Positions 1-64,000 of a DNA stretch of 64,000 nucleotides are shown here, one piece after another; positions within the stretch are counted from its first letter, which is position 1; every line of letters starts with the position of its first letter. The DNA is from Eunapius fragilis (lineage: Eukaryota; Porifera; Demospongiae; Spongillida; Spongillidae): positions 743,201-807,200 of the forward strand of contig OY811987.1 of assembly GCA_963681505.1 (NCBI GenBank), read 5' to 3'. The position numbers and the translations under genes were made by a program. The notes below the pieces were generated by a model. The model searched no databases. It had not been told where the DNA came from and worked only from the letters and a program-made list of their open reading frames with translations.

Positions 1-542
1 TCCCTGGTGTGTGCCCCAAGCCGTTAATTCAACTGGTTTAGGTTCTGCCCTATGTACACAAGTGTTTCGTAACCTATATAATGCACTACCTGTGTAAGTT
101 ATACATCATTTGTGCAGCATGGTTGCAGTGCAAACAGCACATCCCAGCTACAAGCATTGCTTTACCACACTTCAAGCATTCGCTGTGTACAGAGATATGT
201 ATGTTTTTATAGTCTATAGTAAGTGCCTAATTTGTCGGATTCTTCAGTAGTAAAATTTTGTGGTGGGTATATCAACATAGTGCTTTCAGTCTATTTAACC
301 TTAGTCTTGTCACGTAGACCTTGTTCAACACTTCATTTAATTACAGCTCATCCATCTGCCTATCAGTACAGCGTCTTGTAATTACACACTCCTTCTCATT
401 ATGTGGTCAGGCTGCCGATGACCGTAAATACATGCATACAACCTGCCTAACTCTTGTTTAGGAGTCAATAATTTTTTCTTCATACAATAGTACATATGTA
501 TAATTAAAAATATACAAGTATACATAAACATGGAATTTATAA

Positions 543-1070
543 TTAGTAAGAATAAAGAGTTGTAAGTTTATACTTCCAGGGAGGTGTCTTGCCTTCTAAG
601 GGTGGCAGGGTTATAGATTCGTACTGTGGAGTGCGATGGTGAGACCTTGCCCCTCTTAGGCACATAGTTGCAAGTGAAAAGCAGAGATGGCATTGTATCC
701 ATGCAATTACGGCAGTATAGGATTCCTCTCTCTTGATGGAAAGTAGAAAGGCCAGATGTTTGTACATGACAGTGGCACTAGCCCCCATGCCTCTGGAAGT
801 TGAGAACACTAATGGAGTTTTTTTAAAACCATGTTCAACTTCCTGGATTCTTTGGTCATATGCCCTCTTCTCATGTAAGCGATAGGCAGATGGAAGTTGG
901 AGGTGATGGTAGGACTTGACATTTGGATGGAAAACCCTGACATCTCTCTTGGTCAACAGTAAATCCTTAACCACAAACTGAGTGACTTTGAAGATGACTT
1001 GGTAGCCAGTTGTAGTGAAGGCATAAAGCATCATGAAATGCCCCTTTGTACAAAGGAAAGCCATGGTCAC
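543..1070 (-). mobile_element. Retroelement reverse-transcriptase ORF, 3' fragment
   Basis: An uninterrupted 175-codon frame. It contains a segment (RVFHPN, then KRAYDQRIQEVEHG, TPLVFSTSRGMG, then MCLRGARS) that I recognise as the C-terminal end of the reverse-transcriptase ORF of retroelements common in sponge and cnidarian genomes. In that family the block follows the RT domain and lies near the element's 3' end. No RT catalytic core (YxDD) is visible upstream on this strand in the next few hundred bases, so this is a truncated copy. I found no long terminal repeat or target-site duplication. The assignment rests on recalled family sequence and not on a search. Confidence 0.55.
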
Positions 1071-2181
1071 TTATGGGTAGAGCAGATAACCAAGAAGAGT
1101 TGCATTGGTCTAAGAAGAGGAGATGGAAGGGTGGTTTGAGCTGGGCGATGGCAACAGAGGTACTTCTTGCTTAATGGCCTGTACTTCTGTTTTCAACTTG
1201 CCTTGGGCATAATAATGATCAGGTGGTCTTTTTTATCACTAGTCAACCATTGTGGGTTTTCCTAAAGTGTATCTTGAAAACTGTGGTCACCGGTAAGGCA
1301 TTAATGAGGCGACTTTGGTTACAGTATGAAAGCAATTTGTAGCCTTACAGTTCTTGCACGTTTATATTGATGCACTGTGAACGGGTTATCAGAAAAGGTG
1401 TTTTGCTTAAGCACCAATGAAATGAGGGGAATTACGAAAGTTCCAAACTTTCCCAGTGTCTTACGTAAATCGTTAAAAATGATCGAATCGGTACTCTTTA
1501 TGTTGGTGTCAGGCCATCTAGGCCCGGATGATTAGTAGTTTTAGATGAGTAATAGTTTGGTTTGAATGTGGTGGTGGTATGGTTTCCTATTTAATTGCCC
1601 GTGCCCGTGTAGTGATCTTCACAACCTCATGATGGAGTTACATGATTGCCATAGTAACTAGTTGGAATTTTTTTAAGCATGAGAGGAAAGAATCTTCATG
1701 AGGAGTGTTACTATTAAGTGCAAGCAAGCGGAGCTAGAGTTTGGCGCCTAACCCTAACAGAGAAAATGGCGACTACCATGATAGTTTATTGTTCAAAGGG
1801 TCCGTTGCACCGCTCACGGGCGGTGATCAGCACCTCACCGGGAGAAACTATGGTGTGCAGCTGATCAATTCGTCAACCAATTATTACTAGTTATTGCTTC
1901 ATGGTATACTTTAGGCGTAAACTATTAAAGACTAAGATGCTCTTACAGATGCATTCAATGAGCGATCCTAACCAATCATATGCTGTGCATTAGTGACCAA
2001 TAGCATCCTACCCCCCCTCCCCCCCCCCCCCCCCCACACACACACTCCTTATGCTGATATTACGTACTATTTCATCACAATGGTGGGCTACCCTGGGACC
2101 GCCGCCAAACCATAAACAGCGTCTTGGTTTGCGAAATGGGGGGGCATTATGGGCTACAACACAGCAGTTTTGTTTTAATCA
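1071..2181. other. Spacer without recognised gene
   Basis: I see no convincing exon here. It holds a poly-C run followed by CA repeats (about 2012-2045). The first coding exons of the downstream mucin gene (signal peptide and start codon) may lie here or further left, but I could not identify them with a consistent splice phase. Confidence 0.4.
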
Positions 2182-2387
2182 ATATTGATAAGAATTTTTT
2201 GACCTTAATCCCGCCAAATTAACACTGCTACGTTACTGAACTGTTTCTGTCCTCATTTATTTTATTTAGAGATACTGCAATATAATCTATATTGATAAGA
2301 ATTTTTTTACCTTAATCCCGCCAAATTAACACTGCTACGTTACTGAACTGTTTCTGTCCTCATTTATTTTATTTAGAGATACTGCAA
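2182..2387 (+). repeat. Tandem duplication of an intron 3' end with splice acceptor
   Basis: Two nearly identical blocks of about 99 bases (2182-2280 and 2289-2387) lie 107 bp apart. Each contains the same polypyrimidine stretch, the same TTTAG acceptor and the same first exon bases (GATACTGCAA). Only the second copy runs on into an open exon that ends at a good donor (CAG then GTAACA at 2423). The first copy is therefore a decoy acceptor or the remains of a duplicated exon start. Confidence 0.75.
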
Positions 2388-5300
2388 CAGTACCGTGCCT
2401 ATCTCTGGATGCCACATATCAGGTAACATGTAGTTTCTTTCGCACGTGCACGTTAGATGGCGCGTGACGTCCTCACTACGCGTGCGCGCACAACGCCGCG
2501 CCTGCATTCTTATAGGGGTCGGTTATTCGGCCCTATATCGTTTTCTGTTACTGTTTCTCCCCACGTATGACTCACTAATTTATTTCCTTTGCACAGCCTG
2601 CACCCACAGAGGGATATGAGGTTCGTGGAGTGCAGCTGCATGAATTAGCGGAAGGATATGGGCACCAGAAAAAGTACGGACGAACGGCTGTAGTGCCCAC
2701 ACATTCATTATTACAACCCGACGAACTGAAGGTAGATACAGTGCAATTGCACTACATCAATGTTCCCCTATCACATTCAACGTTTGGAGCTTCTCTTGCC
2801 TACTTGTGTATCATTTTTTCCCTCGGAGCAGTTATTGGGACAATATACAAGGATTCCTCCATCTCACCACTCCCTGGTCTGATTATATCGCTTTTGCTTT
2901 TTAGCAGCCCAGTGTTGGCAGATACGAGTTCAATAGTTGAGTCAACCCCTGGGGCTATCGCTACTAGCAGTTCGATGGATGGATTTACGCCTAGTTTAAC
3001 CACTACAAGCAGTCCAACGGTTGGACCTGCATCTACCAGCACAGTGGTTGAGCCCACGTCTACTTCAACCATTGCAGCAGCCACTACTAGCAGTCCAATG
3101 GCTGGACCTACATCTACCAGCACAGTGGTTGAGCCCATGTCTACTTCAACCATTGCAGCAGCCACTACTAGCAGTCCAATGGCTGGACCTACATCTACCA
3201 GCACAGTGGTTGAGCCCACGTCTACTTCAACCATTGCAGCAGCCACTACTAGCAGCAGTTCAATGGCTGGGCCTACATCTACCAGCACAATGGTTGAGCC
3301 CACGTCTACTTCAACCATTGCAGCAGCCACTACTAGCAGCAGTTCAATGGCTGGGCCTACATCTACCAGCACAGTGGTTGAGCCCACGTCTACTTCAACC
3401 ATTGCAGCAGCCACTACTAGCAGCAGTTCAATGGCTGGACCTACATCTACCAGCACAGTGGTTGAGCCCACGTCTACTTCAACCATTGCAGCAGCCACTA
3501 CTAGCAATCCAATGGCTGGACCTACATCTACCAGCACAGTGGTTGAGCCCACGTCTACTTCAACCATTGCAGCAGCCAGCAGTTCAATGGCTGGACCTAC
3601 ATCTACCAGTACGATGGTTGAGCCCACGTCTACTTCAACCATTGCAGCAGCCACTACTAGCAGTCCAATGGCTGGGCCTACATCTACCAGCACAGTGGTT
3701 GAACCCACGTCTACTTCAACCATTGCTGCAGCCACTACTAGCAGTGCAGTGGCTGGACCTACATCTACCAGCACAGTGGTTGAGCCCATGTCTACTTCAA
3801 CCATTGCAGCAGCCAGCAGTTCAATGGCTGGGCCTACATCTACCAGCACGATGGTTGAGCCCACGTCTACTTCAACCATTGCAGCAGCCACTACTAGCAG
3901 TGCAGTGGCTGGACCTACATCTACCAGCACAATGGTTGAGCCCACATCTACTTCAACCATTGCAGCAGCCACTACTAGCAGCAGTTCAATGGTTGGGCCT
4001 ACATCTACCAGCACAATGGTTGAGCCCACGTCTACTTCAACCATTGCAGCAGCCACTACTAGCAGTTCAATGGCTGGACCTACATCTACCAGCACAGTGG
4101 TTGAGCCCACGTCTACTTCAACCATTGCAGCAGCCACTACAAGCAGTGCAGTGGCTGGACCTACATCTACCAGCACAATGGTTGAGCCCATGTCTACTTC
4201 AACCATTGCAGCAGCCAGCAGTTCAATGGCTGGGCCTACATCTACCAGCACGATGGTTGAGCCCACGTCTACTTCAACCATTGCAGCAGCCACTACTAGC
4301 AGTCCAATGGCTGGGCCTACATCTACCAGCACAGTGTTTGAGCCCACGTCTACTTCAACCATTGCAGCAGCCACTTCAATGGCTGAGCCTACATCTACCA
4401 GCACAATGGTTGAGCCCACGTCTACTTCAACCATTGCAGCAGCCACTACTAGCAGTCCAATGGCTGGGCCTACATCTACCAGCACAGTGTTTGAGCCCAC
4501 GTCTACTTCAACCATTGCAGCAGCCACTTCAATGGCTGAGCCTACATCTACCAGCACGATGGTTGAGCCCACGTCTACTTCAACCATTGCAGCAGCCACT
4601 ACTAGCAGTCCAATGGCTGGGCCTACATCTACCAGCACAGTGTTTGAGCCCACGTCTACTTCAACCATTGCAGCAGCCACTTCAATGGCTGAGCCTACAT
4701 CTACCAGCACAGTGGTTGAGCCCACGTCTACTTCAACCATTGCAGCAGCCACTACAAGCAGTGCAGTGGCTGGACCTACATCTACCAGCACAATGGTTGA
4801 GCCCACGTCTATTTCATCCATTGCAGCAGCCACTACTAGCAGCAATGCAGTGGCTGGACCTACATCTACCAGCACAATGGTTGAGCCCACGTCTACTTCA
4901 ACCATTGCAGCAGCCACTACTAGCAGTCCAATGGCTGGACCTACATCTACCAGCACAGTGGTTGAGCCCACGTCTACTTCAACCATTGCAGCAGCCACTA
5001 CAAGCAGTGCAGTGGCTGAGCCTACATCTACCAGCACAGTGGTTGAGCCCACGTCTACTTCAACCATTGCAGCAGCCACTACAAGCAGTGCAGTGGCTGA
5101 GCCTACATCTACCAGCACAGTGGTTGAGCCCACGTCTACTTCAACCATTGCTGCAGCCACTACTAGCAGTCCAATGGCTGGACCTACATCTACCAGCACA
5201 GTGGTTGAGCCCACGTCTACTTCAACCATTGCAGCAGCCACTACTAGCAGTGCAGTGGCTGAGCCTACATCTACCAGCACAGTGGTTGAGCCCACATCTA

Positions 5301-8300
5301 CTTCAACCATTGCAGCAGCCACTTCAATGGCTGAGCCTACATCTACCAGCACAGTGGTTGAGCCTACATCTATTTCAACCATTGCAGCAGCCACTACTAG
5401 CAGTGCAGTGGCTGAGCCTACATCTACCAGCACAGTGGTTGAGCCCACATCTACTTCAACCATTGCAGCAGCCAGCAGTTCAATGGCTGAGCCTACATCT
5501 ACCAGCACAGTGTTTGAGCCCACATCTACCTCAACCATTGCAGCAGCCACTTCAATGGCTGAGCCTACATCTACCAGCACAGTGGTTGAGCCTACATCTA
5601 TTTCAACCATTGCAGCAGCCACTACTAGCAGTGCAGTGGCTGAGCCTACATCTACCAGCACAGTGGTTGAGCCCACATCTACTTCAACCATTGCAGCAGC
5701 CACTACTAGCAGTGCAGTGGCTGAGCCTACATCTACCAGCACAGTGGTTGAGCCCACGTCTACTTCAACCATTGCAGCAGCCACTACTAGCAGTGCAGTG
5801 GCTGAGCCTACATCTACCAGCACAGTGGTTGAGCCCACGTCTACTTCAACCATTGCAGCAGCCACTACTAGCAGTGCAGTGGCTGAGCCTACATCTACCA
5901 GCACAGTGGTTGAGCCCACGTCTACTTCAACCATTGCAGCAGCCACTACTAGCAGTGCAGTGGCTGAGCCTACATCTACCAGCACAGTGGTTGAGCCCAC
6001 ATCTACTTCAACCATTGCAGCAGCCACTTCAATGGCTGAGCCTACATCTACCAGCACAGTGGTTGAGCCTACATCTATTTCAACCATTGCAGCAGCCACT
6101 ACTAGCAGTGCAGTGGCTGAGCCTACATCTACCAGCACAGTGGTTGAGCCCACATCTACTTCAACCATTGCAGCAGCCAGCAGTTCAATGGCTGAGCCTA
6201 CATCTACCAGCACAGTGTTTGAGCCCACGTCTACTTCAACCATTGCAGCAGCCACTTCAATGGCTGAGCCTACATCTACCAACACAGTGGTTGAGCCCAT
6301 GTCTACTTCAACCATTGCAGCAGCCACTTCAATGGCTGAGCCTACATCTACCAGCACAGTGGTTGAGCCTACATCTAGCAGTTCAATGGCTGAGCCTGCA
6401 TCAACTAGCCCAGTATCTAGCAGTTTGATGACTGAGTTTGCATCAACTAGCCCAGTACCTAGCAGTTCAATGGTTGAGCCTGCATCAACCAGTCTAGTGG
6501 TTGAGCCAACATCTATCAGTTCAATGGCTGGAATCATGCCTTCTACTACCATTTCTATGACTGGGTCTACATCTAGCAGTTCAATGGTTGGTATTAGCCC
6601 AGTAGTTGAGTCTACTTCACTGAACATTGTGGTTAGTTCAACAGTTGAGTTTGTTGTTGAATCAATATTTACATCTACCACAACTAGTGGAGGCATGGAT
6701 ACTAGCAGTTCAACAATTGAATTTACACTATTTAGCACATTGATTGCGCCTACAACTAGCAGTGCAATAGTTACATCTGCAACAAGCAATTTAACACAGG
6801 AACCAATAATTAGCAGTTCATTTGTTCAGTTTACACTAACTTCCACTGCAAGTATGACAAGTGGTTCAGTTGTTGAGCTTACAACACCTAGTCCAATGGT
6901 TGAGTCTACATCTAGCAGTTTCATAATTGAGCCAACAACTACCTCAGCCAGCATATCTACACTTACCTCCACCACAATAAGCAGTTCAATGGTTGTTAGC
7001 AAATCACCAAGTGGCACTGAACTAAATAGCACCTCAGCAATTCTGTCTGTGACAGACTCAATACCAACCCAAGACTTTTCATCATCTGTAGTAGGATTCC
7101 TTACCATATCTTCCACTCTACAACTATTGCCAACATCTAGCTTTCCAACGTTTGTTTCCATAACACCAGTACCAACCCCTGCATCAACATTGCTCTCATC
7201 AACTGCAGAGCCAATTTCAGCAGGGATAACATTGTCTTTCAATGTTTCAGGTATCTCACCAACATTAGAAGTGACCCTTAGCTATTCCTATTCACAATCA
7301 CAATCCAACTCTTCAGCTTTAATGACCAGCTTCATGTCCAATGTAAGCTCTTTAGAGCTGTTCTCTGCTTCCTTAGTTACTTTACAAGAAACAAATATCC
7401 TTATTTCTGACACTACAGCCATTGCATCTGTAAGTTCTTCCATGTCATCCTTCCTCGAATCAACCAATACTACAGCAACCACAACTCCTACTGCAAGCAC
7501 ATTTGAAACCACTTTAGTACTGGTGCCTACAAATTCAATCTACTACACCAGCTCAGAGACCTCCATTTCAGCCAGTGTGAGCACCAACTCACCTACATTG
7601 CAATCCACTGCTTATATTCCCATTTCAACCGCCCTTCCAACACAAGTGACAGCAACTTCGTCAACTTCTTTTACTTATTATGTCTCTTCATTTTCTTCCT
7701 CCTCTTCATCAACTTCACCTTCTCTTACATCTCCTACTTCTGCAGTGGCATCCCTACAGACTGTGGTTACACTGTCGTTGACAACAGTAACAGTACAAAC
7801 AGCCGGAACTACAGTGCCTGTGTCCAATGAAGGGAGAGGAACTATGATTACACCATCTGCAGGAACTGCAACATCAACAACAGGGGTTACAACATCAGCA
7901 TTCAGTGGACTAGCAGGATCTACAACACCAGTAGCAGGAGCTACAACACCAACATCAGCAGGAGCTACAACATCTACACCAGCAGGAGCTACAACATCTA
8001 CACCAGCAGGAGCTACAACATCTATACCAGCAGGAGCTACAACATCTACACCAGCAGGAGCTACAACATCTACACCAGCAGGAGTTACAACATCTACACC
8101 AGCAGGAGCTACAACATCTACACCAGCAGGAGCTACAACATCTATACCAGCAGGAGCTACAACATCTACACCAGCAGGAGCTACAACATCTACACCAGCA
8201 GGAGCTACAACATCTACACCAGCAGGAGCTACAACATCTACACCAGCAGGAGCTACAACATCTACACCAGCAGGAGCTACAACATCTACACCAGCAGGAG

Positions 8301-11192
8301 CTACAACATCTACACCAGCAGGAGCTATAACATCTACACCAGCAGGAGCTACAACATCTACACCAGCAGGAGCTACAACATCTACACCAGTAACAGGAGC
8401 TACAACATCTACACCAGCAGGAGCTACAACATCTACACCAGTAACAGGAGCTACAACATCAACACCAGTAACAGGAGCTACAACATCTACACCAGCAGGA
8501 GCTACAACATCTACACCAGTAACAGGAGCTACAACATCAACACCAGTAACAGGAGCTACAACATCTACACCAGCAGGAGCTACAACATCTACACCAGTAA
8601 CAGGAGCTACAACATCTACACCAGCAGGAGCTACAACATCTACACCAGCAGGAGCTACAACATCTACACCAGCAGGAGCTATAACATCTACACCAGCAGG
8701 AGCTACAACATCTACACCAGCAGGAGCTACAACATCTACACCAGTAACAGGAGCTACAACATCTACACCAGCAGGAGCTACAACATCTACACCAGTAACA
8801 GGAGCTACAACATCAACACCAGTAACAGGAGCTACAACATCTACACCAGCAGGAGCTACAACATCTACACCAGTAACAGGAGCTACAACATCAACACCAG
8901 TAACAGGAGCTACAACATCTACACCAGCAGGAGCTACAACATCTACACCAGTAACAGGAGCTACAACATCAACACCAGTAACAGGAGCTACAACATCTAC
9001 ACCAGCAGGAGCTACAACATCTACACCAGTAACAGGAGCTACAACATCTACACCAGTAACAGGAGCTACAACATCAACACCAGTAACAGGAGCTACAACA
9101 TCTACACCAGCAGTAGCTACAACATCTACACCAGCAACTACTACATCAGCACCCAATGGACCAGTAGAAGCTGCAACATCAGCATCCAGTAGCTCAGCTG
9201 TAACTACAACATCAATACTCACTGGAGGAACAGGAGCTTCAGCAGAATCAACTGTACCTGCTATTGCTGGGGCTCTAGTTGGTATTTTTGCCATAGCACT
9301 TATTCTTCTGCTGATCATTATTGTGTGTGTGGTAGCGATACGGAAACAGAAAAAGGGTAAATATGTTCCTAGTAGAGGCCAAGCAACAAAGTCAAAGGTG
9401 TCTAAAGACTATTTCTTTGGAGAAGAAGAGAAGGTGGTAAGTATGCAATTATTATAACCCTCAAATGGCACAAAAAACCGATGGGCTGTGACTTTAAAGT
9501 GATTTCAATAGTGTTAACAGTAATAATATTCTGTGCATTAATTGGTTCAATGGGTGATCTGACAATGATTCATGGTGCAGTTCAAAATGTTATGTTGCTG
9601 CATTTATTATTTCCTTTCTCCATCAACCGCATTCACAACTTATAGTATGTATGGTGGATGTATATGTTAATCCAGTTCTAGCATAGGCTGCAGTCTTCAG
9701 TTATTCACACATGTGCTTCCTCCCATGATTAGGAGATGAGCCCCATTGATATTGTTCCATTGGAGATTTCTCGATATGAGTTGGAGTCCAATACACCCTT
9801 TCATGGTACCATGAGCAACGGACTTTCAGTGGACAAGCTTATTAGTGGTGGTAGTCGTACAGCACTGAGATCATCACAAACACTCAAGCCTAGTGGGAAA
9901 CCACCACTTTCAAGACATGGTTCTGTAAGCACATCTGTAGCTGTTAGGATTACAGGGTAGAGAGTAACGATTAAAAAGTTGTAATACATAAAGGGGCTAG
10001 ACACTGATGTTAAACAATGTACATGTACAAACACTTATATTTTGCAATCTGCCTAGCAGTGTAATGCAAATATAAATTATATTCCCGTCTTTTTCTATAG
10101 CATACATTGTACACGGATACATCTGATGTACCACAGTATGGCAGTGTTATCAATAACGGAAAAGCATCACAGTTTGAGTCGCCTGATGAAGATGACCTTA
10201 TTGACCTACAGTTCAGTGAAAACCTTGCGTCCCAACCTTATCTCTCTCTTGGACTCACTCCACCCTCACAATTGTCTCCAGACACCTCTGATATGGACTT
10301 CTTCCCTTCCATGCCCCCTCCAGTTAGTGCGGCATCTGTATCATCCCTCAACAATAGCATGGGCATATCTGTTGATGGACCTTTCGATGATAATGCAATT
10401 GATTCTTCATATATGCCCGAGGCAGTTCCTGTAGAGCAGCATAGGAATCAGAGAATGTCCAAGAAGTCAAGATTGGACAGTCGTCTACCCACAGTGCTAG
10501 AGACTGAGACTCCACCAGATTCCTACCACCACCGAGGGCCTCCAGAGTTCAGTGGTTCAGGCCAGTCAGGGGGCATAGACGATCCATCTTCTTTTGTGTT
10601 CCCATCAGCGTACTCATCACCAGCAGCACACCATGCTTCAAAGAGGAGGTCGAGTCCAACAAAAAACAAGGATGGAGGAGTTACAGTGGTACAGAATGAC
10701 TTTGCAGAGCACTCACAGGATATCATTTCACACAAGCCTTCACATAATAAGAGCCAGTCGGATGAGACTTACCAGAAGTTAGCTATCAGGGAGAAGGAGA
10801 TGCGAGAGGCTGCAAGAAAAGAAGAATTGGCTAGACAGAAGGAACTCCTGCGACTAAAGAAGGAAGAGGAAGAAAGAATTAAGCGTGAATCTACGCAAGC
10901 GAAGATATTGAGGGACTATAATGGTTGGCGCTATGATTATGATGTAGAAAAAAATGTAGAGCAGAGAAGAGCAGAAAGCATTGTACTGAAGCAAGCAGCT
11001 AAGTTTGAAGCTGCAGCAGAATTAGCAGCTGAAGGAAGTCAGAGTCCTGGAGTAATAAGACAGTCGATGCGACGGTCTAGTACCTCTGCTGGAGTGCAGC
11101 GCAAGGGAAGTAATGCGAATGAGCTCTCTGATCCTGGGAATAGTATTGAGGATCCTATTAAGCGCTCACATGTTCAAGTAACAAGATTGTGA
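2378..11192 (+). CDS. Giant mucin-like single-pass membrane protein (5' end incomplete)
   Basis: Four joined exons are visible: 2378-2422, 2597-9436, 9733-9924 and 10101-11192, all phase 0, giving at least 2,700 aa. The N-terminal part has two hydrophobic stretches: LAYLCIIFSLGAVIG, and LIISLLLFSSPVLA just before the repeats. The second could be an internal signal peptide or a membrane helix. Then come about 38 copies of a 25-28 residue unit (MAGPTSTST, VVEPTSTST, IAAAT), a non-repetitive Ser/Thr-rich spacer, and some 45 copies of AGATTSTP/VTGATTSTP. A strong transmembrane helix (AIAGALVGIFAIALILLLII) is followed by the basic stop RKQKKGK. The roughly 450-residue tail is acidic and Ser/Pro-rich with a charged coiled coil near the end (EKEMREAARKEELARQK). 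By composition the ectodomain would be heavily O-glycosylated. No orthologue is recognised. The start codon is not found. AATAAA at 11335 ends the gene. Confidence 0.75.
3010..6400 (+). repeat. Coding minisatellite A (75-84 bp Ser/Thr/Pro unit)
   Basis: About 38 imperfect tandem copies lie inside the mucin exon. Units differ by whole codons (SSS, TTSSP, TTSSAV and deletions of 3-9 residues), so the reading frame is kept. Variant units recur in blocks, for example the GTGTTTGAGCCC variant near 4332, 4492 and 4642, which points to expansion by unequal exchange of multi-unit segments. Confidence 0.95.
7940..9140 (+). repeat. Coding minisatellite B (24/27 bp AGATTSTP unit)
   Basis: Roughly 45 copies of an 8-residue unit, AGATTSTP, with a 9-residue form (VTGATTSTP) mixed in from about 8388. 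A segment of alternating forms is itself repeated (compare 8388-8640 with 8740-9080), so there is a higher-order repeat. It lies between the Ser/Thr-rich spacer and the membrane helix of the mucin. Confidence 0.95.
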
Positions 11193-11334
11193 AATACCTG
11201 CCATGTGTATGTTTATGTGTCACCACGAAATCATTTTATCTGCGTGGTAAATGCTATTTATTTAGTACATATATTCATAATTTACATGTAAAAATTGAGC
11301 CACTATTTATTATCTACGCAATGACATGGGCTTA

Positions 11335-11340
11335 AATAAA
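11335..11340 (+). terminator. AATAAA polyadenylation signal of the mucin gene
   Basis: AATAAA lies 143 bp after the mucin stop codon. It is followed closely by a genomic A-run (about 11347-11361). Confidence 0.6.
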
Positions 11341-11428
11341 GCGAATGAAAAAAAAAAAAAAGAAGAGAGGTGGGTACTGCTATCTTTACAGTGCGTCTTG
11401 ACAGAGCCAATGATATCCACGTGTCATT

Positions 11429-11455
11429 TGCGCATGCGTGGAAAGACACATGCGC
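11429..11455. promoter_or_regulatory. NRF1-like palindromes
   Basis: TGCGCATGCG at 11429-11438, and a second CATGCGCA about 10 bp on, match the core of the NRF1-type site (GCGCATGCGC) common in animal CpG-poor promoters. No adjacent gene start was identified, so the function is a guess. Confidence 0.3.
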
Positions 11456-11709
11456 AGGTGGTGTGTTTCAGTATACCCGCACATTGCAAGAGAGAGCTAT
11501 ACTAGCCAGATGAGTACAGTCGTATGTTAGGTTTAGCTATAGTTAATTTTTTGTTTTGTTTTTAAATATTATGTTAAGTGCACTCTCTTAGCTGATGCTT
11601 CACTTCAGTATATTTACATTTAATTTTCGTAACAGTGCTCGGTACAGTGTACCATGAAATCATAAAAGGCATGTTATCATGCCCCACCCAGCGGTAGTGA
11701 TGATGGTAG

Positions 11710-11736
11710 CATAGATATTAGAGTGGAATATCTATG
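11710..11736. mobile_element. Perfect hairpin matching foldback-element ends
   Basis: CATAGATATT, a 7-base loop, and AATATCTATG form a perfect 10-bp hairpin. The arm sequence is the outermost 10 bases of the terminal inverted repeat of the foldback element at 30635-31484. This looks like a deleted copy of that element reduced to its two ends. Confidence 0.5.
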
Positions 11737-12030
11737 GCGCAGCCCGACAGACAGTCGCGGTGGTCATCGTTCTGATCGGGTGGCGACCACACGCACTATC
11801 TGATCAGGTGGGCTAGCCTAAGTAGCTAGCCTAAGTAGCGTACTATTATGAATTATACAACTCCCGTCCTTTTAAATTTTTTAAATCGCGCACGGTTGTA
11901 TGGTATGGAACATTGCCGACCACACTTAAACTGTTTATGTGTTTGCCAACTACTTTAGTAAGTTTGGTCCTCTGGACTGGACGCGTAAGGGGGTCCATTC
12001 ATAAATTACGTCACGCTTTTTTCATTATGG

Positions 12031-12257
12031 ACCTCAAGGGGTATCGGACGTTGCAACGCTGGCACGAAGCTAATGCAAGACCCCGAAATCTATTTTATCA
12101 TATAAAAATGGTGTAGTATAAAGTTTTGAAAATAGAAGCGTTTACCGTTCCAATTCCAAAGTTATAGCGATTCAAACGTGAATCATTTTTATAACTTTTA
12201 TAATTATAATTATAATTATTTAGCGATAATTTCGCAACGTCCGATACCCCTTGGGGT
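12031..12257. mobile_element. Small inverted-repeat element (MITE-like)
   Basis: 24-base inverted arms (12031-12054 and 12234-12257; 23 of 24 match, core AAGGGGTATCGGACGTTGC) enclose about 180 bp of AT-rich sequence with no ORF. The structure is that of a non-autonomous DNA transposon. I did not find an unambiguous target-site duplication. Confidence 0.55.
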
Positions 12258-12473
12258 TCAAACTGGCCATATCCTTCGGCAAGAAATCTCAATTCACTTC
12301 AGATTTGGTTTATACGCAGAGGGATCCCGTACCTATTGATTTGTCCTGTTCGTTAATTTTTACTTCATCCGTTACGGAGATATAGCTGTGCAAAGTGCGT
12401 GCACGGTTTCCCGCTCGATTCGCGCCATTAGACATTCAATAATCATTATTTATTGTATAGCGATAATATTATT

Positions 12474-12693
12474 ATCATTTTCTCGGAGGCTGTCCCATAT
12501 ATATACTACTGCATTGGTGGCCTTTGGGTGGTGGGGACGTCCCAACATGGAAAGGGGACGTGGTGGAGCTTCATCCCAACCAGTTTTGACTAATCTTCAT
12601 TGTTGTTAAAATATCATTTTCTCGGAGGCTGTCCCATATAATTATTGAGAATGAAATTAATAAATACAACAATGAAGATTAGTCAAAACTGGT
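12474..12693. repeat. 28-bp direct and 28-bp inverted repeats, interleaved
   Basis: A 28-bp direct repeat (12474-12501 and 12613-12640, containing TCTCGGAGGCTGTCCCATAT) is interleaved with a perfect 28-bp inverted repeat (12579-12606 and 12666-12693, core CAGTTTTGACTAATCTTC). The pattern suggests a small, rearranged DNA transposon pair. No coding potential. Confidence 0.55.
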
Positions 12694-12837
12694 CGGGAAG
12701 AAGTGTCAATGTGTATGTGTGGCCCAACTATCGCGGGGTAAAGCAATAGTTGTGGATTGCACCACCCACAAACAGATATGAATACATAAGACATTGTACA
12801 AATCAGGTGCCACAGAAATCATGCATTGGCCAGTGTT

Positions 12838-14262
12838 TCAACTAGTCTGTTCAGTGCATTTACTACCATTGTCTTTTTCATTATAATCGTCACCCCCACC
12901 ATCATCATCACTCTCTCCACTATCACTTTCATCCCGATCAATCAGTTCTGACAGCTCAGCATCCAAAGGGTTATTATCAGTTTTATCCACACGCCTCAAA
13001 GTGGCTGAATCACATTCGGAAATGGGTGTGCCTATTACCCCCACCTTCTCAGGGTAAAAGCTGAGAATAGAGAGATACATCACATAACACAATGTACAGA
13101 AAATCCAATTTTAGTTAGACTGAGCCTGCACCTCTGAGCCCCAGGGGTGACGGCCATTGTGCACTTGTGCATACTGCGGATGGTAAAAGCAGTAGTGTTA
13201 CCTGTGGCACCAACCACATAAACACAATGCTGACTTTGCTGGCCTGTAGGGAGGACGAAAGGCCCATGCTGAACGCTCTTTGGTCGACGGCAGCAACCAG
13301 GTGAAGGCCGGTGAGTGCAACCTTTAGAAGGGCATGATCAAATACCTTATTAGTGTGAATGAGCATGTTGCCCAAACCTGCTAAGTTCTCCAACTGCAGG
13401 CCTATCGAAGTGAACCTTATAAGCAATGCTGTAGGAGAAAGAGCCACCCCCACAGTCATGTGCTCTAACTTAATCTCCTGACGTGCAAGGAACATTTTGT
13501 GCAGGTGCACACTTACAGTTCACTCTCCTCCATTTGAGAAGCAAGGCCCTGGCCATCTTTGTCCAACAGTGGTTTTGATGGCTGGCTTTCTGATGGTGTT
13601 CAGGTCAGGAACAAGTGGGTCACTAACAAAATATAGCAAACCCCACCTTCTCTGTGGTGAATGTCTCTGTTGAAAGGAGTCGACCTAAGTGTCCCGCCTA
13701 TCTCCCTGTGTATCTCATCCCAGTACTTGTAGCCAAAGGTGATCCATGTGGTGAATATGGTGGTCTCATATATTGCCTGTAGCTCAAAGGCCATGGCTCA
13801 CTTCATGTACATATCTCTTAAATGAGTCCCTCACCTCATACAGGTCTCGATCTGTATCAGTTCTTGAGTGCTTTAGTCTAAGCAGGGTAGCAAAGGGGTA
13901 AATCAGAAGCCCGCGTATACAATAGCGGTACACTTGACATCCTATACGTACCTTCCCTGCAGGCTGTGGTGGCAGTGGGTATTGCCCAGACCCATGATCA
14001 GGGTCATGTACGCTTTTCCAAGATCCACTTTTGTTTGCGCTACTTTCTCGGCGCTGTATTCCAGAGCCTGCTTGGCGCGATCGCGCTGCATTCTGCGTGG
14101 GAGATAGTCCAAAGGCCTTAGGGAGGGAGCAGATAAATACCGACCGGCCCATGTACTAACCCCGGAGTAGGAACGTTCTCACTATTTAATGTCGTTTGGT
14201 GAGCCTGGAGCGCGTCGAAATACAGTAGAACCGCCCATAAGAAATTATCCATTTCAGCGCTC
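12838..14262 (-). CDS. PPP1R36: PPP1R36-like protein phosphatase 1 regulatory subunit
   Basis: Exons that join cleanly: 14262-14161 (from MDNFLWAVLLYF), 14092-13952, 13877-13835, 13776-13647 and 13589-13517. Coding sequence continues in 13499-13190 and a last exon 13060-12838. Features I recall from PPP1R36 appear in order: an AKQALEYSAEKVAQTK helix then LGKAYMTLIMGLG and an HCHH cluster; DRDLYE; FTTWITF and EIHREIGGTLRS; and near the C-terminus KVGVIGTPIS followed by an acidic tail. The family member is a small PP1-binding protein expressed in ciliated or flagellated cells. I could not find a phase-consistent junction between 13517 and the next block (EIKLEHMTVGVAL), nor a sure first exon (an upstream ATG frame starts at 14465). 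An indel, an unrecognised mini-exon or early decay are all possible. Confidence 0.65.
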
Positions 14263-14465
14263 CTGCACGTACGAGATGCGGTTGTGTACTGAGGGCTACC
14301 AAAAAAAAAAAAAAAAACTTCAATATAAGGATTACTGAAACTCACTGGATGATATCGTCGAACAGGACTGCTGTACTCAAATGCATCCTCTGCACATGAG
14401 CAACGTCTATGTGCTGAATGGCCAGAGCTGCGGGGAGAAGAGAAGAGCTTGCCTGCAGTTCCCAC

Positions 14466-14919
14466 TGCTCACAAACTGATTACTCTATAACCTTTAACGT
14501 CCTGTAGTGTTACTGCCCTGTTCGCATCGTCCTTGTCAGATATGGCTGCTACTATTGCACCATTCGATACTAGTGACTTCTGACGACGTTTAAAATACTT
14601 GCTTCTGTTTTATACAAGTTCGTGCAAGGAGGGTATAATGTGTTATGTTTCGAGCAATTTAGTAGAATTTACCCAGGAGGACGCAAGGCCTTAGCGTGTT
14701 CATCCCACATCCATGCTGCTGCCGACGATCCTCTTGGTCGAATCTTTTGGGGGAATTGGGATTGAAGTTCAATAGTTTAAGTCACGCATTTTCCAAAAGT
14801 CAGCGTACGCGAGGGTCTTGCTCGGACTTTGAGCCCATCCCACCGATGGGCAGGGCAGTAACGGTGCGCGCGATTTAGAACACGCGAGAATTCAGCGTAA
14901 ACATTTACCGCAAGACAGA
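14466..14919. promoter_or_regulatory. Divergent promoter region PPP1R36 / ASPG
   Basis: The head-to-head space between the two divergent genes. No TATA box at a usual distance and no motif I would call with confidence. Confidence 0.35.
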
Positions 14920-17022
14920 ATGACCGAGTACATATGGAATCGACAAAGCTCGGCCCCCCACAACGCGGTAGAGCATAAGAGTGTGGTTTTCGTGTTGTAC
15001 ACTGGAGGTACCATAGGAATGCAATGGTCCGAAGACGGTAAGTCTTGTTATATGACGTACCTATAAAAACTAAGACATTGCATTGCGCATATGTTTAGGC
15101 TACATACTGGTCCCAAACTACTTCGAAAACAAGCTACGCACGTATCCAATGCTTCACGATCCTGGGTACAAATTCACCAGCGAGGAGTTGAAGCGGATGG
15201 AACCCTATCAACCGCTAGCCATGCCGTACGTGAGTTGCACACACACCGTATCAACACCCCCCCCCCCCCCCTCCCTTCACTGCGCGCACGCTTTCTCTGA
15301 CGCACACGAACGTACGCCACACAGTTCTTCAGGTCCCAACGCGCAAAACCGCCGCGTTCTGTACTGTGTCTCCGAGTACAATCCTCTTCTCGACTCGAGC
15401 AGCATGAGTATGACGGACTGGGCCAGGATAGCCCTGGACATCGAGAAGCACTACTCCTACTTCGACGCTTTCGTCATCCTCCACGGCACAGATACCATGT
15501 CTTACACGGCGTCTGCCCTTTCCTACATGCTAGAGAACCTCGGCAAGACCGTGGTTCTTACCGGTGCACAGGTAGTTAGTAAATTACGTTACTCACTCTT
15601 TTACTGGCGCTAATTAGGGAACAGTATCTCACACTCTCTCTCTCTCTCCCCCTCCCTCCCTCCCTCCCTCCCCCCCTCTCTCTCTCTCTATAGGTTCCTC
15701 TAGCTGAGCTCCAAAGTGATGGCCGTGATAATCTCTTAGGAGCTTTGATGATTGCTGGCAATTACACTATTCCAGAGGTATATTTAACCCCTCCCTCCCT
15801 CCCTCCCTGTACCATTCTGCCCCTCCTAACCTCCCTGTATCCTTCTGCATGCACACAATCAGGTCACTCTCTACTTCCACACCAAGCTGTACAGAGGTAA
15901 CAGAACCACAAAGATAAACTCGTCCAGCTTTGAGGCTTTCCACTCTCCAAATCTCCCTCCCCTGGCTACCACTGGTGTGGACATACATGGTCAGTGGCAT
16001 ACATACATCTGATTGGCTAAGGCTGGGCACTAGAAATGTTGGGTTGCCATGGGGATCACATGTGTGTTGTACTTCAGTGGAGTGGGATGCTATTTACCGG
16101 CCTAACAAAACAGAGAAGTTCAAAGTTCATTCTGTCATGAATCGCAACGTTGGGATATTGCGGCTCTTTCCTGGTATCACACAGACCACTGTAAGTCCAT
16201 GTGTCAGGAGTCTTTGGTGTATTGTTAGGAGTCTTTGGTGTATTGTCAGGAGGACACAAGTGGAGCAATAATGCATATGAATGCCACCAGTGTTTACTTT
16301 CTTTCCATGCCCCTCCCCCCTCCTCCTCCTCCTTCTCCCCTCCCCTTCTCCTCCCTCCTCCCTCCTCCTTCCTCCTCCTCCATCCCCCCTCCTCCTCCTC
16401 CATCCCCCTTCCTCTACTTTTTGTAGCTCTCATCCTTCTTGCAAAAACCAATAGAAGGTGTTGTCCTGCAGACGTTTGGTTCTGGGAATTTTCCAGAAGT
16501 TCCTTCCTATGTGTTGGATGAACTGAAGAAAGCATGCAGTGAGGGGATCATCATAGTGAACTGTACTCAGTGTTCTGTCGGACATGTTAGAGAACTGTAC
16601 CCTGCTGGAAAGGCATGTGAGAGAGCGGATGGAGAGAGGGAAGGAGGGAGGGAGGGAGGGAGGGAGGGAGGGTGGGTGGGTGGGAGGGATTCAATATAAA
16701 TGTCCATCATAAATGCCGTCACTCGTAAGGCTGCTACACTCAAGAATTGTGTCACATACTATAACGATGACAGTATTTATAAGAACAAAGCTATGTGTGA
16801 TCGATAGGATCATTTCCATCACAGATCCTTCGTAAAGCTGGTGTCATCCCAGGAGCAGACATGACAACAGAAGCCGCACTTGCCAAGCTCTCGTATGTCC
16901 TTGGAAAAAATGAATTTGATCTGGTGAAACGCAAGGAAGTAAGCACACTTCAGCTTATGTCCTCCTCCCCTTCCTTTTCTTCCGTCTCATCACCTCCTCT
17001 CCCTCCCTCCCACCCCACTCTC

Positions 17023-17069
<47 letters not shown>

Positions 17070-17246
17070 CCTCCACAGATACTGACCACCAATCTATGTG
17101 GAGAGTTGACTGTGCTGGACTCTGGGTATTGCCTCAAAGACAGCAAGCTTTTGCTGACTTTGGCCAGCACACTGAACCTGAGGTCCAGTAAGGTAACTGG
17201 TGTGTATGCACACATGCGCGCACTGTGGCATACATGTGCAATGTGC

Positions 17247-17281
<35 letters not shown>

Positions 17282-18777
17282 TGTGTTGTGTGTGCATGTG
17301 TGTGTATGTGTGTGCGTGCGTATGTGTGTATGTGTGTGTATGTGTGTGTGTGTGTGAGGGGTGTATGCACAAGTATCTTTTTAATACACATACTGAAGGA
17401 AGAAAGAAACCAGTGCAGATAACCTTTATGTTTAACAAGTCACACCCATAGCCACACCCATAGTCACACCCATAACCACACCCATAGCCGCACCCATAAC
17501 CACACCCATAGCTGCACCCATAGCATAGTTCTGAGAGCTGTCTTTTCTACTCCATAACAGGAACTACGCCATCTTCGCCACTCCCTCATGCCTCCATTGC
17601 TCTGTGCAGCTGCTGCCTCAGGTGACCTCGAGTCTCTGAGAGAGCTCCATCACCAGGCAAGCCTGGGCACCTGTTAGGTCCTTGAATAGATATATCACCA
17701 CACATACACACATACACAATAACACACATACACACACAACACATGATACTAACACATGTATATAACATACCTACATACACACACACATATATACATACAT
17801 ACATACATACATTCATTCATACGTACATACATACATACATACATACATACATACATACATACATACATACATACATTCATACATACATACATACATACAT
17901 ACATACATACATTACATACATACATACATACATACATACATTACATACATACATACATACATGCATGCATGCATACATACATACATTACATACATACATA
18001 CATGCATGCATGCATACATACATACATACATACATACATACATACATACATACATTACATACATACATTCATACATACATTCATATGCAAACACACACAC
18101 CAAACACTTTGTTTACAGGGAGGTGACCTAAATCAAATGGACTACGGATGGAACACACCCCTCCATATGGCTTGCACAGAGGGTAACCTGGTGGTCGTAC
18201 AGTTCCTGCTGGAACATGGGGCATCTGTACATGCCAGGAACAAGCTTGGACACACACCCCTCCACCACGCCATTGTGCACAGGTATGCTTCATGACCACA
18301 CCCCTTCATGACCACACCCCTTCATTATTCTTCAACACCTCTCTTTACACCTCTGATACCTTATAAGGCACAATGATGTCATCAAATTGCTTGTCCAAAC
18401 TGGGGCCTGCGTCCAATGGAATGGCTGCGAGGTGGCAGGACAGATATTGCAGTAAGTTGTATAGACTGGGCACCCTTAGTTAGGGCAGGTGGGTGGGGCA
18501 GGTAGAGATGAGCAGGTGGGTGATTGAAATTACCTACAGAGCTGCTGCCAATGATGATGTGGACACTTTGTTGTCATGGCAACTGGCTGGTATCACATTT
18601 GCTGACAAGGAATGGCTTGGGTTGACACCAATGAAAGTTGTACGTTGGATTAGACACTATTGTGTTGGCTTATGTTCAAAACCATTGTTTTTTCCTCACA
18701 AGGCTATGGCTAGCAATGCTCAGAAGGTCATACAGTTTTTGACAAATTCTATCCCAAGTGTGAGGCAGATCATGTAG
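14920..18777 (+). CDS. ASPG: 60 kDa lysophospholipase / L-asparaginase with ankyrin repeats
   Basis: Fourteen exons with consistent phases encode 582 aa: 14920-15037, 15099-15225, 15325-15571, 15694-15777, 15863-15989, 16078-16190, 16427-16612, 16825-16938, 17079-17192, 17561-17656, 18119-18282, 18368-18451, 18540-18639 and 18703-18777. The N-terminal two thirds is a type I-like L-asparaginase. It has both active-site threonine motifs, YTGGTIG (residues 27-33) and HGTDT (135-139), and the family blocks [20 protein letters not shown] and [21 protein letters not shown]. The C-terminal third carries ankyrin repeats ([20 protein letters not shown], then HTPLHHA). The enzyme hydrolyses asparagine to aspartate and ammonia, and the mammalian form also has lysophospholipase and PAF-acetylhydrolase activity in the cytosol. 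The length is close to the human protein. Introns 7 and 10 use GC donors (AAG then GCATGT; CAG then GCAAGC). Confidence 0.93.
17196..17380. repeat. GT-rich microsatellite in ASPG intron 9
   Basis: An impure (GT)n tract with CATGTG interruptions, followed by short CACACCCATA repeats (about 17440-17525), fills the intron between ASPG exons 9 and 10. Confidence 0.9.
17778..18090. repeat. (CATA)n microsatellite in ASPG intron 10
   Basis: About 310 bp of CATA/TACA repeat with CATT and CATG variants. Open frames read as runs of YIHT or MYVC; they are artefacts of the repeat. Confidence 0.95.
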
Positions 18778-19120
18778 AAGTCAAGGCACATCCTCACAAA
18801 ACGTCTAACTGTGTGTGTGTATGTGTATGTGTGTATGTGTGCAATATATTTGTCGCAAATCATTACTCCTTAACGCATTCTGCCCAACGAAAAAATCACT
18901 ATACTTTAAAAATTATAACGTACACAATAATAATTGTTTTTAATGGTTTGCCTTCGCGAAAAGGTTTCCAACACAATAACGGTCATGCAGACCATATTTT
19001 TTAACCCTGGTCCCCAGACATCAAGATCAGAGCAATGAATATTTAACGCTTACCAGCCCTTAAACAGCGGAAAAGTATTTGCAAACATTGCAATAAGGAA
19101 ACAAATTATACAAGCTTTAA
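18778..19120. other. Spacer between ASPG and the small proline-rich gene
   Basis: Holds the ASPG 3' UTR (with a short TGTGTATG repeat) and the promoter of the next gene. No clear TATA box or further exon. Confidence 0.4.
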
Positions 19121-19601
19121 ATGGCGTATCAAGGACAGCAACCCTATCAACAGCCTCCGCCTCCTGGGTTCCAGGATCCGCAATACAAGGTTGGGTACCC
19201 GCCCCCGCCACTTGGTTACTATGAGCAACAGGGTGGTTACCAGCCCGCGCCCGGGCCCTACTACCCACCGCCCGTGCCGCAGCAGCAACAACAGAACACT
19301 GTTGTAGTAGTGAACAGCCAACCTTCGGTAAGCACGCCGTATAAGTGCACGTTCCCTAACATATATTTCGATGGTTAATTAAAAAGCTTGTGGCAAAAAT
19401 AAAATAAAATAGTAGTTAAAACTCACCACTTTGTTTTGATTTAAAACCTCAATGCCCGTGGTATTGCACACACAGGCATCCAACACAACTTACATCTTAG
19501 AGGATGACAGTCCTAACCACCTCCTTCACTGCTGCATCACAATTTTCTGCCCGTGGTGGATCTTTGTCTGGATATGCATCTGTTGTATACATGGCTGCTG
19601 A
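19121..19601 (+). CDS. Small proline-rich, Cys/Trp-rich tail protein (110 aa)
   Basis: Two exons (19121-19327 and 19476-19601, phase 0 junction) encode 110 aa. The first two thirds are Pro/Tyr/Gln-rich (PYQQPPPPGF, PPPPLGYY, PAPGPYYPPP), the low-complexity cytosolic type seen in WW- or SH3-binding small proteins. The C-terminus is a compact hydrophobic stretch rich in Cys and Trp (HLLHCCITIFCPWWIFVWIC, then ICCIHGC), probably a tail anchor or palmitoylated hairpin. The layout resembles small animal membrane proteins of the BRI3 type, but I do not recognise the family. The start is the first ATG of the frame, with no competing upstream ATG nearby. Confidence 0.7.
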
Positions 19602-19943
19602 GAGCACACTTCACTGAATTCATGGTCACCATGAGCATTTTTATGTTGTTACCAATTTTATCAAGTTGTAGATAGCTTACGTTGTAGTAATTTATGTTTG
19701 ATAATTATGATTTTTTTTTTCTTTTTTCCTATGCTATCGTCAAGAATGATACGTAGGAACGCTTTAAACCTTGTCTCCAAGCTCTTCTTCCACGTTTAAC
19801 CTCCTCTTCCCTGGGCAACATGGTGTTATGGTCTTTTGTTTAACCCCTTAGTTATGTTTATCTTAGTGCTGCACAAGATACTGTCATCAATTGATGCCAA
19901 CGATGACTGCCTTAACTTACTGTATCAGGGATGATGGGGGTAG

Positions 19944-20223
19944 CAGTGACGGATACAGGGGGGGGGGTGGGGGTCGGTGGTGCCCAGACCCCCCATCAGA
20001 TCTGATGATGAATAAAATTAAGTATCAATACTATTAACGAAAGCAATTAACAACACCCCACGTGATATAGCGTATCATCCAGTGCACAAGTGCGGGACCC
20101 CCAAAAGCTTCCGCGCTTTGCGCGGGAGAAAGCACACCCCCCTCCCGCACCCTCCCCCTGTTGATTATTCATGTCAGACCCCCCCCCCCCCCCCCCCTTC
20201 CAAAATTCCTGTGTCCGCCCCTG
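19944..20223. mobile_element. hAT-like non-autonomous element (MITE)
   Basis: The left end CAGTGACGGATACAGG and the inverted right end CCTGTGTCCGCCCCTG have the CAGNGGCGGANNCAGG form typical of hAT terminal inverted repeats. They enclose 280 bp with long G- and C-runs just inside both ends. There is no ORF. The flanks share GGTAG, but an exact 8-bp target duplication is not evident. Confidence 0.6.
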
Positions 20224-20469
20224 GGTAGCTAGCTGGGTGTCTAAGTCATTGCTGCTCCAAGCCCCTCACCACCCCCTGAATTGAGGACACAAGTCTCTCA
20301 TTAGGTATCTTCACCCACCTGTCAGAAGTGGGTGTCGCTCAGACAAAGCTATGTTTCCTGGTTCCATGAAAGTTCCCATCATCCCAACCTAGACACCTTT
20401 GGAGCAACTGTTCGATGATTATATCCATAGTGCAAAGTCTCCCAGCAGAGGTGAGGCTTTGAAGTTGTA

Positions 20470-20645
20470 GTCCATGCTACAGGAGACTGCCTTGTTGACC
20501 CCCCCCCCCCCTCCTCCCCCAAGTGACTACAGGAGGCCTCCCCCCCCCCCCACCAAGTAGTTACAGGAGACTGCCTTGTTGACCCCCCTCCCCCAAGTGA
20601 CTACAGGAGACTGCCTTGTTGACCCCCCCCCCCCCCCAAAAGTGG
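20470..20645. repeat. Minisatellite with C-runs
   Basis: Three imperfect copies of a unit with CTACAGGAGACTGCCTTGTT followed by a poly-C run of variable length and CCAAGTGA. Non-coding spacer. Confidence 0.85.
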
Positions 20646-20795
20646 CTTCCTTTGTGTGGTAGTTTATTTTTACTCCCTCCCCCAGTCTGGCCACTCCCCC
20701 CAAAGCCTGTACTCTGACCCTTTGCAGGTGTTTGATGTGGCTGTTAGGAGGAATGTTTTGCCACATGTTGTGCTCTGGATCTTACAAGGGAGCAT

Positions 20796-20972
20796 ACAAG
20801 GGAGCATACCTGACAGCATACCTGACAGCATACCTGACAGCATACCTGGCAGCATACCTGACAGCATACCTGACAGCATACCTGACAGCATACCTGACAG
20901 CATACCTGACAGCATACCTGGCAGCATACCTGGCAGCATACCTGGCAGCATACCTGACAGCATACCTGGCAG
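20796..20972. repeat. 12-bp tandem repeat (AGCATACCTGAC)
   Basis: Fourteen or so copies of AGCATACCTGAC/AGCATACCTGGC. Because the unit is a multiple of three, all six frames stay open, which makes spurious ORFs of 65-136 codons. Confidence 0.95.
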
Positions 20973-21232
20973 CAAGCACAGTTGGTTTGTGTTCATCGCA
21001 AACACATCACTCACAATGAAGGCTCGGAGCCTTGCATACCATCCTTCCCTTCTGTGGGTGGTTTAATTTATGCCAAGGCTCCAATTGTTCTCCGTCACAA
21101 GGATGACCCTTGCAGTTAACAATAAATGAAGCTATCGGCAAATACTGTTATGTGTACGGTCGAATATTATGCATGAGGGTCAGTATAACACACAACTGAT
21201 AATCACGGCATATGCTCACGGCTACTGTTTCA

Positions 21233-24200
21233 TCATTTAAAGAAGTAAATTTGTTCATAATCACCACCTGTGACCTCCATGGTGTAGACAGGAACATAGT
21301 TATAGATTAAGCTGGCATATTCCTGTTCCTGACTTGGAAAATGATGGCAGTTCTTTCTGGCCTCATTAGCGAAGAACCTACCAACATACTGACACAGGCA
21401 TGGTGTGTGCATACGGGTGTGTGTACACGTGTGCATATGGGTGTGTGTACATGTGTGTATGGGTGTGTGTGTGCACATGCGCATATGGGTGTGTGTGTGC
21501 ATATGGGTGTGTGTGTACATGTGTATATGGGTGTGTGTGTGTGCACGCGTGCATATGTGTGTGTGTGCACGTGTGCATACGGGTGTGTGTGTGTACGTGT
21601 GCATATGGTGTGTGTGTGCACGTGTGCATATAGGTGTGTGTGTACACGTGTGCGTGTGTGTGCACGTGTGCATATGGGTGTGTGTGTGTGCACGTGTGCA
21701 TATAGGTGTGTGCACATGTGCATATGGGTGTGTGTGTGTGCATATAGGTGTGTGTACACGTGTGCATATGGGTGTGTGTGTGTGCATGTGTGCATATGGG
21801 GGGTGTGTGCACGTGTGCATATGGGTGGGTGTACATGTGACAACACACTGATGTAGTCTGTGTACTGAGCTCACCTGAGCACATTCAACTGCAGCCATAC
21901 TGTGGTTAGTGTTCTGGTACATGTACCATTCAAAAAGTGTCCTCTCTAAGGTAATGTGAGGTGGAGATGTGATGTGATGGTGAGGTGGAGATGGTGATGG
22001 TTAGGAGATGGTGAGGTGATGTCACAAGGTGGAGTTGGTGCGGAGAGGTGGGATGGTGAGGAGAGGTGGAGAGTCTATTAAAGGGTCATAGCACCCCATC
22101 AGGAAATGGCTGGACCAGTTTTTAAAAATTATTAATAAATGATGGTAATAAATTAACTGTACTGTAATTGTTGGGCTGGAAACGAGCGATGACAATGTAA
22201 TCAGAGCTATTTCAGGTTGGGAGTTGGAGGGAAATATGAAATCCATTTATTACAATTCATTTATGTATTGGATCAGAATATAGGACGAAAACCAAAAAAT
22301 CAAATCTGCTGAGGCAAGGCTCCCGGGGATCCATAAAAGGGGAATACTCCCTCCCAGACCCCTCCAGCTGAGGCAAGGCCCCCAGAGACCCATAAAAGGG
22401 GACAAACTCCCTCCCAGACCCCTCCATACACACACACACCACCAACACTGTCAGTTTTATTTCATTATTGCTACAGCCCTGTGCATTAGGCAAAGGAAAG
22501 GGTTAAGTGGTGTGACAAGGCCACCAGCAGGAAGGGTATGGCATAGACCTACCAGGGTGCCATTGAACACCACAGATGGTGTATGTACAGACCTACCATG
22601 GTGTCACTGAGCACCACAGATGGTGTATGTACAGACCTACCAGGGTGTCACTGAACACTACAGATGGTGTATGTACAGACCTACCAGGGTGCCACTGAAC
22701 ACCACAGATGGTGTATGTACAGACCTACCAGGGTGTCACTGAACACCACAGATGGTGTATGTACAGACCTACCAGGGTGTCACTGAGCACCATAGATGGT
22801 GTATGTACAGACCTACCAGGTGTCACTGAGCACCACAGATGGTGTATGTACAAACCTACCAGGGTGTCATTGAACACCGTATGTATAGACCTACCAGGGT
22901 GCCACTGAACACCATAGATCGGGTACTCCCTTCCTTCCATAGTGGATATGAACTCCACACCATTTAGGTCCTGTTAAAGAATACACTGAATGGTTATGAA
23001 TGGTTATGAATAATTATGCAGCTGGTTCTACCTTGTTAGTACTGAGCACTGAGTAGAAAGCAGGAAGAGATGGGTTCTCAGCAAACTCCGTTGGAGTTAC
23101 TGAAATATATAGCCTGATGTAACCCTCATGCAAACGTTTACTGACACAAGCACTACTTATTGCCTCCAATACCTCCACACACAACACACATATATACACA
23201 CACATATATACACACACATATATACACACATGTATACACACATGTATACACACACACATACACACACACCACACACACATACCTCCATTATGATGCTCAT
23301 TGTCCGTCACATTCAGCGTAGCAAATTCACCGACAATCTCAGCTGGAGCTTGGCCAAACATGCGACTAACTTTGGCATCTGCAGTGAAGTCCTGAGGAAA
23401 CCACACCCATTCAAGTTGATCCTCCTCCCCCTCCCCACAGCCTCATAGCCATACCCATTTAAGTTGATCCTCCTCCCCCTCCCTACAGCCTCATAGCCAC
23501 ACCCATTTAAGTTGATCCTCCTCCCCCTTCCCAAAGCTCCATAGCCACACAACATTTTTAAGGAAACACCAGGTGGTCCAAGAGTGCTAGGGGGACAACC
23601 ACCATCCATGGGTGTTAGGGTAAGGACCAAGGGCTGAAAACCATAGGTAAGGACACGTCAGAGAACACACCAGAGGTAAGGACACATTGGTTGAAGCAAA
23701 GTCTATGTTCCCCATGAGGCTGAAGTTCTGGCTGGTGATGATAGCTGGAACATACAGCAGGCTATAAGGATCACAAGACAGCCTTCGGGGAAGGGGGGGG
23801 GTAGGGCATTACCGAGGAGTTCAAAGCCTAGGCAAGTACCCCAAAGGGGCACGTAGTCTCCCCCCTGGTTGGCTTGTACAGTAAGCTGGTACAGGTACTC
23901 AGCAGCCTTGTAGTAGGGTGTGGCACTGGTGATGATATCGGTCACTCCCCCCATGAACTATTGGGAGCAGGAGGGGAAGAAAAGGGTGGAGGTATCACGT
24001 GTGACAAGCCAAACAAACGAACCAACCAGTACACCGTTGACATAGGAAAACAAACTAGCCAGAGTGCTTTGGTCGGAGTAGAACTGTATGGGAACCGCTC
24101 GCATTCCTGAGGCCTCAACCCACTTCACAAATCCTGAATTGTAGTGAGAGCGTGGGACTCGCTCACACAGTTACGGATATTACTGGGACCGCGTCATTAC

Positions 24201-24357
24201 CGGCGTGGAGCATAGATGTTCCGTACTGGGCCAAGTCATCCGTCGTTGGTTGGGTGAGGATCCCTATAATGGGCCGATCCGTGCACGAGGGGATCCCACC
24301 CACACCACCCGCAGAGAGGAGGGCAGCGAGACACAACAGCGCGACTGTCGGTACCAT
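21233..24357 (-). CDS. GGH: Gamma-glutamyl hydrolase (folate hydrolase)
   Basis: Nine exons with consistent phases encode 318 aa, the length of human GGH: 24357-24201, 24133-24033, 23957-23813, 23744-23671, 23391-23283, 23099-23032, 22970-22895, 21945-21875 and 21388-21233. A signal peptide (MVPTVALLCLAALLSAGG) leads to RPIIGILTQP. The class-I glutamine-amidotransferase-like catalytic Cys lies in WGTCLGFELL (about residue 128) and the His in GVQWHPE (about 242), with the codon of the last Glu split by intron 7. The C-terminal block RFFANEARKN is diagnostic. The enzyme removes gamma-linked glutamates from folylpolyglutamates in lysosomes or after secretion. An upstream in-frame ATG at 24390 would add 11 residues. 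Introns 7 and 8 are swollen by a minisatellite and a GT tract. Confidence 0.95.
21396..21840. repeat. GTGTGTG/CATATGGG satellite in GGH intron 8
   Basis: About 440 bp of (GT)n interrupted regularly by GCATATGGG and CACGTGTGCATA motifs, a compound microsatellite of about 20-40 bp periods. It fills most of the last intron of GGH. All six frames are largely open here without being coding. Confidence 0.9.
22537..22894. repeat. 44-bp minisatellite copying a splice donor (GGH intron 7)
   Basis: Eight or so copies of a 44-bp unit. On the minus strand each unit reads as a version of the end of GGH exon 7 and its donor (GTTCAGTGGCACCCTG then GTAGGTCTG). The real exon end at 22895 adjoins the array, so the array is a tandem expansion of the exon/intron boundary. 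Confidence 0.85.
23400..23550. repeat. Three-copy repeat (about 55 bp) in GGH intron 4
   Basis: Three tandem copies of CCACACCCATTTAAGTTGAT followed by CCTCCTCCCCCTCCC and AGCCTCATAG. Intronic. Confidence 0.8.
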
Positions 24358-24388
24358 CTTTGTCCTCGTGCCCAGCCGATTCCAAATC
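24358..24388. promoter_or_regulatory. Ultra-short bidirectional start region GGH / MRM2
   Basis: Only 31 bp separate the preferred GGH ATG (minus, 24357-24355) from the MRM2 ATG (plus, 24389-24391). Either the two 5' UTRs overlap each other's coding exon or each promoter lies inside the other gene. No TATA box is present. Confidence 0.55.
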
Positions 24389-24813
24389 ATGCTGGTTCCA
24401 CGTGGTCTCCTGCAGAAGACAGACCGAACACTGGTGTATGCTAGCCTACGGCACTTGGGCACCACCGCGACCGTTCTGAAGGCTGCCGTAAAGGGAAAGT
24501 CCCCGAGCTCTTCAAGATGGCTCCAAAGGCAGATGAAAGCGAGTGCAAGAGCGAATTAACAGCTCCATAACATGCGCTGCGTTTTCTCTCGCTGATTGAC
24601 CGCGCGCCCTTTACCCAACAGGACCCGCTGGTCTTGCAGGCCAACCGAGAACTGTATCGCAGTCGAGCCGCATATAAACTGATGGAGATAGACGATAAGT
24701 ACCATTTCTTACGACGCGGGGTGGTCGTGGTGAGCGAGCGGGTAAAGTAACGCTGAGGCGTGGTTTAATCTGCTTTTTTGTTTTTGCAGTTAGATTGCGG
24801 TGCTAGTCCCGGT

Positions 24814-24895
<82 letters not shown>

Positions 24896-25066
24896 TATTG
24901 GTAACGATTGTATTTTCGGTCCAGAGCATAGGCTTACCTTAATTGTTTGGAAAGTTTAGTTGCAATGACTGATGTGGACTATAGTGTAAACTCACTTGTG
25001 TGATACTCACATTGCTAATCTTCATAATGGCGGCTACACTTTTTAATTCCTTCCGTCGCCGCTGCT

Positions 25067-25119
<53 letters not shown>

Positions 25120-26149
25120 CCAAATTGAGGGTTTCGGTAATATTGCTATAGATGTGAAGTAGCATTGCATTATTCAACCGCACTATGGTCATGCTGAAAG
25201 AACATTCGCTTGTAGCATTTGTTGCAGGCAGGGCCAAAATCAGCGATACAATGTAAAGTATACCTTCCATTGGATTCAGGCAGATTTTGGGACATTATAT
25301 CAAAGTGCAGTCTCAACTGATCAATGTTCAGATCATCACTGTAAAATTCAGTCGCAAACTGCAATTCTTCGTCGAAATTTTATTTGCTGCTTTCAATAGA
25401 AGATTTTCTAGCTTACAACCTGATATCCAGGCTGGTCAAATCGAGTTTGAATACCACAGATTATCAGGTCTCAGTAGTTCTTGAAAGAAAATACGCGCGA
25501 TGGTATATATCTTGTACATTTACTGGGTATCTCCTTCACTTGAAGTATACATGACCTTCTTTTGCGTGGTAGTGTGGGATATTCCACTTCAAGTTCACTA
25601 TAGCAGTCTGGTAAAACTCTTCCCAAAAATTTAATTCAGACCTTAATGAGTTTTTACTGTCATTGCTGCTACGGATTGGCCTTCTGCTGCAGACATGCTC
25701 GGGGATTGGAGTGTCTAACTTAGATTGTCACTGTGTCGTAGTAGCAATTGACCTAACATCAAACACCAAACAAGAAATCAAACGATTCCATACATGCTTT
25801 TATGCCTTTTAAGCGATTTATAGATTTCATGTCTGTTTCTTTAACGTATTGCAGCGATTCCTCCCATAGTGTAAACAACACTTCATAATTAGACAAAATC
25901 CTTCCAAGGCACTCCGCATTGGTGGTCCACCTAGTAGCTTGAAGCCATTTTCTTAATAAACACAAATCACGTGGAGAGCAGCAGGTATACAGTAGCAGCT
26001 GTAAGCTGAAATGATTATCACTCACAGTGATACCCCCTGCTCACAAGCGATTTAACTACTATGAATAATTAATAACATCATAATCATCGGTACAAACAGT
26101 GGAGCCGCCATGGCGGCTCCGGCGGCCACGGTTCCGTCGCCGCTGAGTG

Positions 26150-26184
<35 letters not shown>

Positions 26185-27868
26185 GCCCGCTATATATGCC
26201 ATGATGAAAAAAGAAAACATTATTGATTAAGCGTGTACGTTGTATTTTAGGTTCGTGGTCCCAGGTATGCGCTCAGAGAATTGGAACAAGCGGCTTAAGC
26301 AGAGAGGAGCTAGGTACAGCGTGGGGGTAGTTTGATATGGACTAGTATAGAAAGGAAATGTTGAGAAAAGGGGGGAGGGGTTACTAATACATAGGTGTGG
26401 GTTGTGATGTGAGAAGGGTTCAGGTGTTGTGATGATGACGATGTGAGAAGGGCTCAGGTGTTGTGGTGATGATGTGAGAAGGGCTCAGGTGTTGTGGTGA
26501 TGATGTGAGAAGGGCTCAGGTGTTGTGGTGATGATGTGAGAAGGGCTCAGGTGTTGTGATGATGACGATGTGAGAAGGGCTCAGGTGTTGTGGTGATGAT
26601 GTGAGAAGGGCTCAGGTACGGATAGACAAGGTGTGAGTGAGTGACCTAATTCATTTGTACTAAGGATGCTTGCTTCCTTAATTTCTATCTCCGGCATCAG
26701 ATTTAATTAGTAAATAGCCAAGGGAGAAGGGTGAGATTGGTGAGCAAGTGTTGCGTGGGTCAGGGCAGATCATAGGTCTTCTGTTTCATATCTTCAGCTT
26801 TTTGAATGTCTGTTGTCCCATAGGTGCATTTTGGTATGATACAGTCTAAATATAATGCCTTGTTTTTTTAAAAAAGCATTTTCATCTCTGGGCATAAATA
26901 ATCATGGCTGCAGCCATTGCAACTATAACATGCTGCAGTTATCTATAGCAATGGCGTATGCTGAAAAAAGGTCAAGGATTGGAATAAGACACTAAGTCAC
27001 CTTGGTTACTTGGGACCAAAGCCTGAAATTTAACCTGCTGTGTCAAGCTAGACTGCACATCAGTGTGTGCCAACAATCTACTGCCCACCTTGGTACACAT
27101 TTTAAACATTCACAGCTTGTATTCTCGTCTTTCCAGAATCAGGTGAACATGGAATGGTCGTGGGCGTTGACATACAAGGTTATTGGCCAATCTATACACA
27201 CACCTTATGTACACTGACGTGTTTGAGTGTTTGCGTTTCATGGTGTAGCTATGTCAGAGATTCCTGGCGTGGTAGTGCTGCCAGCCGGTGACATCACCAC
27301 AGAGAAAACACAGTCGCAGATAACAGCATTCCTGAAAGGCAGGGGTGCAAATGTTGTCTTGAGGTACGCTTTTGTTTTTTATTTTTAGGAGCCAACGCAT
27401 GCAATGTTTGCACACATCTATGCTTAGTGACATGGCACCAAATGCTTGCGGGATTAATGCTTTGGACCACCAGAGAATAATGGTAGGCGTTACCATCACT
27501 TCTTCTGCAGTGGTTATCTTTCTTAACTTGTTTATTTATTTTATTTGGTCGCTGCTGTGACCTGTAGGAGCTTGGAGAAGGAGCATTTGCTTTGGTTAAG
27601 AAGGTTTTGAAGCCAAATGGCGTGTTTGTGTGCAAATTATGGTGCGGATCCCGTGTGAACGGTGAGCCAGGTCGCCATGCGCGGTTCCTCGAATGTTACA
27701 TGTTTTGGTAATACAGGGTTCAAGTTGGCACTGAAGAGCGCGTTTGATCGAGTGGACGAAGTAAGACCAAGAGCGACCCGCAAAGAATCCTCTGAAATGT
27801 ACATCTATGCGGACGGATTTCGATATTTTGCATTGCAACCAAAACCGGATGTTAGTGGCTTGTTATAA
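24389..27868 (+). CDS. MRM2: Mitochondrial rRNA 2'-O-methyltransferase (FtsJ/RrmJ family)
   Basis: Nine exons with consistent phases encode 264 aa: 24389-24538, 24622-24729, 24790-24811, 26251-26313, 27143-27178, 27249-27363, 27428-27482, 27568-27661 and 27717-27868. Family marks run in order: SSSRWLQRQ, then YRSRAAYKL, the SAM-binding [33 protein letters not shown] and [10 protein letters not shown]. The catalytic K-D-K-E tetrad fits at K69, D166, K206 and E238. Family members methylate the 2'-O of a uridine in the large-subunit rRNA A-loop (U2552 in E. coli, U1369 in human mitochondria). The basic N-terminus rich in Arg/Lys/Ser would serve as a mitochondrial presequence. Intron 1 has a GC donor (AAA then GCGAGT). 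Exon 3 is only 22 nt. Intron 3 carries a dead hAT transposon. Confidence 0.93.
24812..24893. repeat. (GT)n microsatellite, MRM2 intron 3
   Basis: Nearly pure (GT)n of about 80 bp that begins inside the donor of exon 3 (GTACGTGTGT). A (CA)n tract follows at 25068-25116 and another (GT)n at 26144-26184. Confidence 0.97.
25055..26145 (-). mobile_element. Decayed hAT transposase (ZMYM1-like) inside MRM2 intron 3
   Basis: Three in-order fragments of a hAT transposase lie on the minus strand. From 26025 down to 25759 is a block with [18 protein letters not shown] and [15 protein letters not shown]. Around 25364-25270 is [15 protein letters not shown]. From 25270 down to about 25130 is the C-terminal dimerisation block [15 protein letters not shown] with [11 protein letters not shown]. 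These match the catalytic-end and dimerisation parts of hAT elements related to vertebrate ZMYM1. Stops and frame changes break the gene. The motif CCGTCGCCGCTG occurs in direct orientation at both edges (about 25053 and 26132) beside CA/GT tracts. Nothing indicates activity. Confidence 0.7.
26395..26622. repeat. 31-bp minisatellite, MRM2 intron 4
   Basis: Six or seven copies of GATGTGAGAAGGGCTCAGGT plus GTTGTGGTGAT, with a longer GATGATGACGATG variant. Intronic. Confidence 0.9.
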
Positions 27869-27946
27869 CCGGCCATGCGGTCACTGTTCAAATCATTTCA
27901 CTCCGCTTTCATTTTTTTAAGACTGCATCTTGCAAGATCGTGTCGA

Positions 27947-29915
27947 ATGTTATTTCCAGCGTTATTAGCGATTGCGTGTCTTGTACCCTTGTCTTCAGGA
28001 GAAACGCTAAGTAAGATACATCGGCGATACTTTTTAAACATGTATATGTGTGTAAAATTTGCGTTGAGGGTGTTAACAGTTTTAAATCCACTTGGGGGCC
28101 CGCAGGTACAAATAGCAGTGTGAACGATGTGCAGGAGACCACCTCGTATCTTTCTTCTACGGTGCTAAACGCTGACCCTGCGGTGAGCAGTCAGTTCGAA
28201 ACTCCATCAACGACAGGTACTGGCGAATCATCCACTGCACCCAATCCTACTCTGACGCCCGACTGGTTGGCTGGGGAGACCAGCGCATTTCCACCTGTTA
28301 GCACCACCGCCACCACACAACTAGTGGTCGCTACGAATGGATCTCCTGACACGACCGTAACAATACTTCCAGTCATAACTCCAGCGATAACCAGTTCACC
28401 TTCTATAGCAGTTAGTGTGCCCCCTACGATGGCCCCCAGTTCACCTCCTATGGCAGTTAGTGTGCCCCCTACGATGGCCCCCAGTTCACCTTCTATGGCA
28501 GTTAGTGTGCCCCCTACGATGGCCCCCAGTTCACCTCCTATGGCAGTTAGTGTGCCCCCTACGATGACCCCCAGTTCACCTTCTATGGCAGTTAGTGTGC
28601 CCCCCACAATGGCCCCCAGTTCATCTTCTACATCAGTTAGTGTGCCCCCCATACTGGCCTCCAGTTCACCACCTATGGCACCCCCTACAATGGCCCCCAG
28701 TTCATCTCCTACATCAGTTAGTGTGCCCCCTATGATGGCCAGTATACCTTCAATACCCTCCATGGCTCAAGTGAAGTCTTCGTCCTATCTACCATCGCAG
28801 CCATCACTGCATGAAGTACCCACAACCCCTGCAAGTCGTACACTAGCTACATCCTCCCGCCACGAGCAGACGGTGCTGTCGTCACAGGCCTCCGTGCTTC
28901 AGACGGTTAGCGCTTACCCATCTGCTGACGTGTCACAGCAGGCCCAAGTGGTGACCGCTGACAGCACTCCCTTGCTAGTGAGCGTGGCTGTCCTGGCCGT
29001 GTTGACACTGGTCTTCCTCGTGACGACGTGTGTGCTAAGCATAGCTCTGTGTGTAGCCATCTGCCGGTTCAGGGCAAGAAACCTTACCTACACAATTAAA
29101 AGTAAGTATGTTTCTGGCAGTGTATTTAATTGTGGTATAACAAACAAACACAAGCTGTAGTAGTGTGTGCTTATTGTGGTTGGGTTAAAATGATACCCCC
29201 CCACATATGCCTTGTGTGATCACTTGTTCCCCGTTCACTCCCACCAGATCCAGAAGCCAAAGAAGGCAGCAGGTACTGGATCGAGGCTAAATCCAACTCC
29301 AGCGAGGGGAAAGGCTCACCCATACGAGCAGAAGAAGGTGAAAAGGTCTGGTACACGGAAAATGCGACGGCATTCCCCGTGTTCCCAATGGCTCACCAGG
29401 CGGTTGCCAAGGACCCAACAGACCCCAGTCCTTCGGTGCAGACGTTCAGGTTGGCAAGGGCCTACAGGCAGTCAGCAGGAAACAACACCAGCTCCAGCCC
29501 TCAACCCCTGCCAGCCCCCGGAAGCGTTCCGGCCGCTACATCGGCACCATCACCTCAAGCAGGAACCGCAGGGGCGGAGTCATTAAATAGAGCAACCGAT
29601 GGAGCAACAGTTAGTAGGAGTACCTCTGACGGAGGGGTTTCATTAGGTAGAACAATTGTCGTGCCCACTACCCCAACATCAGAAAGTGACCTCAGCAAAG
29701 CCAAAAAGCGAAGGCCCCCACCTCTAAAGCCAATCACAGCGGACTCCCATGAGGGGACATACACAAAGCAAGGAGGGACATCACAACCACACAACCCCAC
29801 AACACCTGGGTCCTGCTCAGTCCACAAGAGCCAGGTGTACACTGGGCCTGATCCAAGGGCAGAGCTGATGAAAGAGTATGCAGCTATTCTGCAAGCAAAA
29901 CAAAACACCACCTGA
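27947..29915 (+). CDS. Mucin-like type I membrane protein (575 aa)
   Basis: Three exons (27947-28010, 28106-29101, 29248-29915; all phases agree) encode 575 aa. The protein has a signal peptide (MLFPALLAIACLVPLSSG) and a Ser/Thr/Pro-rich ectodomain with about ten copies of a unit like SVPPTMAPSSPP. Then come a transmembrane helix (LLVSVAVLAVLTLVFLVTTC, continuing VLSIALCVAIC), a basic stop CRFRARN, and a roughly 230-residue cytoplasmic tail with Pro-rich patches (KKRRPPPLKP). An in-frame ATG at 27875 exists but would put 24 extra residues before the signal peptide. The start lies only 78 bp after the MRM2 stop codon. The plan repeats that of the giant mucin at 2.4-11.2 kb without obvious sequence identity. 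A partial copy lies at 31600-32290. No orthologue recognised. Confidence 0.82.
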
Positions 29916-30634
29916 GGCAACACGTATATATGTGGTGTGTGTGTGTGTGTGTGTGTGTGTTTGTCATCTCTGTCCCTGCCTATTATAACCAGTACAGTCC
30001 TTTTTAAAAACAGAGGACACTTCCAGCGAAACTAGGGCAGTCGAGTAAACCTATTGCGCATTGGTCAGAGACTATCTTGCATGTGCACAGTGGAGGCGTC
30101 TTTTTCGTAATATAGTTATTCACTATATGTTAAGGGTGAGCGGCGCGCGAATTGATAGTAAATTGTACGCTCTGTCAAGATGGCGGCTGTGACGCCACGG
30201 TACGGTGAGAACCTCCATAGGACCATAATTTTAAACAGAACTTTTCACGTGTCATGTCACCACTCTACTGCAGCGACCTTTGTCAATGTGTGTGTGGTTG
30301 AAGATGTGGCCCGTTAAGATTGAGCACCTCTGGTGCACGTATTAAAATGGAGGAGCGCTGGACGGAGAAGATATGGCAGTGAATCCAGGCTATCAGCATG
30401 GTTGAGCTGTATGGTCAGACTCCACTTCGCAGACAGCATGGTAGCGATGCATTTGTATACAACAGTGGCCTCCTTTCCTAAGCCTCCAGTGGCAGATATA
30501 ATAAGTGGTGTAAAGTTCTAGGCCTACTTCTAGGACCCGACGCTCATATGTAGTATCGCTAGCCAAACGTACGTCCCTTATTCCCAGCCAGTGCAGCCCG
30601 AAGTTCGATGTACGTCTACTCTAGATACATGTAG
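29916..30634. other. Spacer with duplicated gene tail
   Basis: A (GT)n run (29935-29960) is followed by about 55 bp (29997-30052; GGACAC, CCAG, ACTAGGGCA) that match the end of the minus-strand Cys-rich gene near 32395-32450. The rest has no recognised gene. AAGATGGCGGC at 30178 resembles a YY1-type start-site motif, but no coding exon could be attached. Confidence 0.5.
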
Positions 30635-31484
30635 CATAGATATTATACGGAAGGGATTGGAAACGGAAGTCTTTAACACCAATCAACAGGTTCCATCTAT
30701 GCAGGAAAAATAAAATAAAATGGCGGATAATATCTATGGTTTCAGATACATTTTCGAAGAAAACCGGTCGTTGTGTATAGTTTGAGGCTTTTTCCTTTAT
30801 TCTGTCACTTGCTTAAAAGGTATGGATATTTTTAGATATGTTTTTATGACTGCAAATGATTTTAGACCCGAGTTTTTTTAAAGACCCGCGTTCCGTGTCT
30901 TTGCGAAGCCTTTGTGGGCGTGTAGGAAACGTTAGCGTTGTCATATTGGCTACTTTATTGTAGAATCGAGTGGAGCTTCGTGAGACAAATCGAACTGGCT
31001 AGGTATTATCTCAAATGCGTGTTGTACACTCGTACAAAAGTTGGCAATAAAGATTTTGACATGAGACTGATTGTGGGCATCTAAAGTGCGCCAAGAGCTT
31101 TTGAGATTATACCTAGCCAGTTCGATTTGTCTCACGAAGCTCCACTCGATTCTACAATAAAGTAGCCAATATGACAACGCTAACGTTTCCTACACGCCCA
31201 CAAAGGCCTCGCAAAGACACGGAACGCGGGTCTTTATAAAAACTCGGGTCTAAAATCATTTACAGTCATAAAAACATATCTACTAATATCCATACCTCTT
31301 AAGCAAGTGACAGAATAAAGGAAAAAGCCTCAAACTATACACAACGACCAGTTTTCTTCGAAAAAGTATCTGAAACGCAGTGGCAAACGTGTTAATTGAT
31401 CCTACAGTGACAGGCCGTAAGCCAGCCTATGCAATGTATTGCATCACGTGATCCGTTTCCAATCCCTTCCGTATAATATCTATG
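30635..31484. mobile_element. 850-bp foldback transposon with long inverted arms
   Basis: The element begins CATAGATATTATACGGAAGG and ends with the exact reverse complement of its outer 32 bases. It is flanked on both sides by a CATGTAG duplication (30628-30634 and 31485-31491). Inside, arms of about 280 bp (30738-31015 and 31096-31374) are near-perfect inverted copies around an 80-bp centre. No transposase frame is present, so it is non-autonomous. An extra internal copy of the terminal motif sits at about 30726-30737, just before the left long arm. Confidence 0.88.
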
Positions 31485-31599
31485 CATGTAGCGACAATCT
31501 GCCCTGTCTCGTCCCCAGACCCAACATAGCAGCCGCTGATGATTACATCACCGCTAACGCGAGTGGCGGTTAGCATATCAGTCTGGGGACGAGACTAAA

Positions 31600-32280
31600 T
31601 CTACTGTGCTTTCAACATTATCCTCCATGGCACCCAGTTCATTTTCTACATCAGTTAGTGTGCCCCAACAATGACCAGCGTACCTTCAATATCCTCCATG
31701 GTCAGCAATACAGCTTCCACAAAAGTTACTATACCTCCTATAGTAGAGCTCTACAACAACCAGAATCTCCATGGCAACCAGTTAATTTACATAAGTTAGT
31801 GTGGCTTCAATATTCTTCATGGATGCAATAAGTGTGCCCGCTCCTCCCCCCCTCCCCCCAATGACCAGTATACTCCATGGTCAGCAATCCAGTATCCACA
31901 ACAGTTAGTGTGCTCCCTAGATTGAGAAACATTCCTGCCAATACTATTTTTGTGTTGCCACCATCACCTCAAACAGAAAGGAGAGCCATCAAGTGATACA
32001 ATAAATACCATCATCTCTGACGGAGGGGTTTCATTAGGTAGAACAATTGTCGTGCCCACTACCCCAACATCAGAAAGTGACCTCAGCAAAGCCAAAAAGC
32101 GAAGCCCCCCCACCTCTAAAGCCAATCACAGCGGACTCCCATGAGGGGACATACACAAAGCAAGGAGGAACATCACAACCCATAACACCTGGGTCGTGCT
32201 CAGTCCACAAGAGCCAGGTGTACACTGGCCTGATCCAAGGGCAGAGCTGATGAATACACTGCTATTCTGCAAGCAAAGCA

Positions 32281-32290
<10 letters not shown>
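31600..32290 (+). pseudogene. Partial pseudogene copy of the 27.9-29.9 kb mucin
   Basis: Stretches of the mucin ectodomain (CCCAGTTCATTTTCTACATC, AGTTAGTGTGCCCC) and almost the whole end of its last exon (from CTGACGGAGGGGTTTCATTA to CTGCAAGCAAAG) recur here in order. Short deletions, frameshifts and loss of the transmembrane part separate them. The longest surviving frame is 64-67 codons. With the duplicated tail at 29997-30052 it shows that a mucin plus Cys-rich gene pair was duplicated in tandem. Confidence 0.8.
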
Positions 32291-32313
<23 letters not shown>

Positions 32314-32366
32314 CTTTGTGCTATACATGTGTGCTAATGACAATCGTATTCCCCTTGTGTATTGAA

Positions 32367-32897
32367 TCATACAGTGGTTTTGCGCCCAGCAATGTCCTTG
32401 TAGAAAAGGACACTGCCAGTAACACTAGGGCAATTCAGAAAAACACTTTGCAGTGGACAGTTGATACAGTTCCTTGCTATGAGGGATGCTTCAAACCCAG
32501 ACATGATGGCTAGTGTGGTAGAATTGTCCAGGCCATAGCAGGGGGCAGGTAGGTAGTTGGTCGCTGCAAAAAGGAGCGTGTTCCTGTACCTGATGCCTGG
32601 CAAGAGGGAATAACGCGGTGCACCATCGCCAGGAGTGAACCTATTGGTCAGAACTAACCTGTACACCGCGGGAGCTCCGTGTAAGTCTGTTTGGTGATAA
32701 AGTCGGTCCACTTGAAGTTGGAGCAAGCACCACAGTAGTAGGGGTTCAGCGGAGTGGACGCGAATTCAAAGAGGTTATCGCAGTAGACGCTGCAGTACAT
32801 GGTGTCCACGGTCCTCAGGCAAACGAGCGCTCCCTTCATTGGAGGTGCAAGGACAGGGCAGCCTGTACAGTCGGGTCGCAAAGAAAAGAAAGAAAAA

Positions 32898-32944
<47 letters not shown>

Positions 32945-33423
32945 CACAAGCGCGCACAAACGTTTGCAGCTCTGTAATCTCTACCTCTTGGCGGGAGCGG
33001 TGGGTCAGCATTGCAGTTGTATTGACAGTTGCAGGGAGCTGCATGTGAAATTACGATTTTATTGGGCGCTGGCAATCAACACCTTCCACAAATCTAGCCC
33101 ATGCACCCACTCACGAAGGGAGCGACACAAAAGGTTTGTTCCGTCCGAAGTCAGATATTCGGACGCACCACAGATTGGCAGAGACGTCGTAATACTACCA
33201 CCACTTGGTGGCGCTGTGGTGGTGGGAAGTGGGGACGCCTGCTGGGGACGAGGAGAGTTCGAAGTCGGAAATCAGCCAATATGATGTCACAGTTGACCTG
33301 AAGTGGCATTAATCCTGAGCCTAGTTCCCCAAATGCATTGATGTCGGCAGGATCCAGTGCGAAACAAGCGAAACTCCAGGAAAACAGAAGTAAATGTATA
33401 GTACACGTGTACATGGCTACCAA
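32367..33423 (-). CDS. Secreted Cys-rich protein with a sushi-like module
   Basis: Start ATG at 33423 with a signal peptide (CTIHLLLFSWSFACFA). Later exons 33068-32985, 32862-32659 and 32596-32367 join in phase. The third carries a module with CPVLAPPMKGALVC, MYCSVYCDNLFEF, YYCGACSNFKW and PRCT, which has the spacing of a sushi/CCP-like domain with additional cysteines. The last exon adds PAPCYGLDNS and NCINCPLQSVFLNCP and ends at a TGA. The junction between the signal-peptide exon and the exon at 33068 is not resolved. No membrane helix follows. A CA repeat (32899-32942) sits in an intron. Function unknown; secretion is the only firm inference. Confidence 0.6.
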
Positions 33424-33562
33424 TACAATAATGGCCGGCTGTAATAGGTTTCGCGCGCTTTGCGCGAGCCTGTGTTGCGCTTGTGCGAAGAATTAGAACG
33501 AACCTAGTTTTTATTATTTTTTTTAATTTTGCAATTATTGTCCTTTGACCTGGGGCACAGAA

Positions 33563-35660
33563 ATGGTAAGGAGTTGTGGTTTGTATGCATGAGGGCGTGA
33601 GCAGGGCCGTAGCATAAATCAGACCTACCTTCCATACAAATTACTGCCTGCAGGCTTTGAGAGCCGTAGCATCACGTATATCACCCCGCTTTGCCGGCAT
33701 ACTTTGTAACGCCTGGGGAAGAGGGAGATATGGAAAGCTTCAACACCTGTTGCCCACTGCAGCTTGGTCGGCTCGTCCTTATGTGAGAGACGAGGGTGTG
33801 GGTGTGTGTGCGTGCGCGCAGGGGGCTTAACGCACTTCCCTACCGTCCTGTTCAGGCCACTCGCAAGGAGACTGACAGCTTTGGGCCGATAGAGGTGCCC
33901 GCTGAGAAGTACTACGGAGCACAAACTGCAAGGTCGCTTATGCACTTCGACATCGGGGGGCCCGCTGAGAGGATGCCTGTGAGGCCACTCCCATTGCTCC
34001 ACCCCTTGTCATTTTTTTTTTTTTTCTTTTTTTTTTGTACAGCTGCCTGTTATCCACGCTTTCGGTTACCTGAAGCGGGCGTGCGCGGAGGTCAACGCAG
34101 AACATTATGGACTGGACAAGAAGGTCGCGGAAGCCATAGTGAAGGCTGCCACTGAAGTTAGTGCTCGCATTTGTATTCCTGCTAGCGCTATACGGGTGAC
34201 TCGTTTTTATTTTACAGGTGCACGATGGAAAGCTGGATGAACACTTTCCTCTTGTGGTGTGGCAGACCGGGTCAGGAACACAAAGCAACATGAACGTCAA
34301 CGAAGTCATTAGCAACAGGTAGACTATTCGGAACGGGCGTCTCTCTTGTGCTCCCATTCTCACAGCTAATCCTTTCCTTATCCGCCTTTGTCTGAGATGG
34401 CTCGTGTATTTATGTGTTCAGTTTCAACTCTCTGGTTCACTTGTAATCTTTTCATTTGCTTTTGGATCTACCTGTTTTTATTTTATTTTAACTTCTTACA
34501 GGGCTATTGAAATGTTAGGCGGACAGCTTGGTTCAAAGAAGCCAGTCCACCCTAATGACCATGTTAACTGCAGCCAGAGCTCTAACGACACTTTCCCCAC
34601 TGCCATGCACGTGGCAGTTGCCATGGAGATTAACAGCAGATTGCTCCCAGGGCTGGAGACATTGCACGAGGCATTAGTGCAAAAGAGTAGAGAGTTCAGC
34701 GACATTGTGAAGATTGGGAGAACTCACACCCAGGTGCGTTGTGATGGCCGCTTTTTGGTGTGTAGGGGTGGAGGGGTGGGATAACAGCAATCATATGCTT
34801 GTTGAACTGTATCGGCCGGTACTATGGTTTTATAGGATGCCGTGCCACTCACACTGGGACAAGAGTTCAGCGGCTATGCCACGCAGGTCAAGTACAGCGT
34901 TCTGAGGGTTAAAGGCACTCTTGCGCGTCTCTACGAACTGGCCATCGGAGGAACCGCGGTGGGGACGGGCCTCAACACGCGCGTGGGGTTCGGAGAGAGG
35001 GTAGCGGCTCGGCTCGGGGAACTCACCGGCCTCCCCTTCACCAGTGCGCCCAACAAGTTTGAAGCCCTGGCGGCGCACGACGCACTCGTGGAGGTCCACG
35101 GCTCCCTCAACACTGTGGCCTGCAGCCTGATGAAGATCGCCAACGACATCAGGTTCCTCGGCTCAGGTCCCCGCTGCGGTCTGGGAGAGCTGACTTTACC
35201 CGAGAACGAGCCCGGGAGCAGCATAATGCCGGGAAAGGTGAATCCCACCCAGTGCGAGGCCCTGACCATGGTTGCGGCCCAGGTGATGGGTAACCAGGTG
35301 GCCGTCAGCGTTGGGGGCAGCAACGGGCACTTTGAGCTGAACGTCTTCAAGCCGCTGATGGTGAAGAATGTCCTCCAGTCGACGCGACTCATTGGAGATG
35401 GATGCCAGTCGTTCACGAAGCACTGCGTCCTCGGCATTGAAGCCAACAGGGATAGGATAAACACCCTGGTGAAGGAGTCGTTGATGCTGGTGACTGCACT
35501 AAACCCGCACATAGGTTACGAGAAGGGTGCCACTATTGCAAAAACTGCCTACAAGAACAGGACAACCCTGAAGCAGGCGGCCCTTGAGCTTGGCTACGTC
35601 ACAGAGGAGCAGTTTGACGCTTGGGTTAAGCCAGAGCAGATGCTGGGGCCTCAGCCATAA
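33563..35660 (+). CDS. FH: Fumarate hydratase, class II
   Basis: Six exons give 465 aa: 33563-33565 (start codon only), 33856-33978, 34043-34156, 34218-34318, 34502-34733 and 34836-35660. The protein is a class II fumarase: [20 protein letters not shown] at the N-terminus, [49 protein letters not shown] and the superfamily signature [11 protein letters not shown]. It converts fumarate and malate in the TCA cycle as a homotetramer. The inferred first exon ends exactly after ATG (then GTAAGG), so the protein starts [12 protein letters not shown] with no mitochondrial presequence. A longer mitochondrial form would need another first exon, which I do not see. It runs convergently towards TBP, with 373 bp between the stop codons. 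Confidence 0.95.
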
Positions 35661-36033
35661 GGATATTGGAGGTGAACTTCCATGATGGGTGTGGTGGCCT
35701 TTCTCTCAATGTTCGTGTGGTTAGATCTATTCAAGCCATATATGTACTAGGTAGCTGTATTACAGATAAACAAACTTGTTCAAATTATCATTATTATTTG
35801 ATTGTGTTATTGAACTTCCAGCTAATGTTTGGGTTCATTATATATTGTGCATGCATAAGCAACCTGCGTGTGTTGACACTCTTGTGCATAGCTGCAAATT
35901 CACAGGTAGACAAATTGTGATTGTGAATTGAAGGAAAATCAGAATCGAGAGAACGAACAGAACACAATGCCTGTTCACAGTTATGACTAACAGAGGAATT
36001 GGTTAATGGCAGGCAAGGATTGCTAAACAATGG

Positions 36034-37949
36034 CTATGTCTTCTTGAAGTTCTTCAGAATGGGGTAAATGTTGTGAAATGCCTCTATAATCTCTGTACGC
36101 TCCTTGGCACCTTTGGTGTGTGGTAAGTGTGAAAGGCTGTGAGCAGTGTGATAAATGCACTCACCTGTTAGCACGACCTTCCCTGATACAAAGATAAGCA
36201 GGACAATCCTTGGCTTCACCATTCTGTAGATCAGCCCAGGGAAAAGCTCTGGCTCGTAGCTGCAGCAACATTAAAATGGTACCACCATCATCATGCTACT
36301 GAGCCTGACCTTGAGAACTGTGAGTGCTGAACCACCAGGCCTTCCAGACGAATAGGAAATTTGACATCACAGCTCCCCACCATGTTCTGTATTTTGAACT
36401 CCATGAAACGTGCCTAGTGTTGGGGACAGGGGCAGTCAAAGTGAGGCAGTTACTACAAAGAGATCTTACCGGAAAGCCAAGCTTCTGTATGATCCTTGCA
36501 TATTTACGGGCAGCCAGTCTGGAAAGGTCTTCACTGCAATGTTCAAGCACCACACACACCACCACCATCAACGTGCACAAAGTTGATTTTTGAGTACATA
36601 TGGGTGTGGCTAGAATCAAACTTGCCTCTTTGCTCCTGTACACACCATCTTTCCAGAGCTGAATACCAGCGCTGTTGTCCTGGGGTCTCTGATACGCATG
36701 ATCACTGCGGCAAATCGCTACAACAAAATGATGCTAATGATTTGATCTTAATTTAATTACAGGATATAGTTACCAGCCCAAAGTGAAAATTACTATGTGG
36801 TCCAAACATTGGATATGCAATTGGTCCACCAATAACCAAGCACCACTGTACGGATCCACCAATAACTTGTAGCAATAACCACAATACAAGTCCACCAGTA
36901 ACTTGTAGCAATAACCACAATACGAGTTCACCAATAACTTGTAGCAATAACCACAATACGAGTCCACCAGTAACTTGTAGCAATAACCACAATACGAGTC
37001 CACCAATAACTTGTAGCAATAACCACAATACGAGTTCACCAATAACTCGTAGCAATAACCACTATACAAAACCAATAACTATATCAATCCACCGATAACT
37101 TGTAGCATTAGACCTAGGTCCATCAATAACCTAACCACTGAGTCCATCAATAACCTGCATCACTAACTAATTATATGGGTCAACACTAATCTGGACCATA
37201 TGATTAACCCCCATAACTTTTCCCATAGCCACTTCTATAATGTTAGTGCTGAGACATAAAGTGGGTACACCCAGGACGTTATGGTTCTGCCCCAGCCTAA
37301 TCCTCATTGTACCTGGAGTGCTCTAATTAGCATATTACCTTAGGATTGTACTCCGCATTTCTTGCATGGAGGGCAATCTTTTTGAGATCCAGTTTGCAGC
37401 CAAGATTTACCGTGGACACAATGTTCCTGCAGAGAGGCACAATTAGTTCCTTTTCTCGGCAACAACACGTGAAAACAAAACGCCTACTACAAGCTTAGAA
37501 TAGAGGGGTTTCTGAACCTAGTTACACGCATTATAATCCATAATTTTAAAAAAGCATATTTGCTCACTGCAACTGAGGTTCAATCCCGATACTCTCTGGA
37601 GTGACGCCAGCGGATGACAGCGGCGTGCGCGGCGACACAGGATTTGGATAGAGGCTCGCCGGGGAAGGCGCCGAAATTGAATGCAACAAGTGGTGCGATG
37701 GAGGAGCAGAAGGCGGAGGCATCAGGCTCGTTGGATTATTTAATGTAGGGGTAGGATGTTCACTGGGCGTCCGTGGAGGGATTTGTTGCTGCACATGCAC
37801 ACAAAAAGGGTCGACGAACTGAAAATGTTAAATTGGACATAACTGTTTCTCACATCCATGAAACGTGTCATTGGAGTCATGGGTTCATGAAGTGGTGAAG
37901 GCATGACCATGGCTGCTCCATGATGGACATCTCTGGACCCGCTCTCCAT
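36034..37949 (-). CDS. TBP: TATA-box-binding protein
   Basis: Eight exons with consistent phases encode 278 aa: 37949-37854, 37788-37568, 37426-37339, 36717-36626, 36533-36470, 36413-36310, 36259-36165 and 36110-36034. The N-terminal half is Pro/Ser/Thr-rich ([15 protein letters not shown]). The C-terminal core has both direct repeats of the saddle: [20 protein letters not shown] with [20 protein letters not shown], and [20 protein letters not shown] with [20 protein letters not shown]. It ends [12 protein letters not shown]. The protein nucleates TFIID and also serves Pol I and Pol III. Intron 4 has a textbook GC donor (AG then GCAAGT). Intron 3 carries a 36-bp minisatellite. The gene is divergent from BAZ1 with 236 bp between the start codons. 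Confidence 0.97.
36868..37075. repeat. 36-bp minisatellite, TBP intron 3
   Basis: Five to six copies of ATAACTTGTAGCAATAACCA plus CAATACGAGTCCACCA. All frames are open in the array, and both 100-codon minus frames here are repeat artefacts. Confidence 0.93.
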
Positions 37950-38185
37950 TCCTTTTATTCTAAACAACAAGACAGTGTTATTTATAACCAGGCGGATCAC
38001 GCGAGTGCACGAGATTGACTAATGACTGTAGTTAGTTAGCGGGGTAAGTGGCGCGAAAAGGAGGGAGTTGTGGGAGCAAAAGTTGATACATTCCCCTCTC
38101 TTTTCAGTTATTTTTTCGGCATTGCTGCATTTCGTAGAATCAGTCAAAACTATAACTTGCTGAATGCCATCACCGTTATAAAGGA
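37950..38185. promoter_or_regulatory. Bidirectional promoter TBP / BAZ1
   Basis: Between two divergent start codons. GGCGCGAAAA at 38050-38059 matches the E2F consensus (TTTSSCGC on the reverse strand). No TATA box is evident. Confidence 0.5.
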
Positions 38186-41100
38186 ATGCCCCTTCTTCAC
38201 AATGTGCCTTTCAAACCTGAGCCGCCTCCTAGTGATTTGAGGCCGGATGAAGAGGTGTTTTTGTGTCGTCCTACCCAGGAAGTATTCAGAGATTACGAGT
38301 AAGCAAGAACTAGTGCGCTAATTAGAAGTACATGTACATTTAAAAAGCATCAAGTTAGTATTAACATCTGATGACCCGCATAACTTGACGTAAGGTCACT
38401 TTTTAAATGATGTTTTCATTTCGCAGGAAGTTCTTCAATCGCTATTACCTTTGCAACAGCCTTGTGTGGACCTGTGAATACTCGGGCAAAAATGGTCTCA
38501 CCTATGTCCAGGCCGTCACCAGCGAGAAGGAAACAAAGTCCCTTCTAGATGCGATGCCCCTGTACTTTCAGCGAGCCATCCTTACCCTTGTCCACAATTC
38601 AGCACGCACCAACATGAAGGTGCTTGAAGATGAGATCATTGCCTTTTACCGTGAGAGGTTCATAGTGGGAGAGCACCTTGACCTGTCTCAGCCCACCACC
38701 AATGGCTGCAGGTGAATGTGTGTGTGTGTGTGCGTGTGTGTGTGTGTGTATGTGCACGCACTGCTGGTGTAATATCTCCCCCCCCCCCCCCCCCCCCCCC
38801 AAGTTTTCACACACTGATGTGTTATAATATGCTTAGCAAATTTTGATCTTATATATTTACATGTTTCTTTAATGCGTGTACACAGGTCCTCCTTACAGGT
38901 GCTGGTTTTAAATGTTATCCCGCCAGAATGTGATAAGGAGCCAGCTGCGCAGCCATTGTGCAAATCGCCCACTCAGCTGACCCCGTTGGTCGAGTGCACT
39001 GCAAGTGCAGCTGCTTGCACGCCCAACCTACACGAAACCACGCCCACCTCACAGGATGCTGCAGCTGCTCCTACTCCTTCCTTGCAGCAGAACGGTCTGC
39101 TTGACAATGCACACCTTCTGAAATCAGCAAACAGTTCGACCAAGAAGCGGTCGAGTGCAAAGTGGAGCGGCTTGCCCATCTCCCCAGAGGCCAGCTTGGA
39201 CCCATCCAAGTACCTGTACGTCGTCCAGGATGTAGCCTTGCCAGGCGCCGTGTCACAGGTACCAGCCAGCCAGCTGAGGTGAGTCCTTTATCTGATATCC
39301 CCTGCGTGAGCACCAAGTTTAGAAAGGCATTGTGCTTATCCAACAGTCGACCAAAGAGTGTTTTCACAAGGGAGAAAGTGAGGATATTTATGAAGAACAC
39401 TTTGTACAAGCCCAGCGATAGGCACCCAATCATGGTGAAGGTAAATACGACAAAATATTGAATGATGGATGATTAAGTTTTTTGTGTACCTCTCAGGATC
39501 AGTACGTTCAGAGGTTCTCACTTGGACCGTTGTCTCAGGACTTGACCAACGTACTTTCGTCTCCAACGCTAACCTCAGAGAAGAAGAGGAGTCTTGCTCA
39601 AGCAAGCCTGGACAATTTTTTCAGTCCTGGATCGGGTTCTGAGCCCAAGAGGCCAAAGTCTTTGACCACACCAGAGGGGTCATCTGGTAAAGCCAGAGGG
39701 TTGTCCACTAAAGTAGGGAAGCCAAAGAAAACGCCCAAAGGAAAAGGATTAGGCAAAGGAAAGAAGTTGAAATCTCAAAACCTTCTTAGCTCTGGTGACA
39801 TTGCAGGTGTGGGCAGCAGCACGCCAAAGATGAATGGACCCAAAACCCCACAGTCTTTCTCCGTTGGGAAGATGGAGGCACTGAAGGCTCTCAACAGAGC
39901 CAAGAAAATGAAGCAGTTGGATCTCAAGAGAAGCGTGCATAAGAGTGAGTCGTCTAAGCACATGACCGAAGTTGAGTGGCAGGAGATGCAGCAAAGAGTG
40001 GATGCATTGACGGTGGCACAGAAGCAGTCCAAGAAGGAGGAAAGGCTCCAGAAGCTGAGGAGGTTTCACGAAGTGAAGAGACAGGAGCGGATGAAGCAGA
40101 GGGAATTGATGAAGCCACGGGAAGATTTGCTATGCGAAGGCACCACAGTGAGTGTGAGCTGTTTTTATTTAATTTTTTAACCACCCGCTTTGCTTGACAA
40201 AACAATTGATCATTTTTATTTTTATTTTCTCCTTCAGCCATTGCCTGCTCCAGTTCCAGTGGTATCAAAGCTACCTAATGAGCTGTTTGGACAAACTGTT
40301 ATGGTGATGGAGTTTCTATACACATTTGGACCATTGTTCAATATCAAGGATTTCATTGCAGAGACCGTCACGTTTGGTAAGGTGTGAATGGTTGGGGCCA
40401 TATGAGTAAATGCTCTCTATGCAGCATAGTAAACTATTCAGTAGTACAGCACTTTTTAGACTATACAGTGGGGACAGCATTGATGAAGCATATTGCAATG
40501 GGACGGTCAAATTAAGCAGAAATATCATATTCATGCACTAATAGATAGCTTTTGTATCTGAGATAATTGACGTAAAGTTTTTCCCTAATTTAGAGCTTCA
40601 ATTTTTTCAAGTTACTTATTTAAACTCAATATTAATATTTTGGACTCAATTTGCTATCGTGTTTTTTTCCCACTGTAGTCAGGTTTCTATGGTTATGGTG
40701 TTTGAGGCATTTGTAACAATTTCTATGTTCTGTTCTCAAACTACACGATTCTTAAGTTTTTGCCCTTTTGTGTCAACATGCAGTAGCAAAAACGAACAGG
40801 GAAACAATTGAAGTGCTTTGCTTTGGAGTTCCATCACATGCTTTGCTAGCCAACCCCCCCCCCCCCCCCCTCCCCCTCCCCCTTTATAGAACATCGTTAT
40901 TTATTTGATTAAGTTCCTGATCACACACGCTTGCATTGATTTATTATTTTCTATTTACATCAGTATTTAATTTCCATTCTCAGGCCAGATGGAGTACGCG
41001 CTAACGTCTTGTGCACTGGACAGTCATTTATTTGACATCATAAAGTTCCTTCTGCAGACCATTTTTGCATATAAGGAAGAAGAACACGAATTTCATGTGG

Positions 41101-44100
41101 GCGTGGTTTCTAGTGAGAAGAAGTCCCTCCTTGAAACAGAAGGGAGTAAGAAGGTGGCCGAGGAGGTTAAAGTGAGTAAGGTAGAGATAGTAGATGGAGA
41201 AATGGCTCCGGTCACTCACATTGACTCGGATTTCAAAGTCAACGCTGAGGGAGAAACGAATGCGCAGTCTGATAAGAAGTTGGACGATGGTCATCTGAGT
41301 GAGGAAGAGGAGGAGGGAGATGAAGTGGTGGGCAAGAGGCTCGACAGGAGGCTGGACACCATCAAGGTGGCAGCAAGAGCGACAGCCAAGTGGTCTCTGG
41401 TGACTCAGTGTGCTTATCTCCACGAACTCATCCTGGACCCTTACACGTGTTCCGAGGTTCTGCGGCTCCACCTCTTGTCGAGTGGCGGGTACGCGGACTC
41501 AGGCGAGAAAAGTTGGTTTAGACATGCTCATCGCGGGGGGTACTCTGATGCCGATGACCCGGCTATTGAGCTTCAGTTGCAACGACCAGACATTCTGGCT
41601 AAACTTGGTCATACGGCAGTGTACGACCTCCAGCCTGCCGAGAAGCTGGCCGTGCTCTCCACCCTGTGCTCCCAGCTGCTCTCCTACTCCGTTGCCAGGG
41701 ACCACGTGGAGGTTGCTAGGGCGAGGGCAAAGAAGGCTAGGAGGACACTGAGGGAACTTTGCTTGGCTGAGGATAGGAGGAAGAAGGAAAGAGGGCAGAA
41801 GGGAAAGAAAACAAAACCGAAGAAGCAGAAAAAGGGGAAAAGGGAAAGGTTCGTTGCACCTGATGCTGTAATCTAGTTCTGTATGTACATCAGTAAACTA
41901 GTAAACTACTTCTATGTGGCAGTATACATCAGTAATCTAGTTCAGTATGTGCATCAGTAAAGTAATCATTATGAGTAGCTTTCTGTGCATAGTAGGAAAC
42001 CCATTGTTCTGGAGATGTAGTTAACAGTTGTTCAAAGCAATTATAAGTAGGTGGCCTTGTGTTCTAAACCATGGAAATACTCTGCAACTTGCACTGCAGG
42101 TCCATTTAAATACACTGGCGTGAAAATGTACGTTGCGGGCATTGCCACCATCACCTGTACGCTTACATATTGATATTTTGTTTTGTGCAAGTATTAATTG
42201 TTCTTTGTATTTAAACACTGGTAAAGTTATTTGCATCATCGTTCATTATTGTAAAAAAAATTTTTTAATCACCACAATGCCACTTCAAAGTTTGAAAGGA
42301 GAAGAGAAAGAGAAAGCAACTGGTCAAGGCACAGAGATAGCAGGGAATAACGAAACACCGAAAGGTCAGAGCAAAAGGGCTAGTCCCCAGGGCGTCATGT
42401 TGGACGCTGATACGGATGCAATAGGCAACTCCGTGGCAACTAAAGGTTCTCCTGTTGAACCAATTATCGCTGAAGATCCGATGGAAACTGAAGAAGAGCG
42501 AACAGCGAGGATTGAGCGGGAGATGGACAAATTGCATGCGGAGATCAATGCTGCTTCTGCTGTCTTACAGATTGTGCCGCTGGGAACTGACCGTTATCAC
42601 AGGAGGTACTGGGTGTTCACCTGCCTTCCTGGGCTGTACGTGGAACACAAGGTGGACGTTTCGGACGATGCAAAGATCTTGATTGATGAGGCCAATCGGC
42701 GAGTCAAGGCATCGCCTGATCTTGCAGTGGCAGCAGATAGTGACCTACCATATGGTATGCAGCCTTCTGGAAGTTCAACAACAACATCTGGGAGTCCCCT
42801 GGAGTGCACTTCGGCGGCAAACCCATCAAGTGATCAGGTCCAGTGGTCATGCTATTCCACTGAAGATATGGTCCAATCTCTCATTGCTGTTTTAAACCTA
42901 CGTGGCATAAGAGAACACGAGCTGAGGACAAAACTACTTGCTCAGAAGAGCAACATCATTCAGTTGCTGCCTAAGTGCCCGTTCCAATCTTCCCAAGTGT
43001 CAGGTACTGTTGAACCAGCAGGTACTGTTGAACCAGAACTTCCATCCTCAGTGACTGCCAATGGGGTATCTGAATGCTCTCCAAAGTCTGCAAATGAGTT
43101 TCTTGAACTCTATCTTAGAGAACAAATCTTGGACATTGAGGAGAAAATATATCTCGGTAATTTGGGCCATTTGAGAGACGTTGAAAACAGGTCGGATTGG
43201 CGAAGCACAATTGAAACCACCGGTGCAGCAGCTGCTGCTGCATCTAAAACTGAAGGTGGTGACAGTTTACAATTGACAAGTGCATCCACTGTTAAACAAG
43301 AACACAATCCTGAAGTCGTCCAACCTGTGAAGGAAATCACTGAGGATGGAGTTGTCGTGCCTGTTCCACCAGTGGTTGATCCATTGGAACAATTATCTAG
43401 GTCACTTCTCCAAGTGCAGGCAGGTATTGAAAAGAAGTACCTTATGCTACCTCTTGGAGTCGCAGTTGATGAGAAGCACAAGAGGGGAAGTAAAAAGGCT
43501 GACACAGTCAAGGATAGTGATCTTTGTCTTGAGCAGTGGAAGACTTCTTTAGCCAAGTCCACCAGCTATGCACAAATCTTTGTTCACCTGGCTACGTTGG
43601 AAAGAGCTGTCATGTGGAGCAGGTCTCTTATGAACGTGCGTTGCCGCATCTGCAGGCGCAAGGGTGGAGACGAGTACATGCTTCTCTGTGATGGGTGTGA
43701 CCATGGTTACCACATGTACTGCCTTCGTCCACCACTGGTAGATGTGCCCGAAGGAGACTGGTTCTGCTATGATTGCAAACCTCTCACCCCCAGCAAGACG
43801 AGGAAAAGGACTCAAAGAGTACCCATTATTGAAAATTCTAGCGAAAGTGAAGAGGAAGAGAAAGAAGAAGAAGAATACCGAAGTGAGGAAGAACAGAGTG
43901 GAGAACAGGATGTCTCTGATGAAGAAGGCGATGTAGCAACAAGAAAGCCAAGACGATCCAAGGCTTCTGATTCCGTGGAGGTTCGCCGATCGTCCAGGCT
44001 TCAGAACAGTGGTGAAAAAAAACCAGAGAGTAAACCCAAGAGCAGAGGCCCACGCAGGAGAGTATCCTTTGTGCCTGAGCCAAGTCCTTGTAGTAAATCC

Positions 44101-45575
44101 TCCTCTGGAGCTTCTCCACAGTTAGATAGCAACCAGGGTCGCAAGAGGCCAAGATCAGAACAGCTGCAAGCTTCGCCTTTCCTCACCAAGGCAGAGGGCA
44201 TTGTTGCTGCCATTATCGACCTCCGTTGTTCACAACCCATGTCAAAGAAAGCAACGTCTTCATATAGGCGAGAGCAACAGACACTGGAACTTCGGCTTTG
44301 TGAGGCTATCTGGGATGAAGTGAAGGGCCACCAAGATAGCTGGCCATTTTCAGGGCCAGTGAAGAAGAGAGAAGTAAGTCTTCCAGGTGTTTGAGAGAGT
44401 GAGAGAGGGGGGGGGGGGGGGGGGGGAAGGTTGTTTAGTTTGACCTGATATTTGCCCTGGTGTCTCTTCCACTGTTGTACACATTGCCCAACTACATAAC
44501 ATCTCCACCCACCTTATACCTCACTACATAACATCTCCACCCACCTTATACCTCACTACATAACATCTCCACCCACCTTATACCTCACTACATATCATCT
44601 CCACCCACCTTATACCTCACTACATAACATCTCCACCCACCTTATACCTCACTACATAACATCTCCACCCACCTTATACCTCACTACATATCATCTCCAC
44701 CCACCTTATACCTCACTACATATCATCTCCACCCACCTTATACCTCACCACATATCATCTCCACCCACCTTATACCTCACTGCATAACATCTCCACCCAC
44801 CTTATACCTCACTACATATCATCTCCACCCACCTTATACCTCACTACATATCATCTCCACCCACCTTATACCTCACCACATATCATCTCCACCCACCTTA
44901 TACCTCACTACATATCATCTCCACCCACCTTATACCTCACTACATATCATCTCCACCCACCTTATACCTCACAACATATCATCTCCACCCACCTTATACC
45001 TCACTACCTATCATCTCCACCCACCTTATACCTCACCACATATCATCTCCACCCACCTTATACCTCACTACATAACATCTCCACCCACCTTATACCTCAC
45101 TGCATAACATCTCCACCCACCTTATACCTCACTACATATCATCTCCACCCACCTTATACCTCACTACATATCATCTCCACCCACCTTATACCTCACTACA
45201 TATCATCTCCACCCACCTTATACCTCACTCTCTAAATGGATGCAACTATAACAGTTTGTGGAATTGACCTGCCTTTCTATTTCCTAGTTCCCTGATTATG
45301 CTGACATCATCACAGTGCCAATGGACCTGAAGACCATTAAGAACAAGCTGAACGCCAGAGAGTACGAAGGGTTGGACTATTTTCTTAGAGATATGGACCT
45401 CATCTTTAGCAACTGTCTGCTGTACCACAAGAGGCACTCTGAAGTTGGCAAAGCTGGTGTATCACTGAAGAGGTTCCTTGACAAGAGGTGCAGTGATCTG
45501 GGGCTACATGACCTCCAGCTTTCTGGAATTGATGTGGGCTCTCGAGTTAATCTGCGGTCGCAATCTGGGAACTAA
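38186..45575 (+). CDS. BAZ1A: BAZ1A/BAZ1B-type chromatin remodeler subunit (ACF1/WSTF)
   Basis: Nine exons with consistent phases encode 1,644 aa: 38186-38298, 38427-38711, 38886-39278, 39323-39440, 39497-40147, 40238-40376, 40984-41848, 42291-44373 and 45288-45575. Domains in order: WAC (starts MPLLHNVPF; LRPDEEVFLC; FFNRYYLCNSLVWTCEYSG) at about 1-110; Lys-rich coiled linker; DDT (LPNELFGQTVMVMEFLYTFG) at about 525-590; WHIM/WSD motifs, including DRYHRRYWVF; a C4HC3 PHD finger (CRIC, CDGC, GYHMYC, CYDC) at about 1305-1350; and a C-terminal bromodomain. Such proteins pair with ISWI ATPases to space nucleosomes. BAZ1A and BAZ1B cannot be told apart by eye; the symbol marks the group. In the bromodomain the acetyl-lysine Asn is His (NCLLYH). 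The exon 4 start depends on a 44-bp intron. Confidence 0.92.
44461..45232. repeat. 32-bp minisatellite, BAZ1 intron 8
   Basis: About 24 copies of CTACATAACATCTCCACCCA plus CCTTATACCTCA, with TAT/AAC variants. It separates the two halves of the bromodomain coding sequence. A run of about 20 G residues precedes it (44408-44426). Confidence 0.97.
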
Positions 45576-45749
45576 GTCTTGGGGAGTAGGCACTCACCTT
45601 TAATACAGCCACTGTTAAATACAGTTTTATGTTGTTCTTTTCCTCATACGTGTAAAAGGGATGTGTTGTCTGGAACAGACTGCATGACACCCCTGTGTTG
45701 CTTTTGTCATGACCACTTATCTATCATTTTACGCTCTGACCTCACAAAA

Positions 45750-45816
45750 CCATCGCGCATGCGCGACTTTGCGATGACGTTCTGACCGTACAATACCATC
45801 ACGCATGCGCGACTTT
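45750..45816. promoter_or_regulatory. Duplicated NRF1-like sites
   Basis: CGCGCATGCGCG (45754-45765) and ACGCATGCGC (45801-45810) sit in two copies of a block reading CCATC, palindrome, GACTTT. Spacing is about 46 bp. Possibly the promoter of a lost or non-coding transcript, or a distal promoter of the JAK gene. Confidence 0.35.
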
Positions 45817-46039
45817 TGAGCTAGCAATCGTCCGTCAAGTACTGTAGCATCCAAATTTATACTCATTTGCAATTTGCAAAGAATACAATAGTAAACCAAG
45901 ACATCTGAGTCATCGATCAATATGGCAGTTCAAACACTTCGCATGTAAGTGACAGACGTACGAGAGAAGTACGTACCGCAACTAATTAATATTCATAGAG
46001 ATAATGTTTGAATCGTGTATTAGCTTTTCGTGCATGCAT

Positions 46040-46520
46040 AAAATAAAATATATTAAGTGGCGTCCCTCAAAAGGGGGGGGAGGGGGGGCTAATCAAACAG
46101 AGGGGCGCCATGGGGGGGGGGGGGGGGGGGGGGTGGCTCTGACTAATCTATTAGGCATACAGCAATTTTAAGCAAATAAATTAATCACAGTATGGTACAG
46201 TAGGGTGTGAAATTATCCCTACACTATAAGTAGATTTGATGGTTCTATTCTTCTGGGGTGCATCTTGAGAAAGATCTCCACCGCTGTGTCGTAGTTTACT
46301 GGATGTGCGTAATGAATATTCATAAGTGCTAGCGAAGAAAGGCGTCTACAGCGGCGTAAGGTAGAAAAGTTTCTCTCGCAGGTGCAACTAGTAGTTGGAA
46401 GTGTGCAACCAATTTTTATCAAGCGGAAAATATTAGGAAAACGCTTTTCACCACATGACATCCAGAAAAGTCACCGTAGGCGACCGCTCGATGGGGAAAA
46501 GGGGGCCCCCCTCTCAACTA
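46040..46520 (-). mobile_element. hAT transposase remnant (C-terminal dimerisation part)
   Basis: The 80-codon minus frame 46461-46219 contains LPTTSCTCERNFSTLRRCRR and LALMNIHY, the end of the hAT dimerisation domain. G-rich stretches on both sides (46071-46132, 46495-46510) resemble the G/C-run ends of the element at 19944-20223. Only the 3' end of the transposase survives. Confidence 0.65.
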
Positions 46521-46862
46521 GTAATATTTATAGAGCTAGTTTTCTTGAATCGTATGAGTTTTTTCGTGCATAAATATAATTAGGGCATCGAAAGTCACAT
46601 TTTTTAATTTCAGCATCGATTCACTATCCAGATCAGCTGTCACTTTTTACATAAAAGTAATGATACCAATTGTCAATGAGTTTAACGGCCACGAACCATG
46701 CTGTTACGTATGATATGGACTCTGTTTAATTTTGTTTACGTGCACAAGTTACAACCATCACCCTTCACACACTCACGCGCGCACACACACACACACGCGC
46801 GCGCCCACACATTCGTCTGTGCTCCTCTCGGGTATCGCACTGAACTTCACGGAACCACCAGT

Positions 46863-47099
46863 ATGACTGCCGTAATGGTACCGCGCACGTATCCTAATTT
46901 AGCGTTGATAGTTAATTATGCACTTCCAATCAACAATCCCGTTCGCATCGCTGTGGCTCAGATGATCGGACACTTTAAGTTGGCAACGCGTAGAAGCGAG
47001 CGTCGAGGTACGGTCCACCTCATGGACAAACGGACCAAGTCCGACGTAAGCTGCGAGGAAGGAACGTCTGTGAAGGTAGGGTCACCCAAAAAAGGTTAC

Positions 47100-47146
<47 letters not shown>

Positions 47147-50100
47147 GTGGCACCATCGGTGCCGATGCAAAAAAGCGTAGCTCGGATTATATCGGGCCTG
47201 CTGGCTTGCTGGGCGCACGTGTGTTGGTGTACGAACCCGCTGCTTTGTTATGTGTTTGCGATAGTATAGCAACAAAACAGGGGCAGAGCTCTGTACATAA
47301 GTGGTGTGTATTTGTGTGCGTGTGTATGTATGTATGTGCGTGCCATTGTGTAGAGGTGTGCACGAGCCTTTGGGGGGGAGGGGGTTGTGTATAAGGACTA
47401 TAGGAGACGAGCGCGCGAGTGTTGTTTGATGTTAGGAGCAGATATGCTCAGCGTGTTGGCAAACTTCGGTTGCCAAACTGGAAGCAATCCGTGAAATCTA
47501 AATCGTGGTTCCAACGGGTGTAGTTCGCAGAATTGATTGTTTTTTCTTTCTGTGAACAAGAGCGGCTTATGCATCGTGGGGGGGGTGGGGGGGGGCGGGG
47601 GGGTAGGATCATTTCCTTAGCAATGACGCTCACCCCGCCTTCCTCCCGAGGAACGCGTCTTTTTAAAAAATATATGACGTCATATTGTTTCGGTTGTTAC
47701 ACTAACTTCATAATTGCCATTCCATGCATCACTATGTGTTGACAGACTAGGAAACCACTTGTTCTATCCCAGACTGAGGGTGTGTATGTAGTAGGAGGAG
47801 GGCTCCATTAATAGCATACATCTTTGTCCCTTAGGAACCATCATTATTAAATGGGGGATGGGCAACAGAATGGCACATGTCAGTAAACAACAGTGCAGAC
47901 TGCTGGTTAAGGCTCTTCCACTTCCCACCACCCACACACTGTACTTTTTTTTTTTTTGATTGGCTGACCCTCAGCTGTTTTTATTTTGCCCATTTAGGAC
48001 TTCATTGACGCAACATGCAGAGACCTGGCCATCATACCTGTAGCCAGGGCCTTCTTCGGGCTATGTCACCTGAAGACGGGGCAGTGTCTCAGCCCTTACC
48101 AGAGGCTCAGTCACCAGGACTTGCGCCAAGACTACCAGCTGCGTGTGGTTGTGCACCTGCATCAGAACAGCCTCATTCTGCAGAGACTGAGCAAAGGGGC
48201 ATACAATTACTACTACGACCAGGTCTTTTGTAGTGTGGGTGTGTCCTTCATTGTGGTGGGTGTGTTCTTCATTGTGGTGGCTGTGGCCATTGTAGTGGGT
48301 GTGTCCTTGGTGGCTGTGGCCATTGTAGTGGGTGTGTCCTTGGTGGCTGTGGCCATTGTAGTGGGTGTGTCCTTGGTGGCTGTGGCCATTGTAGTGGGTG
48401 TGTCCTTGGTGGCTGTGGCCATTGTAGTGGGTGTGTCCTTGGTGGCTGTGGCCATTGTAGTGGGTGTGTCCTTGGTGGCTGTGGCCATTGTAGTGGGTGT
48501 GTCCTTGGTGGCTGTGGCCATTGTAGTGGGTGTGTCCTTGGTGGCTGTGGCCATTGTAGTGGGTGTGTCCTTGGTGGCTGTGGCCATTGTAGTGGGTGTG
48601 TCCTTGGTGGCTGTGGCCATTGTAGTGGGTGTGTCCTTGGTGGCTGTGGCCATTGTAGTGGGTGTGTCCTTGGTGGCTGTGGCCATTGTAGTGGGTGTGG
48701 CCTTGGTGGCTGTGGCCATTGTAGTGGGTGTGGCCTTGGTGGCTGTGGCCATTGTAGTGGGTGTGGCCTTGGTGGCTGTGGCCATTGTAGTGGGTGTGGC
48801 CATTGTAGTGGGCGTGTCCATTGTGTTTGCCCTCATTCTTGTAGCGGCAATGTGTGTAGGTAGAATGGCTTTGACTCGTGTCCTTACCTTTCCTCTGTGC
48901 ATAGGTCAGACATGATTTCCTGCACGATGAGGCATATCCTCCAGTGTCTGTCAACACTAAAACCTGGATGGTGGGAATTGACATAGCCAGACAGGCCATG
49001 TTGAGCAAGGAGAGCTTCGATGTACTTGTGTGAGTTACCAGGGAAGGAGCGTGAGGGAGAGGTGTAGGGATGGAGGAAGGAGGAGTGTGAGGGAGAGGTG
49101 TAGGGATGGAGGAAGGAGGAGTGTGAGGGAGAGGTGTAGGGATGGAGGAAGGAGGAGTATGAGGGGGAGGTGTAGGGATGGAGGAAGGAGGAGTGTGAGG
49201 GAGAGGTGTAGGGATGGAGGAAGGAGGAGTGTGAGGGGGAGGTGTAGGGATGGAGGAAGGAGGTGTGAGGGGGAGGTGTAGGGATGGAGGAAGTGAGTGA
49301 GTGAGGTGAGGAAAGAAGAGTTGCAGGGATAACCTTTTAATATGTAACTCCCAGGAAACAGAAAGCCATTCTTGAGGCTTCTATTCCACCATCTTTTAAG
49401 AAACTGTGGAATAAGAAGATGTGCGAGTCAGTCAAGCAAGTATTTGAGAAGTTCAACAACGCTGGGTTTGACAGTGAAAATCACTTCAAAGCCAAGTTTC
49501 TTGAAGTATTTGAACAAGACAAAATGTGTGGTATTCACGTATTCAAAGCCAGCTGGGTATGTGTATGTGTGTGTGTGAATGGGGGGGGGGGGGGGTACAT
49601 GTGAAAAGGAATGTATGCACCAGGTGGAAGTGATTTGCTAATGAACTTTTTGTTAGGAAAGAGTTGCACGTTCAACCATGTTGATGCCACATGTATATGC
49701 ATCACTCATTGTATCAGGAAATTCAATTATGTAACCTTAACCAAAGAATTACTAACTTTTGATGCCCCACACTGTAAGCTGGGATTTCGTCAATGGCCAC
49801 GCCCTCACGTATGGCTATATGGCCACGCCCTCACGTATAGCTATATGGCCACGCCCTCACGTATGGCTATATGGCCACGCCCTCACGTATGGCTATATAG
49901 CCACGCCCTCACGTATGGCTCTATACTACTGTGCACTCATACCTGTATGTATGTTGCTTTTCCTGTCTAGTCCAATGGAACTCAGACACACACTCCCCTC
50001 ATCTTAACCCTGGTGTCGTCAGAATATGGAATCTGTCGCGTTGTCAAAGGCGCAGATAAAAAGGTGGGCGTGGCTGATGGTGCAAAGGGAGGTGTTGCAG

Positions 50101-52035
50101 GTGTGAAGGCTGAGGTGCTATGGCAACACTACTTCCCTCCACTTAAATGCATTATGCTGGATAAGTCTTTTGCATACTTTTTAATAACCTTTGTGTAATC
50201 ACGTTTTTGGTGAGGGGAAGGTGGCTATTGGTGAGAGGGAGGTGACTATATGGGTACATGGGTGTATAGGTACATGGGTATATGGGTACATGGGTGTATG
50301 GGTACATGGGTGTATGGGTACATGGGTACATGGTTGTATGCCGGGGTACATGGGTGCGACACGTGGCACGTAAATGTTTTAACCCCTATGCTTCCCTCAC
50401 TGTAATCTAACCCCTATGCTTCCCTCACTACAATCTAACCCCTATGCTTCCCTCACTACAATCTAACCCCTATGCTTCCCTCACTACAATCTAACCCCTA
50501 TGCTTCCCTCACTACAATCTAACCCCTATGCTTCCCTCACTACAATCTAACCCCTATGCTTCCCTCACTACAATCTAACCCCTATGCTTCCCTCACTACA
50601 ATCTAACCCCTATGCTTCCCTCACTACAATCTAACCCCTATGCTTCCCTCACTACAATCTAACCCCTATGCTTCCCTCACTACAATCTAACCCCTATGCT
50701 TCCCTCACTACAATCTAACCCCTATGCTTCCCTCACTACAATCTAACCCCTATGCTTCCCTCACTACAATCTAACCCCTATGCTTCCCTCACTACAATCT
50801 AACCCCTATGCTTCCCTCACTACAATCTAACCCCTATGCTTCCCTCACTACAATCTAACCCCTATGCTTCCCTCACTACAATCTAACCCCTATGCTTCCC
50901 TCACTACAATCTAACCCCTATGCTTCCCTCACTACAATCTAACCCCTATGCTTCCCTCACTACAATCTAACCCCTATGCTTCCCTCACTACAATCTAACC
51001 CCTATGCTTCCCTCACTACAGTCTAACCCCTATGCTTCCCTCACTACAATCTAACCCCTATGCTTCCCTCTCTACAATCTAACCCCTATGCTTCCCTCAC
51101 TACAGTCTAACCCCTATGCTTCCCTCACTACAATCTAACCCCTATGCTTCCCTCACTATAATCTAACCCCTATGCTTCCCTCACTACAGTCTAACCCCTG
51201 TGCTTCCCTCACTACAATCTAACCCCTATGCTTCCCTCACTACAATCTAACCCCTATGCTTCCCTCACTACAATCTAACCCCTATGCTTCCCTCACTATA
51301 ATCTAACCCCTATGCTTCCCTCACTATAATCTAACCCCTATGCTTCCCTCACTATAATCTAACCCCTATGCTTCCCTCACTACAATCTAACCCCTATGCT
51401 TCCCTCTCCCCTATGCTTCCCTCACTACAGTCTAAACAGCAAAAGGTGTGCTCAATTGGTGAATTAAAAAAGGTCGAAGTCCTGAGGCCTAAAGCTGTGA
51501 CCATATCATTTGAAAGAGATCAATCAGAAACCATTGCTGAAACTGAGCAAACACTTCCTAGTAAATGGGTATGTGGTTTATTTGTTGGGCATTATTTAGA
51601 GCCGTCTTTTTTGTCTTGGTAGTGAGTATTGGGATCCACGTTTTCCCCATTAGGAGGAGGGAGGGAGGGATGGGGGGAGCCATTATGGATCATTTGATGG
51701 TATGGTAGGTATGAGAGTTTGATGGAGTTCATAGGAAACATTATCCACCATTTCATTTCTTCTGAAAGTAAACACCGCTGTATGTTAAGATTCAAACTAT
51801 GTTGGCAGTGACCACAATGGAAAAATAGAATCCGGGACATGACAAAAACACCGTCACCACAAACACTACACACCACACCACCATATCAAAAACATACACC
51901 ATCACCATTATCACAACATACACCATATCACAACATACACCATACACCATCACCATGCTACAATGGATAGTATTGGATCCAAAACATACCATGGTATATT
52001 GCTGGTCACAGCAGAATGGTCCATACGACCATCCA

Positions 52036-52072
<37 letters not shown>

Positions 52073-52891
52073 ACATACATAAGCACTCGCATGTACACAC
52101 GTACACTCTCTCCCTCTCTCTCCCCCCTCTCTCCCCACTGGGCTACTTCTAACACACCCCTATCCTCTGTGGTCCCCACAGGTGCTGATGTTTGCCAGCA
52201 CTGAGGACATGGTGTGTTTTGCTACCCTGCTGAATGCTTACTACCAGATCATGGTAGACGCCAACTTCTCTATATTGGAGGGAGACCCTTCAATTGTCCC
52301 CACTGATGATATGTTGAAAATGGGCAAAAATGGTATGGCGTACAACAGTGGAGTGGTGGAGGTGGGAGGGGTAGTGGAGTGGTGGAGGTGGGAGGGGTAG
52401 TGGAGTGGCGGAGGTGGGAGGGGTAGTGGAGTTGTGGAGGTGGGAGGGGTAGTGGAGTGGTGGAGGTGGGAGGGGTAGTGGAGTGGTGGAGGTGGGAGGG
52501 GTAGTGGAGTGGTGGAGGTGGGAGGGGTAGTGGAGTGGTGGAGGTGGGAGGGGTAGTGGAGTGGTGAAGGTGGGAGGGGTAGTGGAGTGGTGGTGGGAGA
52601 GTAGTGGAGTGGTGGAGGTGGGAGGGGTAGTGGAGTGGTGGAGGTGGGAGGGGTAGTGGAGTGGTGGTGGGAGGGGTAGTGGAGTGGTGGAGGTGGGAGG
52701 GGTAGTGGAGTGGTGGAGGTGGGAGGGGTAGTGGAGTTGGGAGGTACATTTTAAAATCAAGTTAACAACTGCAGTTAATAAATTGTTTTCCCACATTAAC
52801 TTTCACAATCCATTATGAGACCAGATATGCACAGCGAATGTTTTGTTGTTCTATGGGTGTTTATACCTTCGAAGGTGGTATATAGTAACAT

Positions 52892-52961
<70 letters not shown>

Positions 52962-52967
52962 TCTCTC

Positions 52968-53045
<78 letters not shown>

Positions 53046-53692
53046 TCTGTGTGCTCACTCAGATGAATATAAGAGAAACCTTTGTCATGCCGCCATTAGG
53101 TGAGAGAGGGGAAGGGTGTGCATTAAATGAAATAGGGGGAGGGGCTTATGGAATTGGAGGGCACTAATGAGACCAGTTCTGACTCCGCCCGCTTTATATG
53201 ATGCTCCCTTCACTCCATGCCCATATATGGCGTAACCCTGCATTTCAGTCCTGATTCGGTAGAGAAAATCCTGGAGATGTACAACAAAGATGACGGGACC
53301 TACCTGATCAGGGAGAGCAGGAGCAGCGAAGGCTCGTACACACTCTCTCTCTGCCACAACGCCAGAATCAAGAACTTTAGGATCAGCAGGGACCCTGATG
53401 GGACACTTTCTCTCCGAGATCCTGGGGGGATGCAGGACCCTGGGAGGATGCTCTCCCTCAGGGACCCTGATGATGGAACCCCTGATGTAGACAAACCTGT
53501 GAGGCTATTTGCAACCATGGCTGCCCTTATTGAACACCATACCAGAGAAAAGGTTGGCCGTGTGATATGTCATGTTACCTTTGAGCAAGCTGTACCTCAA
53601 ACTCCCCCCCCCCCCCCCCCACACACACACCAGGATGGACTTCCAACCCAGCTTAAGATCAACTGTTCTCCAATAGAGGTGGCCAAAACTGC

Positions 53693-53737
<45 letters not shown>

Positions 53738-53806
53738 TGTATGTGTGTATTAAAACATGCACCTGTAGATTGATTCAAAGCATATCTTTCACACACATTC
53801 GCTCAC

Positions 53807-53853
<47 letters not shown>

Positions 53854-54331
53854 ACACACACACTCACACACAGGGGCTATTCCTCTGGTTATCCTAAAAC
53901 ATGTGGCCATACGCAGAGACTCCTCCCCAGCCTCCACATCTGATGGAACAGACGCCTCCACCCCTGCGGCACCAGGCTCTCCACAGCTGCCACTTCCAGC
54001 AATGGAGGAAGAGCCTAACCCAGTTGACGGCTCACCTGGCCAGAGACCAAAACACCCCAAAACTGAGGCACTGGTCCAAAAGGGTGTGCCCTGGATATCA
54101 TTTGAACAGCTGAAGTTGAGCAAAAAGCTTGGATCTGTAAGCATGGTGGGATGGGGAGGAGGGTAAAGTGGTGGGATGGGGAGGAGGGTAAAGTAGTGGG
54201 AGGGAGAGGAGTGTAAGATAGTGGGAGGGAGTGAGCCTGATGGCAGGGGGAGGAGGGATATTTGGCACATCAGAGCGCTTTTAAAAAAAACAGAAATAAC
54301 AGAATGTGTGTGTGCGTGTGTCATGCATACG

Positions 54332-54366
<35 letters not shown>

Positions 54367-56511
54367 TGTGTGTGTGTTTAGGGACACTTCAGCAATGTTT
54401 ATGCAGCTACCTGGACAAAGCCCAGCAGGGAATCATCAGAAGTAAGTTTTCTCATCATGGAAGATTGAATGAAGTAGTAACCCTTCATTAAAAAAATGTT
54501 AGAACATCTCATAATTAGAAGAATAGTATTGGCACACACCATCACTATGGCATGCCAGGATGACCCCACACACAGTGCACAGAAGTATTAGTATGGACCC
54601 GAAGGAAGCAATTTTTACAGTCATGATGCTAGAGGTACACAACTGGAGCCCCCGGACTCAGACAGCGGGTGAAAATGGCCACTTGAAACTCCAAACCCCA
54701 ATACCCCAATTCCAACAACCCCGTAGTGAAATACATTACGCCAAACATATATTAATTATTTGGGTGTGCCAAATGTTCTGTGTGCACACTGCTGCTAATC
54801 CCTAACCAGCTGCTTGGCTGCTTGTCCTAACCAGCTGCTTGACTGCTTGTCCCTAACCAGCTGCTTGTCCCTAACCAGCTGCTTGTCCCTAACCAGCTGC
54901 TTGGCTGCTTGTCCCTAACCAGCTGCTTGGCTGCTTGTCCCTAACCCTAAGCTGCTTGGCTGCTTGTCCTAACCAGCTGCTTGACTGCTTGTCCCTAACC
55001 AGCTGCTTGTCCCTAACCAGCTGCTTGGCTGCTTGTCCCTAACCAGCTGCTTGGCTGCTTGTCCCTAACCCTAAGCTGCTTGGCTGCTTGTCCAGCTGCT
55101 TGGCTACTTGACGTGTTCCCTTTCATGTGCAGGTGGCTGTCAAGGTACCCAACGTGGATGGGGAGGAGTTGGATGCTGTAATGAATGACTTGGAGAGGGA
55201 GATTGTCACCATGCATTCACTTGATCACAAACACATCGTTAAGCTCGTGGGTATTAGCGATGGTAAGTGGGAGATACCATTTGCTGACCCTAACCACTTT
55301 AACTCTTTCTCTCCCCTCCACCCCCTTCCTAGCTCCTCACTTTCTCACCTTGCTAGGGGGGCGTATTCCTCTGGTTGTCATGGAGTTTGTTCCCAAAGGA
55401 AGTCTGAGGTCCTACCTGCAAAGCCTACAGGTGGGTGTGACTGTGGATAAGTGTGATCAGTGATGACTGGTGTATTATTCCTGCACACACCGTGCACACA
55501 TCCACACACGTGTACTAACAGGAAAAGTCACACAGTGAGCCTCGGACTGCACAGAGTAGTATGAAAACTCTTCTACTATTCAGTGAACAGATTGCTAATG
55601 GGATGGACTATTTGGTGAGTGATGTGTGGTGATAGTGATATGTGTGGTGGTAGTAATATGTGGTGTGGTGTGGTGTGGGAACTCCATTTCTCATATTCAG
55701 GAAAACCAGAAGCTGGTTCATCGCGACCTAGCTGCAAGGAATGTCCTCATTGAGTCAGACAAACTGGTCAAGATATCAGACTTCGGACTGAGCAGGGGCC
55801 ACACAAAATCAGATTATTACTACTCCAGTAACCTGAAAGAGCTTCCAATATTCTGGTAAATTTTGTAGTGAAAATGTAAATCAAATTACTTTCTTACTTA
55901 TGTTTCCCCCCTTCCTCCCTCCTCTCCCTTTCCTCCCCCCTTTCTCTCCTCTTCCCTCCTCTCCCCTTCCTCCCTCCCTTCCACCCCTCTCTCCCCTTCC
56001 TTCCTCAGGTACGCCCCAGAGTGTTTAAAGAACAGACGCTTCACCTCCAAAGGAGATGTCTGGAGCTATGGGATCACCCTGTGGGAGATGTTCACCATGG
56101 GACATCTCCCTAATCATGTGTTTCAAGCACAGCTGAGACGCTTCCAACAGCCAACAGTCAACATTCACGCACTGGTAATCTCTCTCTCTCTGTCTCTCTC
56201 TATTTCTTCTCTCTCTGTCTCTCTCTCTCTCCCTCTCCCTCTCCACCTCTCTGTCTCTCTCTCCCTCCCTCTCCACCTCTCTGTCTCTCTCTGTGCCACT
56301 CACCTCAGAACTCTCCTTCCAACAGATGGTACGGTTGCTTACCGAAGGCCCCACCCCTTCTTCCCCACCAGCCCCCCCTCTGCCCAAAGTTCCACCCTGC
56401 CCATCAGAAGTTTATGATATCATGTTAGAATGTTGGAAGATTAAACCGGAAGACAGACCCAGCTTTCGGGACTTGCAATATAAGGTGGCTCTGGAGGCCA
56501 CACGACTGTAG
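46863..56511 (+). CDS. JAK-type tyrosine kinase: FERM - SH2 - single kinase domain
   Basis: Twenty exons, every phase consistent, encode 926 aa: 46863-47075, 47746-47779, 47835-47905, 47998-48222, 48905-49029, 49355-49556, 49971-50063, 51431-51568, 52182-52332, 53063-53099, 53249-53552, 53634-53694, 53874-54136, 54382-54441, 55133-55262, 55357-55430, 55522-55614, 55701-55855, 56009-56174 and 56326-56511. Residues 1 to about 415 follow the JAK FERM layout (ubiquitin-like strand [48 protein letters not shown]). SH2 about 424-535 has the phosphotyrosine Arg451 in YLIRES. After a Pro/Ser-rich linker comes one kinase domain: [18 protein letters not shown] (K663), HRDLAARN (D767), DFG (D785), a YYY activation segment (797-799) and the JAK-specific PIFWYAPE. 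There is no second kinase-like (JH2) domain. It would be a receptor-associated kinase. Confidence 0.9.
47101..47144. repeat. Poly-T run, JAK intron 1
   Basis: A 44-base uninterrupted T run within the first intron. Confidence 0.97.
48236..48820. repeat. 33-bp minisatellite, JAK intron 4
   Basis: About 17 copies of GTCCTTGGTGGCTGTGGCCA plus TTGTAGTGGGTGT. Since 33 is divisible by three, all frames stay open; the minus frame reads as a His-rich [11 protein letters not shown] repeat. It lies wholly between a good donor (48223) and acceptor (48904), so it is intronic. Confidence 0.95.
49040..49290. repeat. 36-bp minisatellite, JAK intron 5
   Basis: Seven copies of GTGAGGGAGAGGTGTAGGGA plus TGGAGGAAGGAGGAGT. 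Intronic. Confidence 0.95.
49790..49925. repeat. GGCCACGCCCTCACGTATGG repeats, JAK intron 6
   Basis: Five copies of a 26-bp unit (GGCCACGCCCTCACGTATGG plus CTATAT). Confidence 0.93.
50215..50355. repeat. Short GGGTACATGGGTGTAT repeats, JAK intron 7
   Basis: Irregular copies of GGGTACAT/GGGTGTAT (8-16 bp periods) before the 28-bp array. Confidence 0.9.
50374..51430. repeat. 28-bp minisatellite copying a splice acceptor (JAK intron 7)
   Basis: About 37 copies of CTAACCCCTATGCTTCCCTC plus ACTACAAT. The real acceptor of exon 8 (CTTCCCTCACTACAG then TCTAAACAG at 51431) is the last, slightly diverged unit. Several internal units also read CACTACAG. Confidence 0.95.
52345..52742. repeat. 24-bp minisatellite, JAK intron 9
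   Basis: About 16 copies of GTGGAGTGGTGGAGGTGGGA plus GGGGTA, with deletions. Intronic; the minus Pro/Ser/Thr/His frames are artefacts. Confidence 0.95.
52892..53045. repeat. (CT)n microsatellite, JAK intron 9
   Basis: About 150 bp of CT repeat with a few CCCT interruptions immediately upstream of the exon 10 acceptor, where it may act as an extended polypyrimidine tract. Confidence 0.97.
54795..55112. repeat. CCCTAACCAGCTGCTTGGCT minisatellite, JAK intron 14
   Basis: Irregular copies of CTGCTTGGCTGCTTGTCCCT plus AACCAG with units of 19-30 bp. Intronic. Confidence 0.92.
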
Positions 56512-58126
56512 ACATGGCATGCATGCAACCTGCAAGAATGTTATGGACTAGGGATTCCATTCAGCTACATTCCAAGGTCAAAGAGACTTTCACTTTCCTC
56601 AGCAAAGAACACTCCCAAATTGTTCATTTGAAATTTCACTGTGTTGTTTGTACATGTTTGTGTGTATGCATGTGTATGATTTTTTTTGTCACAGCCTTTC
56701 AAGCCTCTGCAAGGCATCCATTATGGAAGGCACTATCAATCATGTACAGCTTGTCTAGGAAAATGATAATCACATGGAAAGAAATTATATTGGAAGAAGA
56801 TAGTCATTTACGTTACCTTATGAATGATCACATTAGAAGATCATGGTAAAAAAAAAATTTTAAACCAACAGTTCACACAAGATCTGGATGAGATGGCTGA
56901 GATAGAACATTGGATGTGAATGTATTCAATCTTTGTTAAGCCAGCTGTATTATATATAAAACGCGGCTCGATGGTCAATACTAGTCGAGAATGAACCACA
57001 AATGGTTCATAGCATCATATCAAGGACTCACATTTGGTTTGGGTTGTCCATCAGGCGCACCAAGTCCGCCAAAAAAAAATTGTTGAACTCGAGCACCGAG
57101 AACCCGGCTATGATGGACTTCTTCGTCGTTGTACGACGTATAAGTATAGTGCAGCCTTAGTTGGGTTTATTTACGAGCTTCTGCATTTTTGACAGCGTCG
57201 ACGGCCAGTTTGTAGTTTTTACGCTACATTCATCCCTTTTTAAAATTTGCTTGCAGCAATAGTTAGCTTTTCCCTACAGTTACAAACGACCTTTCAAACA
57301 GTAAAAATGGCCTCTCCACGTAGCCGTAAAGTTGGATAATAGCAAATTTTGAAGACAATGCTGCACAATTTGCAACTACTGTTGTTGTACAGAAAACCAT
57401 CAGTGGTACGTACCGCGTTACAATGGACCTGGATCAAAGCGGATACGAAATTACCTTCGAGGTGGTTTGTACCAAGGATTAATAATCAATGGCCAATCAT
57501 TGCTTAATTGTCATTTCGGGATACTCTTCGTCTCGTGCCCAGACTAGTGCGTCACATTGTGTATGAAACTATAATATATTTAATATGTTGCAGGACGTAT
57601 ATTAAAATGGTTAGCGGATAATCGAAAACTACAACCATGTAATCTCCCATCGTACGGACAACAATTGCAGCAATTGTCCAGCTGGTACACTACTCTAAAC
57701 AGATTAACCTTCTCTATCACGATATTGTTGTATGGCCTGCACTGATTTGGGTCTACATGCTCTTGGCAGGGGTCTGGGCCAGGGTACGCGTGGCGCGGCA
57801 AGTTTGGGTGTGTGTGGTGATATGGCACCACCCACTCGTACCGTGCCATATCCCCGCCCACAGACTCACATCATCCCGGATGGTGATGGAGAAGTCAGTT
57901 AAAAGAAAAGAAAATTATTCCGCACCACCGTTTCGCACTACTGACATGCGCATGCGTGTCACGTCTCACGTGATTGTCTTGGTACTGAGGCGCGGTGGTC
58001 GGTTAACTAGGTTTAAGTACCTTAAACTGTATTTAACAAGCTTAACCACAGGGGTGATTGACCATTTAATTTTTATTTACGTGTGGAACCACGAAATGAT
58101 TCTGAGGTCGAGACCGCAAAGTTGCC
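56512..58126. other. Spacer between the JAK and GALNT genes
   Basis: JAK 3' UTR, then about 1.3 kb without a recognised gene or transposon. TGCGCATGCG at 57947-57956, an NRF1-like palindrome 170 bp before the GALNT start codon, is a plausible promoter element. Confidence 0.45.
57947..57956. promoter_or_regulatory. NRF1-like site upstream of GALNT
   Basis: TGCGCATGCG fits the NRF1-type core and lies at a promoter-like distance from the ATG at 58127. Confidence 0.35.
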
Positions 58127-61030
58127 ATGTCGCGTCTGCGCTTCGCCAAAATCGCGGCCGCTATAACTTTCTGCCTGTTACTGTGTTTTGGCTGGTTTTT
58201 TCCAAACCCTAATGCGATCGAGCTGTTCAAAGTGAGATTGTGTGTAGAAGTCGTACGTGAGTTAAATAGGGCAGCTGGATGCATTAACATAGCTAGACGT
58301 GTTTATATCTACATCCTGTGAAAAGTGCATCGAATCGAAAATACACACGCGCGCGCGTACACACACACACGATCCTCACTTTCAACACACCTATATACAT
58401 GTACACACTATTTCATCCCACAGCCGATCACCACAGTTACAGAAACCAGGAATGTTCGTAGCGATATTGAGGAGCTCCAAAAAGAACATTCCAAACCTGT
58501 ACCACAGATTTATACAGAGGGCAGAAAACCAGTCAGGTGTTGCTTTATTTTTCATTACCATGGTAACAATGCAACGTGTAAGTTATTATGCATTGCTTTT
58601 AGGAAACCACCTCACGCACCAGTTACCATGGCAACCACATATTCACCAACGCCCAAGCCTTCCACACCCAAGTTCCCTCCATTTCAGTTGGAGATCTCTC
58701 GGAACAAGCTACAAGCTGATTGGCCAGTCAGGGACCTTTCCACTCAAGACATCCTAAGCAACAGCCTAGATGGGGAGATGGAACCACACAAAAGGCACCT
58801 CCCCCAAAAGATGATTGACACACATGCACCGTTGGATACCGGGCAACCGCTAGTGGGAGGAGACTGGGACCCCAAATCCCTCGATAATACCAGCACGTCC
58901 TTGCGAAAGCTTGGCAATAGCTTTGATGTGCATGGCTACCTCAGCCCTCAGCACATGGACAGAGGGGGCGGGGATGCAATGGTGCTCTTTAATTTCAACC
59001 AGGTGGCAAGCGATAACACACCCCCAAACAGGGAGCTCAAGGACATGAGCAATCCAAGGTCACTTTAATATAAAAACGGGAGTTTAACCCCCTTGTGTGC
59101 TTCCGTCCAAAGATATTAACCCCTTATGCACTGGCCAGCTGAACATAGGAATATTAACTCCTTTGTGCTGCTCTCTCCAAATCCAGGTGCTTGCGTACCC
59201 GGTCAAGACCCTACACGCTGTCTTCCACGTCAATCATAATCTGTTTCCATAATGAAGCGAGATCAGCTCTTCTTAGGACTATTCTGAGGTAATATGTTCC
59301 TTCCTGTCTACTCCTTCATATTTCCCCTTTCCTCTCTCTCCTCCTCCCCTTCCTCTCCCCTCCTCCCCTTCCCTCTCTCCTCCTTCCTCCTCTCTCCACA
59401 TCACATGATGCTCCCTTCCCTCAGTGTACTGAACAGGACCCCAGACCGCTTAATCAGGGAGATAATACTGGTGGATGATGCCAGCAAAGATGGTAATGCT
59501 GTGGCCCAATGAGATATCGGGGGGGGGGGTGGTCCAATGAGATATCAGAGGGGGAGAGAGTGGTCCAATGAGATATCAGGGGGGAGAGAGTGGTCCAATG
59601 AGATATCAGGGGGGAGTGGCCCAATGAGATATCGGGGGGGGGGGGGGGGGGGGGGAGAGAGTGGTCCAATGAGATATCAGGGGGAGAGAGTGGTCCAATG
59701 AGATATCAGAGGGGGAGAGAGTGGTTTGAATGAATTATGAAAATGTGTGTCCTTTGCCCTCAAACCAGAAGTCTAATAAAAGTAATTTCAATATGGGAAC
59801 TAGAGCCATCATCCTGTGGGCCACTCCCCTTTATGTTTATGATGGACCACCATATGTGGTAGTGTGCAGTCTGGAATTTGACAATGGAAATGAGGGAAGG
59901 GAGGAGGAGGGGACAGGGAGTGGGGAGGACAGGGAGGAGGAGGGGACAGGGAGTGGGGAGGACAGGGAGGGGGAGGGGACAGGGAGGAGGAGGGGACAGG
60001 GAGTGGGGAGGGGACAGGGAGTGGGGAGGACAGGGAGGAGGAGGGGACAAGGAGTGGGGAGGACAGGGAGGGGGAGGGGACAGGGAGTGGGGAGGGGATA
60101 GGGAGTGGGGAGGGGACAGGGAGTGGGGAGGACAGGGAGGAGGAGGGGACAAGGAGTGGGGAGGACAGGGAGGAGGAGGGGACAGGGAGTGGGGAGGGGA
60201 TAGGGACACCACCCTGTTAGTGGGGGGGGGGGGGCTTTGCAAGGAAAGGCCATGAAGGTATGGAGTGGTGAACTGGTTTGAAAATATTTCTTTGTTTATT
60301 GAAATGGTAGGTCCATATACTTCCCAGTAATTAAGAATATTCTTAGAATGATGTGTGTATACTTGTTACAGTCATGGATGCACAACTGTTGGCTTCAATA
60401 CCGAAAGTAAAAGTTATCAGGCTTACCAAAAGACAAGGTGAGGTTTCCTTATTCCTCCTTTCTCCCCCCTCTGCCCTCTTCCTCCTCTCCCCTCGAACCC
60501 TCATATCCCTCCCTTCATATCCCTCCCTCTTCCCCTCCCTCTCCTCTCCCTCCTCCCTCTCCCCTCCCTCCTCTCTCTCCCCTTCCTCCCTCCTTTTTCT
60601 CCCCACCCTTCTCTCTTCCCTCTTCCCTCTCCCCACCCTCCTCCCTTCCCTCTTCCCTCTCCCCACCCTCCTCCCTTCCCTCTTCCCTCTCCCCACCATC
60701 CTCCCTTCCCTCTTCCCTCTCCCCTCTTCCTCCTCCCCATCTCCTTCCCTGCACTCATTTGGCACCTCTCTTTGCTATAGGACTGATCCGGGCTCGTCTG
60801 GAGGGTGTGGCTGTGGCCCATGGGCCCATCCTTACATTCCTGGACAGTCATTGCGAGGTCACTAAGGGATGGCTTGAACCACTGATGAGCAGGGTAGAAC
60901 TGGTAAGCATAAGGAGGCGGGTAGAGATGATGTCATCATAGCATTCTATGTAATGCATGCATACATACATACATACATACATACATACATACATACATAC
61001 ATACATACATACATACATACATACATACAT

Positions 61031-61091
<61 letters not shown>

Positions 61092-61994
61092 TACATACAT
61101 ACATACATACATACATACATACATACATACATACATACATACATACATACATACAAATTCATACAACAGTACCCAAATCACATTGTCTCACCGGTTATTG
61201 ATATTATTAACAAGGATACAATGGAGTACATTCCGACTAGCCTGAACGTCAAAGGAGGTCAGCCATACTGTGTTGTATGTATGTAATACATTCTCTTCAT
61301 CAATTTCCCTCCTCCCTCCACCTCCTCACCTCCATCTCCTCCCTCCATCTCCTCCCTCCACCTCCTCACCTCCTCTTCCTCCCCTCCATCTCCTCCCTCC
61401 ACCTCCTCACCTCCACCTCCTCCCTCCTCCACCCCTCCCTCCTCCACCCCTCCCTCCTCCCCTCCCTCCTCCCTCTCTCCTCCCCTCCACCCCTCCCTCC
61501 TCTCCTCCATCCCTCCCTCCTCCCGTCCACCTCCTCCCCTCCCCATCCTCTCCCTCCTCACCTCCACCTCCTTTCCCTCCAGGCTTTGGCCCCAACCTAG
61601 TGTTTCGATGGGACCAGATGACCAGTGAGGAGGACAAAGAAAAGAAGGTTTCCATGGAGCCAATAGAGTGAGTGTGTGTACAGTGGAGATGTCTGTACCT
61701 CTATGCCCTCTCCACCCTCTTCTCCACTCCCCTTTCAACCCTCCCCTCCACCCTCTCCACTCCATCCCTCTTTTCCCCTCCACCTTCCCCTCTCCACTCC
61801 ACCCTTCCCCTCTCCACTCCTCCCTCCCCCTCTCCACTCCTCTCCCCAAATGACTTGTGTCCCCCATATCATGTGGATGATGTCCCACAGGACCCCCGCC
61901 ATAGCTGGAGGACTTTTTGCCACAACCAAGGAGTGGTTTGTGAACCATGGACTGTATGATTCTGAAATGGAGATTTGGGGCGGGGAGAATATTG
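58127..61994 (+). CDS. Polypeptide N-acetylgalactosaminyltransferase (3' end outside window)
   Basis: Ten exons with consistent phases encode the first 443 aa: 58127-58252, 58424-58536, 58603-59058, 59187-59288, 59425-59492, 60372-60437, 60781-60902, 61170-61257, 61583-61667 and 61891-61994. It is a Golgi type II membrane protein: a short cytosolic tail (MSRLRFAK), a membrane anchor ([18 protein letters not shown]) and a long stem to about residue 215. The GT27 catalytic domain starts at [20 protein letters not shown], with [31 protein letters not shown], the metal-binding DSH (332-334), NLVFRWDQM and [16 protein letters not shown] to EIWGGENI. It starts mucin-type O-glycosylation by moving GalNAc onto Ser/Thr. 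The rest of the catalytic domain and the expected ricin-type lectin domain lie beyond 64000. The mucin-like proteins in this window are the kind of substrate it uses; no direct link is shown. Confidence 0.92.
59510..59722. repeat. TGGTCCAATGAGATATCAGG repeats, GALNT intron 5
   Basis: Seven copies of a 25-40 bp unit with G-runs (GGGGGAGAGAG) of variable length. Confidence 0.93.
59885..60212. repeat. GGGGACAGGGAGTGGGGAGG minisatellite, GALNT intron 5
   Basis: Purine-only tandem array of about 330 bp with mixed units, strongly strand-asymmetric. Confidence 0.95.
60440..60740. repeat. Polypyrimidine CCCTCTCC-type tract, GALNT intron 6
   Basis: About 300 bp of C/T-only sequence with imperfect CCACCCTCCTCCCTTCCCTC units. 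It runs up to the exon 7 acceptor. Similar tracts precede exons 9 (61300-61580) and 10 (61690-61850). Confidence 0.9.
60955..61155. repeat. (CATA)n with (AC)n core, GALNT intron 7
   Basis: ATAC/CATA repeat of about 200 bp with a central (CA)n block at 61046-61087. Confidence 0.97.
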
Positions 61995-62024
61995 GTAAGG
62001 ACCTCATATGAGAATAGATACTCT

Positions 62025-62135
62025 TGTGTGGGTGTGCCCTGATTGGGCATATCCGGTGTGGGTGTGCCCTGTTTGGGCATATCCTGTGTGGGTGTGCCCT
62101 GTTTGGACATATCCTGTGTGGGTGTGCCCTGTTTG
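62025..62135. repeat. 30-bp minisatellite in GALNT intron 10
   Basis: Four copies of GTGTGGGTGTGCCCTGTTTG plus GGCATATCCT. The last 17 bases of the window (TATCCTGTGTGGGTG) are the same unit, so the array resumes after the inserted inverted-repeat structure. Confidence 0.92.
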
Positions 62136-62305
62136 GGCAGGTCATTTCACAGGAAACAGGACCACCCTCAAACCATCACCATCTCATATCCTTGCACAAC
62201 TTTCCATATGTTCTCCGTTTCAAACTACACTAAATTGCTGTATATTTGTATAACCCAAGTTGTTTGGTTTAAAAGTATAACCATTTGAATAATCCTATTT
62301 ATTTA

Positions 62306-62736
62306 TTTTTTAATGAGTAGCTCTTGACATCACTGGAATACTTTACTTTATATATTATGCATTGGGCTGGGAAACCTGTTTTAAGTATAGCATCCATTTT
62401 GATTCCCTTATGGGTTGTGATAGAGCGGATCCACTACTGTGAGCTGTGTGCTGGCAAGCCCTTGCCGACCGACAATGCAGCACTAAACAGTGGTCCTATT
62501 GACCGTTCAATTGATACTTGCGAAAAAAAAATTTGGAAGAAGCTAGCCGTTGCTATAGCAGCTAGAGATACACAGATGTTTACATTGCCCATTGCTGACT
62601 TAGCTGTATAAACTCTATCACAACTTTGTAATTGACATCTTGTAACATGTAGAACAAAATGGATGCTATACTTAAAATTCATATGAATCCCACTAAAAAA
62701 TAAAGCTAAGCAATCAAGTGCTACTCATTTTTAAAA
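62306..62736. mobile_element. Small nested MITE-like element
   Basis: Outer inverted repeat AATGAGTAGCTCTTGA / TCAAGTGCTACTCATT (one mismatch; about 62312 and 62714) and an inner one TTTTAAGTATAGCATCCATTTTG (62379-62401) / its complement (62655-62677). The plus-strand 95-codon frame inside matches no family I know, and I leave it unannotated. Confidence 0.55.
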
Positions 62737-62889
62737 AATTGTTGTAATTGGGAATATTTTATAATTATCGTAACATATTCATCGCCTTTCTGTAACCCCT
62801 TATGCATACCAATAAAGATCTGCATTGCTTTTTTGTTGCATGAGCTAGCACCTATTACTACAGAGCAAATATTGTACTAACCATAAGCA

Positions 62890-63765
62890 TAAGGGGGGGG
62901 GGGGGGCTAGGGGGCCACTTTTAATAAGTGCGGTTGATGTGTCACATGCTTTATCAAATTATGACGACAAAGCGAAAGCGAGTGTCAGACATTTATCCCT
63001 CTGTCTTAAAGTTTTTCAGGATGAAAGAAAGTTTAAGAGGTGAACTTTTCAAGCACTGCATGTAATTTAGTTCATTAGTTTTGGATGTAGTTAGAAATGA
63101 GTGCAGATTTAATCAAGAAGCACTGAAATATCATTGAAAGCATTCTGCTCAAAGCAGCAAATCTACAATCCAATGAGGACATGCATGTTGAGGAATCATT
63201 TTTGGAGTTGTATAGTAAAGATTTGGATGGCAAAAGGTTGGTTAGACAACTTAATCTGATTCCTGACTTCATTTCTGAAATTAAAAAAAGACCAGAAAAC
63301 AAAAATCTTAATCAAATCACAAACATTAGAGTATGTGCTGAAATGCTCAAAGCAGTACCACTCACACGTACTCTCTATTCAGAGGTAATAAAACTAGTAC
63401 TTCACTATTCCTATTGCTACAGCTAATGCTGAAAGGTCATTTTCTGCTCTGAGATGAGTTAAAACCTACTTGAGGTCAAGTATGATGCAGGAAAGACTTA
63501 ATAATGTAATGCTGCTTCATTGTCACAAAAATAACTGATTCATTGGACATGTCTGAAATAATTTTAAAAAGACTTTGTATCAGCAAATGATGCAAGGAAG
63601 AATTATTTTGGGAGTTGCTAATGAAAAAATCTCCAGTATATTCGTATTCGTATATTGTTTGTACATTTTTTAGAATCATTCATTACAGCATTTGAAAACG
63701 TGCTCTTAAAACATAAATGACCACGCCTACTTTTATGAAAATTAACTTCAGCCCCCCCCCCCACT
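62890..63765 (+). mobile_element. Decayed hAT transposon
   Basis: Between a G-run (62894-62908) and a C-run (63752-63762), both with CCACTTTTAAATAA-like sequence, lies a broken transposase. From 63181, ESFLELYSKDLDGKRLVRQL and AEMLKAVPLTRTLYSEVIKL lead, after a frame change, to ANAERSFSALR, then VKTYLRSSMMQERLNNVMLL (63405-63530). This is the hAT dimerisation region of ZMYM1-like elements. At least two frame breaks and a stop inside the conserved block make it inactive. Confidence 0.75.
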
Positions 63766-64000
63766 TTTAAATAACGCCTCTGCTAACACATAATAGAAAT
63801 CTCCCTTGAAAGTGCTAAAGGTCACCAAATTAATTAATTATTCAAATGGTTGCATTTTATAAACCAAACAACTTGGGGTATACAAATATACAGCAGGTTA
63901 TTGTAGTTTGGAAGGGAGAACATATGGAAAGTTGTGCAAGGATATGAGATGGTGATGGTCCCGTTTCCTGTGAAATGACCTGGTGTATCCTGTGTGGGTG

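Follow-up and report, generated by a model that had tools for sequence, protein, structure and literature searches.

The main disease mutations of JAK kinases, e.g., JAK2 V617F, map to the JH2 pseudokinase domain, which is also a drug target. JAK1, JAK2, JAK3 and TYK2 share with the invertebrate JAKs a FERM-SH2 region that is followed by a C-terminal tyrosine kinase. Normally, the protein comprises FERM, SH2 and two kinase domains, and exceptions were described in a hemichordate and an annelid (PMC13203501). The same paper, citing Nichols 2006, reports JAK and STAT in Porifera; the available part of its text describes no sponge JAK without JH2. According to the accessible portions of two further sources, the JAK families date to the chordates (PMC8662651) and JAK is absent from unicellular holozoans (review PMC8061703). 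The parts available of PMC6040629, PMC6723221, PMC7147346 and PMC4054682 contain nothing on the architecture of sponge JAKs, and the word sponge is absent from that of PMC3296744. In the accessible text of this literature on JAK and kinases, a sponge JAK lacking JH2 is nowhere described; other papers or databases may record one.

A gene of the freshwater sponge Eunapius fragilis (Spongillidae; 46863..56511, forward strand) was studied within a window of 64,000 nucleotides, i.e., the whole stretch of DNA that was analysed; all positions below refer to it unless a contig or locus is named. Its product is probably, judged from sequence, a cytoplasmic tyrosine kinase of the JAK lineage with the order FERM-SH2-linker-JH1 and without JH2. 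Common to this protein and the JAKs are adjacent tyrosines in the activation loop, the string FWYAPE, a long insert ahead of the last helices and a STAT in the same genome. It differs from them by the missing JH2, a short linker free of tyrosine, a more canonical SH2 domain and a FERM region nearer to that of FAK. Lacking JH2, the protein falls outside the architectural definition of a JAK and is therefore treated as a JAK-lineage variant.

Gene structure and domain order

Exon borders were picked by eye at AG/GT sites and joined by script; the model is predicted from the DNA. It consists of 18 exons with 2676 nt including the stop codon and presents a single open frame of 891 amino acids. The initial annotation had proposed a complete, phase-consistent gene of 20 exons, of which the open in-frame model was confirmed, but with two exons fewer. 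All 17 introns have GT/AG bounds, a few with weak donors, e.g., GTCTTT and GTTGGC. Upstream of the chosen ATG at 46863 the frame stays open up to 46686 and includes further ATGs, so that translation may begin farther upstream and the start codon is uncertain. Tandem repeats fill introns at 48275-48798, 49045-49303, 50380-51406, 52347-52745 and 54791-55093; the largest of them, in intron 5, has a 28-bp unit in 36.7 copies.

Exon 1 (46863..47075, aa 1-71) encodes the N-terminus with the uncertain start. The F1 part of the FERM is located on exon 2 (47998..48222, aa 72-146), with a sub-threshold Pfam FERM_N match at aa 51-110, and F2 on exons 3 (48905..49029, aa 147-188) and 4 (49355..49556, aa 188-255). 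Both F2 exons are covered by the alignment to the FAK FERM; the pattern NYYYDQVRHDFLH of exon 3 starts in exon 2, and a Pfam FERM_M match, likewise sub-threshold, extends over aa 139-251 from exon 2 into exon 4. F3 was assigned to exons 5 (49971..50063, aa 256-286) and 6 (51431..51568, aa 287-332), both with a weak FRMPD4 alignment, and to exon 7 (52182..52332, aa 333-383), the last helix of F3, which aligned to JAK1 SFVSLVDGYFRLTADA and whose PDB sequence match alone was insignificant.

The SH2 domain begins in exon 8 (53063..53099, aa 383-395) with NLCHAAIS, has its core with the phosphotyrosine arginine in YLIRES in exon 9 (53249..53552, aa 395-496) and ends in exon 10 (53634..53694, aa 497-517). 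Exon 11 (53874..54136, aa 517-604) carries the Pro/Ser-rich linker, free of tyrosine, and then the start of the kinase. The order proposed initially, with the SH2 end in exon 11 and the kinase start in exon 13, held, but in the 18-exon numbering the borders lie in exon 10 and at the end of exon 11. The kinase continues through exon 12 (54382..54441, aa 605-624) with the glycine-rich loop, exon 13 (55133..55262, aa 625-668) with the VAVK lysine and helix C, and exons 14 (55357..55430, aa 668-692) and 15 (55522..55614, aa 693-723). Exon 16 (55701..55855, aa 724-775) covers the activation loop and PIFW, exon 17 (56009..56174, aa 775-830) APE, helix F and the start of an insert of JAK length, and exon 18 (56326..56511, aa 831 to stop) the rest of the insert and the end of the kinase C-lobe.

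Pfam recognized the SH2 domain at aa 391-448 (E 2.7e-12) and the kinase, PK_Tyr_Ser-Thr, as one stretch at aa 596-881 (E 4.1e-78), with the stop codon 10 residues past the latter match. Together with a FERM found by profile comparison, this confirmed the expected FERM-SH2-tyrosine kinase order as well as an SH2 domain with its phosphotyrosine arginine. The single kinase, presumed catalytically intact in the initial annotation, has its catalytic motifs intact by sequence, the glycine loop, the VAVK lysine and APE among them; the predicted FWYAPE is present, and the adjacent tyrosines of the activation loop are three in a row (YYY). The linker was rightly called short and Pro/Ser-rich, but it measures 79 residues (aa 516-594) rather than about 95, none of them tyrosine. 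An unexpressed or decaying JAK copy might be suspected from the long, repeat-filled introns; against this speak 18 exons with GT/AG borders in one frame, the retention of every catalytic motif and a genome search that gave no better copy, and we regard such a decay as very improbable.

Absence of the JH2 pseudokinase domain

About 780 nt of coding sequence would be required for a pseudokinase domain with its roughly 260 residues. Between the exon of the SH2 core and the first full kinase exon lies the segment 53553..54381 (forward strand), made up of introns 9-11 and exons 10-11. The three introns have 81, 179 and 245 nt, in sum 505 nt, which is less than the space needed, thus a JH2 cannot fit between SH2 and kinase. 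The window does not contain a single N. In a six-frame scan of the whole window on both strands, 2887 stop-to-stop stretches of at least 12 amino acids were compared with 24 kinase-domain queries. Kinase similarity was observed only in exons 12-18; six other stretches with E below 1 all had E values of at least 0.22. Repeating the scan without the kinase of the window among the queries recovered six of the seven kinase exons (E 2.6e-12 to 0.047) and missed exon 12, so the sensitivity of the scan is fair but incomplete, and lower still for a divergent JH2. The missing space weighs more heavily against a JH2 than the scan does. Both bear out the initial statement that JH2 and the room for it are missing, and in this assembly no JH2 is concealed between SH2 and kinase.

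A canonical JAK could have been misread if its JH2 exons had been lost by an assembly error or displaced: the published assembly was scaffolded from 825 contigs, and the gene model is a prediction from DNA. The absence of N in the window, the short introns 9-11 with their continuous frame and the failure to find anything else kinase-like in the window contradict this, and the explanation is hardly credible. Against the whole genome, a mouse JAK1 JH2 query yielded 31 matches, partly identified, with SRC-type loci as the best; an intron-split JH2 could escape such a search.

FERM region and SH2 domain

The Pfam matches of the N-terminal region, FERM_N (E 0.12) and FERM_M (E 0.024), remained below the cut-offs. 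A PDB sequence search with the FERM part returned FRMPD4 as best FERM (E 0.89); a match to KMP11 in this search was discarded as a chance match. Because these searches gave sub-threshold matches only, the FERM assignment relies on profile comparison (hhalign) and shuffled controls. Three FERM profiles were compared: FAK, with a query sequence that may be approximate, FRMPD4 and JAK2/JAK1. The FAK profile gave E 1.8e-4 and a score of 36.7, a value that none of 40 shuffles reached (maximum 19.7). FRMPD4 followed with E 0.0028 and a score of 28.0 (shuffle maximum 21.4), then JAK2/JAK1 with E 0.025 and a score of 23.5, barely over the shuffle maximum of 21.7. A JAK-specific FERM was thus not supported by the JAK2/JAK1 FERM profile alone. 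When FERM and SH2 were taken together, the alignment to the JAK2/JAK1 profile was collinear over 384 columns (E 8.6e-5, probability 60). By these profile comparisons the N-terminal part is a FERM, nearer to that of FAK than to those of JAK1/2. The Pfam model Jak1_Phl had no match in the gene; its sole match in the genome lies elsewhere (E 2.08).

FAK and PYK2 share with the sponge protein a FERM and one tyrosine kinase, and FAK was the best of the three FERM profiles. Unlike them, the sponge protein has an SH2 domain and no linker tyrosine, and its kinase is not nearest to FAK in the trees. FAK has the order FERM-kinase-FAT, whereas the stop codon 10 residues past the kinase match leaves no C-terminal room for a FAT domain.

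The best PDB matches of the SH2 domain were SYK and ZAP-70; JAK was absent from the best 60 of 172 matches. SYK and ZAP-70 have in common with the sponge protein a similar SH2 domain, the succession SH2-linker-kinase and the string WYAPEC, but they possess two SH2 domains, whereas the sponge protein has one and a FERM in place of the second. The start of the SH2 domain resembles SNCHGPIS of JAK2, unlike the tryptophan start (W-Y/F-x-G) of the SRC, SYK and ABL genes of the sponge, and comparison with a JAK SH2 profile gave E 6.1e-5. With a FERM nearer to that of FAK and an SH2 domain nearer to those of SYK, the JAK lineage is likely rather than proven.

Kinship of the kinase domain

Trees were calculated from 24 rows: the window kinase, four JAK JH1, two JH2, 12 other vertebrate and five sponge kinases. 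The window kinase stood beside JAK JH1 in all three trees, with supports of 92/84 (LG+C20), 95/86 (LG+G4) and 93/92 (LG+G4 without the two JH2 rows), most vertebrate rows being sequences that may be approximate. ACK1 was sister to JAK plus window kinase in the LG+C20 tree (80/75). In constrained-tree tests (p-AU), kinship with ACK1 (0.29), SYK/ZAP70 (0.15), FAK (0.096) or EGFR (0.087) was not rejected, while FES was rejected (0.013) and JH2 marginally so (0.045). The expected placement in the JAK clade was recovered with good, though not decisive, support (bootstrap values of 92-95). The ACK1 kinase is nearly as similar (39.0 % identity), but has no insert (length 40) and reads FAWCAPE instead of FWYAPE in the row used. 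ACK1 (TNK2) is not known to have a FERM-SH2 region.

The segment from helix F to CW counts 60 residues in the sponge kinase, 53-54 in all four JAK JH1 and 37-43 in all 19 other kinase domains. As the insert columns are filled in five of the 24 rows, they should drop below the 30 % limit of the tree, thus the evidence from insert and tree is largely separate. FWYAPE was shared by the window kinase with all four JH1 rows, while the 19 others lacked it. Within the insert, GQM is present in the JAK1, JAK2 and TYK2 rows, but neither in JAK3 nor in the sponge kinase; GQM is a SOCS-binding motif.

Overall identities to JAK3 JH1 (39.2 %), ACK1 (39.0 %) and FGFR1 (38.1 %) were nearly equal; those to JAK1, JAK2 and TYK2 were 37.9 %, 37.7 % and 37.0 %. 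In a PDB sequence search a tandem EGFR construct came first, the kinases of JAK1, TYK2 and JAK2 were among the best matches, ACK1 had the same score as the JAK1 kinase, and SYK/ZAP-70 appeared in the top rows. Exon by exon, with six of the seven exons found, the best outside matches were ACK1 (twice), INSR, JAK3, FAK and ZAP70, i.e., a JAK in one exon only. A mouse JAK1 JH1 query against the genome placed unsplit SRC-type kinases on top (156.7 bits) and met the JAK-like gene via one exon (41.8 bits, 47 % identity); due to the splitting of the kinase by introns, this query is uninformative on kinship.

A FAK-type FERM, a SYK-type SH2 domain and a JAK/ACK-like kinase might also have come together independently, either in sponges or in early holozoans, yielding a protein that works like JAK or FAK without descent from JAK. 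FAK as the closest of the three FERM profiles, SYK/ZAP-70 as the top listed SH2 matches and the tree tests that rejected neither ACK1 nor SYK kinship are in line with such an origin. However, the FERM-SH2-kinase order, the insert of JAK length, FWYAPE, the CH-type SH2 start and the bootstrap values of 92-95 with JH1 agree in speaking against it, and the FERM and SH2 of vertebrate JAKs appear so divergent that generic relatives would score better. We therefore consider a separate assembly unlikely and favour descent from the JAK lineage.

Ancestral architecture or loss of JH2

If JH2 had been copied from JH1 after the sponge split, JH1 and JH2 would group without the sponge kinase; this constraint was marginally rejected (p-AU 0.041). 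A group of JH1, JH2 and the sponge kinase was not rejected (p 0.19). At face value, the two values lean slightly to a loss in the sponge or a separate origin of JH2. With a very long JH2 branch and only two JH2 rows, the test is prone to long-branch effects and does not separate ancestry from loss. Possibly, though we would rather doubt it, the sponge protein represents the JAK architecture that preceded the kinase tandem: a FERM-SH2-kinase docked on a receptor and already coupled to STAT, to which the JH2 brake was added later toward the other animals. If so, it would be a living stand-in for a pre-JH2 JAK.

Proposed mode of action

By analogy to JAK, the FERM with the SH2 domain would dock on a membrane receptor at its cytoplasmic tail. 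Clustering of receptors would juxtapose the kinase domains for a mutual phosphorylation of the YYY activation loops, and receptor tails and STAT would be phosphorylated next. The canonical SH2 domain could bind phosphotyrosine and would then favour a feed-forward recruitment. Without JH2, something else would have to keep the resting activity low, most likely a clamp of the FERM (or SH2) on the kinase as in FAK; simple proximity control combined with phosphatases may be an alternative. FAK Tyr397 and the interdomain tyrosines of SYK are linker switches, and a switch of either kind is unlikely in the tyrosine-free linker. Since the sponge also has STAT and SOCS-type genes, its JAK-lineage kinase lacking JH2 renders the origin of the need for JH2 testable: either a JAK can be restrained without it, or the sponge lineage lost JH2 and compensated for it. 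This bears on the form of JAK-STAT signalling in the first animals.

JAK-STAT partners and other kinases in the genome

The genome of E. fragilis was searched in 218,937,333 bases on 24 contigs; the available description of the assembly gives 218.91 Mb in 23 chromosomes, a mitochondrion of 28.5 kb and a BUSCO completeness of 60 % (PMC12616128). A STAT5 protein query located STAT exons at C2:14829678-14830796, with FIIRFSE in the SH2 core and YLYPNIPKDELFKKYY, so the STAT sought as a partner is present in the same genome. A family search with STAT_bind found no match in the genome, and neither did its 14 controls. SOCS boxes were detected at six places, two of which, at C14:5455976-5456422 and at C11:23813-24244, adjoin an SH2 domain within open frames of equal length.

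A second JAK was not found in the genome, where other kinases are many and were partly examined; with the BUSCO completeness of 60 %, this absence is weak evidence. A genome search with the FERM part gave 16 matches at E of at most 10, none of them a paralogue: eight were the gene's own exons, seven lay in the SH2 part, and one spanned aa 310-433 (E 2.0) with two stops. The FWYAPE DNA pattern matched once in the genome, out of frame in a MYND-finger gene; intron-split copies are missed by this pattern, as in the JAK-like gene itself. In a pattern scan of prokaryote genomes 12 stretches matched, none of them a relative.

Candidate paralogues were rejected after their motifs had been read for a family name: SYK (L030), SYK-like (L046), ABL (L032), EGFR-like (L034), receptor kinases (L036, L047; L037 with the same match scores as L036), MAP3K-like (L048) and MAPK-like (L049). 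L042-L045 had no kinase match at E 1e-3. The SYK-type genes, at C10 and C15, are separate from the JAK-like gene. The two SYK-like kinase loci, L046 (3295-6017) and L030 (2254-8513), contrast with a dating of Syk to chordates in the accessible text of PMC8662651. The receptor-kinase-like open frames of L036 (C9:4505000-4514000) and L037 (C20:5836000-5845000) lie on opposite strands and are possibly one gene copied.

Elsewhere in the window, WHIM1, WSD and PHD finger frames upstream of the JAK-like gene (40971-44391, forward strand) resemble a chromatin gene of the WSTF/BAZ type. Pieces of a fumarase-like gene (Lyase_1, FumaraseC_C) were located at 34323-35657 and an asparaginase N-terminal domain at 15074-15610.
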